The notes beneath the pieces were generated by a model, which ran no database searches, was not told the DNA's origin, and saw only the letters and a list, made by a program, of their open reading frames with translations. From positions 57,981,471 through 58,045,470 of the forward strand of contig CM055901.1 in NCBI GenBank assembly GCA_029582155.1: 64,000 nucleotides of DNA, in the 5' to 3' direction. This document shows positions 1 to 64,000 of the stretch, in pieces (the stretch's first letter is position 1; each line of letters opens with the position of its first letter). The position numbers were made by a program, and so were the translations under genes. The DNA comes from Panopea generosa (Eukaryota > Mollusca > Bivalvia > Adapedonta > Hiatellidae).

Positions 1-2533
1 GCATGTTAATTGATATAATGATTTTACTCTCAATTTTACGATTGACCGTATTCTCACTTTGAAACACCATTATTCTCTTTAATAACTTATAAATGAATTT
101 ACATTTAATATTATTAAAAAAGTGACAGGTAACCCTGTTAAGACTGGGTACAACTCTTTTATGTTTGTACTATAGTGTTATCATGTCACGTAAATAAATA
201 AATATAAAAAATGATACTTAACTATTCGGTTACGCTTATTTTTTACAAAATATTTATCAATAGTTTGAATAGTTTGAATTATCATTGACAAGCAATGTGT
301 AGAATGAAACCATACACGTGAATGTAATACAATTATTAAAACTTAAAAATTATAAATTAATACAGAAGCAATTGTTAACATGATTGTCTGTTACACGTAA
401 AATATTTTTGCTTCGAATGTCAATTTATACAAAGATCTAAACTCCAATTACACAACAATGCACTTCTCATAGTAAACTCATCCATTAAGTATGTTAATCA
501 TATAATTATAAACTTACAACCTAACATTTGCTACAAAAAATCAATTTCAATGATATATTTTCAGAAAATGTATATAAAAAATATATATTTTACCTAAATA
601 TTTCGCTTTTATAAAGTATTTTAAAGTCGGCAATTCTGAGTTTAATTCTGGGTTTTAGACCCTGTATACATCCGTTGATCCCGTCTGTCTCTTTCTTGCC
701 AATTGGTGACTACTTAACCCATGGGTATAAACTGCAAAATGATCGGCCTTGGATGACTTAATATAACACTATAAATGTACAACACTTTGTATAAAACTTT
801 ATCAGTTTAACAGTAGACTGAAATGGATGTTTGAGATAACCTTATGTATATCATAAATATTTTAGTCAGAGGATGTCTACAGCTTCTTCAATTCTCTCGT
901 TTTAGCAGCTTTCTTTCTTAAATCAAATTGATACTGTTCAAATTTAAAAATGGCAACTTAACTTACCAAAATAATCGATTGTTTAAATATCGTTAAATTT
1001 AAGTTTTACATCTTTTACGGGATTCTTTTCTTCCAACGTTTCCCCAGTAGTAATAAAGGCTTCTTTATTAACCAAAAGAATTCTGATATCCAAGCAACGC
1101 TGTTTATTATACTTCTGTGGTTGAAATGTGGTCGCTTCCATTAGATGTGACTCTAATCTTTTAAGTGACTTCTTCACCTCTCAACAAAGGGCGCTAATAA
1201 CAGGACCTGAAATCTAATTGTTCTGCAGCTGAATAAACCTTGACTTATTATGGAGCACGCTGAAAACTTAATTTACCAAGACCTTAGTCACTTTTACTTC
1301 GAAAAGGTTGCACTTTCCAAGCAATATGAGGCTTTCAAGTTAATGTCCCACGAATTAGTGCACATAAATTGGGATTATTTATTTATGGAGATTTCTGTCT
1401 GTATGGAATTTCCTACGGTGCAATGTTATTGAAGTTTTGGTGCCTTCCTCACGAATAGTGTTTCTCTCACTGGAAGACGCGCTTCTACTGACCAAATGTC
1501 ATCCTATCTATTCGCACATAATTTCATTGTCTTTAATGAGTGTATGGTACCGAGACTGGTCTATAATGTATGTATTGATTTTATATTTCTTCCATTTGGT
1601 TATTTGTCGAATGTCATGGTTTATTTTATCACATAACTCGTATTTTTTATATGAACCTGGTGTAGTATGATCGCTCGGCGTTTTCCGTCGAACTCTGCTC
1701 TCGTTCGTTAAGTGTTGAACTTCTTTCTGACTTGCCTTAGTACAAAAATGACGTCAATTGCCAGGGTAAAATGACGCTATTTCCTGACGTAACATCATTT
1801 GTACAGTTATGCTCCTCTAGATAACATTTATTATCCGTCTAAAACGACACAATATCCATTAGGAGCGCCCCAACAATTTCTCTTATATGTAATATCTATG
1901 ATATGGGGAGTATCCATCGTTATAGTTACCGTACCTTAACGTCGAATACGAAATTGAGTTTTGGAACGTTCGAACCGTTCAATACGAAAACACTGTCAGG
2001 ATTTTCGAGACTTTTCGGGTTTGAAGTTTACAATAACAATTTCTTATGTTCAACCATTCGTCTGTTTTACTGAGATTATTTTGCTTTAATTCAAATCAGA
2101 CGGCATCACGTTTTAAATAGAACTTTAATAAATGATATAATAGTCAAACGCATTATAAATGGTGTGAACTATTTTGCATTTTGCAGTTGTGAGGAGTATA
2201 GCATACGATTATTTTAATAGTCTGAAATGCTATATAACGACATGTTGTTTTACCTGCCCTCCATGGATCTCTACTAAACCCACTATTGAACAATAAGGGA
2301 TCAACATGTGACCGCTCTCATTCAATAATAAAGGCAGGACACTTGTTAGAGGTGAAAAAAAGACATATATCTCTTGTGGGAAACGTTTAGTATGTATTTT
2401 AGCGATGAAAAGTTGTATTAATTGGCGAATTGTGCAAAAAATAGTTTATTCAATATATTTCGTCCGTTTCTATATGTTGTTGTTTACATAATGAAAATCA
2501 GCACCAGGAACTTGAGTTTTATTTAGACATTTA
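1..2533. other. Non-coding sequence, no gene recognised
   Basis: AT-rich sequence with only short open frames (the longest about 77 codons) that resemble no family I know. I looked here for the upstream elongase exon carrying the HxxHH histidine box and did not find it, so that exon probably lies outside the window. The stretch is most simply intron of the elongase gene or intergenic DNA. Confidence 0.5.
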
Positions 2534-4052
2534 CATACCGGGGTAAATGTTAAATAGAAATATATATACATATCAACAACTCCATTCAATCTAACCAAAC
2601 AATGAATCTATGGTAAGCATTAGATAGAAATGTATACCAACAATTCAATCCAAAGCTACCGAACATTGAATACCGGGGTAAAAATATTTAAATAGAAATA
2701 TATATCAACAATTGAATCCAAAACTACGTACAATGAATACCGCGGACAAATATTATATGATACCGCGGGCAAATATTAGATAGAAATATATATTATTACT
2801 TGAATCCAAAACTACCGTACAGAGAATATCGGGGTACATATTAGATAGAAATATATATCAAGAATTCAGTCCAAAGCTACCGAACATTGAATACCGAGGT
2901 AAATAATAAATAAAAATATATATCAAGAATTCAATCCAAAACTACCGTACAATGAATACTGCAGGTAAATATTAGATAGAAATATATATCAGCAATTGAA
3001 TCCAAAACTACCGTACAATGAATACCGCGGGCAAATATTATATGATACCGCGGGCAGATATTAGATAGAAATATATATCATTACTTGAATCCAAAACTAC
3101 CGTACAGAGAATATCGGGGTACATATTAGATAGAAATATATATCAAGAATTCAGTCCAAAGCTACCGAACATTGAATACCGAGGTAAATAATAAATAAAA
3201 ATATATATCAAGAATTCAATCCAAAACTACCGTACAATGAATACCGCAGGCAAATATTAGATAGAAATATATAGCAACAATTGAATCCAAAACTACCGTA
3301 CGATGAATACTGCGGGCAAATATTAGATAGAAATATATATCAACAATTGAATCCAAAACTACCGTTCAATGAATACCGCAGGCAAATATTAGATAGAAAT
3401 ATATATCAACAATTGAATCCAAAACTACCGTACAATGAATACCGCGGGCAAATATAAGTATATATCAACAATTGAATCCAAAACTACCGTTCATTGAATA
3501 CCGCAGGCAAATATTAGATAGAAATATATATCAACAATTGAATCCAAAACTACCGTTCATTGAATACCGCAGGCAAATATTAGATAGAAATATATATCAA
3601 CAATTGAATCCAAAACTACCGTTCAATGAATACCGCAGGCAAATATTAGATAGAAATATATATCAACAATTGAATCCAAAACTACCGTACAATGAATACT
3701 GCGGGCAAATATTAGATAGAAATATATATCAACAATTGAATCCAAAACTACCGTTCATTGAATACCGCAGGTAAATATTAGATAGAAATATATATCAACA
3801 ATTCAATCCAAAACTACCGTTCAATGAATACCGCAGGCAAATATTAGATAGAAATATATATCAACAATTGAATCCAAAACTACCGTACGATGCATACCGG
3901 GCAAATATTAGATAGAAATATATATCAACAATTCAAACCAAAACTACCGAACAATGAATACCGCAGGTAAATATTAGACAAAAATCTGTATCAAGAAATA
4001 GATCCAAAACTAGCGAACAGTGAAAATCGGGGTAAATAAGAGATATAAATAA
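2534..4052. repeat. 66-bp minisatellite array
   Basis: About 23 tandem copies of a 66-bp unit containing AATCCAAAACTACCGT and ATTAGATAGAAATATATATC. Outer copies are more diverged and include short deleted versions (around 2750 and 3440). Because 66 is a multiple of three, one frame stays open for about 100 codons at 3472-3774, repeating a 22-residue unit with NPKLPF and RRQILDRNIYQQL. This looks like a by-product of unit length, as neighbouring copies are frameshifted. The array ends about 120 bases before the elongase exon, so it probably lies in its upstream intron. Confidence 0.93.
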
Positions 4053-4173
4053 TTCAATTTTGCTATGAGTCAACTTTCTTTTCGAATGTACGGCCTTCTG
4101 GTCTTTATTATTAGAATTTCATACATGATATATTCATATGATTTGTATAATGTTTACCATTTTTTCTTTGCAG

Positions 4174-4301
4174 CTTTCTTTGTTGCCATGTTGAATTCAT
4201 TCGTACATATATTTATGTACACATACTACGGCCTAGCTGCCCTAGGTCCACACATGCAGAAATACCTATGGTGGAAACGTTATCTCACTAAACTACAACT
4301 T
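4174..4301 (+). CDS. ELOVL: Very-long-chain fatty acid elongase (ELOVL family), penultimate exon
   Basis: Internal exon encoding 42 full residues. ELO proteins are multi-pass ER membrane 3-ketoacyl-CoA synthases that add two carbons to acyl-CoAs using malonyl-CoA. The translation carries family hallmarks in order: LNSFVH, MYTYYGL, the GP[13 protein letters not shown] segment and LQL. The exon is bounded by an acceptor (TTTTTTCTTTGCAG, ending 4173) and a donor (GTAAGTAT from 4302). It starts with two bases of a split codon and ends on a codon boundary. The catalytic HxxHH box should be in the preceding exon, which is not seen. Together with 5831-6007 it gives about the last 100 of a usual 270-330 residues. 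The [11 protein letters not shown] stretch recalls ELOVL4/7-type proteins, but the subtype is not settled. No frame damage is visible. Confidence 0.93.
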
Positions 4302-5830
4302 GTAAGTATATCAATTATATAGCTATATCAGTGCGTAAATATATGCCCAAAATGCTCTTCTCGGCAGAGTAAAAAGAATAAAAAGTGTTTGTAGGTCATG
4401 ATACGCAACCACAATAGAGCAAACAGTACATTGAAGATGATGTATCTCTAGACATGTTTTGCTATCGTTTGTTTTTTTTATATCTGTGTATATGGGAACT
4501 CACCAATGGCAGCTGTTTAGTCTGGGAGAAGTTTTTATTTTCATATAAAAAACAGTTTACAAAAGCCAATAAATTAATTTATCATACAGTCTTTGAACCA
4601 ATACAACTTTTTAAAAACTTATTTGACCATCTTCTTTGATTCTATATTAAATATGGTTAGTTTGTGTCCTTCGGATTTGTTATTTGTTTTCGTCTTATTA
4701 TTCTTAAATTATTTAGACATATATTATTACTTCACTTAGAGGAGGTTGACTACCTAGAAACGAACTGAATTTGTTTTACTATGTGTAAAAATTAGAAATG
4801 AACATGTTCAGCAAAATAACTTATTCCAATGTAGTCATTATCGCTTTTTAATTAACGGATCAGTTGTAGAAAAAATGATAATCTGATACAGTGCTAAACT
4901 ATTAAAAATGTCTGACAAAAGGATTCTTTGAAAGCAGAGAATGCGTTAAAGACTTGAAACTAGCATAATCGGTTTTATTGGGTCATAAAATAAGCTCCCA
5001 CGCCGTCTAGCGGTAATATTCTATTGCTGAGAAGTACTGAGCGATTCTCACGATTCCAAGAAATAACAACACCGAGTACAAGCACGTGGCGACCTTACTG
5101 CCACAACTCAGCTACACAGCTGTTGTAAGTCAATAATACCAGATATAAAAGGATCGATTTGAAATACAGAACGCAACAAGCAAAAGAAAAAAAAAGACTC
5201 TGTTTTATTGAACTTGTACCTAGCACCTGTAGCCGTTTTACAGCCACCACATCGCAGATAAGTTTCTATAAAGGAATCAATAAAAAAATAATGTTTTATT
5301 ATGTTTTATTATTGAGTGTTTGATCGTAGCATTCGTTTAATTTTTCTCATGGAAAGTATGTTTCACTGCTGCTGGAAAGTATATTGCTTTAATTCATAGC
5401 ATAAATTTGATAAAAAAGAGTAAGTTGGCAATCATGTATAACTATTGAGTTGTTTATTCGTTCCTCTCGTGCATTCGATTCTTTTTAAAAAACGTTTTTT
5501 GATAAGTATATTGTTGTAAATAATATCGCAGCTGATCCAAATAAACACATTGAAAATTACAATGAAACTAAAAGACGTTTTTAAATATTTAATTGCAGTA
5601 TTCAACATTATTATAATTGTACTGCAAGAAATACTTGTTTTAAAATGTTTGATTGCAGTTTTTACCATGCTTATAACTGTACTGCAAGGAATACTTGTTT
5701 TTAAATGTGTTATTGCAGTATTTACTATTATTATAATTGTACTGCAAAGAATATTTGTTTATAGAGATGAAAGGATTATACAGCACCCTGGATATATGTT
5801 TTACCTTTGCATTATATCTCTCTTTTCCAG
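4302..5830 (+). other. Intron between the last two elongase exons
   Basis: A 1529-bp interval with a GTAAGTAT donor and a pyrimidine-rich acceptor (TATCTCTCTTTTCCAG, ending 5830). It joins two phase-0 exon ends, restoring the family order LQL-SQFVAF. Apart from a three-copy 60-bp repeat at its 3' end I see no feature in it; open frames inside are short and unrecognised. Confidence 0.85.
5572..5763. repeat. Three-copy 60-bp tandem repeat in the elongase intron
   Basis: Three units of exactly 60 bp, marked by ATTGCAGT and TTATAATTGTACTGCAAG, lie 67 bases before the final elongase exon. As 60 is divisible by three, the repeat stays open and gives a hydrophobic 20-residue period. Nothing suggests this is translated: it sits between a good donor and a good acceptor. 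Confidence 0.88.
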
Positions 5831-6007
5831 TCACAGTTTGTTGCCTTCGTTATACATACAGGATACAACTTAATGATTGACTGTGACTTTCCCCGAGGGT
5901 TCAACATTGCCGTGTTTCTATATGCCATCTCTCTTATAGTTTTATTTGGAAACTTTTACTATAAAACTTACACGGAAAAACGTCGTCAGCGACCAAAGAA
6001 GAACTGA
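5831..6007 (+). CDS. ELOVL: Very-long-chain fatty acid elongase (ELOVL family), terminal exon
   Basis: Last coding exon, 58 residues plus a TGA stop at 6005-6007. It opens with SQFVAF, which joins in phase to the LQL of the previous exon to recreate the family's LQL-x-QF segment. It continues with HTGYNLMIDCDFPRGF, a final hydrophobic helix (about residues 25-42), and the conserved F-x-NFYYKTY motif. The tail is basic and ends RPKKN: Arg at -5 and Lys at -3 fit the dilysine-like (K/R-x-K-x-x) ER-retrieval signals known in this family. The exon begins after a pyrimidine-rich acceptor; an alternative AG six bases later would drop the conserved Q. The frame is intact, so the gene may be functional, though only its 3' end is visible. 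Confidence 0.93.
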   Translation, partial: SQFVAFVIHTGYNLMIDCDFPRGFNIAVFLYAISLIVLFGNFYYKTYTEKRRQRPKKN

Positions 6008-9000
6008 TACACAGCAGTATAGTAACTGTAGCCAGAAAAAATGTAACATGTGTATTTCACAGTATTTAATTTGTCTTGGTAGAATCGTAGAACAATATAT
6101 ACATATGCAGACAAGAATAACATGTACATTTACTATTTTGTTTAACATTCAGTGTCTTATCTGCATTATTAAAAACAATAATGGTTCGGTCACGTGATTA
6201 ACAGTATAGAAAAAGAACAAAATCAACGATCAAATGCATATTCTTATTGATTTATTATTAAATGATACAGTGACATATAATATCTGCATTAGAAAAAAAA
6301 GACAACAGACCAAATTAGAATGAATTCTATAAAAATACAGCGACAATGAGAAAAATCAAAATGTCAAATATCTATAGAGAGGTATATCTCTAGATATAGT
6401 TTATTATGATCAGTATCGTCTTAAATATATATAAAATCACTGGTAAGTTCGTTAACAAGGCAGCACCACGGCATGTAAATAAATAAATTAAATCTAATGA
6501 AAGCAATTAAGAAGCATTACTCTAAATTTAAGCGTAATTATATTCTGTTGTATTTGGGACCACGTTTTTTACAATTTTGTATTTAATATTTGAATATAGA
6601 TAATGGCAATATTCGTTAGTTTATTGCAATATTCATTTCTACTTTGACCAAAGCATTGTTCAATTAACGGGAAGCAGTATAAGAAAAACCGTGGACCGCG
6701 AATATTCGAACCCAGATGTGTCAAAGAAAAGTTTGTCAATTATTTGCAGACGGGCTCTGGTTTCGCCATAATGCAAATATGTAGTATAAATGACTTTATG
6801 TTATTTCTTGAACCATCACACATTTATTAATGATAAAGTCATTGGTTGAAATAATTGTTTTATGTTGTTTTATTTCATTTGAGAAGCATGTTTGTTAATT
6901 TTTACCTTATACATTGCAAGGTTGAATTTATTTTTAAAAATGGATATTTAGTGAAGGAAGCGGAGTAGCCATATCATTTAGATATATGAATCTGATTGAT
7001 AAAATGTTTATTTAATGTCAATACATTATGTGTCAGTATTGGATTGCAACATTATTATCAGTGAAAAAAAAACACAACATGTTTTGTCGAAAAAGAGTAC
7101 CCAGCAGTCATAGAAGAAAGACAAACGATGGAATAATATAACCTTAAATAGAATTGTCCCAGTTGTATACGTGTCTATTAAGTTGACACTGAGAGTTTGT
7201 TAAATAAAACTTTAACATTAATATTTTTATCGCAATTTTAAGTCTTACAAGATTCAATGAGAGCAGTTAAAATACAAAAAAGCAAACGAATGAATTTCAA
7301 AAAAGTCGTTAATTTAAAATGAGGTTTAAATCAAAATGATATGATTTGCAAATACACATGTAAATGTCATTAAGTTAACATATGTTCATATAACTGAGCT
7401 TGGTATTGTAGAATATTTAATATGTTCAATAAGGGATTGTTGTAATAATTTTTTATAGGTGCTACTGTAAATTCAGTTTGGTATTTGTTGTAATAAGGAC
7501 CCTGGTGAGAGACCAATTGGGACTGCCCGTGCTTGCCATTTTTAAGTGTTGCAAAAGTCGAGCCCTACGGATGATATAATTAAATTGTTATACGTGACAT
7601 GTTAAACGCATTGGTATTAATACGGTTAGATATTTTGTTTGTATAGATTGTTTAGACTTGCTTAAATTTTAGACCAGTCATATTTGTAGTTGTTGATATA
7701 TTTTAAGTTTTGTCAAAATATTATATTTTATTCCCCTAATTTAAACAAAATTGATTATGTTTCAAAATATGAAAGTTTGTTAAAAGGCGGTTTGTGATTT
7801 TGTTTTTGTTAAATTTTAGAATTAGCAAAAACATTTTCCAAAATATATCTTGCTCCGATAAATACATTGAGCCTTTATTGCCATAAGACTTTTTGTTCAT
7901 TTAAATTTTATTCATTGTTTTAGAGATATTAACTTTGAAATGTTATTAACATTTGAAAAATATTAGTTTAGTATTATTTGTATTAATAAATACATAACGG
8001 AAAGGTATAACATAAAGGAATAAAAGCATGAAAATACAGACTAATTTATTAACAATCGATACATTCTTATATTTGTATAGAACTCTTACATATTAAGTTT
8101 AATAATTAAGTTATTTTTTATAATAATTTCAAGCATCAAGAATTGCTGACGCAATGTTGGTCTTTATTCATAAACTGCATTATGTAGGTACGCGGCTACC
8201 TCGCCATATTGTAAGTATAATGTGAAACGTTTAATTAAGTATATTTAAGGACATCGACGATCCGAATAGTTTTAAAGTTTATCATACGACAGCGTGTAAC
8301 CTTGGTAATTGTATCTCAGGAAAATAAACAGTGTTTGTTTTGGTTATAATACATGTTAAGATTTGAAATGCATATTTGTTATTTTTTCTCAGGAAATAAA
8401 TATTTTTTATTTGTTATAACACGTATTCGACCATAAAAATGTAAACATTCCGTTCAAATCCTGAACTAGGAACAGTAGACGTTCATCAATGAAAATACGT
8501 TCTACATGTTGTAAGGTTATTATTAATTCGAAAAAATGGTGCTATAATTTGGCATTGACATAAAATAATATCACCGAATTGTAATGAAATGTTCGGGTTT
8601 TTTTTATTACTTTTCGCTTTCTCCAATTTGAAATATTTATTCATTTCTTTGTCACCGCACCAACTTTGTTTAATAAAAGTAAATATGACGCTGTGGAAGG
8701 ATTGTAACTTATGATAGAATATTTTCTAATCCACCCTATTTGCTTTTGTCATGCTTATGCCAGCGCTTATATATTTTATATAAAAACTTCATGTATAACA
8801 TGGATTGCAATAATATGTTATTAAACCAATGACATATTTCATAACTGATATCAGTATTATCATATTAAATCCTTAGAAAGATTTTTAAATGTCTGATCTA
8901 ATTTAATCCTTAAGAAATATAATTTTGAGGTGTAAAACTTGTATTATGTAAACAAGATCAGTAAAGAGTATATGCAAACAAACGGATAAACTAGTCAACT

Positions 9001-10189
9001 AAACATTATGTATAGTAGTGGTATAGCGTTCAAATATTATATTATTGTTACATTAAATACCTCGTCTGTCTCTATGTGTTGTCTTGTTTTTCATTTTGGT
9101 ATAAAGTTGATATAATTATAACCAAAAGAACTTTCCACATGTCTTTTGTCACATCTCTAAAAGATCCTGTTTCATTTAAAAAAAAAAAACAACAACAAAA
9201 TAAAAGTTCAGGAATTTGAAACTTTCCATCAAGATCTCTGAGTATTCGAATATAATGGATTTTCTGTTTTAAGAAGTAAATTATTCACAGAGGGCTATCG
9301 GCATGTCAATATCTGGTGGGCGGGACTTCAAGAGCATAGAATACCAATGACTGTACCATTCAGAAGAAATGGATTGCACAATATATACCCAATGGGAAAA
9401 CAGGCGTAATGTCTGTGATTGCATTATGTGGATGAAGTAATACACTGTTTTAGGCAGAATGCTGTAAACTGTTTGACTAAATGATGAATAGTTTGATTCC
9501 TAATCATTAAAAGGAAGTTTTGGGTTTTGGCTGTTAAGCACGTGGACATATTCTCAGTTTTCTTTTTACCATTTCCTAAGGTGATTATTATTCTGTCTTT
9601 AAAGCATTAGGTATCGTTTTATGCTGATCTTCCTAACTATGCCAATAGTTAACAGAAGTGGCGCCATTGTATTCGTGCCATGATAGTTATGTCTCTATGT
9701 GGAATTAAAAAAAGGTGATATTGCAAAATATTGAAAAATAGAGTAATGTCAGATTAAATGTTGTGTTTTACGTGGCTTACTGAACTCCGAGTACGTGTGT
9801 CTACGATCAATATTTAGTTGTTTAAAACAGAAATTGATGTTACATTGAGTCTTGAAGATAAAGTTATAGGTACAGCAATCGGTAAATGCACTCAGATTTG
9901 TCCGCACACGTAATGTAATATTTGATTGAATACGGTTTTTACGAAATGTCGTGTTGATAATCAAAAGGATTGTTAGTATTCCAGACTTATTTCTTTTAAT
10001 AGACCATTTGAAGGTGTGCATGTTGATCTAGAAGACAACAGGTTTACCCCGATTCATATGTATGTGTGCATACAAAAGCATTGAAGATATTTCTGCACCG
10101 TCACAATTGCAATAGTGTATAATCATTATATAGAGGCAAAACATGCAGGATGCCTCCTACAAATGCAAACTGCCATCGTTAAGTCGGGT
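6008..10189. other. Elongase 3' flank and non-coding DNA
   Basis: The first few hundred bases are probably the elongase 3' UTR. The rest is AT-rich with homopolymer runs and no open frame resembling a protein. A 90-codon minus-strand frame at 9749-10021 is unassigned and looks like chance. A faint SINE-like segment near 6690-6790 is too decayed to call. Confidence 0.5.
6478..6487 (+). promoter_or_regulatory. Candidate polyadenylation signals
   Basis: Two overlapping AATAAA hexamers about 470 bases after the elongase stop codon. They are the first close-packed pair downstream, but the DNA is so AT-rich that chance hexamers are expected; other AATAAA copies follow (for example near 7203). Confidence 0.3.
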
Positions 10190-10440
10190 ATATCATTTTT
10201 AATGAGTTTAACGCAATGTTCAACACATTTCTGGTTCTAAAGGGCATATCCAGTTTTATTGGTGGAGGAAAACCTCATAATAAATCTGCGTAGAGCCACT
10301 GTCCTTCCACAAGTAACTGGCGCAAACTTTCTCACATACAGCTTTTGGAGCGAGCGGGACTCGAACCGACGATCTTAGTTGTGAGAGGTAAGTGACCTTG
10401 AGATGGCGTCTTAGACCACCCGGCCACGGAGAACACCGAT
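10190..10440 (-). mobile_element. tRNA-derived SINE, family I
   Basis: Read on the minus strand, this starts with a tRNA-like head (CCGTGGCCGGGTGGTCTAAG) and a good Pol III B-box (GGTTCGAGTCC). A SINE body with ACTTGTGGAAGGACAGTGGC and AAACTGGATATGCC follows, ending in TTAAACTCATTAAAA. Related copies lie at 11348, 37480, 43020, 50167 and 51997, so it is a dispersed family. It is not a tRNA gene: it is embedded in the longer SINE and lacks a clean acceptor stem. Confidence 0.85.
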
Positions 10441-11347
10441 ATATCAATAATTACAGTAAACATTTACAAAGGTGCATGTCCATATGGTACTAAGGTCAAT
10501 ATATAGTCTATCAAATAAATTGACTGCTTATTTCTGACAAATCAAGAAATTAAAAGTACATGTAGTAAATATGTTTTTAATCGTCATTTTAACCTCCACA
10601 AATATGTATATATGCAGAACGCCAAAATAAGTTTTATTTAAAAAAAAGTGTTTTATTACTCATTTCAAATATAAAATCAGGTTTATATCCAATTTTGTAT
10701 GTAATTTATATTACTCATATAAACAAAACATATATCATAGTGAAGATTTTGATATCCAATTAGAACTATCCGAAATGTCGTATTTTAGAAGTTATTTATA
10801 GTTGTTTTTATCCTTGGATTGTTTTCCATTATACTGATATAAGCCTAATGAAACGATGAAATTAAAATACAATTTGAACTTGTTTTCATTAATTACTGCA
10901 AATGTGTGATATAGGATGTTATTCGATCATTTAGAAGAGCTATTCCATTTTTCTAAACAAAAAGAAACGAAATTCAAGGACTGCATACATACTGGGTATT
11001 TAATTCAATATTTGGCTCATGATATATGTAGCTATAGTTTGCTAATGACAATTGCAGTTATTGTTTGCTCATGATATGTGCAGTTTACAAAATATGTAAG
11101 AAAATTTGTTGAAATGACATTTTGTCATCATCATGAAAATTATTAGATTTTTTTTTACTTTCTTCTGTGTTTTTTTTTTATTAAAGAACAACACATATTA
11201 TCTTTATTTTGGTATATATTGGTGGCATTTGTCAAGTAACTGCTTACTACAGAGGTGATATCACTTTTATGTTGTCGCTTCTGTGTTTTTACACAGACAT
11301 ATGTGTATTGCACGGTTGTGTCAGATATTAATATTATTAATATTAGA
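10441..11347. other. Non-coding sequence
   Basis: AT-rich with T-runs near 11150-11180. No gene, RNA or repeat could be recognised. Confidence 0.5.
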
Positions 11348-11545
11348 TCTTCCGAGACCGAGGGGTCTCAACAACACTTAACCCTCACCGCTGAGGCCAT
11401 GATTACGAATCCAGCCCGGTCCAAATGATTTATATTGGATAGTTTGCCAATTACTTGCGGAAGGGCGGTTGTTCTATTCAGATTCCGTCACAAATTAAAC
11501 TTGATATGCCATATTCAGTGTGTTATGTGTTGAAAATTGAGTTAA
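11348..11545 (+). mobile_element. tRNA-derived SINE, family I, diverged
   Basis: Degenerate tRNA-like head with a B-box remnant (GATTACGAATCC), followed by the family body: CAATTACTTGCGGAAGGGCG, TTGATATGCCATA and GTGTTGAAAATTGAGTTAAA. It matches the plan of the copies at 10190 and 50167 with many substitutions, so it is an old insertion. Confidence 0.75.
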
Positions 11546-11989
11546 ATAGAAGAAAAGATTTAAAAAAAAGACTATAATAATAATAAATTATAAGCAATAT
11601 TTTGATGAGTTAAATTTCAATATTTCACTTCGAATATATTGCGTCAAAGACATCTGAAATTAAATAGGTCACCGATTAAGCATACGGGTATATGCCCTTG
11701 TGTTTTAGTGACACGTGTCATGACTACTCCACACACTTTTCCGTGCTGTCGATTCACATACATGGCGACGGTTGAAGGACTTATGGGATAGATTGTCAAA
11801 AATTAAGCCACTTGATCAAAGTACCGTGTAGATATCATACAAAATGGTAGGAAAATACTAATACATTTTTCAGTAACAATTCTCAGCCGCCTTGGATTTA
11901 CATTGGCGAAGCGAGACAAACGTAGGACAATTAACACATTAAGAGTTTCTAACACGACTGATGATCTGGGAAATTGTAAATCTAAACAC

Positions 11990-12540
11990 AATTTCTTCAA
12001 ATGATTGTAATACATATCATCGAATAAACACTTTTAATAACTCAGAAAAGCAAAAGTTTCTGTGTAATTCTGGAGTGATGTCCGTAGATCAAAACAAATA
12101 AAGTTAAACCCAAAATAGTTCAAGTACATGTTTCTACCGTATTAAGCCTGAAGAATATATGAGTTATTTAAAAGCTATTCTAAAATGAGAATATTGCAAA
12201 TGTCCGTGTGACCGATAACATTTTCGATAATGTTCATTACGAAACGAAATGTGAGAAATTGAATTATCCAATTTCAAATGAAGAGCATTTAGAAAGCATT
12301 GCCAAACGCCTTACAAATTGCACGTCTGGTCCAGACGGGACATGTTTTTCTATGAATAAACATGTTTTGCATGATACTATTCCATTTATTATTGTTCTGT
12401 TTGATTAAATACTTGAAACTGGACACTTTCCTGTGTAATGGGGAGAGAGTATTATCTCTCCAAATACACAAGGAAGGTTTTGTAAATGATCCAAATAATC
12501 ACAGCTAATTCATTTTTTTAATTCATTATGTAACATTTAT
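11990..12540 (+). pseudogene. Decayed non-LTR retrotransposon, N-terminal part of the reverse transcriptase
   Basis: The frame 12208-12408 contains NCTSGPDG, the typical KxSGPDGI-like entry motif of non-LTR reverse transcriptases. An ILETGHFPV-like stretch follows, then in another frame HKEGFVNDPNNHS, equivalent to the conserved H-K-x-G-x-x-x-D-P-N-N-Y block. At least one frameshift and several stops break it. Weak similarity may extend upstream to about 11990, but the 5' boundary is uncertain. The coding sequence resumes at about 13440 after an unrelated insertion. The element is dead. Confidence 0.85.
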
Positions 12541-13419
12541 ATCCCCCGCCGAAGGCAAAGTGGAGTATAGAAATAGTCTCCGTCAGAGGGTACGTGTGTG
12601 CGTCCGTCCGTCCGTCCGTCCGTTCGTCCGTCCATAACTCCAAAACTATTTGAGCGATTTTGTTGAATCTTCACATAATAACTGACAAAGGACATTGAGA
12701 AAAAATGCAGTGTACAAGAACCATAACTCTACCTTGCTTACTTTTTCAGTTAGCTTCCTTTATTAATATACACTTTTGTCCGGAGAATAACTCCAAAACT
12801 ATTCAACGGATTTTGTTGAATCCACACACAATGACTGAGAACCATAACTTTAACTTGCTTACTTTTTGAATTATCTCCTTTTATCAAATTTACTTGTCCT
12901 GGGCATAACTCTAAAAGTGCTTAACGGAATTTATCCAACTGCATACAATGACAGAGGGTATTAAGGGAACATGCAGAGTCTTAGAACTATTACTCTACCT
13001 TGCATTATTTTTCAATTATCTCTTTAAGTATACTTGTGATACAGATTACTCAAGAACTATTCCAGGGATTTGTTTTATATTTCATACAATGATATAGGAC
13101 ATTGAGAACTGCATTGTCCAAAGACTATAGCTGTACCATGTCCATTTTTAATTATCTCCCTATATTATATTATATTACGCTAGTCCAGAACATAACTTAA
13201 AAATGGATTTAGTTGATATTTCACACAATAATAGAGGACATTGAGAGGATGTACAGTGTGCAGGAAGCATAACATTTTCTTCTGTCTTCGCAGAATTATT
13301 CCCCTTTGTTTGTAGTATACCTTGAAAAGTTTTGAAGTGAATGCTTTGAAACTGCATACATTGATAGAGAGCATTGGCAAGAAGTGGTCGGTACACGAAA
13401 TTGCTTCTGCGTGGGGGAT
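12541..13419. mobile_element. Dispersed repeat bounded by ATCCCCC/GGGGGAT, nested in a LINE
   Basis: Starts ATCCCCCGCCGAAGGC and ends GCGTGGGGGAT, giving short inverted termini. After the start comes a (GTCC)n run at about 12600-12632. The body is then about six degenerate units of roughly 120-150 bp, each with a version of ATAACTCCAAAACTATT, ACATTGAGA and AATTATCTCC. I know this kind of element as common in marine invertebrate genomes but cannot name its superfamily. It has no coding capacity, so it is a non-autonomous element or satellite-like insertion. Confidence 0.7.
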
Positions 13420-13439
13420 TGGCCATGTCCAACATGGCT

Positions 13440-15290
13440 GTTTTTACTTCTGTATCAAGTAATCGTCTAAAACTACAATGTCATTGATAAAGCAAACGCT
13501 GTCTTTGCGAAACAACATTCTATTATTGACGACATATTTACACAACTGGTGATGGTTTAAAAGTACTTATCGCGCAAGAAAGATTAAAGTATAAGTTTAC
13601 TGTATTTTATCGATTTGACAGTATGGGTATCTCTAAAAAGAATACGGATATATGTTATTTTTTTAACACTTTAAAAGATATGTACTGAAAATTAAATCGT
13701 GTGTTAAAATTGATTGGCATTTTACTGTGTATTTCTCTTGCGATATTGGAACCAGGCATGGATGTGTAGCCAGTCCTATATTTTTCTTTTTATATAAATG
13801 AGTTGATACTCGATTTCTGACAATACTGTTATAAAATTATATTCTTAGCTTAAGACATGTACGAAATATTAGCGGTAATGTTTGCCAATGACATTCTGTC
13901 TGTCGTTGACACATCTGGAGTCTTCAACATCAACCTGATATAATTGAAGATTTTGGTGACTCTTTATGTATGAAGGTCAATGTAGATAAAAAGAAAAGTG
14001 TCGTTTTTAGAAACGGGGACATTTTAAAAGAAAACGAGTGATGTTGTTATAAAAATATAAAATTGTGTAAAAAAAAACTCTAATCAGTAAATTGCTTTGG
14101 ACTAATCAGAATGAAACCTTGGCTTTTCAAGCGAACACAATTGTTTAGTCTATAAATAGATATCAACGTTATTTTGTTGTTGCTGTTTCACCCAGAAAAT
14201 ATATTTTAATTATTTGACAGTATGGTTAAACCAATGTTATGTTACTCGTCATAATTTTTGGGGCTACGAATATTCAGAAGAAAAAAACATGAAAATGTTC
14301 AAATATGTTTTTGCAAACAATACGCTGCTTTACCGCAAAAATACTGATCATAATAGTGCTCTTGGTGAATGTGGACGATGTCCTGTTTGTGTTACTTACA
14401 TGACTAACTACATGTAATATTGGTTAAAACTACTTCCTACACCATCAACAAGACATCCTCAGCAAAGCTATAATATGTTGCTTAAACAACTTGATCAATC
14501 AGATAGAAGTAACAGCAAAAGTAAGCACCTTTTATTCTCTTATTATTTTGATCATGCCTAACTGTCACAAGAAGTTGGAAATAATATAATGTTTATAAAT
14601 TTATTTACTCAATGGTTAAAAGACTGTGCCTTGCATGAATTGAATAACGATTCTGAGGAGCGGTCGCCAAAAGCATATTTTTACAAACATTTTAAATCAT
14701 CACTTGATGTGGAATCATATCTGTCGAAATATTATACAAATTAAAAACAATACTGTAACATTTTCGTTGCCCTAATCACTTACTTCATATTGAAACTGGT
14801 CGACACTCCGGACTTGACAGAGCGTTAAGATTTGATTTGTTATGTAAAAGAAGAAATATATCATCTTTTTGTTCAATGTCCTGCATACGATTAAATTCGT
14901 ATTGCATGTTTTAATGCTAACTGGATAACCCATCGGCACATCCATTTGTTTCATTCAATTATATCATCAATATACATGAGTACAGTTATTAATGGTGCTT
15001 AGTACCTGTAACGTGCTAGATTAGATTTAGAACAAAATGTGTAGACTACAGACAATACTGTCGTGAACTAATTATAATATTATTGTTGTTTTCTACTAAA
15101 AGTATTTAAAAATAACATTGTAAATTTCACTCACATCAATAATGTTTTTTGTTTGTCGCTTATTTGAATTATGGGCCAGTGGCCTGCATTTATGAATTAA
15201 ATTTGTATCTTGTGTCTTGTAACTGTCAAATATTTTCGGTGGAGACCGATGTGAATTAAACTGTATTATATACCAAATTAAGTTTATTTT
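13440..15290 (+). pseudogene. Decayed non-LTR retrotransposon, rest of the reverse transcriptase, C-terminus and 3' UTR
   Basis: Continues the LINE interrupted at 12540. Readable blocks in order, across several frames, are: NVIDKANAVFAKQHSIIDDI (13477 on, the fingers/palm entry); GTRHGCVASPI (13748 on, the G-x-RQGCxLSP block); FAND (13881-13892, catalytic FADD with the first Asp changed to Asn); a KVNVDKKK-like segment and FRNG; FWGYEY and ALGECGRCPVC (14250-14400); and LHIETGRHSGLDRALRF (about 14780-14830). The 3' UTR-like end includes ATGGGCCAGTGGCCTG. Multiple stops and the lost Asp make it inactive. It is a non-LTR element; the clade (CR1, Jockey or RTE-like) is not resolved. Confidence 0.87.
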
Positions 15291-15299
15291 ATTGTCATG

Positions 15300-17119
15300 A
15301 ACATTTAACAAATTAAATAAAGGAACAACAAATATTTACAAAATAATTAAAGAAGGGCTTTCAATCGAAAATCGTTTTATCGATTATTGTAAGGTGTTGC
15401 GGTAATTAAACATATGCTTTGCCTCTGGATTTACTTTGGAAACGAAAATGTAAATCTTATTCATTGTTTTTATTTTGAAGACATTTGACCAACTATACCA
15501 ATCAATTGGTAATTTTATTGAACAATAGATTATCTTTAGATTTTAAGTGTCTAAATCATGTTTTTTTTTAAAAATCCACTTTAATATAGAAATATATCGA
15601 ATTGTTTCGTTCAATTCTGTGTCTCCTCTGATCTCGTTAACAGACAGATACATGAATGCAGGTAAGCTTCTACATGACAATTGTTTTGGGGAGTTTACAT
15701 TTTAGCGTGTGTTAATTCCATTTAGCGAAACGAAATATATATTATATTTCAGGACATTTCAATTTCAGTAAATAAATACTGTAGTTTAATTTTACAAAGC
15801 GGTCTGACAGAAGATTGTTTGGTAAACTTGTAGACATCATGTCTGCTTTTTGAATAGTTTCTGTGGATTTTACTAAAATAATATCTTGCAATAAACCAGT
15901 TTGCGTTTTTAATTTGGCATTTATAACTTGATGATTTACTTCATTTTTTATATCAATATAATAATTGAATTTGATTTCCGAAGGCAATATTTTGAATCAT
16001 GATGCTATGGCTTATAATATAAAACCTTAAAATGCTTATAACTTGTGCTTCTCAGAACAAGTCGACTGTTTTAAGCCATTAGTGTTTGTATCAATGTCAT
16101 TTTCGACGTATAACTAATATTTGTTATTATATTCTTCCTCTTAGCTCTTAAGTTGTACCACCTGTGGCATCAACGTGCCATAAATAAAAATTCATTCGTT
16201 CATTCGTTCATTGTACTGCTTGTATGTATATAGTGTTGGTTTTGTTTTTTCGTTGTTAAACTTACAATATTTATGAATCGCCCAATTGGGGAAATTAATT
16301 TAATGATTGTCTCCTTTATTAATACATTATTTAATTAATTCATCAATTTATTAAGTTAGTGTGCTGAATTTTCAGTTTGTTTTCATTCAGTTATTGATAT
16401 TGTCTCCGAGTTCCATTGGGGAACTTTTCCAAATAAAGCAACATTAAAATGTGTTTGTGACAATTGTCCGCGAATATTTTTTATGAATTCACTTTAACCA
16501 GCATGCAGAACATACACGAATATTTTATAAATTTACGAATACTGTGTCTCGTGAAAAGGAAAAACTTAAAATGTTTATAGCAATATTTGTTGTCTTTGCC
16601 ATATTTCTATTTTAAAATTTTGTAAATTGCTTAAGGCAAAATTTGCCTATTGCTAAATAAATTTAATACTTGTTAATTAAAAAATCATGAACACTATTTT
16701 ATGCGAGCAGCAGAAGGAGAAAGGCTCCATTTAGATTTGTAATTTACCAGATCAACCAGTTAAACTCCTGTTTAATAATAATAATAATGTGCTATGAAAG
16801 TGTAATTGATTAGGGTAATATTGTCTCGTCACAAATTATGTTGCTAACCAGACAATACGGCACCGATATCCGATTCTTTAATTGTATTCACCTTGAATCA
16901 GATGTTTTGTTTGTATGGAGTTGCCATGTAAAAAACGAACATACGATTCTCATTAAAGATTATGTTATGTGATAAAATCATGAATCGACAACAGGAAGTT
17001 TCACTTGTGTGTTGTATAATTGTGTTTAATATTATTCATACATGTGGTTACATATAATTTTCATATGCTATAATCGTAAATTTTTAGTTTCACTTTAGAC
17101 AATAAGATTACAGCAACTA
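15300..17119. other. Non-coding sequence
   Basis: Mostly AT-rich with no gene identified. An 81-codon minus-strand frame at 15742-15987 has a fairly protein-like composition but matches nothing I recognise and lacks clear splice sites. A retroelement tail near 16140 is listed separately. Confidence 0.45.
16140..16213 (+). mobile_element. Possible retroelement 3' tail with a TTCA/TTCG microsatellite
   Basis: GTGGCATCAACGTGCCATAA is followed by AATAAAAATTCATTCGTTCATTCGTTCATT. Short-repeat tails like this are typical of LINE (CR1/L2-like) 3' ends. No coding remnant is recognisable directly upstream, so a 5'-truncated insertion is the likely reading. Confidence 0.4.
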
Positions 17120-17245
17120 ACCACATTTGTCGTCGTTAAGGATCGCATCTTCGAGTCATGCGCGGTCCAAAGACTTATTGTTAAAAAAAAATTGTCAATT
17201 TCTTGGGGAAGGACGAATGTTCTTCTGAGGTTCAGAGGTATTTCA
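17120..17245 (+). mobile_element. SINE family I fragment
   Basis: Contains a decayed B-box (ATCTTCGAGTC), a GCGCGGTCCAAA junction and AATTTCTTGGGGAAGGACGA, matching the body of the family I SINEs. The head and tail are too diverged to bound exactly. Confidence 0.55.
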
Positions 17246-20014
17246 GCACCATTAAAGGGATTATATTGGCAAGTAACACAAACACGCTGTTAATCCAGAC
17301 TTTTCGTGTATGCAGTGTCTACAAAATAATGCTTATGTATTGACGTATAAACTTTATTTACTTGAAAGTTATCAAATTAACACTAAATGAATATTGGCAA
17401 AAACTTTAATACGTCCCGCAATGAAGTATTGCGGAATGTTTACATTGAACTCCGTCAACTTCCCGAACAAAGCCACGAACACATGATCGGGAACGAGTTT
17501 TCACAATGTTGTCCGATGATTTATCGGAAACCCGAAAGCGGTTCGTGGAAGTGGCGATTGTAAACAAAAACGTGGCTTCAGAAACCCGATTATTGTAATA
17601 ATTAGGTTATGCAATTAGACACTTTAGACGCGTATATCTCTAAGTTATAAGTGTATTTTCATGCTGGGCGTGTGCATTTAGGACAGGGAATTGAAGGTAG
17701 TATGCCAATATTATCCCTTTAAAACTAAATATGCCATATATAACCTGATACATATGTGCTGAAAATAACGCTAAACCACATTTTGATCCATAGGTTGCCG
17801 ATTGTCATTTATAATAACATGCCCAAAATAGTCAAGTACGCATATAACACACGTATACGCACTTATGTATACATATATGTATATATCTATCGATTTGTTA
17901 TGATCATTCTGTATATTGATTCTAGTTGAAGCGTCTATGTCTACTGTTAGTTGGGGTTATTCTCTTTCAATCACCGAAGAACATCAACTAAACTAGAAAA
18001 CATATGTCAATCAGAAAACGTACAATTTAAAGAAAACAGTACAAATATATAAATATAATTATATGAATAATGGAATACCTTATGAATTTACTTTTACAAA
18101 TATAAAAAATGTATACTCATTATTATATGTTGAGGAAGTGAATAATAAGAAAAAAAAATTGCTTATTTATTATATAGTTAACCTTTTTCAAACCTATTCA
18201 GTCGACCTTGACCCTGAATCTTTAATAACAGATTTTATAACAGAAGCTCCTGTTTAACTATGCCACTGCATAAATGTGAAATGAAAATGAGACTAACGCT
18301 TAAAATATTTATAGAGTTACAGAGAATCACCATTCTGCATTAAATTGAGGAACAACTATAGCGACATCTGCATTGAGGCTCATTGTTATGTAATTAAGTA
18401 CAAGTAGAATCGATGAGCGTCGTTTGATCCCATGTCTATACGTCGATAAAATCTGTCGATCGATCAAATCCTGATACATCAGAGAGAATATCGCATGGAA
18501 ATGCTCTTGGGTTGATCCAGGAATAAATGCGACTTTTAATTCACACATGATGTCCTTTTCTATCTACTCGGATTTCAGTCGATTTCCTTATGCATTACGA
18601 AATGTCAATTATGGACTAAATAATTTCATATTAGCTGCGTTGAAAAGTTTGAGGAACAATCATACTTTTTTTTAAATACCGATCGTAAACATTTAATTTA
18701 AGATGTTAAGTCTGAAATAGTAATATATTATGGCAATTTAGATACCAATGCACATTGTAACTAGTATAGTCTGTGTTTTTTTGTTGAATATCAGGCAACG
18801 GGATTATGAGATCGAAATATATCCGACACCCACATTCCACTACTAATTCCATTAAAGACAACATGACTTAAATCTATATGTTCATGGAATATATATCATA
18901 ATCGACAAAGTATTCTCCAACAAGTTAAACTTATCTTCACGATGACTGTTAATGAAATATTGCCGAAAAAAATGTCGTTCTACAAGTTCAAATAAATACA
19001 ACGTGATATCAGTATATTTATATATTAATATGATTAATTGTATTGCCGAAAAAATGTTTATAAACATTGGTGTGTTCTATATAGCTGTTATGGTTTCTAA
19101 TTTGATAAGCACTTGTATATTTAAGTACAATTATGTATGAACATGTAATCATTATTGTGGTGTGTTAATTACGATACTCGTTGTCAACCGAGTTGTCATA
19201 TCGATTTTGTGGAATAGACGTGTTGTTTAGAAGTGAAAATCTAGACCACACACTTTGAATAATATTAGTAGAAAAGGCTATACCGCACACTTTGAACATG
19301 CGCAGAACCGACCACATGTATGATCGGCGCAGTATTACGCAGCGCGGTGATTGCCAACACGCAATGCGTCTCCCAATAGACTCTTCCAGTTAGCTTCAAC
19401 GCGCCTTCCTCTTCCGTTTAAGAGATACAATATACGTAAATTGCATCATGGCTTATTGACAAAACTGTAAAAGTTTGAGCACCGCTATATAATGCATGAT
19501 TATCTTTGCGCCGATGTCCCAGCGGCAAAAATCAACATTGGCATCTTTTGACGGAGTTATTGATAAAACTATATACATGCAAACCTGTTTCTTTTAATGC
19601 CTTATCATTAGTGATGATCATTACTTCACTTGCTCAGTACGTTCACCATGATTGCATTTTATAGTTTCGAATTGTTTCCGGACACAAGCGATCACGTGAT
19701 ATGATGATAAATACAATTATCGTGCAGCACAATTTGACGTTAATTTCTCTAATGAGCAAAATGAATGAGTGGGATCGAAAATATGGTTACGGATGGGCCA
19801 ATTGCATTTGTAAGTACTAATTGGATGAGTTGAGGTTCTACTTTTGACGCTGTTTGACACAGAAGGGGTGGTGCATTGTTAGTGTTTTAAGGAAATGTGA
19901 TAGGTAGATGTTTGCGTTTGGAACGATATGTTTCTTATTACTTTTGAACATACGTTTGAATTTGGACATTTTCCTTTACATGTACTATTCGTGACCAGTC
20001 GTTCGATTAGCTAG
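17246..20014. other. Non-coding sequence with GC-richer patches
   Basis: Around 17405-17570 a GC-richer patch includes a hairpin (CCGCAATGAAGTATTGCGG, 7-bp stem). Around 19270-19420 another GC-richer patch contains CATGCGCAG and CGCAGCGCGG. The DNA from about 19190 may be the 5' region of the LINE fragment that follows, but this is only positional. One unassigned open frame is listed separately. Confidence 0.4.
18327..18548 (-). CDS. Unassigned open frame, 73 codons
   Basis: An ATG-initiated minus-strand frame with mixed, protein-like composition: it begins MCELKVAFIPGSTQEHFHAI and later has a hydrophobic SILLVLNYITMSL segment. I do not recognise a family. There is no convincing acceptor or donor at its ends and no neighbour that explains it. 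It could be an exon of a minus-strand gene, a transposon remnant or chance. Confidence 0.2.
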   Translation of the reverse strand: MCELKVAFIPGSTQEHFHAIFSLMYQDLIDRQILSTYRHGIKRRSSILLVLNYITMSLNADVAIVVPQFNAEW

Positions 20015-20446
20015 TTTTGCCACTTGGAACATGGACACTTGAACATCATGCATAACATCAACTGGGAGTGTGTGCAATGTGGTGTTTCAAACTTTTGAAC
20101 TGGCATTTTTGACACAACTATCTTTGAAGACGCACATAGTTTTGTTTCTCTGAACGAGTCCCATTCAAGCGACATCAGTTTTAGTCGTACTACGGCAATA
20201 TCATCTCCGAACAGAGAACGTATCTCCTACAGCACCTCGGCTCATGGCCTTCCAAAGAAACCAGAGGACCATGACAAATTGAGCACTGTCCTTTCAAGAA
20301 TCCCTACTGGTGCACACACTTGGCTCGGAGTTGATTTCATCTTTACAGACATTAGCTGGGATAAACAATGCGTCCTACCACACGCAACTGTGTTTCGGCC
20401 AATAGTTTCCTGTTTTTGCCAATGGTTATTTTCCTTGGATAAATAA
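20015..20446 (+). pseudogene. LINE ORF fragment: zinc-finger end and endonuclease segment
   Basis: One continuous frame with a single internal TGA at 20096-20098 and no initiating Met. The first part reads NINWECVQCGVSNF, the W-x-C-x-x-C-G-x-x-N-F ending of the PHD-like finger found in some LINE polyproteins. After a Ser-rich linker it reads KPEDHDKLSTVLSRIPTGAH, then TWLGVDFIFTDISWD, the counterpart of the endonuclease block HVWLGGDFNxxxIxW (here GVDFIF, so the GDFN motif is damaged). The usual N-terminal endonuclease segment between linker and block is absent, indicating an internal deletion. Translation stops at TAA 20444-20446. It is a dead remnant, probably of a different family from the LINE at 12-15 kb. 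Confidence 0.72.
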
Positions 20447-20535
20447 TTTTAAATAAATAAAATGAAATATTATATATCATCATGAATGCTTCAATCTGAT
20501 TGGTTGAAACCTGAACTAACCAGGTCAAATAAAAT

Positions 20536-20775
20536 GAACTATTGACCACTTATTCCATAAAAAATGAACTATTGACCACTTATTCTGTCAAAACCGGTTT
20601 CACCCGGTTACCGAGTCAATAGTTCAAACGAATTGTCAATAGTCATTTTCCTTGGATAAATAATTTTAACCATTGACCGCTAAAAAGTATATTGACCACT
20701 TATTCATTTGAAAAAGAACTATTGACCACTTATTATTTTATTACCGATTTCATCCGGTTACCGACTCAATGGTTC
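20536..20775. mobile_element. Two 60-bp inverted-repeat modules (MITE-like)
   Basis: Modules at 20566-20625 and 20716-20775 are each exactly 60 bp. Each starts GAACTATTGACCACTTATT and ends with the inverted counterpart TCAATAGTTC (TCAATGGTTC in the second), with CATCCGGTTACCGA or CACCCGGTTACCGA inside. A further GAACTATTGACCACTTATTC lies at 20536. The flanking TTTTCCTTGGATAAATAATT occurs at 20429 and 20649, so a roughly 200-bp segment appears duplicated. No coding sequence is present. Confidence 0.6.
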
Positions 20776-20945
20776 AAACGGTTCTATCTGTTCGTGTGGG
20801 ATTTACTCAACTATAAATATTTTCCGTTACTGAAAATTGTTTAATAAACTATTCATTACATTTCGTTAATTAAAACTGACACTGAAATGTCACGCTCGGT
20901 TCTGGAAATACATGCATTGAGCCACAATTGTTGTTTGTCTAAATA

Positions 20946-22031
20946 ATGACGAGGTTTATTTACACTGTCTTGTCTTGTAACATCACGACGGGAGATGAGC
21001 GAGGTTTATTTACACAGTCTTGTCTTGTGACATCACGACGGGAGATGGGCGAGGTTTATTTACCCTGTCTTGTCTTGTGACATCACGACGGGAGATGGGC
21101 GAGGTTTATTTATACAGTCTTGTATTGTAGCATCACGATGGGAGATGGGCGAGGTTTATTTACACTGTCTTGTCTTGTGGCATCACGACGGGAGATGGGC
21201 GAGGTTTATTTACTCTGTCTTGTCTTGTGACATCACGACGGGAGATGGGCGAGGTTTATTTACACTGTCTTGCATTGTGGCATCACGACGGGAGATGGGC
21301 GAGGTTTATTTACACTGTCTTGTATTGTGACATTACGACGGTAGATGGGCGAGGTTTATTCACACTGTCTTGTCTTGTGACATCACGACGGGATATGGGC
21401 GACTGTCTTGTCTTGTGACATCACGACGGGAGATGGGCGAGGTTTATTTACACTGTCTTGTCTTGTTACATCACGACGGGATATGGGCGAGGTTTATTTA
21501 CACTGTCTTGTCTTGTGACAACACGACGGGAGATGGGCGAGGTTTATTTATATTGTCTTGTATTGTAGCATCACGACGGGAGATGGGCGAGGTTTATTTA
21601 CACTGTCTTGCATTGTGGCATCACGACGGGAGATGGGCGGGGTTTATTTACTCTGTCGTGTCTTGTGACATCACGACGGGAGATGGGCGAGGTTTATTTA
21701 CACTGTCTTGCATTGTGGCATCACGACGGGAGATGGGCGGGGTTTATTTACTCTGTCGTGTCTTGTGATATCACGACGGGAAATGGGCGAGGTTTATTTA
21801 CACTGTCTTGCATTGTGGCATCACGACGGGAGATGGGCGAGGTTTATTTACACTGTCTTGTCTTGTGACATTACGACGGAAGATTGGCGAGGTTTATTCA
21901 CACTGTCTTGTCTTGTGACATCACGACGGGGTATGGGCGACTGTTTTGTCTTGTGGCATCACAACAGGAGATGGGCGAGGTTTATTTACACTGTCTTGTC
22001 TTGTTACATCACGACGGGAGATGGGTGAGGT
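20946..22031. repeat. 50-bp minisatellite array (GACATCACGACGGGAGATGG)
   Basis: About 21-22 copies of a 50-bp unit with GAGGTTTATTTACACTGTCT, TGTCTTGTGACATCACGACG and GGAGATGGGC. Two units lack the GAGGTTTATTTACA part (about 21395 and 21935). Pairs of copies share variants such as TTGCATTGTGGCATC, indicating local duplication. Long + strand frames arise because the unit has only one stop-bearing frame. Confidence 0.95.
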
Positions 22032-22218
22032 TGGGTGCAGCCATGTTTAAGCTCCCAGTAGCGGCGTTTGGTCGTTGCAAGTACATAGCCCCTATACTCG
22101 CTTTTTATCTATGTATGTGTTGTTTTTTTATTATAACTATTCCTTATATCAATAATGCCCATGCTGTTGTGATGTTTTGGTGTCCTTGAATGCTTCATCT
22201 ACTGTTTGTTATATAGTT

Positions 22219-22600
22219 CTATATTTTTGTGAGCTCAATTGAACCATATCGCATAATATATATATATATATACTCATCTTTACATATCGCATAATATATA
22301 TATATATATACTCATCTTTACTATGTTTGTCACAATTGAACCATATCATATATATATATATATATATACTCATCTTTACTATGTTTGTCACAATTGAACC
22401 ATATCGTACATATATATAGTCATCTTTACTATGTTTGTCACAATTGAACCATATCGTACATATATATACTCATCTTTACTATGTTTGTCACAATTGAACC
22501 ATATCGTATATATATATATACTCATCTTTACTATGTTTGTCACAACTGAACCATATCATATATATATATATATATATATACTTACCTTTACTATGATTGT
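22219..22600. repeat. About 50-55-bp tandem repeat containing (TA)n
   Basis: Seven units of CTCATCTTTACTATGTTTGT and CACAATTGAACCATATC, separated by TA-dinucleotide runs of varying length. The period is 50 bp where the run is short (22381 and 22431), and run-length changes account for the variation. Confidence 0.9.
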
Positions 22601-22703
22601 CATACTGTTTAGGTCGTAAATATTATCCAGCTTGAAAAATGTCATAATATTCGGAATATTAGTGTTTGTAGTACGTCATTATGTAAATGCTATTGCTGTT
22701 GGC

Positions 22704-22790
22704 GCTGTTGTTGTTGTTGTTGTTGTTGTTGCTCCTGCTGCTGCTGCTTCTGTGCTGCTGCTGTTGCTGCTGCTGCTGTGCTGCTGCTGT
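22704..22790. repeat. Trinucleotide microsatellite, (TTG)n then (CTG)n
   Basis: An uninterrupted TTG run of about nine units is followed by an interrupted CTG/TGCTG run. CTG runs can encode polyLeu or polyAla, but no surrounding open frame supports coding. Confidence 0.93.
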
Positions 22791-22914
22791 ATATATTCTT
22801 AGCAAGGCATTTAGTTGAAGTGAACTATAAGTGTCAACTTCATTATATACTTTGAATGTCTTAATACAGGTTGTACGTCCTCATGCTGATGATACGACCT
22901 TATTTTAGTGGTGT

Positions 22915-24980
22915 GGAACATGGTCATGTTCGTTATATGCCGCAACAGTTGGAGTCATGTGTGCGTGGTACACCATATTGTTCGTTATATGGCACAACAT
23001 TTGGCGTCATGTGTGTTGTTTATCATACTGTTCATTGTATGCCACAACATTTGGCGTCATGTGTGTGACACATCATACTGTTCGTTGTATGCCACAACAT
23101 TTGGCATCGTGTGTGTGGTATATCATAATGTTCGTTATATGCCACAACATTTGGCGTCGTGTGTGTGGTATATCATACTGTTCGTTGTATGCCACAACAT
23201 TTGGCGTCATGTGTGTGGTACATCATACTGTTTGTTATATGCCACAACATTTGGCGTCGTGTGTGTGGTACATCACACTGTTCGTTGTATGCCTCAACAT
23301 TTGGCGTCATGTGTGTGGCACATCATAATGTTCGTTGTATGCCACAACATTTTGTATTGTGTGTGTGGTATATCATACAGTTAGTTGAATGCCACAACAT
23401 TTGGCGTCGTGTGTATGGTATATCATACTATTCGTTGCATGCCACAACATTTGGCGTCATGTGTGTGACACATCATAATGTTCGTTGTATGCCACAACAT
23501 TTGGCATCGTGTGTGTGTGGTATATCATACTGTTCGTTATATGCCACAACATTTGGTGTCATGTGTGTGGCACATCATAATCTTCGTTGTATGCCACAAC
23601 ATTTGGCATCGTGTGTGTGGTATATCATACTGTTCGTTATATGCCACAACATTTGGTGTCATGTGTGTGGCACATCATAATCTTCGTTGTATGCCACAAC
23701 ATTTGGCATCGTGTGTGTGGTATATCATACTGTTCGTTGTATGCCACAACATTTGACGTCATGTGTGTGGCACATCATACTGTTCGTTATATGCCACAAC
23801 ATTTGGTGTCATGTGTGTGGCACATCATACTGTTCGTTGTATGCCACAACATTTGGCGTCGTGTGTGTGGTATATCATAATGTTCGTTGTATGCCACAAC
23901 ATTTGACGTCATGTGTGTGGTATATCATACTGTTCGTTGTATGCCACAAAATTTGGCGTCATGTGTGTGGCACATCATTATGTTCGTTGTATGCCACAAC
24001 AGTTGGCATCGTGTGTGTGGTACATCATAATGTTCGTTGTATGCCACAATATTTGGCATCGTTTGTGTGGTATATCATACTGTTCGTTGTATGCCACAGC
24101 ATTTGGCATCATGTGTGTGGCACATCATTACGTTCGTTGTATACCATAACAGTTGGCGTCGTGTGTGTGGTACATCATAATGTTCGTTGTATGCCACAAC
24201 ATTTGGCGTCGTGTGTGTGGTACATCATAATGTTCGTTGTATGCCACGATTTTGGCGTCGTGTGTGTGGTACATCATAATGTTCGTTGTATGCCACGATT
24301 TTGGCGTCGTGTGTGTGATACATCATAATGTTTGTTGTATGCCACAACATTTCGCGCCGTGTGTGTGGTACATCATACTGTTTGTTATATGCCACAACAG
24401 TTGGCGTCGTGTTTGTGGTATATTATAACGTTCGTTGTATGCCACAACAGTTGGCGTCGTTTGTGTGGTACATCATAATGTTCGTTGTATGCCACAATAT
24501 TTGGCATCGTTTGTGTGGTATATCATAATGTTCGTTGTATGCCACAACATTTGGCGTCATGTGTCTGGCACATCATTATGTTCGTTGTATGCCACAACAT
24601 TTGGCGCCGTGTGTCAAGTACATCATACTGTTCGTAGTATACCACAACATTTGGCGTCGTGTGTGTATTACACCATAATGTTCGTTATATACCACAGCAT
24701 TTGGCGTCGTGTGTGTATTACACCATAATGTTCGTTGTATACCACAACATTTGGCGTCGTGTATGTATTACACCATAATGTTCGTTCTATACCAAAACAT
24801 TTGGCGTCTTGTGTGTATTACACCATAATGTTCGTTATATACCACAACATTTTGCGTCGTGTGTGTATTACACCATAATGTTCGTTATATACCACAATAT
24901 TTGGCGTCGTTTGTGTGGTACAACATAATGTTCGTTATATACCACAACATTTGGCGTCGTGTGTGTGGTACAACATAATG
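22915..24980. repeat. 50-bp minisatellite array (ATGCCACAACATTTGGCGTC)
   Basis: About 41 copies of a 50-bp unit, TTCGTTGTATGCCACAACAT followed by TTGGCGTCGTGTGTGTGGTA and TATCATAATG or CATCATACTG. The 3' third (from about 24600) shares ATTACACCATAATG variants, so it is a separate amplification. The CATACTG version of the unit has no stop in any forward frame. Very long apparent frames (up to 213 codons at 23687-24328) arise for this reason and are not evidence of a protein. Confidence 0.96.
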
Positions 24981-25127
24981 CTATGGTTTTGTTTTCACGT
25001 GCGTGGCATGTGGAGATGAAAGAAGTAATGTTTCACCAATTACTAGCTTATTCAAATGATTTGTAGCTCGATGATTTCCTTCACTGGTCACGTTATTACA
25101 CTGTCATATTTTGCCTGTGTTTGACAG

Positions 25128-25259
25128 TTCGTAATATTGCAATTCCTGACATTATCCGGTGGTACATTGACTCACTATACCATGTCATTAACGCTTGGTC
25201 AGATAGACTGAGTCATTTACGCCCTGTTGGCATGCCATTGTTGAGAAGAGCGTTGTTTC
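25128..25259 (+). CDS. Candidate internal exon of an unidentified gene
   Basis: A 132-bp block between a strong acceptor (TTTTGCCTGTGTTTGACAG, ending 25127) and a consensus donor (GTAAGTAC from 25260). Read after one phase-completing base, it encodes about 43 residues: RNIAIPDIIRWYIDSLYHVI, then NAWSDRLSHLRPVGMPLLRR and ALF. It is a symmetric phase 1-1 exon with amphipathic, protein-like composition and no stops. I do not recognise the family. It stands alone between two minisatellite arrays; partner exons would have to lie beyond them. Confidence 0.5.
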
Positions 25260-25554
25260 GTAAGTACATTGTTATAATCGTTATTATATTAGTATTTAGG
25301 TATCAGTCAGATAAACAGCTATCAGTGGGGAAATAGCCGTATATAAAGTGGTGAGAACTTGTGGCCAGACCCTTTTGCCTATGATCGTATATAATTTACA
25401 TGCACGATATATAGTATAAATGGCAATAAAACATGTGTAAACTATGTACACACCATATGGAAGGATAACCTGAGCTAATGGTTTTCAAATTACGTGTTTT
25501 TCTTTTTGTCATTAAGCGCGAAGCAGTTAGTAGTTTGAAGACCTCGATCAGTTC

Positions 25555-28500
25555 ATTGATCGCTTTGGCAATGTACAAATAAAATGCAAATTATTCGCCT
25601 TGTCAATGTACAAATAAATTACAAATTACTCGGCTTTGCTGTACAAATATATTACAAATTACTCACCTTGGCCATGTACAAATAAATTACAAATTACTCG
25701 CCTTAGCCATGTACAAATAAATTACAAATTACTCGGCTTGGCTATACAAATAAATTGCAAATTATTCGCCTTGTCCATGTACAGATAAATTACAAATTAC
25801 TCGGCTTTGCTGTACAAATATATTACAAATTACTCACCTTGGCCATGTACAAATATATTACAAATTACTCACCTTGGCCATGTACAAATCAATTACAAAT
25901 TACTCGCCTTGGCCATGTACAAATAAATTACATATTACTCGGCTTGGCTGTGTACAAATATGTTACAATTTATTAGTCTTTGCCATGTACAAATAAATTA
26001 CAAATTACTCGCCTTGGTCATGTACAAATAAAATACAAATTACTCGCCTTGGCCATGTACAAATATATTACAAATTACTCGGCTTTGCTATACAAATATA
26101 TATCAAATTACTCACCTTGGCCATGTACAAATAAATAACAAATTACTCGCCTTGACCATGTACAAATAAATTACAAATTACTCGGTGTGGCTGTGTACAA
26201 ATATATTACAAATTACTTGCCTTGGCCATGTACAAATAAATTACAAATTACTCACCTTGACCATGTACAAATAAATTACAAATTATTCGCCTTGTCCATG
26301 TACAAATAAATTACAAATTACTCGGCTTGGCTATTCAAATATATTACAAATTACTCACCTTGGCCATGTACAAATAAATTACAAATTACTCGCCTTGGCC
26401 ATGTACAAATAAATTACAAATTACTCGGCTTGGCTGTGTACAAATATATTATAAATTACTCGCCTTGGCCATGTACATATAAATTACGAAATTACTCGCC
26501 TTGGTCATGTACAAATTAATCACAAACTACTCGCCTTGGCCATGTACAAATAAATTACAAATTACACGTCTTGGCCCAGTACAAATGAATAACAAATGTA
26601 CAAATGAATTACAAACTACTCGCCTTGGCCAAGTTCAAATGAATTACAAATTACTAGCCTTTGCCATGTACAAATCAATTACAAATTACTCGCCTTGGTC
26701 ATGTACAAATAAATTACAAATTACTCGCCTTGGCCATGTACAAATAAATTACAAATTACTCGGCTTGGCTATACAAATATATTACAAATTACTCACCTTG
26801 GCCATGTACAAATAAATTACAAATTACTCGCCTTGGTCATGTACAAATAAACTACAAATTACTCGGCTTGGCTGTGTACAAATATATTACAAATTACTTG
26901 CCTTGGCCATGTACAAATAAATTACAAATTATTCACCTTGGCCATGTATAAATTAATTACAAAGTATTCGCCTTGTCAATGTACAAATAAATTACAAATT
27001 ACTCGGCTTGGCTATTCAAATATATAACAAATTACTCACCTTGGCCATGTACAAATAAATTACAAATTACTCACCTTGGCCATGTTCAAATAAATTACAA
27101 ATTACTCGGCTTGGCTGTGTACAAATATATCATAAATTACTCGCCTTGGCCATGTACATATAAATTACAAATTACTAGCCTTGGTCATGTACAAATTAAT
27201 TACAAACTACTCGCCTTGGCCATGTACAAATAAATTACATATTACTCGCCTTGACCATGTACAAATAAATTTCAAATTACTAGGCTTGGCTCTGTACAAA
27301 TATATTACAAATTACTCGCCTTGTCCATGTACAAATAAATTACATATTACTCGCCTTAGTTATGTACAGATAAATCACAAATTACTCGCCTTGGCCATGT
27401 ACAAATAAATTACAAAATACTCGCCTTGGCCAAGTACACATAAATTACAACTTACTCGCCTTTGCTATGTACAAATCAATAACAAATTACTCGCCTTTGC
27501 CAAGTTCACATAAATTACAAATTACTCGGCTTTGGCCATGTACAAATCAATTACAATTACCCGCCTTGATCAAGTACAAACAAATTACAAATTACTCGCT
27601 TTGGCCATGTACAAATGAATTACAAATTACTCGCCTTGGCCATGTACAAATGAATTACAAATTACTCGCGTTGGTCAAGTACACATAAATTACAAATTAC
27701 TCGCCTCGGCCACGTACAAATGAATTACAAATTACTCGCTTTGGCCAAGTACACATAAATTACAAATTACTCGCCTTAACCATGAACAATTGAATTACAA
27801 ATTTCTCGCCTCGGCCAAGTACAAATCAATTACAAATTACTCGGCTTGGCTGTGTACAAATATATTATAAATTACTCGCCTTAGCCGTATACAAATCAAT
27901 TACAAATAACTCGCCTTGGTCACGTACAAATTAATCACAAACTACTCGCCTTGGCCATGTACAAATAAATTACAAATTACACGCCTTGGCCATGTACAAA
28001 TAAATAACAAATTACTCGGCTTGGCTGTGTACAAACATATTACAAATTACTTGCCTTGGCCATGTAAAAATAAATTACATATTACTCGCCTTGGTTATGT
28101 ACAGATAAATCACATATTACTCGCCTTGGCCATGTACAAATCAATTACAAATTACACGCCTTTGCCATGTACAAATAAATTACAAATTACGCGCCTAGGC
28201 CATGTACACATAAATTACAAAATACTCGCCTTGGCCAAGTACACATACATTACAATTTACTCGCCTTTGTTATGTACAAATCAATTACAAATTACTCGCC
28301 TTTGCCAAGTTCACATAAATTACAAATTTCTCGCTTTGGCCATGTACAAATCAATTACAAGTACCCGCCTTGCTCAAGTACAAATAAATTACAAATTACT
28401 CGCTTTGGCCATGTACAAATGAATTACAAAAAACTCGCCTTGGTCAAGTACACATAAATTACAAATTACTTGCTTTGGCCACGTACAAATGAATTACAAA

Positions 28501-28738
28501 TTACTCGCTTTGGCCAAGTACACATAAATTACAAATTACTCGCCTTAACCATGTACAAGTGAATTACAAATTTCTCGCCTCGGCCAAGTACAAATCAATT
28601 ACAAATTACTCGCCTTGGCCCAGTACAAATGAATAACAAATGTACAAATGAATTACAAACTACTCGCCTTGGCCAAGTTCAAATCAATTACAAATTACTC
28701 GCCTCGGCCAAGTTCACATAAATTACAAATTACTCGAC
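25555..28738. repeat. 35-bp minisatellite array (TACTCGCCTTGGCCATGTAC)
   Basis: About 90 copies of a 35-bp unit, ACTCGCCTTGGCCATGTAC followed by AAATAAATTACAAATT. Variant units (TCGGCTTGGCTGTGTAC, shorter CTATACAAATATATT) recur at intervals of about 700-800 bp, showing higher-order structure. Apparent frames of up to 168 codons (27916-28422) cycle through the three frames and are by-products. Confidence 0.97.
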
Positions 28739-29310
28739 TTTTGCGATACACCTGACCGTTATACAACATTCACATCGGACTGATTGTCATTTGTTTATGA
28801 CTTGTTATCATAACAATAGATGATTTCGTGATTTTACCTAAGTGGCTATCATTTTGGGGGAAATGAGGCAATCGCAGACGAACAAATAGCTGAATCCCAG
28901 GAGACAAGCGGTCCATAATACATATTAGCAACCTGACGTACGACATAAAACCTTCATAAAGTCTATATATTATTGTCGTAACATGGTTAGCTTCTCAAAT
29001 CGTTCATTATTTCATTGGCATATGTTGTTGTTCTGCGCTGTCTCTCTGAATGATCGGACTAGAGAGGTTTTAAGTTTAGAACTCAACATAAACCATGAGT
29101 GCGCGATGGCTAAAAGGTTTATAACTGAAAATCTATTTAAGTGTTGTTCTCTTTCAATAGTTAACAACGATAAATCGCTAGTTTTGGACATCTTGTGTAA
29201 TTTTCTATGAATATATGCTTACATACATAATACTGATATATTTCTTTTATAACATCCTGTTCTTTTATATATGTTCTTTCCCATTTATCTGTAGTAAAGA
29301 CTTGTATACA
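28739..29310. other. Non-coding sequence
   Basis: No recognisable gene. A 75-codon + strand frame at 28983-29210 is unassigned and lacks splice support. Confidence 0.45.
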
Positions 29311-29648
29311 TGCATATGTGTTACATCATCGTGTCGTGTTATTTGCAGTATAGCTATGATATTAAGCATATGTGTTACATCATCGTGTTGTCTTATTTAC
29401 AGTAAAGCTATAATATTAAGCATATGTGTTGCATCATCGTGTCGTGTTTTTTACAGTATAGCTATAATATTAAGCATATGTGTTACATAACCGTGTCGTG
29501 TTTTTTACAGTAAACTATGACATTAAGCATATGTGTTTCATAACCGTGTCGTGTTATTTACAGTAAACTATGACATTAAGCATATGTGTTACATAACCGT
29601 GTTGTGTTATTTACAGTAAACTATGACATTAAGCATATGTGTTTCATA
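29311..29648. repeat. About 53-57-bp tandem repeat
   Basis: Roughly six copies of GCATATGTGTTACATCATCG, TGTCGTGTTATTTACAGTA and AACTATGACATTAA. The first copies are longer, with TATAGCTATAATATTAA; the last three are nearly identical at 53 bp. Confidence 0.9.
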
Positions 29649-31929
29649 GTTGTTCCACAATATTATTAGTCTATACATGTATGTTTTCATCTCTTTATTG
29701 TAATATGTATAGCATGAGCAATATAATAATTTTATGTTTTTAATTCGAAGTAGCTAATACAAATGTTGCTATCATCATGTTAAAGTTTTCTATATAGTAC
29801 AATATAAACCTTTATATTCACTATTTCCATTATCGTTCAATGTTATTTATATGAAATATCCCTTACAATACTTTTTGTCCTGCCAATGAATGTTTAGTTT
29901 AAGACTTTTTTATTTTACTTCGTTTGTGAAACAAATATTCACAACTGAGACAATTCGCTCTAGAAGTCTTCCTTGGTATAACCAGTACAAAGCATGCAGA
30001 AAAATGTCTTGTTCATGGGCAGAACATATAACCGTTTAAGTATGTAAACAATTGTTGTTGTTGTTTTGTGTGATAGGCGGGTAAGGGATTGTGGGAGGAA
30101 CGACAGGCTTTATCGCTATTTTAACACAGTACAAAGTAATCAGTTTCACTGGTAGGTGAAGACTTCAATGTACATAACACAAAATAATGAGTTTAAAGTA
30201 TTCTCTGATGATATGAGTAATATGAGTTTTAGGTATTATATTCAAAATATTTCTCATCGTCTGTTAGCCCTCGGTGCCTTTAAAATGACCCTGAATATTC
30301 AATCAAATCAAAATATTTCTAAATATAGTTTGGTGTGATCTATTGATATTATGCTTCTGAATTAAGCGGTGCATTGTTTTATTGTGCGTTTGATCTTTCA
30401 GAAAACATATTCTGTAACGCTCAACATTTTAGAAAGTAATGTTTCTGATGATCTATTGATATCATGCATGCATGCACGCTGTGCTGCATTGTGCTGTTGA
30501 ACTTAAACAACGTCTCCCTTTTACTATTTTTATGAACTTATCGGCATTACTGTTATTATAACATTAGTATATACCATATCACATTCCTTTTAATTGAGAA
30601 ATAACTTTCTGATATATTTACTACATCTTTAATATTCACATGTTATTATTTCAAAAGTGCATGTGGTATGATATTATATACATGTTCATATCGTGTTGAG
30701 CTTTAAACAATACATGATTGAAAAGTGTATACAGTCATCTTATAAGACGATTTTTTTAATAAGATATAATACATATTAAATTTGAATATTCATATTTTGT
30801 ATAACACTGCTTTTCCTTAAGTTATATATGAACTGTTGATGTCTATTTACGTAAATAATCTAATATGATATTATTCATAAACATAAACTAATCTCATTTC
30901 ATGTTATTAATATATGTGTTGGTATAACACATGTACTAGCCTCTCATACATATATATGTGTATCTAACTATGAGCATTTCAACATATTAACACGGATAGA
31001 TTTTATTATTTTTAAAATTATATTATTAATAAATATATGTGTTTACATTTTTTCTTAAAAATATAAGTTTAGCTATTTATCTATCGTGCTATTCATGAAC
31101 ATATGTTCTCAATTTTTCACCTTAAAAGGAATTGTGTGTAGCTATTCATAAGCACTTGTTTTTAATTATTCTCTTTTCTTGTCATGTTATCCTCAAATTT
31201 TATAGAAATATTTGTTATGCTTTTCGCAATTATATGTTTTTAAATATTGTACATATTTCCATGTTATTAATACGAATGTGTTTTTTCTATTCCATTCATC
31301 ATGTTATATGTTACATTGAGTTTCAAATCAATATTGTCCTACAAATCACTTGAAAACAGTTAGCAAACACGATAATATGTATATGTAGTTTAGGTTCTTA
31401 TAGTTTTTCTTGGTTTACAATGTTTATGTTTCGGGTTAGCCGTAAATCTTTTAAAACACCATTAATTTATATGTTCAGCAATTCATATGCAGATTTATAT
31501 AAAAAATCATGTTAATGCCAAGACTCGTTTTTTATTGATATATTACTTGTGTATTCGCCAATTTTCAAAAAGAAGGCCATATGTTTGCCATATGTGTTGT
31601 TTGTATCACGGATACCGTTTAATTCAAGATGTTTGAACAGATATTTACATGTGGCATGCCCGAAAAATATATAACAGATAAAATTGGCCTGATAAATACT
31701 GTGATATACATTGAAACATATAAATCTGATGTCTTCTTTTTTCATCCTTATGTTCGTTTTATAGTAATATAAACATGTTTTATATGTGAGGATTTTCTCA
31801 ACAAATAATTCTATTACTTATTTGAAATAATGAATTTTAACAAGAGAGAACTATGTTTAACAATCATTTATATTAATAGCAGGCCTGCGTTGCTTAATTA
31901 TGTCTCAATCTACTTAAATGCTCAAACAT
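29649..31929. other. AT-rich non-coding sequence
   Basis: Very AT-rich DNA with many ATATGT motifs and a GTTGTTGTTGTT run near 30053. No gene, SINE or LINE was recognised; open frames up to 77 codons are low-complexity. Confidence 0.5.
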
Positions 31930-32862
31930 ATGTGTATATTGATAATGACGTAAAGGGGCGTTACGCACTCTGATTAAAAGTGCATGTATATTGATAATGA
32001 CGTAAAGGAGAGTTACGCACTCTGATTAAATGTGCATGTATATTGATAATGACGTAAAGGAGAGTTACGCACTCTGATTAAAAGTGCATGTATATTGATA
32101 ATGACGTAAAGGGGCGTTACGCACTCTGATTAAAAGTGCATGTATATTGATAATGACGTAAAGGGGCGTTACGCACTCTGATTAAAAGTGCATGTATATT
32201 GATAATGACGTAAAGGAGAGTTACGCACTCTGATTAAATGTGCATGTATATTGATAATGACGTAAAGAGGAGTTACGCACTCTGATTAAATGTGCATGTA
32301 TATTGATAATGGCGTTAGGGAGAGTAACGCATTCTGATTAAATGAGCATGTATATTGATAATGGCGTAAGGGAGAATAACGCACTCTGATTAAATGTGCA
32401 AGTATATTGATAATGACGTAAGAGGGAGTTACGCACTCTGATTAAATGTGCATGTATATTGATAATGGCGTAAGGGAGAGTTACGCACTCTGATTAAATG
32501 TGCAATGTATTTTGATAATGGCGTAAGGGAGAGTTACGCACTCTGATTAAATGTACATGTATATTGAAAATTGTACAAAGAAGAGTTACGCACTCTGATT
32601 AAACGTGTTTGTATATTGATAATGGTGAAAAGGAGAGTTACGCACTTTGATTAAATGTTCATGTATATTAATAATGGCCCAAAGAAGAGTTACGCACTCT
32701 GTTTAAATGTACATGCATATTGATAATGGTGTAAATGAGAGTTACGTACTCTCATTAAACGTGTATGTATATTGATAATGGAGTAAATAAGAGTTACGCG
32801 CTCTGATTAAATATATATGCATATTGATAATGTTGTAAAGAAGACATACGCACTCTGGTTAT
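31930..32862. repeat. 52-bp minisatellite array
   Basis: About 18 copies of a 52-bp unit containing ATGTATATTGATAATGACG, TAAAGGAGAGTTACGCACTC and TGATTAAA. Copies are near-identical at the left and progressively diverged to the right. Many units contain a small hairpin with GCGTAA/TTACGC or CGTAA/TTACG arms. Confidence 0.95.
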
Positions 32863-33961
32863 TTTCAGACAACCATATGTTTTGCGGGTGTACCACTAGT
32901 TAACGAAGCTGTTCAACAATATATTTGACGTGCACTTTGTATGACTCTCCCTGCGCACGAGACCAACGATTTTACATCCTTTCCGATGGATGTTTACAAA
33001 GCGCTAAATATCCGATCAGTCAACGATTTATTTAGATTTTAGTTTGTATTAATTAGAAAATATCATGAAGATGGGATGTAAATAAACAATTAAATGCGCA
33101 TAAGTAAATAAATCAACTTTTGACAACATTAACTCTTGTAATTAACTATGAAATGAAAACTTGAGGGAGATTGGCTCTATAATAGTTTATATTTTGCTTA
33201 CATCCTCTCTTTGCAATTATGTATTTGTGCATGTATCCGTATAAACACTAGATATCAAATATCATGTTTGAATTAACTGAAAGCAATTGCAATAAAAAAA
33301 ACCGTTATAATATAGGTCAGTATGATTCATATCTCATTCGACAATCGATTTGTAAATGCAAAAAAGTATAATAAAACCTTGTCTATTTGCCCAAAGTCTA
33401 TAAAATTGGTAAGTAACGGACGAGGTTTCGGAGTCTTATTATAGCGTAATATGTAACGTAGTCTTTGCAGTGTATAAGTACAAATCTGAGTTATTATTAT
33501 TATCATTATATATATATATATATATTCAATTCCTTACGGGTCCTCCAAAATAGAGTTCGCTACAAATATTTTAATAATTAAGAAGGTATTTTTTCATAAA
33601 TTAACGCCGAAAACTTCTAAATCCAAACTGGTTTAACACAAACAATGCCTGATTGAGCTACAAAGATAATACACTGGGTCGATTATAAACAAAATAATTT
33701 GATGCGAAAGATGAAACGTTGTTCCATAAATTCTTTAAAACGGCAATGTTATCAACTACTTTTGCTAAGATATTATATTTTCTCTTTTCTTTCTTCAATT
33801 CGGTGGAGATAATTATAATGTAGTCGTTTGGCCTTATCACCTGTTACTTTCTTCTCTATCGCGTCGTGGGTTTTTTTTAATGTTATATTCAAATATTCTA
33901 CCTTAGATCTCCCCTTTTTAAAGAAACCGACTACAACATGAATAACTCATTGTATCTGTAA
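32863..33961. other. Non-coding sequence with a (TA)n microsatellite
   Basis: Contains a TA run at about 33508-33526 just after TTATTATTATTATC. The remainder holds no gene I can identify. Confidence 0.5.
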
Positions 33962-34214
33962 TTGCTTGTTCGTGATTCATTATCGCTGCGTGAAGACGAC
34001 GAGCAACTGACAAATGAAACACTGGGATACACACGCATTCTATATCAGTCTGCCGTCAGTCAACGACGCAAGAAGATGGTTTGTGCGCACGTATCCGCAC
34101 ATATACACACCCGATCGCATTTCCGATCCGACGAGCTGTGAAAACGCACTGTCAGATGCGGCTACTACTGCGAATCGAATATTGGCGAACAGGCTCTACA
34201 GTGAACAGACCTGA
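33962..34214 (+). CDS. GC-richer patch with two overlapping open frames, unassigned
   Basis: Frame 1 is stop-free from 33962 to a TGA at 34139-34141 (59 codons) and reads LREDDEQLTNETLGYTRI with a basic SQRRKKM. Frame 2 runs 34014-34214 (66 codons) and includes DARRWFVRTYPHIY. Both have protein-like composition, and the patch is clearly GC-richer than its surroundings. I recognise neither family and see no decisive splice sites, although CAG dinucleotide-adjacent acceptors exist (after TATATCAG and CCGTCAG). It could be an exon, a 5' exon near a promoter, or an old coding remnant. Confidence 0.3.
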
Positions 34215-35334
34215 ACATTTTAGTTTCTCTAAAGCGACTGCTGAGTTTCGCGCAATACTTTTTGTTATGATTTGTGATATCATTTCAACTTCTTGTACAT
34301 TGACCTATAGACTTTGTAATTCTTGGAGTAATTTTGTGATCTCTGACACAGGAATGGAATAGATACACGTGACTTATAAATATAGCTTAAGTGATTATAT
34401 GATGTTTTTTTTTTCTTTTGTTTTTAATGTATAATGTGGCACATGTGCTATGAGCTTTCGAATGACATGAACAATAAATCGACATTAAATATACCAGGGT
34501 AATCATCAGAAAAAATGAAAAATAAAAAGAGAATATATCATGCAACTATCTCTTTATCTGTTGATTATAATCTGTCAGCGATGACAAAAAGGCGATAAGT
34601 TAAGGAGAACTTCCTAGCCAATATATCATATAAGTGAGAAGATCAAACTTTCGTTGACGTACAGGAGCAGTATCTGGATATTCGTCAATCTGCAGTTCTA
34701 CACCAGGATCATCAGTCAGCAAACAAGGCAAATGAGTGATATCGGAATAAGAATTAAGGATGATTTGGTTACCTTGACGACGGTAATATACAAAGATTTA
34801 TCATGAAATGAAAGTTGCTGCAAATGTTAATCATGGTTTTATAATAATACGCTATGGTTTCAGTTTTCCGGTCAGGGAATCTTGGGAAGTAGAGCATCGC
34901 GTGCAAGCTTACTCGACACGTGTTGTTTGTTCTTGGGTTTAAATGTTTTAGGATATTTTTTGTTCAATTAAATATTTTCTTTAGTAAAGATAAAGTCAGA
35001 TAACCATATTGCACTTTTTTTAATTTGTTTATTACACTTTATTAAATAAGCAATTCGATTTAAGCACAATTCAATTAAAAGGGAAATATATACTCACTAT
35101 GTCTATACATTTCCGTTTCAAGCAGTAAAACAGCTGGTGTTCTTGTGCAAGTCTGTGAGTAAACAATCGTGGAATATCTCACTGGGAGAGGTAACGGAAA
35201 TTCTCTTATAATTAATTGGAAAGTGTTACAATGTGACCAAACAATGTCATTACGCTGACCGCTACACGTATTGCTATGGTCAAAGGCTACAATATTAATG
35301 ATTTTTCACTATGATGTCATATACGCAACTCAGA

Positions 35335-35374
35335 TTGTTGATTGAAAACTCAAAGTGTTGATTGAAAACTCAAA
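35335..35374. repeat. Short tandem duplication
   Basis: GTTGATTGAAAACTCAAA occurs twice in tandem just before the 49-bp array. Confidence 0.8.
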
Positions 35375-35411
35375 CAAGATGCTATGAAAGTCAGTGTGTT
35401 TCTTTTGTTCT

Positions 35412-35866
35412 TTTATAACGATATAATTCTGGTGACAGTAAAGTGCGCTGTATAATAACATATAAAACGATACATTACTGGTGACACTTAAATGCGCTGT
35501 ATGATAAAATATATAACGATATAATTCTAGTGACACTAAAGTGCGCTGTTTGATAAAATATATAACAATATAGTACTGGTGACACTAAATTGCGCCATAT
35601 GATAAAATATATAACGATATAATTCTGGTGCCACTAAAGTGCGCTGTATGATAAAATATATAACGATATCGTATATTACTGGTGACACTAAAGTGCGCTG
35701 TATGATAAAATATATAACGAAATAATTCTGGTGACACTAAAGTGCGCTGGATGATAAAATATATAACGAAATAATTCTGGTGACACTAAAGTGCGCTGGA
35801 TGATAAAATATATAACGAAATAATTCTGGTGACACTAAAGTACGCTGTATGATAATATATAAAACG
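35412..35866. repeat. 49-bp minisatellite array
   Basis: About nine copies of TAACGATATAATTCTGGTGA, CACTAAAGTGCGCTGTATGA and TAAAATATA. Three consecutive copies at the right share AACGAAATAATTC and GCTGGATG, so they are the youngest. Confidence 0.93.
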
Positions 35867-37479
35867 CGTTCGTATTCTTATTTGGTGTTACCGTGCATGG
35901 AACTGAGTGAAAAAAAAATAAAATCACGTGCCATGTAGCGTTCCCGTTTTTTTTTCATTAATTGAACTTGACGTTAGTAGTATTAATTAATAGCACGTGC
36001 AAAGTGCGCTGCAAGTTTCGTATTTAGATGTAATGAAAATGCCGTCAAAACCGCAGCAATGCTGGAATAATATACGTAGTGGACAATAAATGAATGTTGA
36101 ACTATACGTGTACTAGAAGTTTCGTTCTTATATTCAAACCGGACATTATGACGGAATATATCTGGATCTTAATGTTACAGACGATTGGTATTTCTTTAGG
36201 TAAGTTTATAAAGGTTATTTTTCTAAGAAAACATATTTATATACATGTCAGATACTGTTGTTTGGAGTTGCTGTCAATGTTACATTCATGTATATGAATG
36301 CTACACATCCAGTTGTACAAATGTGGCCTTTTGTGTGTGTTGGCGTGTATTTGTATATTGTCTAGCCGATGATGCTCCAGGAAAACGATAAACAATGTTT
36401 TTTACCTTGTCAATGAAAAGGTACATAACTTCTTCCTACGTTGTTTTTTTTTTTTGTGATATTTATGTTTGTTTTGTTTTTTTTCAAAACTCAAAATACA
36501 CGATCCCCCCCCGTCCCCCACCCCATCTGTTTTCCATTTAGGCTGTTAACGTTAGTAGAACACGTACTAAACAACATCATTACCAACAACAAACACAATT
36601 ACCTTTATTTTGTCATGGTCATATTGTCGTTCAACAAGCATCATGCAATGTATTTGACGTCATTAAATGTAACTACAACATGATGAATTCAGCAATCTTA
36701 CGTCACCATTCAGACATAGCGTTATACATATTTTAACATTGTGGCATGTATACATATTTTAACATTGTGGCATGTATACACAGACACACATGTCTTATTT
36801 CTTTCAAATCTGAAACGTGATCTGTATAATATGTAAAGCAACAGACATCCGTGTAACGGAAGCCCTAATCGTATTTATTTTGAAACTTTCTCATCAACAC
36901 CCCATTGCTACAGCAGATAGGATATCTAAATAGTCTGACAGATATGCTGAAAGTTGAGATAGCTTCGTCTGCTAAGTTCAGGTTCTTTTGTATATGAAGC
37001 AGACGAGTCCCGCATCTAATCTATTGTTGTAGAAAATAGAATAAACACGCATAAAGCTTCAAGATGAATTTAAATCTCATCGTGCCATGCTACTGGTTGG
37101 TCGTGAGGGTACCTGGGTATTGTCTTAACGGTGGGGTGGCATGTTATACCGCTTAATCACGTGGACTCACTGTGCTGTGGCCGTTACTACATGGGCAATG
37201 CATGTCTAATTGTAGCAGTTATATATACATGTGTATAACCATTACATTAAATTTGCTGACAATAATCTGAGTTAAAAAGTACTTTTGATTAATGACAACT
37301 TTTAAGACCAATGCATCACTTTATTAATGATGATAACCATTCTGATAAGACTAATTGAGGATTCAGGGAGAGCAACACAAAACAGTGGATTAATTATTAT
37401 TGAAAGAGATAAGAAAAATCGCACAAATCTTATTACCGAAATGCATCTGTTTTCTGACTTTTTATTGATATATTGGTAT
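35867..37479. other. Non-coding sequence around a candidate first exon
   Basis: Contains T-rich and C-rich runs near 36445-36520 and a 26-bp direct repeat at about 36727-36778 (TACATATTTTAACATTGTGG). Apart from the small candidate exon at 36148 no gene is seen. Confidence 0.45.
36148..36199 (+). CDS. Candidate signal-peptide first exon, gene unidentified
   Basis: ATG at 36148 opens 17 codons (MTEYIWILMLQTIGISL) plus one base, ending at a consensus donor GTAAGTTT from 36200. A short hydrophobic N-terminus followed by a phase-1 intron is the usual layout for secreted or membrane proteins built from extracellular modules. No downstream exon with a matching phase-1 start was recognised, so this rests on the exon alone and could be chance. 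Confidence 0.3.
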
Positions 37480-37695
37480 CCATTTCGGCATACAGTGCCG
37501 TACACAGTGGTGTTAGACGCTGTCTCACGATCACTTACCTCTCACCGTTAAGGTTCGAGTCCCGCTCGCTCCAAAAACTTTATGTGAGAAAGTTTGTAAG
37601 TTACTTGCTGCAGGGCGATGGTTTAACCTAACCAATAAAAAACTGGATATGTCCTATATAATTTAAAATGTGTCGAAAATGATGTTAAGTTCTAT
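37480..37695 (+). mobile_element. tRNA-derived SINE, family I
   Basis: Head AGACGCTGTCTCACGATCAC and TTACCTCTCACCGTTAAGG, then a near-perfect B-box (GGTTCGAGTCC) and CGCTCGCTCCAAA. The body has TTACTTGCTGCAGGGCGATG and AACTGGATATGTCC, with an AATAAAA-like end. It is the best-preserved plus-strand copy, and its head is the one that matches the 61-bp satellite monomer at 39124-41269. Confidence 0.87.
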
Positions 37696-37979
37696 TAATA
37701 AAACAGAAAGAAAAAAGGAAACCGATGTACTCTTGAAAAAAAAGAAACGAAAGACATCACATTTTACATAATCGTGGTCATTTAAATATTGCAATTATTA
37801 TATAAGTTGACTCCATTTAGTTTTCAACCGTCTTTATCGGTGTTATAGAAAGAATTCGAAGAAAATATCATCTTGTAATTGTTAAGAATTTTTATTCATA
37901 ATTTCTAAACTGATAACTTAGTTCAACATGAAGTTTCGGATTATACTATTTTGATATTAATAGTGCGTCGTATAAAACA

Positions 37980-38065
37980 ACACTCAGTACCGGTTCTACC
38001 CAGGAAAAGTGATTCATATAAACTCTGAGCTATCATCGAAATCGAGCTAAAATAAAGTACTAGTA
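37980..38065 (+). mobile_element. SINE family II tail fragment
   Basis: CAGTACCGGTTCTACCCAGG is followed by ATCGAGCTAAAATAAAG. The same plan occurs in a longer copy at 50985-51135. Confidence 0.6.
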
Positions 38066-39123
38066 GTATAAACCAAATGGTTATTCGTTCATAGATGTAA
38101 ATATTGATTTGGCGTGTGAAATTTGAATTTTATTTTAATCTTGCCGTGTATCCCTGTAAAACACGTCATTTTCAAGTCCAGCGCGCAATGTTTTTCTCTT
38201 GGGACGGTGCACTGATTCTTTTTTTTTTTTTTTTTTTTGCTTTATAATGGCAAAATATCGCTTTTGAATTAAATTTGGATACTACGAGAGGAGTTGACAC
38301 TCACATCAGGCTCGCCCGTGGAGTAATAATAGCATGTTTCCAAAGTCACATTAAACGCCTTTATTGAGTCTAACATGGCCATAAATTCACACTTCCTCTC
38401 CGTTCAGTAGTTATAGCGATTTTTCTTTTGTAAACGGCCTGTAAAGTCCCCCAAAACGAAATCAATTATTTGCCGATTAAATGTTTTATTCACATGCTAG
38501 AAGAAGCCGTTTGAAGTCATTGTATTCTTTTTATGGTAATAACTGATTAATTCAACTGTTTATGGAATGAAGAAATATTTCAGCAATTAAATACACGGAA
38601 GTCGTGTTACCTTAGTATTATGTATACTTGCTTTGTTTGTTGCTATATGCGGATTGCATCTTATACTCTTTGTTAAAAAAAACGCCATAAAACTGGAATA
38701 TAATTAATGTAGCATTGACGATATTTGATTTGTCAATTAATTATGCAAATGCAATCTGTACCAATCTAACTTACGCCCGTATTTATATCTTATTTGGTCG
38801 ACTGTAAATAATTTTGACACGTTAAAAGTATAAATAATGAAACAAATGCGCAAAACCTTCTTTTAAAATATTGCATAAATAGTAAGAATTTCCAGTGCTT
38901 TATATATTTAGGAAATCTGGAGCAGTTACAAGTTTGATATTTGTATTTCTGCTTTCGATATTAAAATGTAACTATTCAACATCAGAAACTGAGGAAGTCA
39001 GTGTTACGGTTAGATAAAATCAGTCTGCCAGAATTTAATCTACCAAAGTGATATAAAACATATCGTAATTTATATCAGTATAACAGTATTCAACAGATTT
39101 TCACCAGGGCACAAAAAGGTTAA
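38066..39123. other. Non-coding sequence
   Basis: Contains a poly(T) run of about 20 at 38218-38238, possibly the tail of a minus-strand retroposon that is otherwise unrecognisable. No gene was identified. Confidence 0.45.
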
Positions 39124-41269
39124 CATGCCCAACATGGCCTAGTGGTTAGAGGGGCTGTCTCATAAACACTTTGAAGGTTTGGATTCAGCCCAACAAAGCC
39201 TTGTGGTTAGAGGCGCTGTCTCCTGATAACTTTGAAGGTTTGTGCCCTGCCCAACATAGCCTAGTTGTTAGATGATCACTTTGAAGGTTTGGACCCAGCT
39301 CAACATGGTTTTGTGGTTATTTGAAGGTTTGGACCCAGCTCAACATGGTCTTGTGGTTAGAGACGCTGTCTCATGATCACTTTGAAGGTTTGAACCCTGC
39401 CCAACATAGCCTAGTTGTAGAGACGCTATCTCATGATCACTTTGAAGGTTTGGACCCTGCCCAACATGGCCTAGTTGTAGAGACGCTATCTCATGATCAC
39501 TTTGAAGGTTTGGACCCTGCCCAACATGGCCTAGTTGTAGAGACGCTATCTCATGATCACTTTGAAGGTTTGGACCCAGCCCAACATGGCCTTGTGGTTA
39601 GAGGCGCTGTATCATGATCACTTTGAAGGTTTGGACCCTGCCCAACATGGCCTAGTTGTGAGAGGCGCTGTCTCATGATCACTTTGAAGGTTTGGACCCA
39701 GCCCAACATAGCCTAGTTGTTAGAGACGCTGTCTCATGATCACTTTGAAGGTTTGGACCCAGCCCAACATAGCCTAGTTGTTAGAGACGCTGTCTCATGA
39801 TCACTTTGAAGGTTTGGACCCTGCCCAATATAGCCTAGTTGTTAGAGGCGCTGTCTCATGATCACTTTGAAGGTTTGGACCCTGCCCAACATGGCCTAGT
39901 TGTTAGAGACGCTGACTCATGATCACTTTGAAGGTTTGGACCCTGCCCAACATAGCCTAGTTGTTAGAGGCGCTGTCTCATGATCACTTTGAAGGTTTGG
40001 ACCCAGCCCAACATAGCCTAGTTGTTAGAGACGCTGTCTCATGATCACTTTGAAGGTTTGGACCCTGCCCAATATAGCCTAGTTGTTAGAGGCGCTGTCT
40101 CATGATCACTTTGAAGGTTTGGACCCTGCCCAACATGGCCTAGTTGTTAGAGACGCTGACTCATGATCACTTTGAAGGTTTGGACCCAGCTCAACATGGT
40201 TTTGTGGTTATTTGAAGGTTTGGACCCAGCTCAACATGGTCTTGTGGTTAGAGACGCTGTCTCATGATCACTTTGAAGGTTTGGACCCTGCCCAACATAG
40301 CCTAGTTGTTAGAGACGCTGTCTCATGATCACTTTGAAGGTTTGGACCCAGCCCAATATAGCCTAGTAGTTAGAGACGCTGTCTCATGATCACTTTGAAG
40401 GTTTGGACCCTGCCCAACATAGCCTAGTTGTTAGAGACGCTGTCTCATGATCACTTTGAAGGTTTGGACCCTGCCCAACATGGCCTAGTTGTAGAGACGC
40501 TATCTCATGATCACTTTGAAGGTTTGGACCCAGCCCAACATGGCCTTGTGGTTAGAGGCGCTGTATCATGATCACTTTGAAGGTTTGGACCCTGCCCAAC
40601 ATGGCCTAGTTGTGAGAGGCGCTGTCACATGATCACTTTGAAGGTTTGGACCCAGTCCAACAAGGTCTAGTTGTAGAGACGCTATCTCATGATCACTTTG
40701 AAGGTTTGGACCCAGCCCAACATGGCCTTGTGGTTAGAGGCCCTGTATCATGATCACTTTGAAGGTTTGGACCCTGCCCAACATGGCCTAGTTGTTAGAG
40801 ACGCTGTCTCATGATCACTTTGAAGGTTTGGACCCAGCTCAACATGGTTTTGTGTTATTTGAAGGTTTGGACCCAACTCAACATGGTCTTGTGGTTAGAG
40901 ACGCTGTCTCATGATCACTTTGAAGGTTTGGACCCTGCCCAACATGGCCTAGTTGTAGAGACGCTATCTCATGATCACTTTGAAGGTTTGGACCCAGCCC
41001 AACATGGCCTTGTGGTTAGAGGCGCTGTATCATGATCACTTTGAAGGTTTGGACCCTGCCCAACATGGCCTAGTTGTGAGAGGCGCTGTCACATGATCAC
41101 TTTGAAGGTTTGGACCCTGCCCAACATGGCCTTGTGGTTAGAGGTGCTGTCTCATGATCACTTTGAAGGTTTAGACCCAGCACAGCAAGGACTAGTTGTT
41201 AGAGGCGCTGTCACATGATCACTTTGAAGGTTTGGACCCAGCCCAGCAAGGCCTAGTTGTTAGAGGCGC
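39124..41269 (+). repeat. 61-bp minisatellite with a tRNA/SINE-head-like monomer
   Basis: About 35 copies of a 61-bp unit: ACATAGCCTAGTTGTTAGAG, ACGCTGTCTCATGATCACTT, TGAAGGTTTGGACCCAGCCC. Each unit contains TGGCCTAGTGG or TAGCCTAGTTG, matching the Pol III A-box consensus TRGYNNANNNG, and about 30 bases later GGTTTGGACCC, 9 of 11 to the B-box GGTTCGANNCC. CGCTGTCTCAxGATCACTT also matches the family I SINE head at 37515. Shortened units recur at about 39310, 40200 and 40850. The array is cut by the assembly gap. Confidence 0.95.
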
Positions 41270-41769
41270 NNNNNNNNNNNNNNNNNNNNNNNNNNNNNNN
41301 NNNNNNNNNNNNNNNNNNNNNNNNNNNNNNNNNNNNNNNNNNNNNNNNNNNNNNNNNNNNNNNNNNNNNNNNNNNNNNNNNNNNNNNNNNNNNNNNNNNN
41401 NNNNNNNNNNNNNNNNNNNNNNNNNNNNNNNNNNNNNNNNNNNNNNNNNNNNNNNNNNNNNNNNNNNNNNNNNNNNNNNNNNNNNNNNNNNNNNNNNNNN
41501 NNNNNNNNNNNNNNNNNNNNNNNNNNNNNNNNNNNNNNNNNNNNNNNNNNNNNNNNNNNNNNNNNNNNNNNNNNNNNNNNNNNNNNNNNNNNNNNNNNNN
41601 NNNNNNNNNNNNNNNNNNNNNNNNNNNNNNNNNNNNNNNNNNNNNNNNNNNNNNNNNNNNNNNNNNNNNNNNNNNNNNNNNNNNNNNNNNNNNNNNNNNN
41701 NNNNNNNNNNNNNNNNNNNNNNNNNNNNNNNNNNNNNNNNNNNNNNNNNNNNNNNNNNNNNNNNNNNNN
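41270..41769. other. Assembly gap, 500 N
   Basis: Exactly 500 N. The round length indicates a placeholder of unknown true size. It lies at the right edge of the 61-bp array, so the array length is probably underestimated. Confidence 0.99.
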
Positions 41770-43019
41770 CTGTATGTACATTAAAACGAACACTCATATC
41801 TGAAATCAGAAACAAACAAACAAATAAATCATGTCTTATTTTTAGATTACATTATCTGCCTATTGAAGAAGCAACAATATCTACTGTCCAAAAGTATTGG
41901 TTTCATATTGCCCTCTGTGGTTTGGAAGAAAATGAAATTCACAATGCAATTAGCTAAGAACAAGAATGAGCTGTAAGAATCAGTGTAGCCGGAGGGGAGT
42001 TTGTCGCGTTGTGACGATGAAGGGATAATTCGTAATTTAGTGCGACTGGAACCACTTTTGATTACAGTGAAAGACAGTTTAAGTCGTAACCGGTCGCGAT
42101 TTCTGCAATGAAAATGAAAAGATGAAATGAAATAGCCCAATTTAAAGGCGCTTGCATGATTAGATTTACAGAGGGCGAGGGATCACGTGACATAATTGAC
42201 ATAACATGGGCTTAATTTTGAAATAATAATTGAAGCGCCGTTATCTATTGACATTGAAACGTCGTTGTTTAACTTTAGGGCATAAAAAACAAAATCTGCT
42301 TTTTATGATTAATTCAATCATGCTGAAAAGGTTTCCAGAATCGAAGGAATAAAGGTTTTTTCATTTCTATTTTTCATCTGAAAAATGTCAACATAATTAT
42401 CTGACTTGAAGTAAGCATTTCTTGATTTGCAAACCAGTTTTGCTTTGTTTAGCTGTTAATCGCCATGGTAGCTATCTAATATACAGTAAGTAAGATGCTC
42501 TGGATAGTGAGTTATCTTTATCTTGTATTATATTCGTACTTTAAATAACAATATTTAGTTTGGCACATTTGGATTTCCCCGCGGAACTACCGTCTACCAC
42601 CATTATATCTTCTACCACCAATGTCCCCCCAATGAATTCAATGATTGGGCTATTAGAGACAGGACTTAGATAGAGCTTTTCAGGATATAACACAGTTTCA
42701 CTTACACAGAATGTAGAGAAACAAACAAAAATGATGTCGTACCTTATGAGAATTAAGATATATTCATGAAAAAAGAACAACATGGGACATAAATGCTCGG
42801 TTTTGCGTTTGACATATTTAAATATTGAGATATTCGTTTGTGTTCACATTGAGTTACGATCCTAATCGTATAAATGTCTAATAAAATGGAAGGTTACTTG
42901 TTTCTCAAAAATGTGTAACCCTACACCACAAATGTTCGTCCCAGTATTTAGCTTTAAATAATTTGATAGTAATCCGGTTAGGCTTCCGCACCCCCAAAAA
43001 AAAACAACACAACAGCGCC
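41770..43019. other. Non-coding sequence, unassigned frames
   Basis: A plus-strand frame ending at 41957 and a minus-strand frame at 41847-42140 overlap and match nothing known. A GC-richer piece at 41985-42110 may be a dispersed repeat. A minus-strand frame at 42541-42783 contains FIGGTLVVEDIMVVDG but has no supporting splice sites. Confidence 0.35.
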
Positions 43020-43262
43020 TATAAACCTTCTTACGCTTTAATGGGGTTTAATGCCATTTTAACACATTTAAGGTTATATATGGCATTTTCAGTTTGACTG
43101 GTGGAGGAGGACCTCAGACTGAATCTGAGTAGAACAACCATCCTTCAGCAAGTAACTGTCAAACTTTCCCAATTACAGTTTTTGGAGAGAACTGGACTCG
43201 AACTTAAACGGTGAGAGATAAATGATCTTGAAACGGCACCTTAGACCACTCGACCACGGAAG
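43020..43262 (-). mobile_element. tRNA-derived SINE, family I
   Basis: On the minus strand: head CGTGGTCGAGTGGTCTAAGG, B-box-like TTCGAGTCC, body TTACTTGCTGAAGGATGGTT, then TTAAACCCCATTAAAGCG. It is diverged but complete in plan. It abuts the poly(A)-like end of the LINE at 43270-44400. Confidence 0.82.
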
Positions 43263-43269
43263 ACTGTGA

Positions 43270-44400
43270 TTTTTTTTATTGTTTTTTATTGTTGTTATTT
43301 TTTTTTTTTTCAAAACACATGCATTTTGCAAATATATTCTATATAATACATACAGTTAACTTTTTACATGAATGTATTTTATAAAATAATATTATAATAA
43401 GAAAGAAAAATGAAAAGACATGGAAAGAAGAAGGGAAAACAAACAAGAGTAGTCACGAAAAGAGATTAGGGTACTTTAAACACATTTGAATTAAAGTTCA
43501 GTTGTGATTTTTTTATAAGAAAAATTCAATTTATTCCATTTATATTCATGATACATCACTTTATCTTCGCTATTATTTTTTTCTAAATTTTCATGATATT
43601 TTAAGTATTTTATAAAAGTGTTGAACTTTGGAAGTGTTTGCTCGTACTTGTTTTTGAAAATAAAATATTTTCCATAAAATAAGTATGGACTAGCCTTGGC
43701 GAGTCTGGATGAGCCTGGGCGAGTTGATCATTTTTGGGTGATAGAAAGGTGTTCTGAAACCCATATATCGTATACTACTAATATAAGTTTAATAAACTAG
43801 AATAACTGCTCTGGTCAAGATTCCCAAAAGAAATCGTAGAATAGTCCAAATTTATATCAATAAGTTTTTCATTTAGATATACGTCAAGCTCTGTCCAAAA
43901 AACTCTCGAAATGTGACACTCCCCCCAAAAAATGTGTTTGTTTCTTTCGACTTGCATATTGCAAAAATCACATAAACTTGTAAATACTTATATATTAATA
44001 GTACATGTATATAAAAATTCTTATTAGGTAATATTGTCAGTATGTCTTTTGTACTGGAATGCTCATAATTTTGTATTTATTAAACATTGAAAGGGAACAG
44101 TACTTTTTCAATTTAGATTTGCTTTTTTTTGTTCCCATTTAATATGTGGTTTAATAGTTAGGTCGCCTTGAATATACTTTAACTTTTTATTACATTGAGA
44201 TTTATTTGAACATTTCATATTTATAATTTGTTCCTTAAGTTATTTTGTGTATTATTGTTTGGTATATTCTCATATTAAATATTAGACTTCCATTAATGGG
44301 ATATACTTCGGACAAGAGTATAATATTAAAGAAAATCTGAATTATTTAATTTGTGTACAATTTGCCTCGAATTAAAATAGAAAGCAAATATTAAAATACT
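43270..44400 (-). pseudogene. L1/Tx1-like LINE, C-terminal end and 3' UTR
   Basis: Read on the minus strand. Within about 43780-43973 is CDFCNMQVERNKHIFWGEC, the C-x-x-C...H...C knuckle at the end of L1/Tx1-group ORF2, followed by FWTELDVYL. After an interruption of about 115 bp the frame resumes with GKYFIFKNKYEQTLPKF, then FIKYLKYHENLEKN, and ends KKITTEL with a stop at 43491. A 3' UTR and A-rich tail extend to about 43270. Upstream, ILTILPNKNFYIH and KYIQGDLTIKPHIKW are diverged but fit the preceding region. In-frame stops and the insertion make it inactive. Confidence 0.78.
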
Positions 44401-44944
44401 GCTTGCACAACAAATGTGTCTAGTGGACTTCTACAACTTAAAAGATGGAGTACCAATACGTTTTCTCGCTTTACAATAGAGTGTCTCGTAGTGATAGTCG
44501 AATCATATCCACGTTTTTGCATCTGATACGTTGTTTACCAAATATAAAAGGTACATCTCAACACGTTCATACCGACATATGATGACTTGGTAATCTAATC
44601 ATATATTATTAACTAGTCATAATATTGGTTAAAATATATTCCTTGTTGGGATTTGCCAGAAGTATTTTGTTTTTAACGTTTTCGACGTCATGATGTAACA
44701 TGTCGAGTACAAGAGGTCTAAATTCTGCTGTTCCATTTACCATTATTAACTTGAGTATATAATGCTACATTATTTACCGGTATATCAGCGCAAGACAAAT
44801 GAGAAATGTGATATGATTTGCTTATACGAGTGCATTGAAAATATAGATATAAGAGAATGAAAGTCGTTGAACATTCATATAATATGAACTGACATGACAC
44901 GAGCAAAATTTAAGTAAATCCGAAATTTATATTTACTTGGCATC

Positions 44945-45105
44945 TATATGTTGTCGTACTTTCTCAGCAAATAAAATCTCTCATAATGTGGTTTTCAAAA
45001 TAAAACATTCCATTTTACACAGAATGTCATGACCGTCAGTAGATGTTGACCTACTCTCTCAGCCAATGAAATATCTCCAGGAATGAGAAAGTATATCAAC
45101 ATCTA
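44945..45105. mobile_element. Foldback repeat, copy A
   Basis: TAGATGTTGACCTACTCTCTC (45040-45060) is inverted at 45085-45105 with 18 of 21 matches. A related arm, TATATGTTGTCGTACTTTCT, lies at 44945. Each arm is followed by CAGC(A/C)AATRAAAT. A second copy with the same parts is at 51765-51861. This looks like a small foldback or MITE-like element without coding capacity. Confidence 0.55.
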
Positions 45106-45158
45106 AGCTGATTAGAAGTTACATGGAAAAGCATTCCATATATATATTCTAACCTTTA

Positions 45159-45231
45159 TATGATACAGGTAAGGTCATGTCTCATGAACATTCACACTAT
45201 ACATACGGTGAATGACCTTACCTGTGTCATA
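45159..45231. repeat. Long hairpin with 20-bp arms
   Basis: TATGATACAGGTAAGGTCAT (45159-45178) is inverted at 45212-45231 with 19 of 20 matches. The spacer also contains CATTCAC (45189-45195) and GTGAATG (45208-45214), which can extend an inner stem. Confidence 0.85.
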
Positions 45232-45462
45232 AGACACATAGTAAATTAGAATTGATAGAAGATAGCTCTTCAATTTTTTAGGCTGAGAAGGTTAAGGATA
45301 GATTCATATTGAATATCAATAGACGAAACATGAACATTAAATTGACCTCGATTTTGATTCAGACATTGTGTCTGAAAATACTATCTTGATTACGACATAA
45401 TGACTTCTCAATTTAAAGCATAGACTGACAGATGACCTTTAAATAGATTTCTTCGTCTTCCT

Positions 45463-48400
45463 GCAAAGACAACCTTTTGGCGTGTTAGTTGTGTTCAATA
45501 AAGACAACCTTTTAGCGTGTTAGTACAACCTTTTAGCTTGTTAGTTGTGTTCAATAAAGACAACCTTTATAACTGTGAGTTGTGTTCCTTAAAGACAACC
45601 TATTAGACTGTGAAGTGTTCCATAAAGACAACCTTATAAACTGTGAGTTGTGTTCCATATTGACAATCTTTTAACCTGTGAGTTGTGTTCCATAAAGACA
45701 ACATGTTCGTATGTGATTTGTGTTCCATAAATACAACATGTTAGATTGTGAGTTGTGTTCCATAAATACAACATGTTAGACTGTAAGTTGGGTTCCATAA
45801 AGACACTCTATTAGACAGCGAGTTGTGTTCCATAAAATCAACCTTATAGCCTTTGAGTTGTATTCCATATTTACAACCTTTTAACCTGTGAGTTGTGTTC
45901 AATAAAGACAATCTGTTAGACTCTGAGTTTCGTTCCATTAAGATAATCTGTCAGACTGTGAGTTGTGTTCCATATTGACAACTTGCTAGACTGTGAGTTC
46001 TGTTCCATAAAGACAACATGTTAGACTGTGATTTGTGTTCCATAAAGACAACCTTATAACCTGTGAGTTGTGTTCCTTAAAGACAACATTTTAACCTGTG
46101 AGTTGTATTCAATAAAGATAACCGGTAAGAGTGTGAGTTGTGTTCCATATAGACAAACTGTGAGACTGTGGGTTGTGTTCCATAAAGACAACCTGTTAAA
46201 CTATGAGTTGCATTCTTTAAAGACAAACTGTAAGACTGTGAGCTGTCTTCCATTTAGACTATCTGTCAGACTATGAGTTGTGTTCCATAAAGACAATCTG
46301 TCAGACTATGAGTTGTGTTCCATAATGACAATCTGTCAGACTCTGGGTTGTGTTCCATATTGACAAACTGTTGGACTGTGAGTTGTGTTCTATTAAGACA
46401 ATCTATAAGACTGTGAGCTGTGTTCTATTAAGACAATCGGTCAGACTGTGAGTTGTGTTCCATAAAGACAACCTGTTAGACTTTGAGTTGTGTTCCATAA
46501 AGACAACCTGTAATAATGTGGGTTGTGTTCCATAAAGACAATATGTTAGACTGTGAGTTGTGTTCCATAAAGACAACCTGTTAGACTGTGAGTTGTGCTC
46601 CATAAAGATAACCTGTTAGACTGTGAGTTGTGTTCCATAAAGACAACCTGTCAGACTTTTAGTTGTGCTCCATAAAGATAACCTGTAAGACTGTGAGTTG
46701 TGTTCCATAAAGACAATCGGTCAGACTGTGAGTTGTGCTCCATAAAGACAACCTGTTAGACTGTGAGTTGTGCTCCATAAAGATAACCTGTTAGACTGTA
46801 AGTTGTGTTCCATAAAGACAACCTGTTAGACTGTGATTTGTGTTCCATAAAGACAACCTGTAAGACTGTGAGTTGTGTTCCATAAAGATAACCTGTAAGA
46901 CTGTGAGTTGTGCTCCATAAAGATAACCTGTTAGACTGTAAGTTGTGTTCCATAAAGACAACCTGTTAGACTGTGAGTTGTGCTCCATAAAGATAACCTG
47001 TTAGACTGTAAGTTGTGTTCCATAAAGACAACCTGTTAGACTGTGAGTTGTGTTCCATAAAGACAACCTGTAAGACTGTGAGTTGTGTTCCATAAAGACA
47101 ACATGTTAGACTGTAAGTTGTGTTCCATAAAGACAACCTGTTAGACTGTGAGTTGTGCTCCATAAAGATAACCTGTTAGACTGTAAGTTGTGTTCCATAA
47201 AGACAACCTGTTAGACTGTGAGTTGTTTTCCATAAAGACAACCTGTTAGACTGTGAGTTGTGTTCCATAAAGACAACCTGTTAGACTGTGAGTTGTGTTC
47301 CATAAAGACAACCTGTAAGACTGTGAGTTGTGTTCCATAAAGACAACATGTTAGATTGTAAGTTGTGTTAAAAAATGACAACCTGTTAGACTGTAAATTG
47401 TGCTCCATAAAGATAACCTGTTAGACTGTGAGTTGTGTTCCATAAAGACAACCTGTAAGACTGTGAGTTGTGCTCCATAAAGATAACCTGTAAGACTGTG
47501 AGTTGTGTTCCATAAAGACAACCTGTCAGACTGTGAGTTGTGTTCCAAAAAGACAACCTGTTAGACTGTGAGTTGTGCTCCATAACGATAACCTGTTAGA
47601 CTGTGAGTTGTGTTCCATAAAGACAACCTGTTAGACTGTGAGTTGTGCTCCATAAAGACAACCTGCTAAACTGTGAGTTGTGCTCCATAAAGACAACATG
47701 TTAGACTGTGAGTTGTGCTCCATCAAGATAACCTGTTAGACTGTGAGTTGTGCTCCATAAAGATAATCTGCTAAACTGTGGGTTGTGCTCCATAAACACA
47801 ACCTGCTAAAATGTGAGTTGTGCTCCATAAAGATAACCTGCTAAACTGTGGGTTGTGTTCCATAAAGACAACCTGCTAAACTGTGAGTTGTGCTTCATAA
47901 AGACGACCTGCTAAAATGTGAGTTGTGCTCCATAAAGACAACCTGTTAGACTCAGAGTTGTGCTCCATTAAGACAACCTGCTAAAATATGAGTTGTGCTC
48001 CATAAAGACAACCTGCTAAAATGTGAGTTGTGCTCCATAAAGACAACCTGTTAGACTGTGGGTTGTGCTCCATAAAGACAACCTGTTAGACTGTGGGTTG
48101 TGCTCCATAAAGACAACCTGCTAAAATGTGAGTTGTGCTCCATAAAGACAACCTGTTTGACTCATAGTTGTGCTCCATAAAGACAACCTGCTAAAATGTG
48201 AGTTGTGCTCCATAAAGACAACCTGTTAGACTCAGAGTTGTGCTCCATAAAGACAACCTGTTAGACTGTGAGTTGTGCTTAATAAAGACAACCTGTTAGA
48301 CTCAGAGTTGTGCTCCATAAAGAAAACCTGCTAGACTCTGAGTTGTATTCCATAATGACATCCTATTAGAATGTGAGTTGTGTTCCATAAAAGCAACCTT

Positions 48401-48478
48401 TAACCTGTGAGTTGTGTTCCATAAAAGCAACCTTTAAATCTGTGAGTTGTATTCCATAAAGACAACCTGTTAGACTGT
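45463..48478. repeat. 35-bp minisatellite array (GTTGTGTTCCATAAAGACAA)
   Basis: About 86 copies of GACTGTGAGTTGTGTTCCAT plus AAAGACAACCTGTTA. The left part (to about 46400) is diverged. The centre is nearly homogeneous, with alternating GTTCC and GCTCC versions. The right part carries GCTAAAATGTGAG variants. Minus-strand frames of about 65 codons, repeating MEHNSQSNRLSLWNTT, follow from the unit sequence and are not genes. Confidence 0.97.
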
Positions 48479-50166
48479 GATGCTGTACATATTTCGTGAT
48501 CAAAATAAAACATAAAAAATGAGCGTTCAATTATCATTCATAAACATACGTCTGTGAAATGAAACATCACGCACATAGAGTGTGACAATTGTATGTATGT
48601 TAGGTCTTTTGGGATATCTGGCAGCCTTGCTGTAATTACAGCTTTGAAACTAATATATTCCATGAATATATGTATATTTCAGAAATATAACAGTAGTTAC
48701 AACAACAGCAGTATGTATTGAGTAGAATCGTCTTTCTCAGGTTGTGTGATGTATTAATACAATGTGTCAGTAGCAATAGTTTTTAAACAAAAAATGACAA
48801 GTGGCTGTTAGGTGTTAGATACATTTTCTTCATACCTTTAATCATGACACATGACTGTATGTAACTCATACAAACAAACACATATCGTATAAGGTGGGAA
48901 ACAGCACTTGCGTATTTATAGCCAACACAAAAATTGCAACAGTGAAAATAAAAAAAAAATAATATTAGAAAAGGAATAAGTCAAGTTTATAACTAGTTTC
49001 TATCTATCAGTTTGTTTAAACTTGTTTGTTACGCTGAATTTGAAAGTAAATCAATCTTTTAAAACAGAAATTTTCCTGGAATCTGATAAACACTGATGAA
49101 ATTAAAAAAGGTTGTTTTGTCACATATACGACAATATCGTAAATTATCGTTCATACATGTACCATGTAGATATATAACTTTTATAAATAATATTAATTGA
49201 ATAGTTTTCTTTTAGATATCCTAATGTCTCTTTCATTCTATCAGTTGTATTGATAGAGGAACGTATTGTTCGGACGCATGTACGTATGAGTGAAACAATC
49301 TTTTCTTGGCTAATATGTAAAAACTTTCCCTTTTTTACTAGTGCATGTGAACTGAACGTATACTCAGTTATCCACAACTGTCAAATGACCTTAAGATAAT
49401 GCCTTATTTTATTCTCTACTCGCTGCTGGCCTCAGTTTACTTAAGTATGACATTGCTTTTGAAAATTAATAAAATGGTACAAGTAAACTTTAAGAAGATA
49501 CAATTTATTCAGTAAATGATACACACGAATTATTTAACTGCGTTGCGATTCTCTTTTATTTAATTCGTTATAGTAACCATTCACTGAGATGGTGTCCGTT
49601 TTATTATTGAATCTATATTCATATCGAACGTATCTAAATAGTAGAATAACCATTCGCAAACCCTTTATCTACAATACTATAACTATAACACTTCTTCCAA
49701 CAACTACAGTATTTCGCTCACGTTTTAGTTGTGATGCGGAGTGTCACTGATAGGTATGTTTTCTCCCTTAATTGAGATCAAACAAACACGGTCATCTGAT
49801 TGTGTATATCAAATTTCGTCTAAAGAAAATAATAGCATTACCATTCCGGCTTTATTGATTGTCGACGGAAGCGATTCTGTTGCCCAAGGCCATATACACA
49901 AATTAATGTAGCCTCACTCAGACTTGGCTAAATTGACGATCGCGCGTACTTCCATGGTGTAAATGATGGAAAGTGAAGTTTCTGACCCTTTGAGGTCCAA
50001 TAATTTGGTTAAAGATTCATTTATCCAAGAATATCCGCTTTTACCATCTGTTCTTTACTCGGCTGTCAAATAAGAGAGAAATACTGAACGACGGAGCTGT
50101 AAACCCACCAAAAAATCACGCACATGCTTTCACATACATACAATGTATGATGTTCGCAAAGCTCTT
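48479..50166. other. Non-coding sequence
   Basis: AT-rich, with a GC-richer stretch at about 49860-50100 that shows no clear exon. A 77-codon minus-strand frame at 49144-49377 is unassigned. Confidence 0.45.
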
Positions 50167-50400
50167 CCTCACCGAGTGATATTCGGTTCTATTGTCTGAC
50201 GACCGTTAACCTCTCAGCTGAGGTGGTAGGTTCGAACCCAGCTCGGTTCAATATCTTTATGTGAGAACATTTGTGGAAGGTCGGTGCTTCTACTCAGATT
50301 CAATCGTAGATCTAACTCCGCCAATAAAATTGGATAAAGATATAACATGTATAACGTGTCATGTCGCTGAAGTCAGTATATAAAATAAAAAAATAAAATT
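50167..50400 (+). mobile_element. tRNA-derived SINE, family I
   Basis: Head ATTGTCTGACGACCGTTAAC and CTCTCAGCTGAGGTGG, B-box GGTTCGAACCC, then CTCGGTTCAATATCTTTATG, GGAAGGTCGGTGCTTCTACT and CCAATAAAATTGGAT, with an A-rich tail (ATAAAATAAAAAAATAAAA). Confidence 0.82.
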
Positions 50401-50984
50401 AGCAAAATCATTGTTTTCCATATAATTCACCCGTGTACGTCTGGAGGATATCTACACGATAATATACTGAACAGGGATTTCCTTACTTGGTCAATGTGGT
50501 CAGGTTAGACTAAATATAACAACATTTTTTAAGACGTAGCAGATTAGTCACGTGATTTCATTTTGATTTCGAGTTGATCCTCCATAAAAATTCATATATT
50601 GTAAAATTTGTCTCATATCATAAAGAGACAGAATGACGAGGTGAAGATTCGTCAGGAAGTACATTTGTGCTCTCTATTTTAAATTTAAAATGTTGTTTTA
50701 GTTTCATTACTCCAATTAAAATATCGTGTGTTTTTTTTTGTTACGTTTAGATGGATTTGAAAAAACAAGTATTCTTTTTTTATATAGAATCTATGTATTT
50801 CAAAGAAATAAATCAAAACAATTTACACACTTCTGGCGGTTTTTCTTGATCCCGATCGTTTAAAACCCATTCAAAAATGTTATTCGTAGTTAAGATTGTG
50901 TCAATGTGATGGACTATGAGGTTATAGATCTAACGAAGCGTAGTGAACGCATACAGTATTCGTAATAAGATCAGTAAGACTTAG

Positions 50985-51135
50985 TTTCCATGGCAACGGT
51001 TATGTGCGGTGTCCTTGAGCAAGACATATTTTCCACATATGCTTAGTACTGGTTCTACCCAGGAAGACTTCGAGCAAGATTTGTCTAAGTTGTAAGAATT
51101 TGTTTCCCAATCGAAGTAAAAAATAAATAAGCTAT
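50985..51135 (+). mobile_element. SINE family II copy
   Basis: CCATGGCAACGGTTATGTGC, GGTGTCCTTGAGCAAGACAT and AGTACTGGTTCTACCCAGGA, then AATCGAAGTAAAAAATAAAT. It shares its 3' half with the fragment at 37980. It has no tRNA-like head, so it may be the body of a SINE truncated at its 5' end. Confidence 0.65.
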
Positions 51136-51764
51136 AACTAAATCGCCAATGTATAGTTAAAATTTGACATTGTACCACTTAATAATTGATTAAACCATTT
51201 TTGTGCAGTTTGGAAACTTTATTTTCTCCCTAGCTTGTCATTGGTATACACATGTTTGTACATATGTCCACTATAAGGTTGTCCAATAAGAGTCTTAGAG
51301 TGAGTAATATACAATCAGTGTTTTCCTTAGAACTTCATTTAAAAATATTGTCGCATGACGTCATTCATTTGGTCGTATAACTCAGCTTTCCTACCTTAAT
51401 TGCCTAGCTACTTCAGACTTTAACGAATACGTAATTTACATTAATTGATAAATAGATCTTGACATTAGAACCTATGTATAGGTTCGAGATTATATGGAAT
51501 TTCTATGGATTCCATGTAATTTAAATGTGATCTATTGTCTAGTTTCTGGAATTATTTCATTTGCCAAGAAAAAAGGTCAACATCTACTAACAGTCATGAA
51601 TGAAGTTTTCTTTTTTTAAAAATCTGAGCGATTTTATTGGTTTGAAGAGTAGGACATCATGTAAAAGGATATTACATTCAAGGAACATGAATTATTATTT
51701 TTTTTTAGTATACAAAACACATGGAATAAATAGTTTACCTTATGTATTGTTATATATTACTGCA
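51136..51764. other. Non-coding sequence
   Basis: No gene recognised. Contains an imperfect palindrome ACCTATGTATAGGT at 51471-51484 and a short hairpin TGGAATTTCTATGGATTCCA. Confidence 0.45.
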
Positions 51765-51919
51765 TATATGTTGTCTTACTTTCTCAGCAAATAAAATCTC
51801 CACTTTCTACTTCATCAGCCAATGAAATCGCTTCAGGAACCAGAAAGCAGATCAACATATAAGCTGGTTTGAAGTTATATGGAATCCGTAGAAAATTCCA
51901 TATAACTCTTAAGAGTTAT
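51765..51919. mobile_element. Foldback repeat, copy B, with nested palindromes
   Basis: Arms at 51765-51785 (TATATGTTGTCTTACTTTCT) and 51841-51861 are inverted with about 16 of 21 matches. CAGCAAATAAAATCTC and CAGCCAATGAAATCGC follow as in copy A. At the right end AGTTATATGGAAT (51873-51885) is perfectly inverted at 51895-51907. It overlaps an 18-bp perfect palindrome ATAACTCTTAAGAGTTAT (51902-51919). Confidence 0.6.
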
Positions 51920-51982
51920 TTAGATCAATGTGTTTGGTCATTCCTATATAAAATCGAGATATACTTTATATGGTACCAACAA

Positions 51983-52136
51983 TTTTATTTAACTCGAGTC
52001 GAGCTCGCTTCAAAACTTTGCCAGTTACTTTCGGAAGGACGGTGGTTCTACTTAGTAGTAACACTGGATATGCCATATATAACCTGAAATGTGTTGAAAA
52101 TGGCGTTAAACCCCATAATAAAATTTATTTAACTCG
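51983..52136 (+). mobile_element. 5'-truncated SINE family I with target-site duplication
   Basis: Begins inside the B-box region (CGAGTCGAGCTCGCTTC), then AGTTACTTTCGGAAGGACGG, CACTGGATATGCCATATA and GTTAAACCCCATAATAAAA. TTTATTTAACTCG (13 bp) occurs immediately on both sides (51984-51996 and 52124-52136), the signature of a retrotransposition event. Confidence 0.82.
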
Positions 52137-52520
52137 TAAATTTATCAATTCTCCATTCACTTTTACAAATATGACGTTGTATTCCTGACTGTAAAGTTAC
52201 GAAAAGTGAAACTGACTTAATATTACATATCAGGCGAGGTAAACGACTTTCTCACTATACTCGTATTTGTGTAAAATTTAAAAGATTGAAATTTTCGGAC
52301 TTCATTTGATTTTTGCGTGATTTGACAATCTATACACATGCATAAAAAATAGAAAATAAATTTAATCCTGTAATTTAGGTTCTAATATGTTCACTTTTTC
52401 TCGTAACTCGTGAAACACTTGTGTGAAAATTTGCTTTTGAAATCCTGCAACGGAGTTTGCATTTTAACAACAATTACGATTGTGTGTACCCATTATTCCC
52501 AATCATACTATACAAAATCG
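52137..52520. other. Non-coding sequence
   Basis: AT-rich spacer between a SINE and the 33-bp array; nothing recognised. Confidence 0.5.
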
Positions 52521-53626
52521 CCTTAAGTTCAATATCTGTTATGAAAGTTAACGCCATCAGTTCAATATCCGTAATGATAGTTAACACCATAAGTTCAATA
52601 TCCGTAATGATAGTTAACGCCCTAAGTTCAATATCCGTAATGATAGTGAACGCCCTTAGTTCAATATCCGTTGTGATAGTTAACGGCCTAAGTTCATTAT
52701 CCGTAATTCTAGTTAACGCCCTTAGTTCAATATCCATAATTATAATTAACGCCCTTAGTCCAATAAACGTTATGATAGTTAACGCCTTAGTTCAATATTC
52801 GTAATGATAGTTAACGCCCTTAGTTTAATATCCGTAATGGAAGCTAACGCCCTTAGTTCAATATACGTTATGATAGTTAACGCCCTAAGTTATATCCATA
52901 ATTATAGTGAACGCCCTTAGTTCAATATCCGTCATAATAGTTAAGGCCCTAAGTTCAATATCCGTAATGATAGTTAACGCCATCAGTTTGATATCCGTAA
53001 TGATAGTTAACGCCCTTAGTTCAATATCCGTAATGATAGTTAACACCATAAGTTCAATATCCGTAATGATAGTTAACGCCATCAGTTTGATATCCGTAAT
53101 GATAGTTAACGCCCTTAGTTCAAAATCCGTAATGATAGTTAACGCCATCAGTTTGATTTCCGTAATGACAGTTAACGTCCTTAATTCAATATCCGTAATG
53201 ATAGTTAACGCCCTAAGTTCAATATCAGTAATGAAAGTTAACGCCCTTAGTTCAATATCTGTAATGATAGTTAACGCCCTTAGTTCAATATCCGAAATGG
53301 TAGTTAACGACATAAGTTCAATATCCGTATTGATAGTTAACGCCCTTAGTTCAATATCCCCCGGTAATGATAGTTAACGCCCTAAGTTATATCCATAATT
53401 ATAGTTAACGTCCTAAGTTCAGTATCCGTAATTATAGTAAACGCCCTTAGTTATATATCCGTAATGATAGTTAACGGCCTTAGTTCAATATCTGTAATGA
53501 TACATGTAGTTAACGCCCTCAGTTCAATATCCGTAATTATAGTTAACGCCATCGCCCTTAGTTCAATATCCGTAATAATAGTTAACGCCATTAGTTCAAT
53601 ATCAGTAATGGTAGTTAACGGATATT
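52521..53626. repeat. 33-bp minisatellite array
   Basis: About 33 copies of CGTAATGATAGTTAACGCC plus CTTAGTTCAATATC. The unit is 11 codons long and lacks stops in one frame on each strand. Long apparent frames therefore appear on both: 115 and 156 codons on + (repeat MIVNALSSISV), 87 and 142 on - (repeat ITDIELRALTI). No Kozak context, splice site or flanking exon supports translation. Confidence 0.96.
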
Positions 53627-54043
53627 GATAATGATTATAGCTTGTCGCCAGATTATTCTATCTGAATAGCTAGTATAATTACCCCGATGCATTGTTCTAT
53701 ATTGGTAATTGTTAAGTAATTGTTACTGCGGTTTGTTAACCAAGAAATCAAGTCACCCGCCACAAGAAATATCGCCAATTGACATATATAATTCCGCTCG
53801 ACTCTTATATTTCAATTGTTGTCTTGTTTATTTTTTTAATAAATTGTATAACGAGACATCAACATTTGTACCAACCATGTGTTCTACTAGAAGGTGCCTG
53901 TACTAGGCTTATAAACTGTTCTGTATTTTTTATTTATAACAAACCATCTGACGATACAGTTTTACTACATTTGACATCTTTTATTTCCGTCTGCTGTCCA
54001 TAAACCTCTCGACTTGGCTACATAAAGGAGGCTGCAAAATAGG
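53627..54043. other. Non-coding sequence
   Basis: Spacer between two arrays. Overlapping frames of 65-74 codons are unassigned. Confidence 0.45.
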
Positions 54044-54264
54044 CACATTGTCGGAACGTAATGGTAGTATACGTCATGCTTCCACATTGTCGGCACGTTA
54101 TGGTAGTATTCGTCATTGGTAGTATATGTCATGCTTCAACATTGTCGGCATGTAATGTTAGTACACGTCATGCTTCCACATTGTCGGCACGTAATGGTGG
54201 TATACGTCATTCTTCCACATTGTCGGCACGTAATGGTAATATACGTAATGCTTCCACATTGTCC
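54044..54264. repeat. 39-bp minisatellite
   Basis: About six copies of CCACATTGTCGGCACGTAAT plus GGTAGTATACGTCATGCTT, including one shortened unit near 54110. As 39 is divisible by three the frame stays open across it. Confidence 0.92.
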
Positions 54265-54527
54265 TAAACAGCCGCCATTACATTTTCTTGACAGAGTCAT
54301 CCTGCCAAAGGATTATACCTTAAATAGACATAAGGCAAATCTGATCAAATTGAACTGAACATTATTTCTACAAAGAAAAGTTTACAAGATGCATTAGATA
54401 ATGCATGTGTGCTAACCTTTAACTAGGTATAAAGATTAAGTTGATGCCTGAACATGATTCAAATCTACTTCAACGTGACTATATATTTCTTTCATAATAT
54501 AGCTAGGTGAACATACACTACTTTAAT

Positions 54528-54842
54528 TGAAAACCGCAGCAGTGGTCTAGGAGTAGGGCGTTTGCTTCGCATGAGGAAGACCGCAGGTTCGATCCCTGGT
54601 CGGATCAAACCAAACACTTATAAAATGGTATAAGAAGTTTCTTTGCTTTGCGCTCAGCTATTAGAAGATACTTTTGGGTCTAATCGGCCCGGTGGCGGTA
54701 TAATGTGACTTGGGCGGAGTATCAAACCATTGATTCTCCAGTGTGCCAGCAGCGTTGAGAATACTGTCTCATGTAGACACCGTTACGATATAACTAAACA
54801 ATTGTTGAAAGCTACGCTAAAACACCATACAACCAACCAACA
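54528..54842 (+). mobile_element. tRNA-derived SINE, family III (tRNA-Ala-like head)
   Basis: The head contains AGTGGTCTAGGAGTAG (A-box region), TTTGCTTCGCATGAGG and a perfect B-box GGTTCGATCCC; the anticodon-arm resemblance is to tRNA-Ala. The body has GGTATAATGTGACTTGGGCG, CTCCAGTGTGCCAGCAGCGT and ATGTAGACACCGTTACG. It ends CTAAAACACCATACAACCAA with an ACCA-type tail. The acceptor stem does not pair properly and the body follows directly, so this is a SINE and not a tRNA gene. Confidence 0.85.
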
Positions 54843-55573
54843 ACTTTAATTGGAAATATGGTTCTCCGGTGACAACATTAAAGAACATGGAACTGAAAAA
54901 AAGTGTCAAAACTTCATACACGGACTAAAGCTCTAATAAATCTTTTTTTTATCCAAACCGCATGCGTATGCACAAGCAGTAGGGAGTTTGTGAATATGTT
55001 AAATGAACTCGTAATATTTCTGATTGCCCGTTACTATCTAACTCGTCAAGTGATCATTTACCATCGATTACGATGCTGCGTCGTTAATCGCTTGGAAGCA
55101 AGCTAACATGCTAATAACGGCGATTGCTGACGATGTTACAGGTCGATTGATGCAGGATAATTGCCCCAACTTCTAGAATTGGTCTACAAATTACTGCCAT
55201 TCCTGACACATGCCGAACACACACGCGTGATTGTGTGCAAATTGCAGTTTTATACACTATAACTATATAAAAAGCTTAAGATAAAAATCTAAATATAAAA
55301 TCATTAAATTGGAACAAAATAAAAAAAGAACATTGAAGGTTGTATGAATGGTTAATGAAGTTTCAATAGAAAGAAAATCAATGAATCACTTAATTAGAGC
55401 ACTGGATGAGGATGCTACCCAACATCGTTAGCGACCCTTATGGATAGTTCACAATTATCTTTCTATTTAAGATGTTTTTTAAATAATATATTAAAAAAAG
55501 CATGATATATTGGTGAATGGAATCAATTGTGATTGCTTACGATTGTTATAATCAAAGGAAGTTTAAATAAAAC
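54843..55573. other. Non-coding sequence
   Basis: No gene recognised. A 67-codon frame at 54903-55106 is unassigned. Confidence 0.45.
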
Positions 55574-58500
55574 ATAATTTACAACAAATACAACATCATG
55601 ACATTACATTAACATACAATACATCACAATAACAAATATTATAATCGTAATACATCATCATGACAATACATTACCATACAATACATCACAATAACAAATA
55701 TTATACTCATAATACAACATCATGACAATACATTTACAAAAAACACATCATAATAACAAATATTATACTTATAATACACATCATAACTTTACATTAACGT
55801 AAAATACACCAGAATAACATATTTTATACTCATAATACAACATCATAACAATACATTAACATACAACACATCACAATAACATATTTTATACTCATAAACC
55901 GACATCATGACAATACATTAACATACAAAATATCACAAAAACAAATAGCATACTCATAATACAACACCATAACAATACATTAACGTACAATACTACAATT
56001 CATCACAATAACATATAATATACACGTAACACAACATCATGACAATACATTGACATACAATACATCACAATTACACATTTTTTACTCATAATAAAACATC
56101 ATGACATAACATTAACATACAATACATCACAATAACAAATATTATACTCAAATACACATCATGACATTACATTAACATACAATACATCACAATAACAAAT
56201 ATTATACTCAAATACACATCATAACATTACATTATCATACAATACATCACAATAACAAATATTATACTCATAATACATCATCAAAACATTACATTAACAT
56301 ACAATACATCACAATAACAAATATTATACTCATAATACAACATCATAACAATACATTACCATACAATACATCACAATAACAAATATTATACTCATAATAC
56401 AACATCATAACAATACATTAACATACAATACATCACAATAACAAATATTATACTAAAATACACATCATAACATTACAGTAATATACAATACATCACATTA
56501 ACAAATACTATATTCATAATACACATCATGACATAACATTAACATACAATACATCACAATAACAAATATTATACTCATAATACATCATCAAAACATTACA
56601 TTACCATATAATACATCACAATAACAAATATTATACTCATAATACAACATCATAACAAAACATTAACATACAATACATCACAATAACAAATATTATACTC
56701 AAATACACATCATGACATTACATTGATATACAATACATCACAATAACAAATACTATACTCATAATACACATCATAACATTACATTAACATACAATACATC
56801 ACAATAACAAATATTATACTCATAATACATCATCAAAACATTACATTAACATACAATACATCACAATAACAAATATTATACTCATAATACAACATCATGA
56901 CAATACATTACCATACAATACATCACAATAACAAATATTATACTCATAATACAACATCATAACAATACATTAACATACAATACATCACAATAACAAATAT
57001 TATACTCAAATACACATCATAACATTACATTAATATACAATACATAACAATATAACAAATACTTCACTCATAATACAACATCATAACAATACATTAACAT
57101 AAATACATCACAATAACAAATACTATACTCATAATACAACATCATAACAATACATTAACATACAATACATCACAATAACAAATATTATACTCAAATACAC
57201 ATCATGACATTACATTGATATACAATACATCACAATAACAAATACTATACTCATAATACACATCATAACATTACATTATCATACAATACATCACAATAAC
57301 AAATATTATACTCATAATACATCATCAAAACATTATATTAACATACAATACATCACAATTACAAATGTTATACTCATAATACAACATCATAACAATACAT
57401 TACCATACAATACATCACAATTACAAATATTATACTCATAATACAACATCATAACAATACATTAACATACAATACATCACAATAACAAATATTATACTCA
57501 AATACACATCATAACATTACATTAATATACAATACATCACATGAACAAATACTATATTCATAATACACATCATGACATAACATTAACATACAATACATCA
57601 CAATAACAACTACTATACTAATGATACAATATCATGACATTACATTAACATAAATACATCACAATAACAAATACTATACTCATAATACACATCATAACAT
57701 TACATTAACATACAATACATCACAATAACAAATATTATACTCATAATACAACATCATAACAATACATTAACATACAATACATTACAATACATCACAATAA
57801 CAAATATTACATGCATAATACAACCTTAAGATAATACATTAACGTACAATACATCACAATAACAAATATTATACTCATAATACAACACCATAACAATACA
57901 TTAACACACAATATATCACAATAACAAAGATTATACTCATAATATAACATCATAAAATTACATTTACATACGATACATCACAATACATCACAATAACATA
58001 TAGTATACGTATGATACAACCTCAACACAATACATTAACGTACAATACATCACAATAACAATTTTTATACTCATAATACAACATCATAACATTACATTAA
58101 CATACAATACATCACAATTACAAATATTATACGCATGATACAACATCAAGCCATTTCATGAACATACAATACATCACAATAACAAATATTATACGCATGA
58201 TGCAACATCATAATATTACATTAACATACTATACATCACAATACATCACAATTACAAATATTATACGCATGATGCAACATCATAACATAACATTATCATA
58301 CTATATATCACAATACATCACAATAACATATATTATACGCATGATACAACATCATAACATTACATTAACATACAATACATCACGATACATCACAATAACA
58401 AATATTATACGCATAATACACATCATAACAATACATTAACATACAATACATCACAATAACAAATATTATACGCATGATACAACATCATAACAATACATTA

Positions 58501-61023
58501 CCATACAATACATCACGATACATCACAATAACAAATATTATACGCATAATACACATCATAACAAAACATTATCATACAATACATCACAATAACAAAGATT
58601 ATACTCATAATATAACATCATAACATTACATTTATATACGATACACCACAATACATCACAATAACATATAGTATACGTATGATACAACCTCAACACAATA
58701 CATTAACGTACAATACATCACAATAACAATTTTTATACTCATAATACAACATCATAACATTACATTAACATACAATACATCACAATTACAAATATTATAC
58801 GCATGATACAACATCAAGCCATTTCATGAACATACAATACATCACAATAACAAATATTATACGCATGATGCAACATCATAATATTACATTAACATATTAT
58901 ACATCACAATACATCACAATTACAAATATCATACGCATGATGCAACATCATAACATTACATTAGCATACTATACATCACAATACATCACAATTACAAATA
59001 TTATACGCATGATGCAACATCATTACATAACATTATCATACTATACATCACAATACATCACAATAACACATATTATACGCATGATACAACATCATAACAT
59101 TACATTCACATACAATACATCACGATACATGACAATAACAAATATTATACGCATAATACACATCATAACAATACATTACCATACAATACATCACAATAAC
59201 AAATATTATACTCATAATACAACATCATAACAATACATTAACATACAATACATCACAATAACAAATATTATACGCATGATACAACATCATAACAATACAT
59301 TACCGTACAATACATCACGATACATCACAATAACAAATATTATACGCAGAATACACATCATAACAATACATTATCATACAATACATCACAATAACACATA
59401 CTATACGCATGATACAACATCATAACAATACATTAACATACAATACATCACGATACATCACAATAACAAATATTATACGCATAATACACATCATAACAAT
59501 ACATTACCATACAATACATCACAATAACAAATATTATACTCATAATACAACATCATAACAATACATTAACATACAATACATCAAAATAACAAATATTATA
59601 CTCAAATACACATCATAACATTACATTAATATACAATACATCACATTAACAAATACTATATTCATAATACACATCATAACAATACATTATCATACAATAC
59701 ATCACAATAACAAATATTATACGCATGATACAACATCATAACAATACATTACCATACAATACATCAAAATAACAAATATTATACTCAAATACACATCATA
59801 ACATTACATTAATATACAATACCTCACATTAACAAATACTATATTCATAATACACATCATAACAATACATTATCATACAATACATCACAATAACAAATAT
59901 TATACGCATGATACAACATCATAACAATACATTACCATACAATACATCACAATAACAAATACTATACTCATAATACAACATCATATCAATACATTAACAT
60001 ACAATACATCAAAATAACAAATATTATACTCCAATACACATCATAACATTACATTAATATACAATACATCACATTAACAAATACTATATTCATAATACAC
60101 ATCATAACAATACATGATCATAAAATACATCACAATAACAAATATTATACGCATGATACAACATCATAACAATACATTACCATACAATACATCACAATAA
60201 CAAATATTATACTCATAATACAACATCATAACAATACATTAACATAAAATACATCAAAATAACAAATATTATACTCAAATACACATCATAACATTACATT
60301 AATATACAATACATCACATTAACAAATACTATATTCATAATACACATCATAACAATACATTATCATACAATACATCACAATAACAAATATTATACGCATG
60401 ATACAACATCATAACAATACATTACCATACAATACATCACAATAACAAATATTATACTCATAATACAACATCATAACAATACATTAACATACAATACATC
60501 AAAATAACAAATATTATACTCAAATACACATCATAACATTACATTAATATACAATACATCACATTAACAAATACTATATTCATAATACACATCATAACAA
60601 TACATGATCAAACAATACATCACAATAACAAATATTATACGCATGATACAACATCATAACAATACATTACCATACAATACATCACAATAACAAATATTAT
60701 ACTCATAATACAACATCATAACAATACATTAACATACAATACATCAAAATAACAAATATTATACTCAAATACACATCATAACATTACATTAATATACAAT
60801 ACATCACATTAACAAATACTATATTCATAATACACATCATAACATTACATTATCATACAATACATCACAATAACAAATATTATACGCGTGATACAACATC
60901 ATAACAATACATTATCATACAATACATCACAATACATCACAATAACAAATATTATACTCATAATACAACATCATGACATTACATTAACATACAATACATC
61001 ACAATAACAAATATTATACTCAA
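55574..61023. repeat. About 61-62-bp satellite array, nearly G-free on the + strand
   Basis: About 88 copies of CATACAATACATCACAATAA, CAAATATTATACTCATAATA and CAACATCATAACAATACATT plus two or so bases. The consensus has no G on the + strand; G appears only in variants such as ACGCATGATAC and CATGAC. 56900-57205 is 306 consecutive bases without G. Subtypes alternate: from 59762 a 245-bp four-monomer block repeats at 60007, 60252, 60497 and 60742. A 668-bp duplication links about 58013-58440 with 58681-59110. Open frames of 93 and 134 codons inside are by-products. Confidence 0.97.
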
Positions 61024-61171
61024 AACAGGTAAAACAATTTCGTTCCAGCATATTTGAGTGACAACAAGAGTTGAAATGGTCAATGACATAACCGCTTCAT
61101 CGGAATTATCAACGGATTTACGAGTACAGCTGTCTCGAACATCACTTTTCTCCGGGTTGTCACGAATTGTT
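61024..61171 (-). CDS. Weak candidate exon, unassigned
   Basis: Beside the G-poor array, a more balanced stretch reads on the minus strand as ETIRDNPEKSDVRDSCTRKS followed by VDNSDEAVMSLTISTLVVTQ and ICWNEIVLP. It is preceded by an acceptor-like TTGTATATAG. The frame then runs into the array and a possible GTATAA donor lies near the boundary. I recognise no family. It could be an exon whose intron carries the array, or chance. Confidence 0.2.
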
Positions 61172-63583
61172 TCTATATACAATTTTCACGTATTTTAAGG
61201 CAAAAAGACATTCCAAAGAAAACTGAGATAAGTCTGAAAATGAATTTTGTGTCTATTATGGATATTTAATATGTTTTGTGCCATCATCCAGCTCCCAGCT
61301 TCAATAACAAGACAATGTAATGACACTCTCAATCTTGTAAACCACGACATGTTCGTGCATTTATTTAGATTGTGTTTAAAATAGATAAGTTATACATTCT
61401 ATGGTTTAACATGACTCAATTGTCTACATGGAATACCTAATTCGCATAAGTCAATCTTATTTCCAACATATGTAGAACATTTGATAATCCCCTTCACATT
61501 GAAGAAGCCAAACTTCTATAATTCATTTATTCGGTTGTGGGCTTCCAAAGCACCAACAACATTGCTAAATTTAATAAAGTCATGAAATCAATTGACTTTC
61601 TTGTTTCACAAACATTAAATTTTTGCAAATATAGTATGCACTTGTTTATGAATAACCTAATAATCCTTCAGTACAATTGGGCATTCACCTTATCAATAAA
61701 ACCTACTGTTTTACTAACAAATACACTGTACGTATAGTCCTTGAGCTGTAAATAAGACGAAAGTATTTAAACGTATTGGAAGTGGCTCTAAAAGACTCAT
61801 ATGATGTAAAAACAACACATCAGTATGCAAGATTACCAACAGCTACGAAGTTTTCTTATTTATGCTTATACGTACTTTATTCAAAATACCTCACCTTACC
61901 ATCTAAAACCCATAACCTTTGTATTTTTAATATTTAGTGTTGTATTTCATCTATAACAACATCCTTCCAGCTTTTGAGCACTCTCTTGCCGTCTTTGTTC
62001 TGTCTCAGATAAAGTTATCATCTACAGAGATTATTAAACTATCGTAGTATATAAATAATGCAGTTAAACAGTTCATCAACAGCAAATGGCTCATGTATTT
62101 AGTTAATTTCATTATATCTATGGGTAAAATGAATGCAAAATGGGTATTTGCGAATATCGCATCTTTACCATACAACTTATTTTCTCTGTCGAGTATGCGT
62201 TTGTACTTAACCTAAAGTTCGTAGCTAATAGCTAGAACATTTCCTTCTTTTTATATATATATATATATCAGTTCATAGCACACTATAATTAGCCACTGCC
62301 GTGCCTGCTTTCTGTTGGTTTTACAAGATGACGACCACACATAATTTACCTTAAAATTTCTTATATAGTTCATTTAATAACACGTTATTCCTAATGATAT
62401 CACATATAGAATATGCATCACCTTTATTCATATAACTCTGTAAACAATCTTCAACATTCAGAACATTACCATATTCTATGTACCACGCATGCGTAGTTTC
62501 GTCGTTTTCAAAATAAATGTACATGATCATTTTCTGTTTATGTTGATACTATAATATTGCAATTGAGTGGTCAGGTATTGCAACAAAAGTGATATTATAA
62601 GTTGTTAATTCAGACATTCTGCCTTTAAAAACATTATATATCTTCATAGCAAATTTATTTAATATCAAACAATGTTCATTCAATTTTTGTTACTGACTAC
62701 GCGTGTCCATAACAAGTACGTTTCGCATTACTCGAATCATCGTTTTCATAAAATATACTGCGAGTGATATTCATTTTGTTTAATCCCAATTGTATTTTTG
62801 TTTGCTATTATTGCTATATATGTATCATCTGAAATTTTCATTATTTATTTACAAAAACGCTTTCTTGAAGTCATTAAAGATATTTTGAGTTGCTATGTAC
62901 GCCACTTTCTTTTCACATTATTCAACAAAAAGACGTGTAACGTGTATAGTGCTAAGGTACAACATACATGAACAACGGAGCTTTATTTTATGTCAGGTAT
63001 TACACATATGTGTGTACTCGCTTTACACATAAGTTCGGTTCATTTAAATAATTATCTTTAAAGTAAAGCTGATTTAACTGGTCATCCCCGATATTGCGTT
63101 ATAGGTATTGAGAGTGCTAACACTTTTTTACTTTAATATATCAGTTATCGCATCCGAAATTAACTATTCATCCTCTTACGTATTTGACTCTGTTGCAAAA
63201 GTTATGGTAGGGATTGATGCACTTTACACTTTCTTTGCAAAAACTAGAGCTTTACACGACCACTTGATAGCAGCGAGATTTCATCTCTTTACAGAGGCAG
63301 TGTTTGTTTTTGTTTCGTGAATTTTCATAAAACATTCATAAAAGTATCTACAAAGAAAGTGTAACCGGAGGCGTGCAATGTTTCTCCGATGTTTCAACAC
63401 CTATTCATACCATTATGTTAAGTGGGTTCACCACCGTGATTTTATGATACCTCGATACATTATACTTATATCGCGCTCACCAGTTCAATAAATACACTCG
63501 GATTGCTTCTTGCAATTATAGTTTCTTTACCATTTATAGTATACTGTATGATTCAGGCTGAGATCGAGCCCAAAAGCAACTCT
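61172..63583. other. Non-coding sequence with a (TA)n run
   Basis: AT-rich DNA with a TA run at about 62253-62269. Frames of 66-70 codons (61537-61737, 63108-63320) are unassigned, and no SINE or LINE was recognised. Confidence 0.45.
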
Positions 63584-64000
63584 AGCACATGCCAGTGGAC
63601 ACTCTTCCGCCCAAATACACCCACGTGTGTCACATGCCTGGTGGACTCACTTCCGTCCCCATACATCCACGAGTGTCACATGCATGGTGGACGCATTTCC
63701 GTCCTCATACACACACATGTGTCACATGCATGGTGGACTCACTGCCGTCCCCATACACCTACTTGTGTCACATGCCTGGTGGACGCACTTCCGTCCCAAT
63801 ACACCCACTTGTGTCACATGCCTGGTGGACGCACTTCCGTCCCAATACACCCACGTGTGTCACATGCCAGCGGATGCTCTTCCGCCCCAATACACCCACG
63901 TGTGTCACATGCCTAGTGGACGCACTGCAGTCCCCATACACCCACGTGTGTCACATGCCTGGTAGACGCTCTTCCGCCCCATACACCCACGTGTGTCACA
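63584..64000. repeat. 46-bp minisatellite array, truncated by the window end
   Basis: About nine copies of GGTGGACGCACTTCCGTCCC plus AATACACCCACGTGTGTCAC and ATGCCT. It is more GC-rich than the other arrays. It has no stop in two overlapping forward frames (63503-63916 and 63627-63965), which explains the apparent His/Cys/Pro-rich proteins. The right edge is not seen. Confidence 0.95.

Follow-up and report, generated by a model that had tools for sequence, protein, structure and literature searches.

A single-locus 61-bp tandem array in the Panopea generosa genome, probably derived from the head of an abundant SINE family

Results and discussion

Structure and extent of the tandem array

We analysed a window of 64,000 nucleotides from the genome of Panopea generosa (C8:57981471-58045470), in which 16 arrays listed from Tandem Repeats Finder rows occupy 22,261 of 63,500 bases (~35 %). 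In most of the 16 the CpG ratio exceeds 1, but it is 0.08 in a 35-bp array at 45504-48480. The array described here is built of 61-bp units and shares the window with several copies of a family I SINE (Table 1). The initial annotation had placed about 35 units at 39124-41269, and cutting this span at the word TTGAAGG confirmed the array as real, yielding 37 pieces of which 32 are 60-63 bp, one is 49 bp and three are 39-40 bp in length, the last being a partial piece of 30 bases. The right end of that span, however, is not a natural one: the visible end is where the assembly stops, since a gap of 500 N starts at 41270 and hides the true end of the array.

The 32 full monomers comprise 21 kinds and have a mean pairwise identity of 0.909. 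Each of the shortened monomers, at 39297, 40188 and 40836, is followed by a monomer of the GGTCTTGTGG kind, forming a higher-order block, and the array contains exact repeats that are 200 bases or more, but less than 250, in length. The recurrence of the same kind of monomer after each shortened one, together with these long exact repeats, points to recent duplication in blocks. The plus strand of the array contains TTTT at three places, each within a shortened monomer. A search for SINE sequence in both visible flanks, to the left and beyond the gap, found none, the right edge itself lying inside the gap.

Table 1 Features of the window discussed in the text (positions are those of the window)
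Feature	Position	Strand	Basis or remark
61-bp tandem array from the family I SINE head (A side by alignment, B side as judged from order and position), 36 monomers and 1 partial	39124..41269	+	Tandem Repeats Finder rows, TTGAAGG cutting, identity, SINE alignment
Shortened 40-bp monomer with TTTT	39297..39336	+	Recurs at 40188-40227 and 40836-40874
Assembly gap, 500 N, cutting the array	41270..41769		Sequence read
Family I SINE copy named in the initial annotation, B-box GGTTCGAGTCC	37442..37719	+	Local alignment with the unit
Family I SINE copy, head matches the unit	10198..10462	-	Shuffle test (1/1000 shuffles)
Family I SINE copy, head matches the unit	43029..43251	-	Shuffle test (1/1000 shuffles)

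Homology of the unit to the family I SINE head

An origin from a SINE head had been proposed on the basis of the stretch CGCTGTCTCAxGATCACTT, said to be common to the unit and the SINE at 37515. We found this stretch in both, and the local alignment of unit and SINE has a score of 40. Shuffling the SINE stretch 2000 times gave at most 25, and the highest-scoring tile without this SINE, of 810 taken outside the array, has 27 against the unit. Comparison of the unit with the five SINE heads of the window gave scores reached by 0, 1 and 1 of 1000 shuffles for three of them, while the remaining two showed no significant match (146/1000 and 102/1000).

We further compared the monomer with a consensus of 20 genomic SINE copies (20 of 10,578 matching loci, all on contig 1), the head of which contains the A-box TGGCCGAGTGG and the B-box GGTTCGAGTCC and presumably resembles a leucine tRNA. 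The score of 46 was reached by none of 10,000 shuffles, all of which remained at or below 34. The two sides of the unit contribute unequally to this match. From the A-box onward, 30 of 37 bases are identical to the consensus, and this A side is, by alignment, homologous to the SINE head. The B side by itself has 12 of 21 identical bases, a match reached by 869 of 10,000 shuffles and thus not significant, and gapped versions of it were reached by 569, 595, 218 and 25 of 5000 shuffles; here we judge homology from order and position. The proposed origin is supported for the unit as a whole and for its A side, with order and position speaking for the B side.

The unit might instead have come from a tRNA gene or from another tRNA-derived SINE family, its likeness to family I being that of tRNA heads in general. 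Such a source would account for the D-arm text of the unit, TAGTGGTTAGAG, which differs from the GTGGTCTAAGG of family I, as well as for the weak match of the B side, and a second tRNA-like head family is present in the window at 54543. However, GCGCTGTCTCAxGATCACTT, which unit and family I have in common, lies outside the A- and B-boxes, and Rfam and ARAGORN, applied to the array and to two SINE heads, found no tRNA. We therefore regard this source as unlikely. Rfam, applied to the whole window and to three short stretches, returned no tRNA and only weak matches below gathering scores, and ARAGORN likewise returned no tRNA. The monomer and one SINE head folded no better than their shuffles, 112/200 and 173/200 of which, respectively, fold at least as well. 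One weak Rfam match, at 12803-12847, is to the histone 3′ UTR stem-loop (21.6 bits, gathering score 34, E 0.21).

Genomic distribution

Searching 1,474,161,289 bases in 39 contigs with a 23-base word of the unit, allowing up to 3 mismatches, we obtained 39 matches, 33 within the array and 6 elsewhere, with 5 and 3 in the reversed control. The six outside matches are at control level, so that the array appears private to one place at this sensitivity. A 377-base query gave 7 matches among the best candidates scored, all of them in the array. The SINE, on the other hand, is abundant, a 24-mer of its head having 10,578 matches in the genome with at most one mismatch and none in the reversed control. 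The designation "satellite" used in the initial annotation is hence overstated for what is a single locus in 1.47 Gb at the sensitivity of the 23-base word search. A pattern scan of viral_contigs gave 0 matches; an 18-mer had 9 matches in bacterial records of genome_contigs, which we took as chance.

Confinement to one locus also bears on the idea that the array could be the central tandem core of a non-autonomous DNA element. Bivalve CvA elements have such a tandem core (PMC5874043), and the right flank of the array begins behind the gap. Against this, the visible flanks are joined by only two 14-nt inverted pairs with 86 % identity, nothing that would be convincing, they have no strong relative in the window, and no second genomic copy of the unit array was found, which makes this reading extremely unlikely.

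Conservation of the A- and B-boxes

The array had been described as about 35 tandem Pol III-like promoters. We scored the boxes against general consensus strings or those of the initial annotation. GGTTTGGACCC occupies the B-box position in 32 of 36 monomers, with 4 carrying variants. The reported agreement of 9 of 11 included two N positions and amounts to 7/9, the two mismatches being C5 (the C of GGTTCGA) and A7. C5 is found in none of the 36 monomers and A7 in one, so the array departs from the B-box of type II Pol III promoters, GGTTCGANNCC with C5 and A7, at both letters. Among the SINE copies (n = 20) C5 is found in 15 and A7 in 19, with the qualification that in the SINE copies the best-scoring 11-mer was taken, which favours matches, whereas the box of each monomer was located from the cutting word, and that word already provides the GG. 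On the minus strand of the array 34 windows reach a B-box score of 7/9; on the plus strand 40 windows score 7 and 2 score 8.

The A-box had been claimed for every unit. We found all seven specified letters of TRGYNNARNNG in 22 of 36 readings, which were obtained from 37 pieces with a 39-bp monomer missed and the partial piece included, but the two forms named occur less widely, TAGCCTAGTTG in 10 and TGGCCTAGTGG in only 1. Box conservation no better than that of the rest of the unit had been set beforehand as an outcome speaking against promoters, and among the 32 full monomers this is the case for the A-box, the mean column entropy of which is 0.368 as against 0.211 for the remainder; it ranks 58th of 61 windows by conservation, which places it with the most variable portions of the unit. 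The B-box, with a mean column entropy of 0.109, is more conserved than the unit average. It is nevertheless the 15th of 61 windows, 14 scoring better, and the three windows without any variation begin upstream and extend into the first bases of the B-box.

A- and B-box are 41 bases apart in the unit and, scored as pairs, have a median joint score of 14/16 (12 tiles, 39320-40199). In 11 other tileable arrays, considered on both strands, medians range from 9 to 12 with a best of 13, one further array being too short. We attribute the higher joint score of the array to its descent from a SINE head. As a positive control, the tRNA-like head at 54543-54596, which probably belongs to another SINE family, has a B-box of 9/9 at 54586 and an A-box of 7/7, 43 bases before it.

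These observations allow the proposal to be weighed that TFIIIC binds throughout the array or Pol III transcribes it, making it an insulator-like or transcribed element. The complete A-box letters in 22/36, the box spacing, the joint score exceeding that of other arrays and the above-average conservation of the B-box would all be in keeping with it, and tRNA-like tandem families can be transcribed, as reported in vitro for the newt PolIII/TAN repeat (PMC10702118). Yet the B-box is described as essential to TFIIIC binding, with nearly none remaining for an A-box alone (PMC11724288), and a C56G change in GTTCRANNC as abolishing TFIIIC-dependent integration (PMC5391098). With C5 lost from 36/36 and A7 from 35/36 monomers, a poorly conserved A-box and a minus strand that scores similarly for the B-box, TFIIIC or Pol III activity over the array is unlikely judging from its sequence, and we would rate an array-wide element of this kind as very unlikely. 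A variant in which densely spaced, weakened sites would hold TFIIIC by avidity but, their B-box core being lost, would not permit Pol III transcription, giving a cluster like the extra-TFIIIC (ETC) sites, derived from a SINE head, is if anything more doubtful. The array would be expected to bind TFIIIC poorly. The description as tandem promoters is thus not confirmed: with the key promoter letters gone from its copies, the array looks like ordinary repeat DNA rather than a series of working promoters, and it does not demonstrate a new regulatory element. We consider it probable (about 80 %) that the array is a single-locus minisatellite that arose from a decayed SINE head and has no conserved Pol III promoter.

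Comparison with known tandem repeats

SINE-derived satellites (sSats) have been described in squamates, including the 67-nt Squam3 of snakes with the B-box part of the head (PMC10702118, the source also of the squamate data below). Such satellites have at least 4 tandem units, of which the array has 36 monomers, and a unit similar to a portion of the genome's own SINE, which applies here to the whole unit (0/10,000 shuffles) and its A side (30/37), the B side alone not being significant. Occurrence at several loci is seen in rich genomes but is not required, rare loci also being reported; here 33 of 39 matches lie in the one array, whereas the sSats of snakes are multi-locus. The squamate repeats and the array are alike in that a short tandem unit is taken from the tRNA-related head of a SINE that the genome itself contains, in the various lengths of the arrays and in internal SINE duplications as their beginnings. 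They differ in the portion used, the Squam3 unit consisting of the B-box part of the head with some body and the array unit extending approximately from A-box to B-box with the variable arm lost. In most squamate sSats, though not in all, the end unit is longer and extends to the SINE terminus; no such unit was seen in the array, the right end of which is hidden.

Other tandem families with tRNA-like parts are more distant. Hy/Pol III of Hydromantes salamanders has, like the array, been ascribed to the tRNA-related region of a SINE (PMC9659126), and it is without box B according to PMC10702118, which we count as a likeness. Its unit is ~200 nt and its tRNA origin is considered questionable in the same source, whereas the array shares its genome with the parent SINE. 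Xenopus satellite 1 / OAX and the newt PolIII/TAN share with the array tandem units having a tRNA-like part (PMC9659126, PMC10702118) but have much longer units, ~360 nt in the newt, where the repeat is reported to be transcribed in vitro. In a review, Xenopus satellite 1 and Hy/Pol III are given as derivatives of the tRNA-related region (PMC9659126); such earlier examples are regarded as inconclusive in PMC10702118. ETC sites resemble the array as B-box-like sites without a gene, but they are bound B-boxes, while in the array the core letters of these putative sites are lost (PMC5391098, PMC11724288). A TFIIIC-bound SINE satellite was not found in the literature searched. SINE-derived tandem arrays are therefore already known, and the present one adds another example, at a single locus.

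Possible steps from SINE to array

This one genome displays possible steps from SINE to array side by side, namely a family with more than 10,000 head-word matches, short-arm copies, a SINE with a two-copy duplication and the 36-unit array, a juxtaposition useful for studying how mobile elements give rise to tandem repeats. We infer the following order of events and mode of amplification. A family I SINE would have aged in place, its head losing the variable arm and its B-box the C and A that mark a working box. A segment beginning near the A-box and ending shortly beyond the B-box would then have been duplicated in tandem and, via unequal crossing-over or replication slippage, may have grown to ~36 copies with higher-order blocks. 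With a CpG ratio of 0.24, the array lies below the sequence outside the listed arrays (0.98), and the missing B-box C fits CpG decay in an old SINE, placed before amplification because all 36 monomers share its absence. Since values between 0 and 1.87 occur among the other arrays, the composition of the founder could by itself account for the low ratio.

Loss of the variable arm is seen in other SINE copies. One of the six unit-word matches outside the array is a family I SINE copy (C12:10585793-10586003) that has lost the arm at the same point as the unit and matches the whole monomer ungapped at 43 of 61 positions, a value reached by none of 5000 letter shuffles (best 32), although its likeness at the junction is partly selected because the copy was found with a pattern spanning that junction. 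A short-arm SINE subfamily would be a candidate source of the array. Of 13 loci inspected in this respect, 7 agree with the SINE profile in the expected orientation, and 4 of these (L047, L080, L081 and L083) have by eye a shortened arm of one length, the search pattern having been of fixed length. Ten exact short-arm heads obtained with a free-gap pattern display several different junctions, which fits separate deletions.

A family I SINE at C10:40468188-40468446 (L117 989-1247) contains an internal 129-bp duplication of 2.0 copies with 97 % matches that begins at the A-box TGGCC. Tandem duplication starting in the head thus occurs inside SINEs of this genome, and the two-copy element plausibly represents a seed stage of such arrays. 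By eye, TTTATACCATTATGAA is present on both sides of this SINE and looks like a 16-base target duplication.
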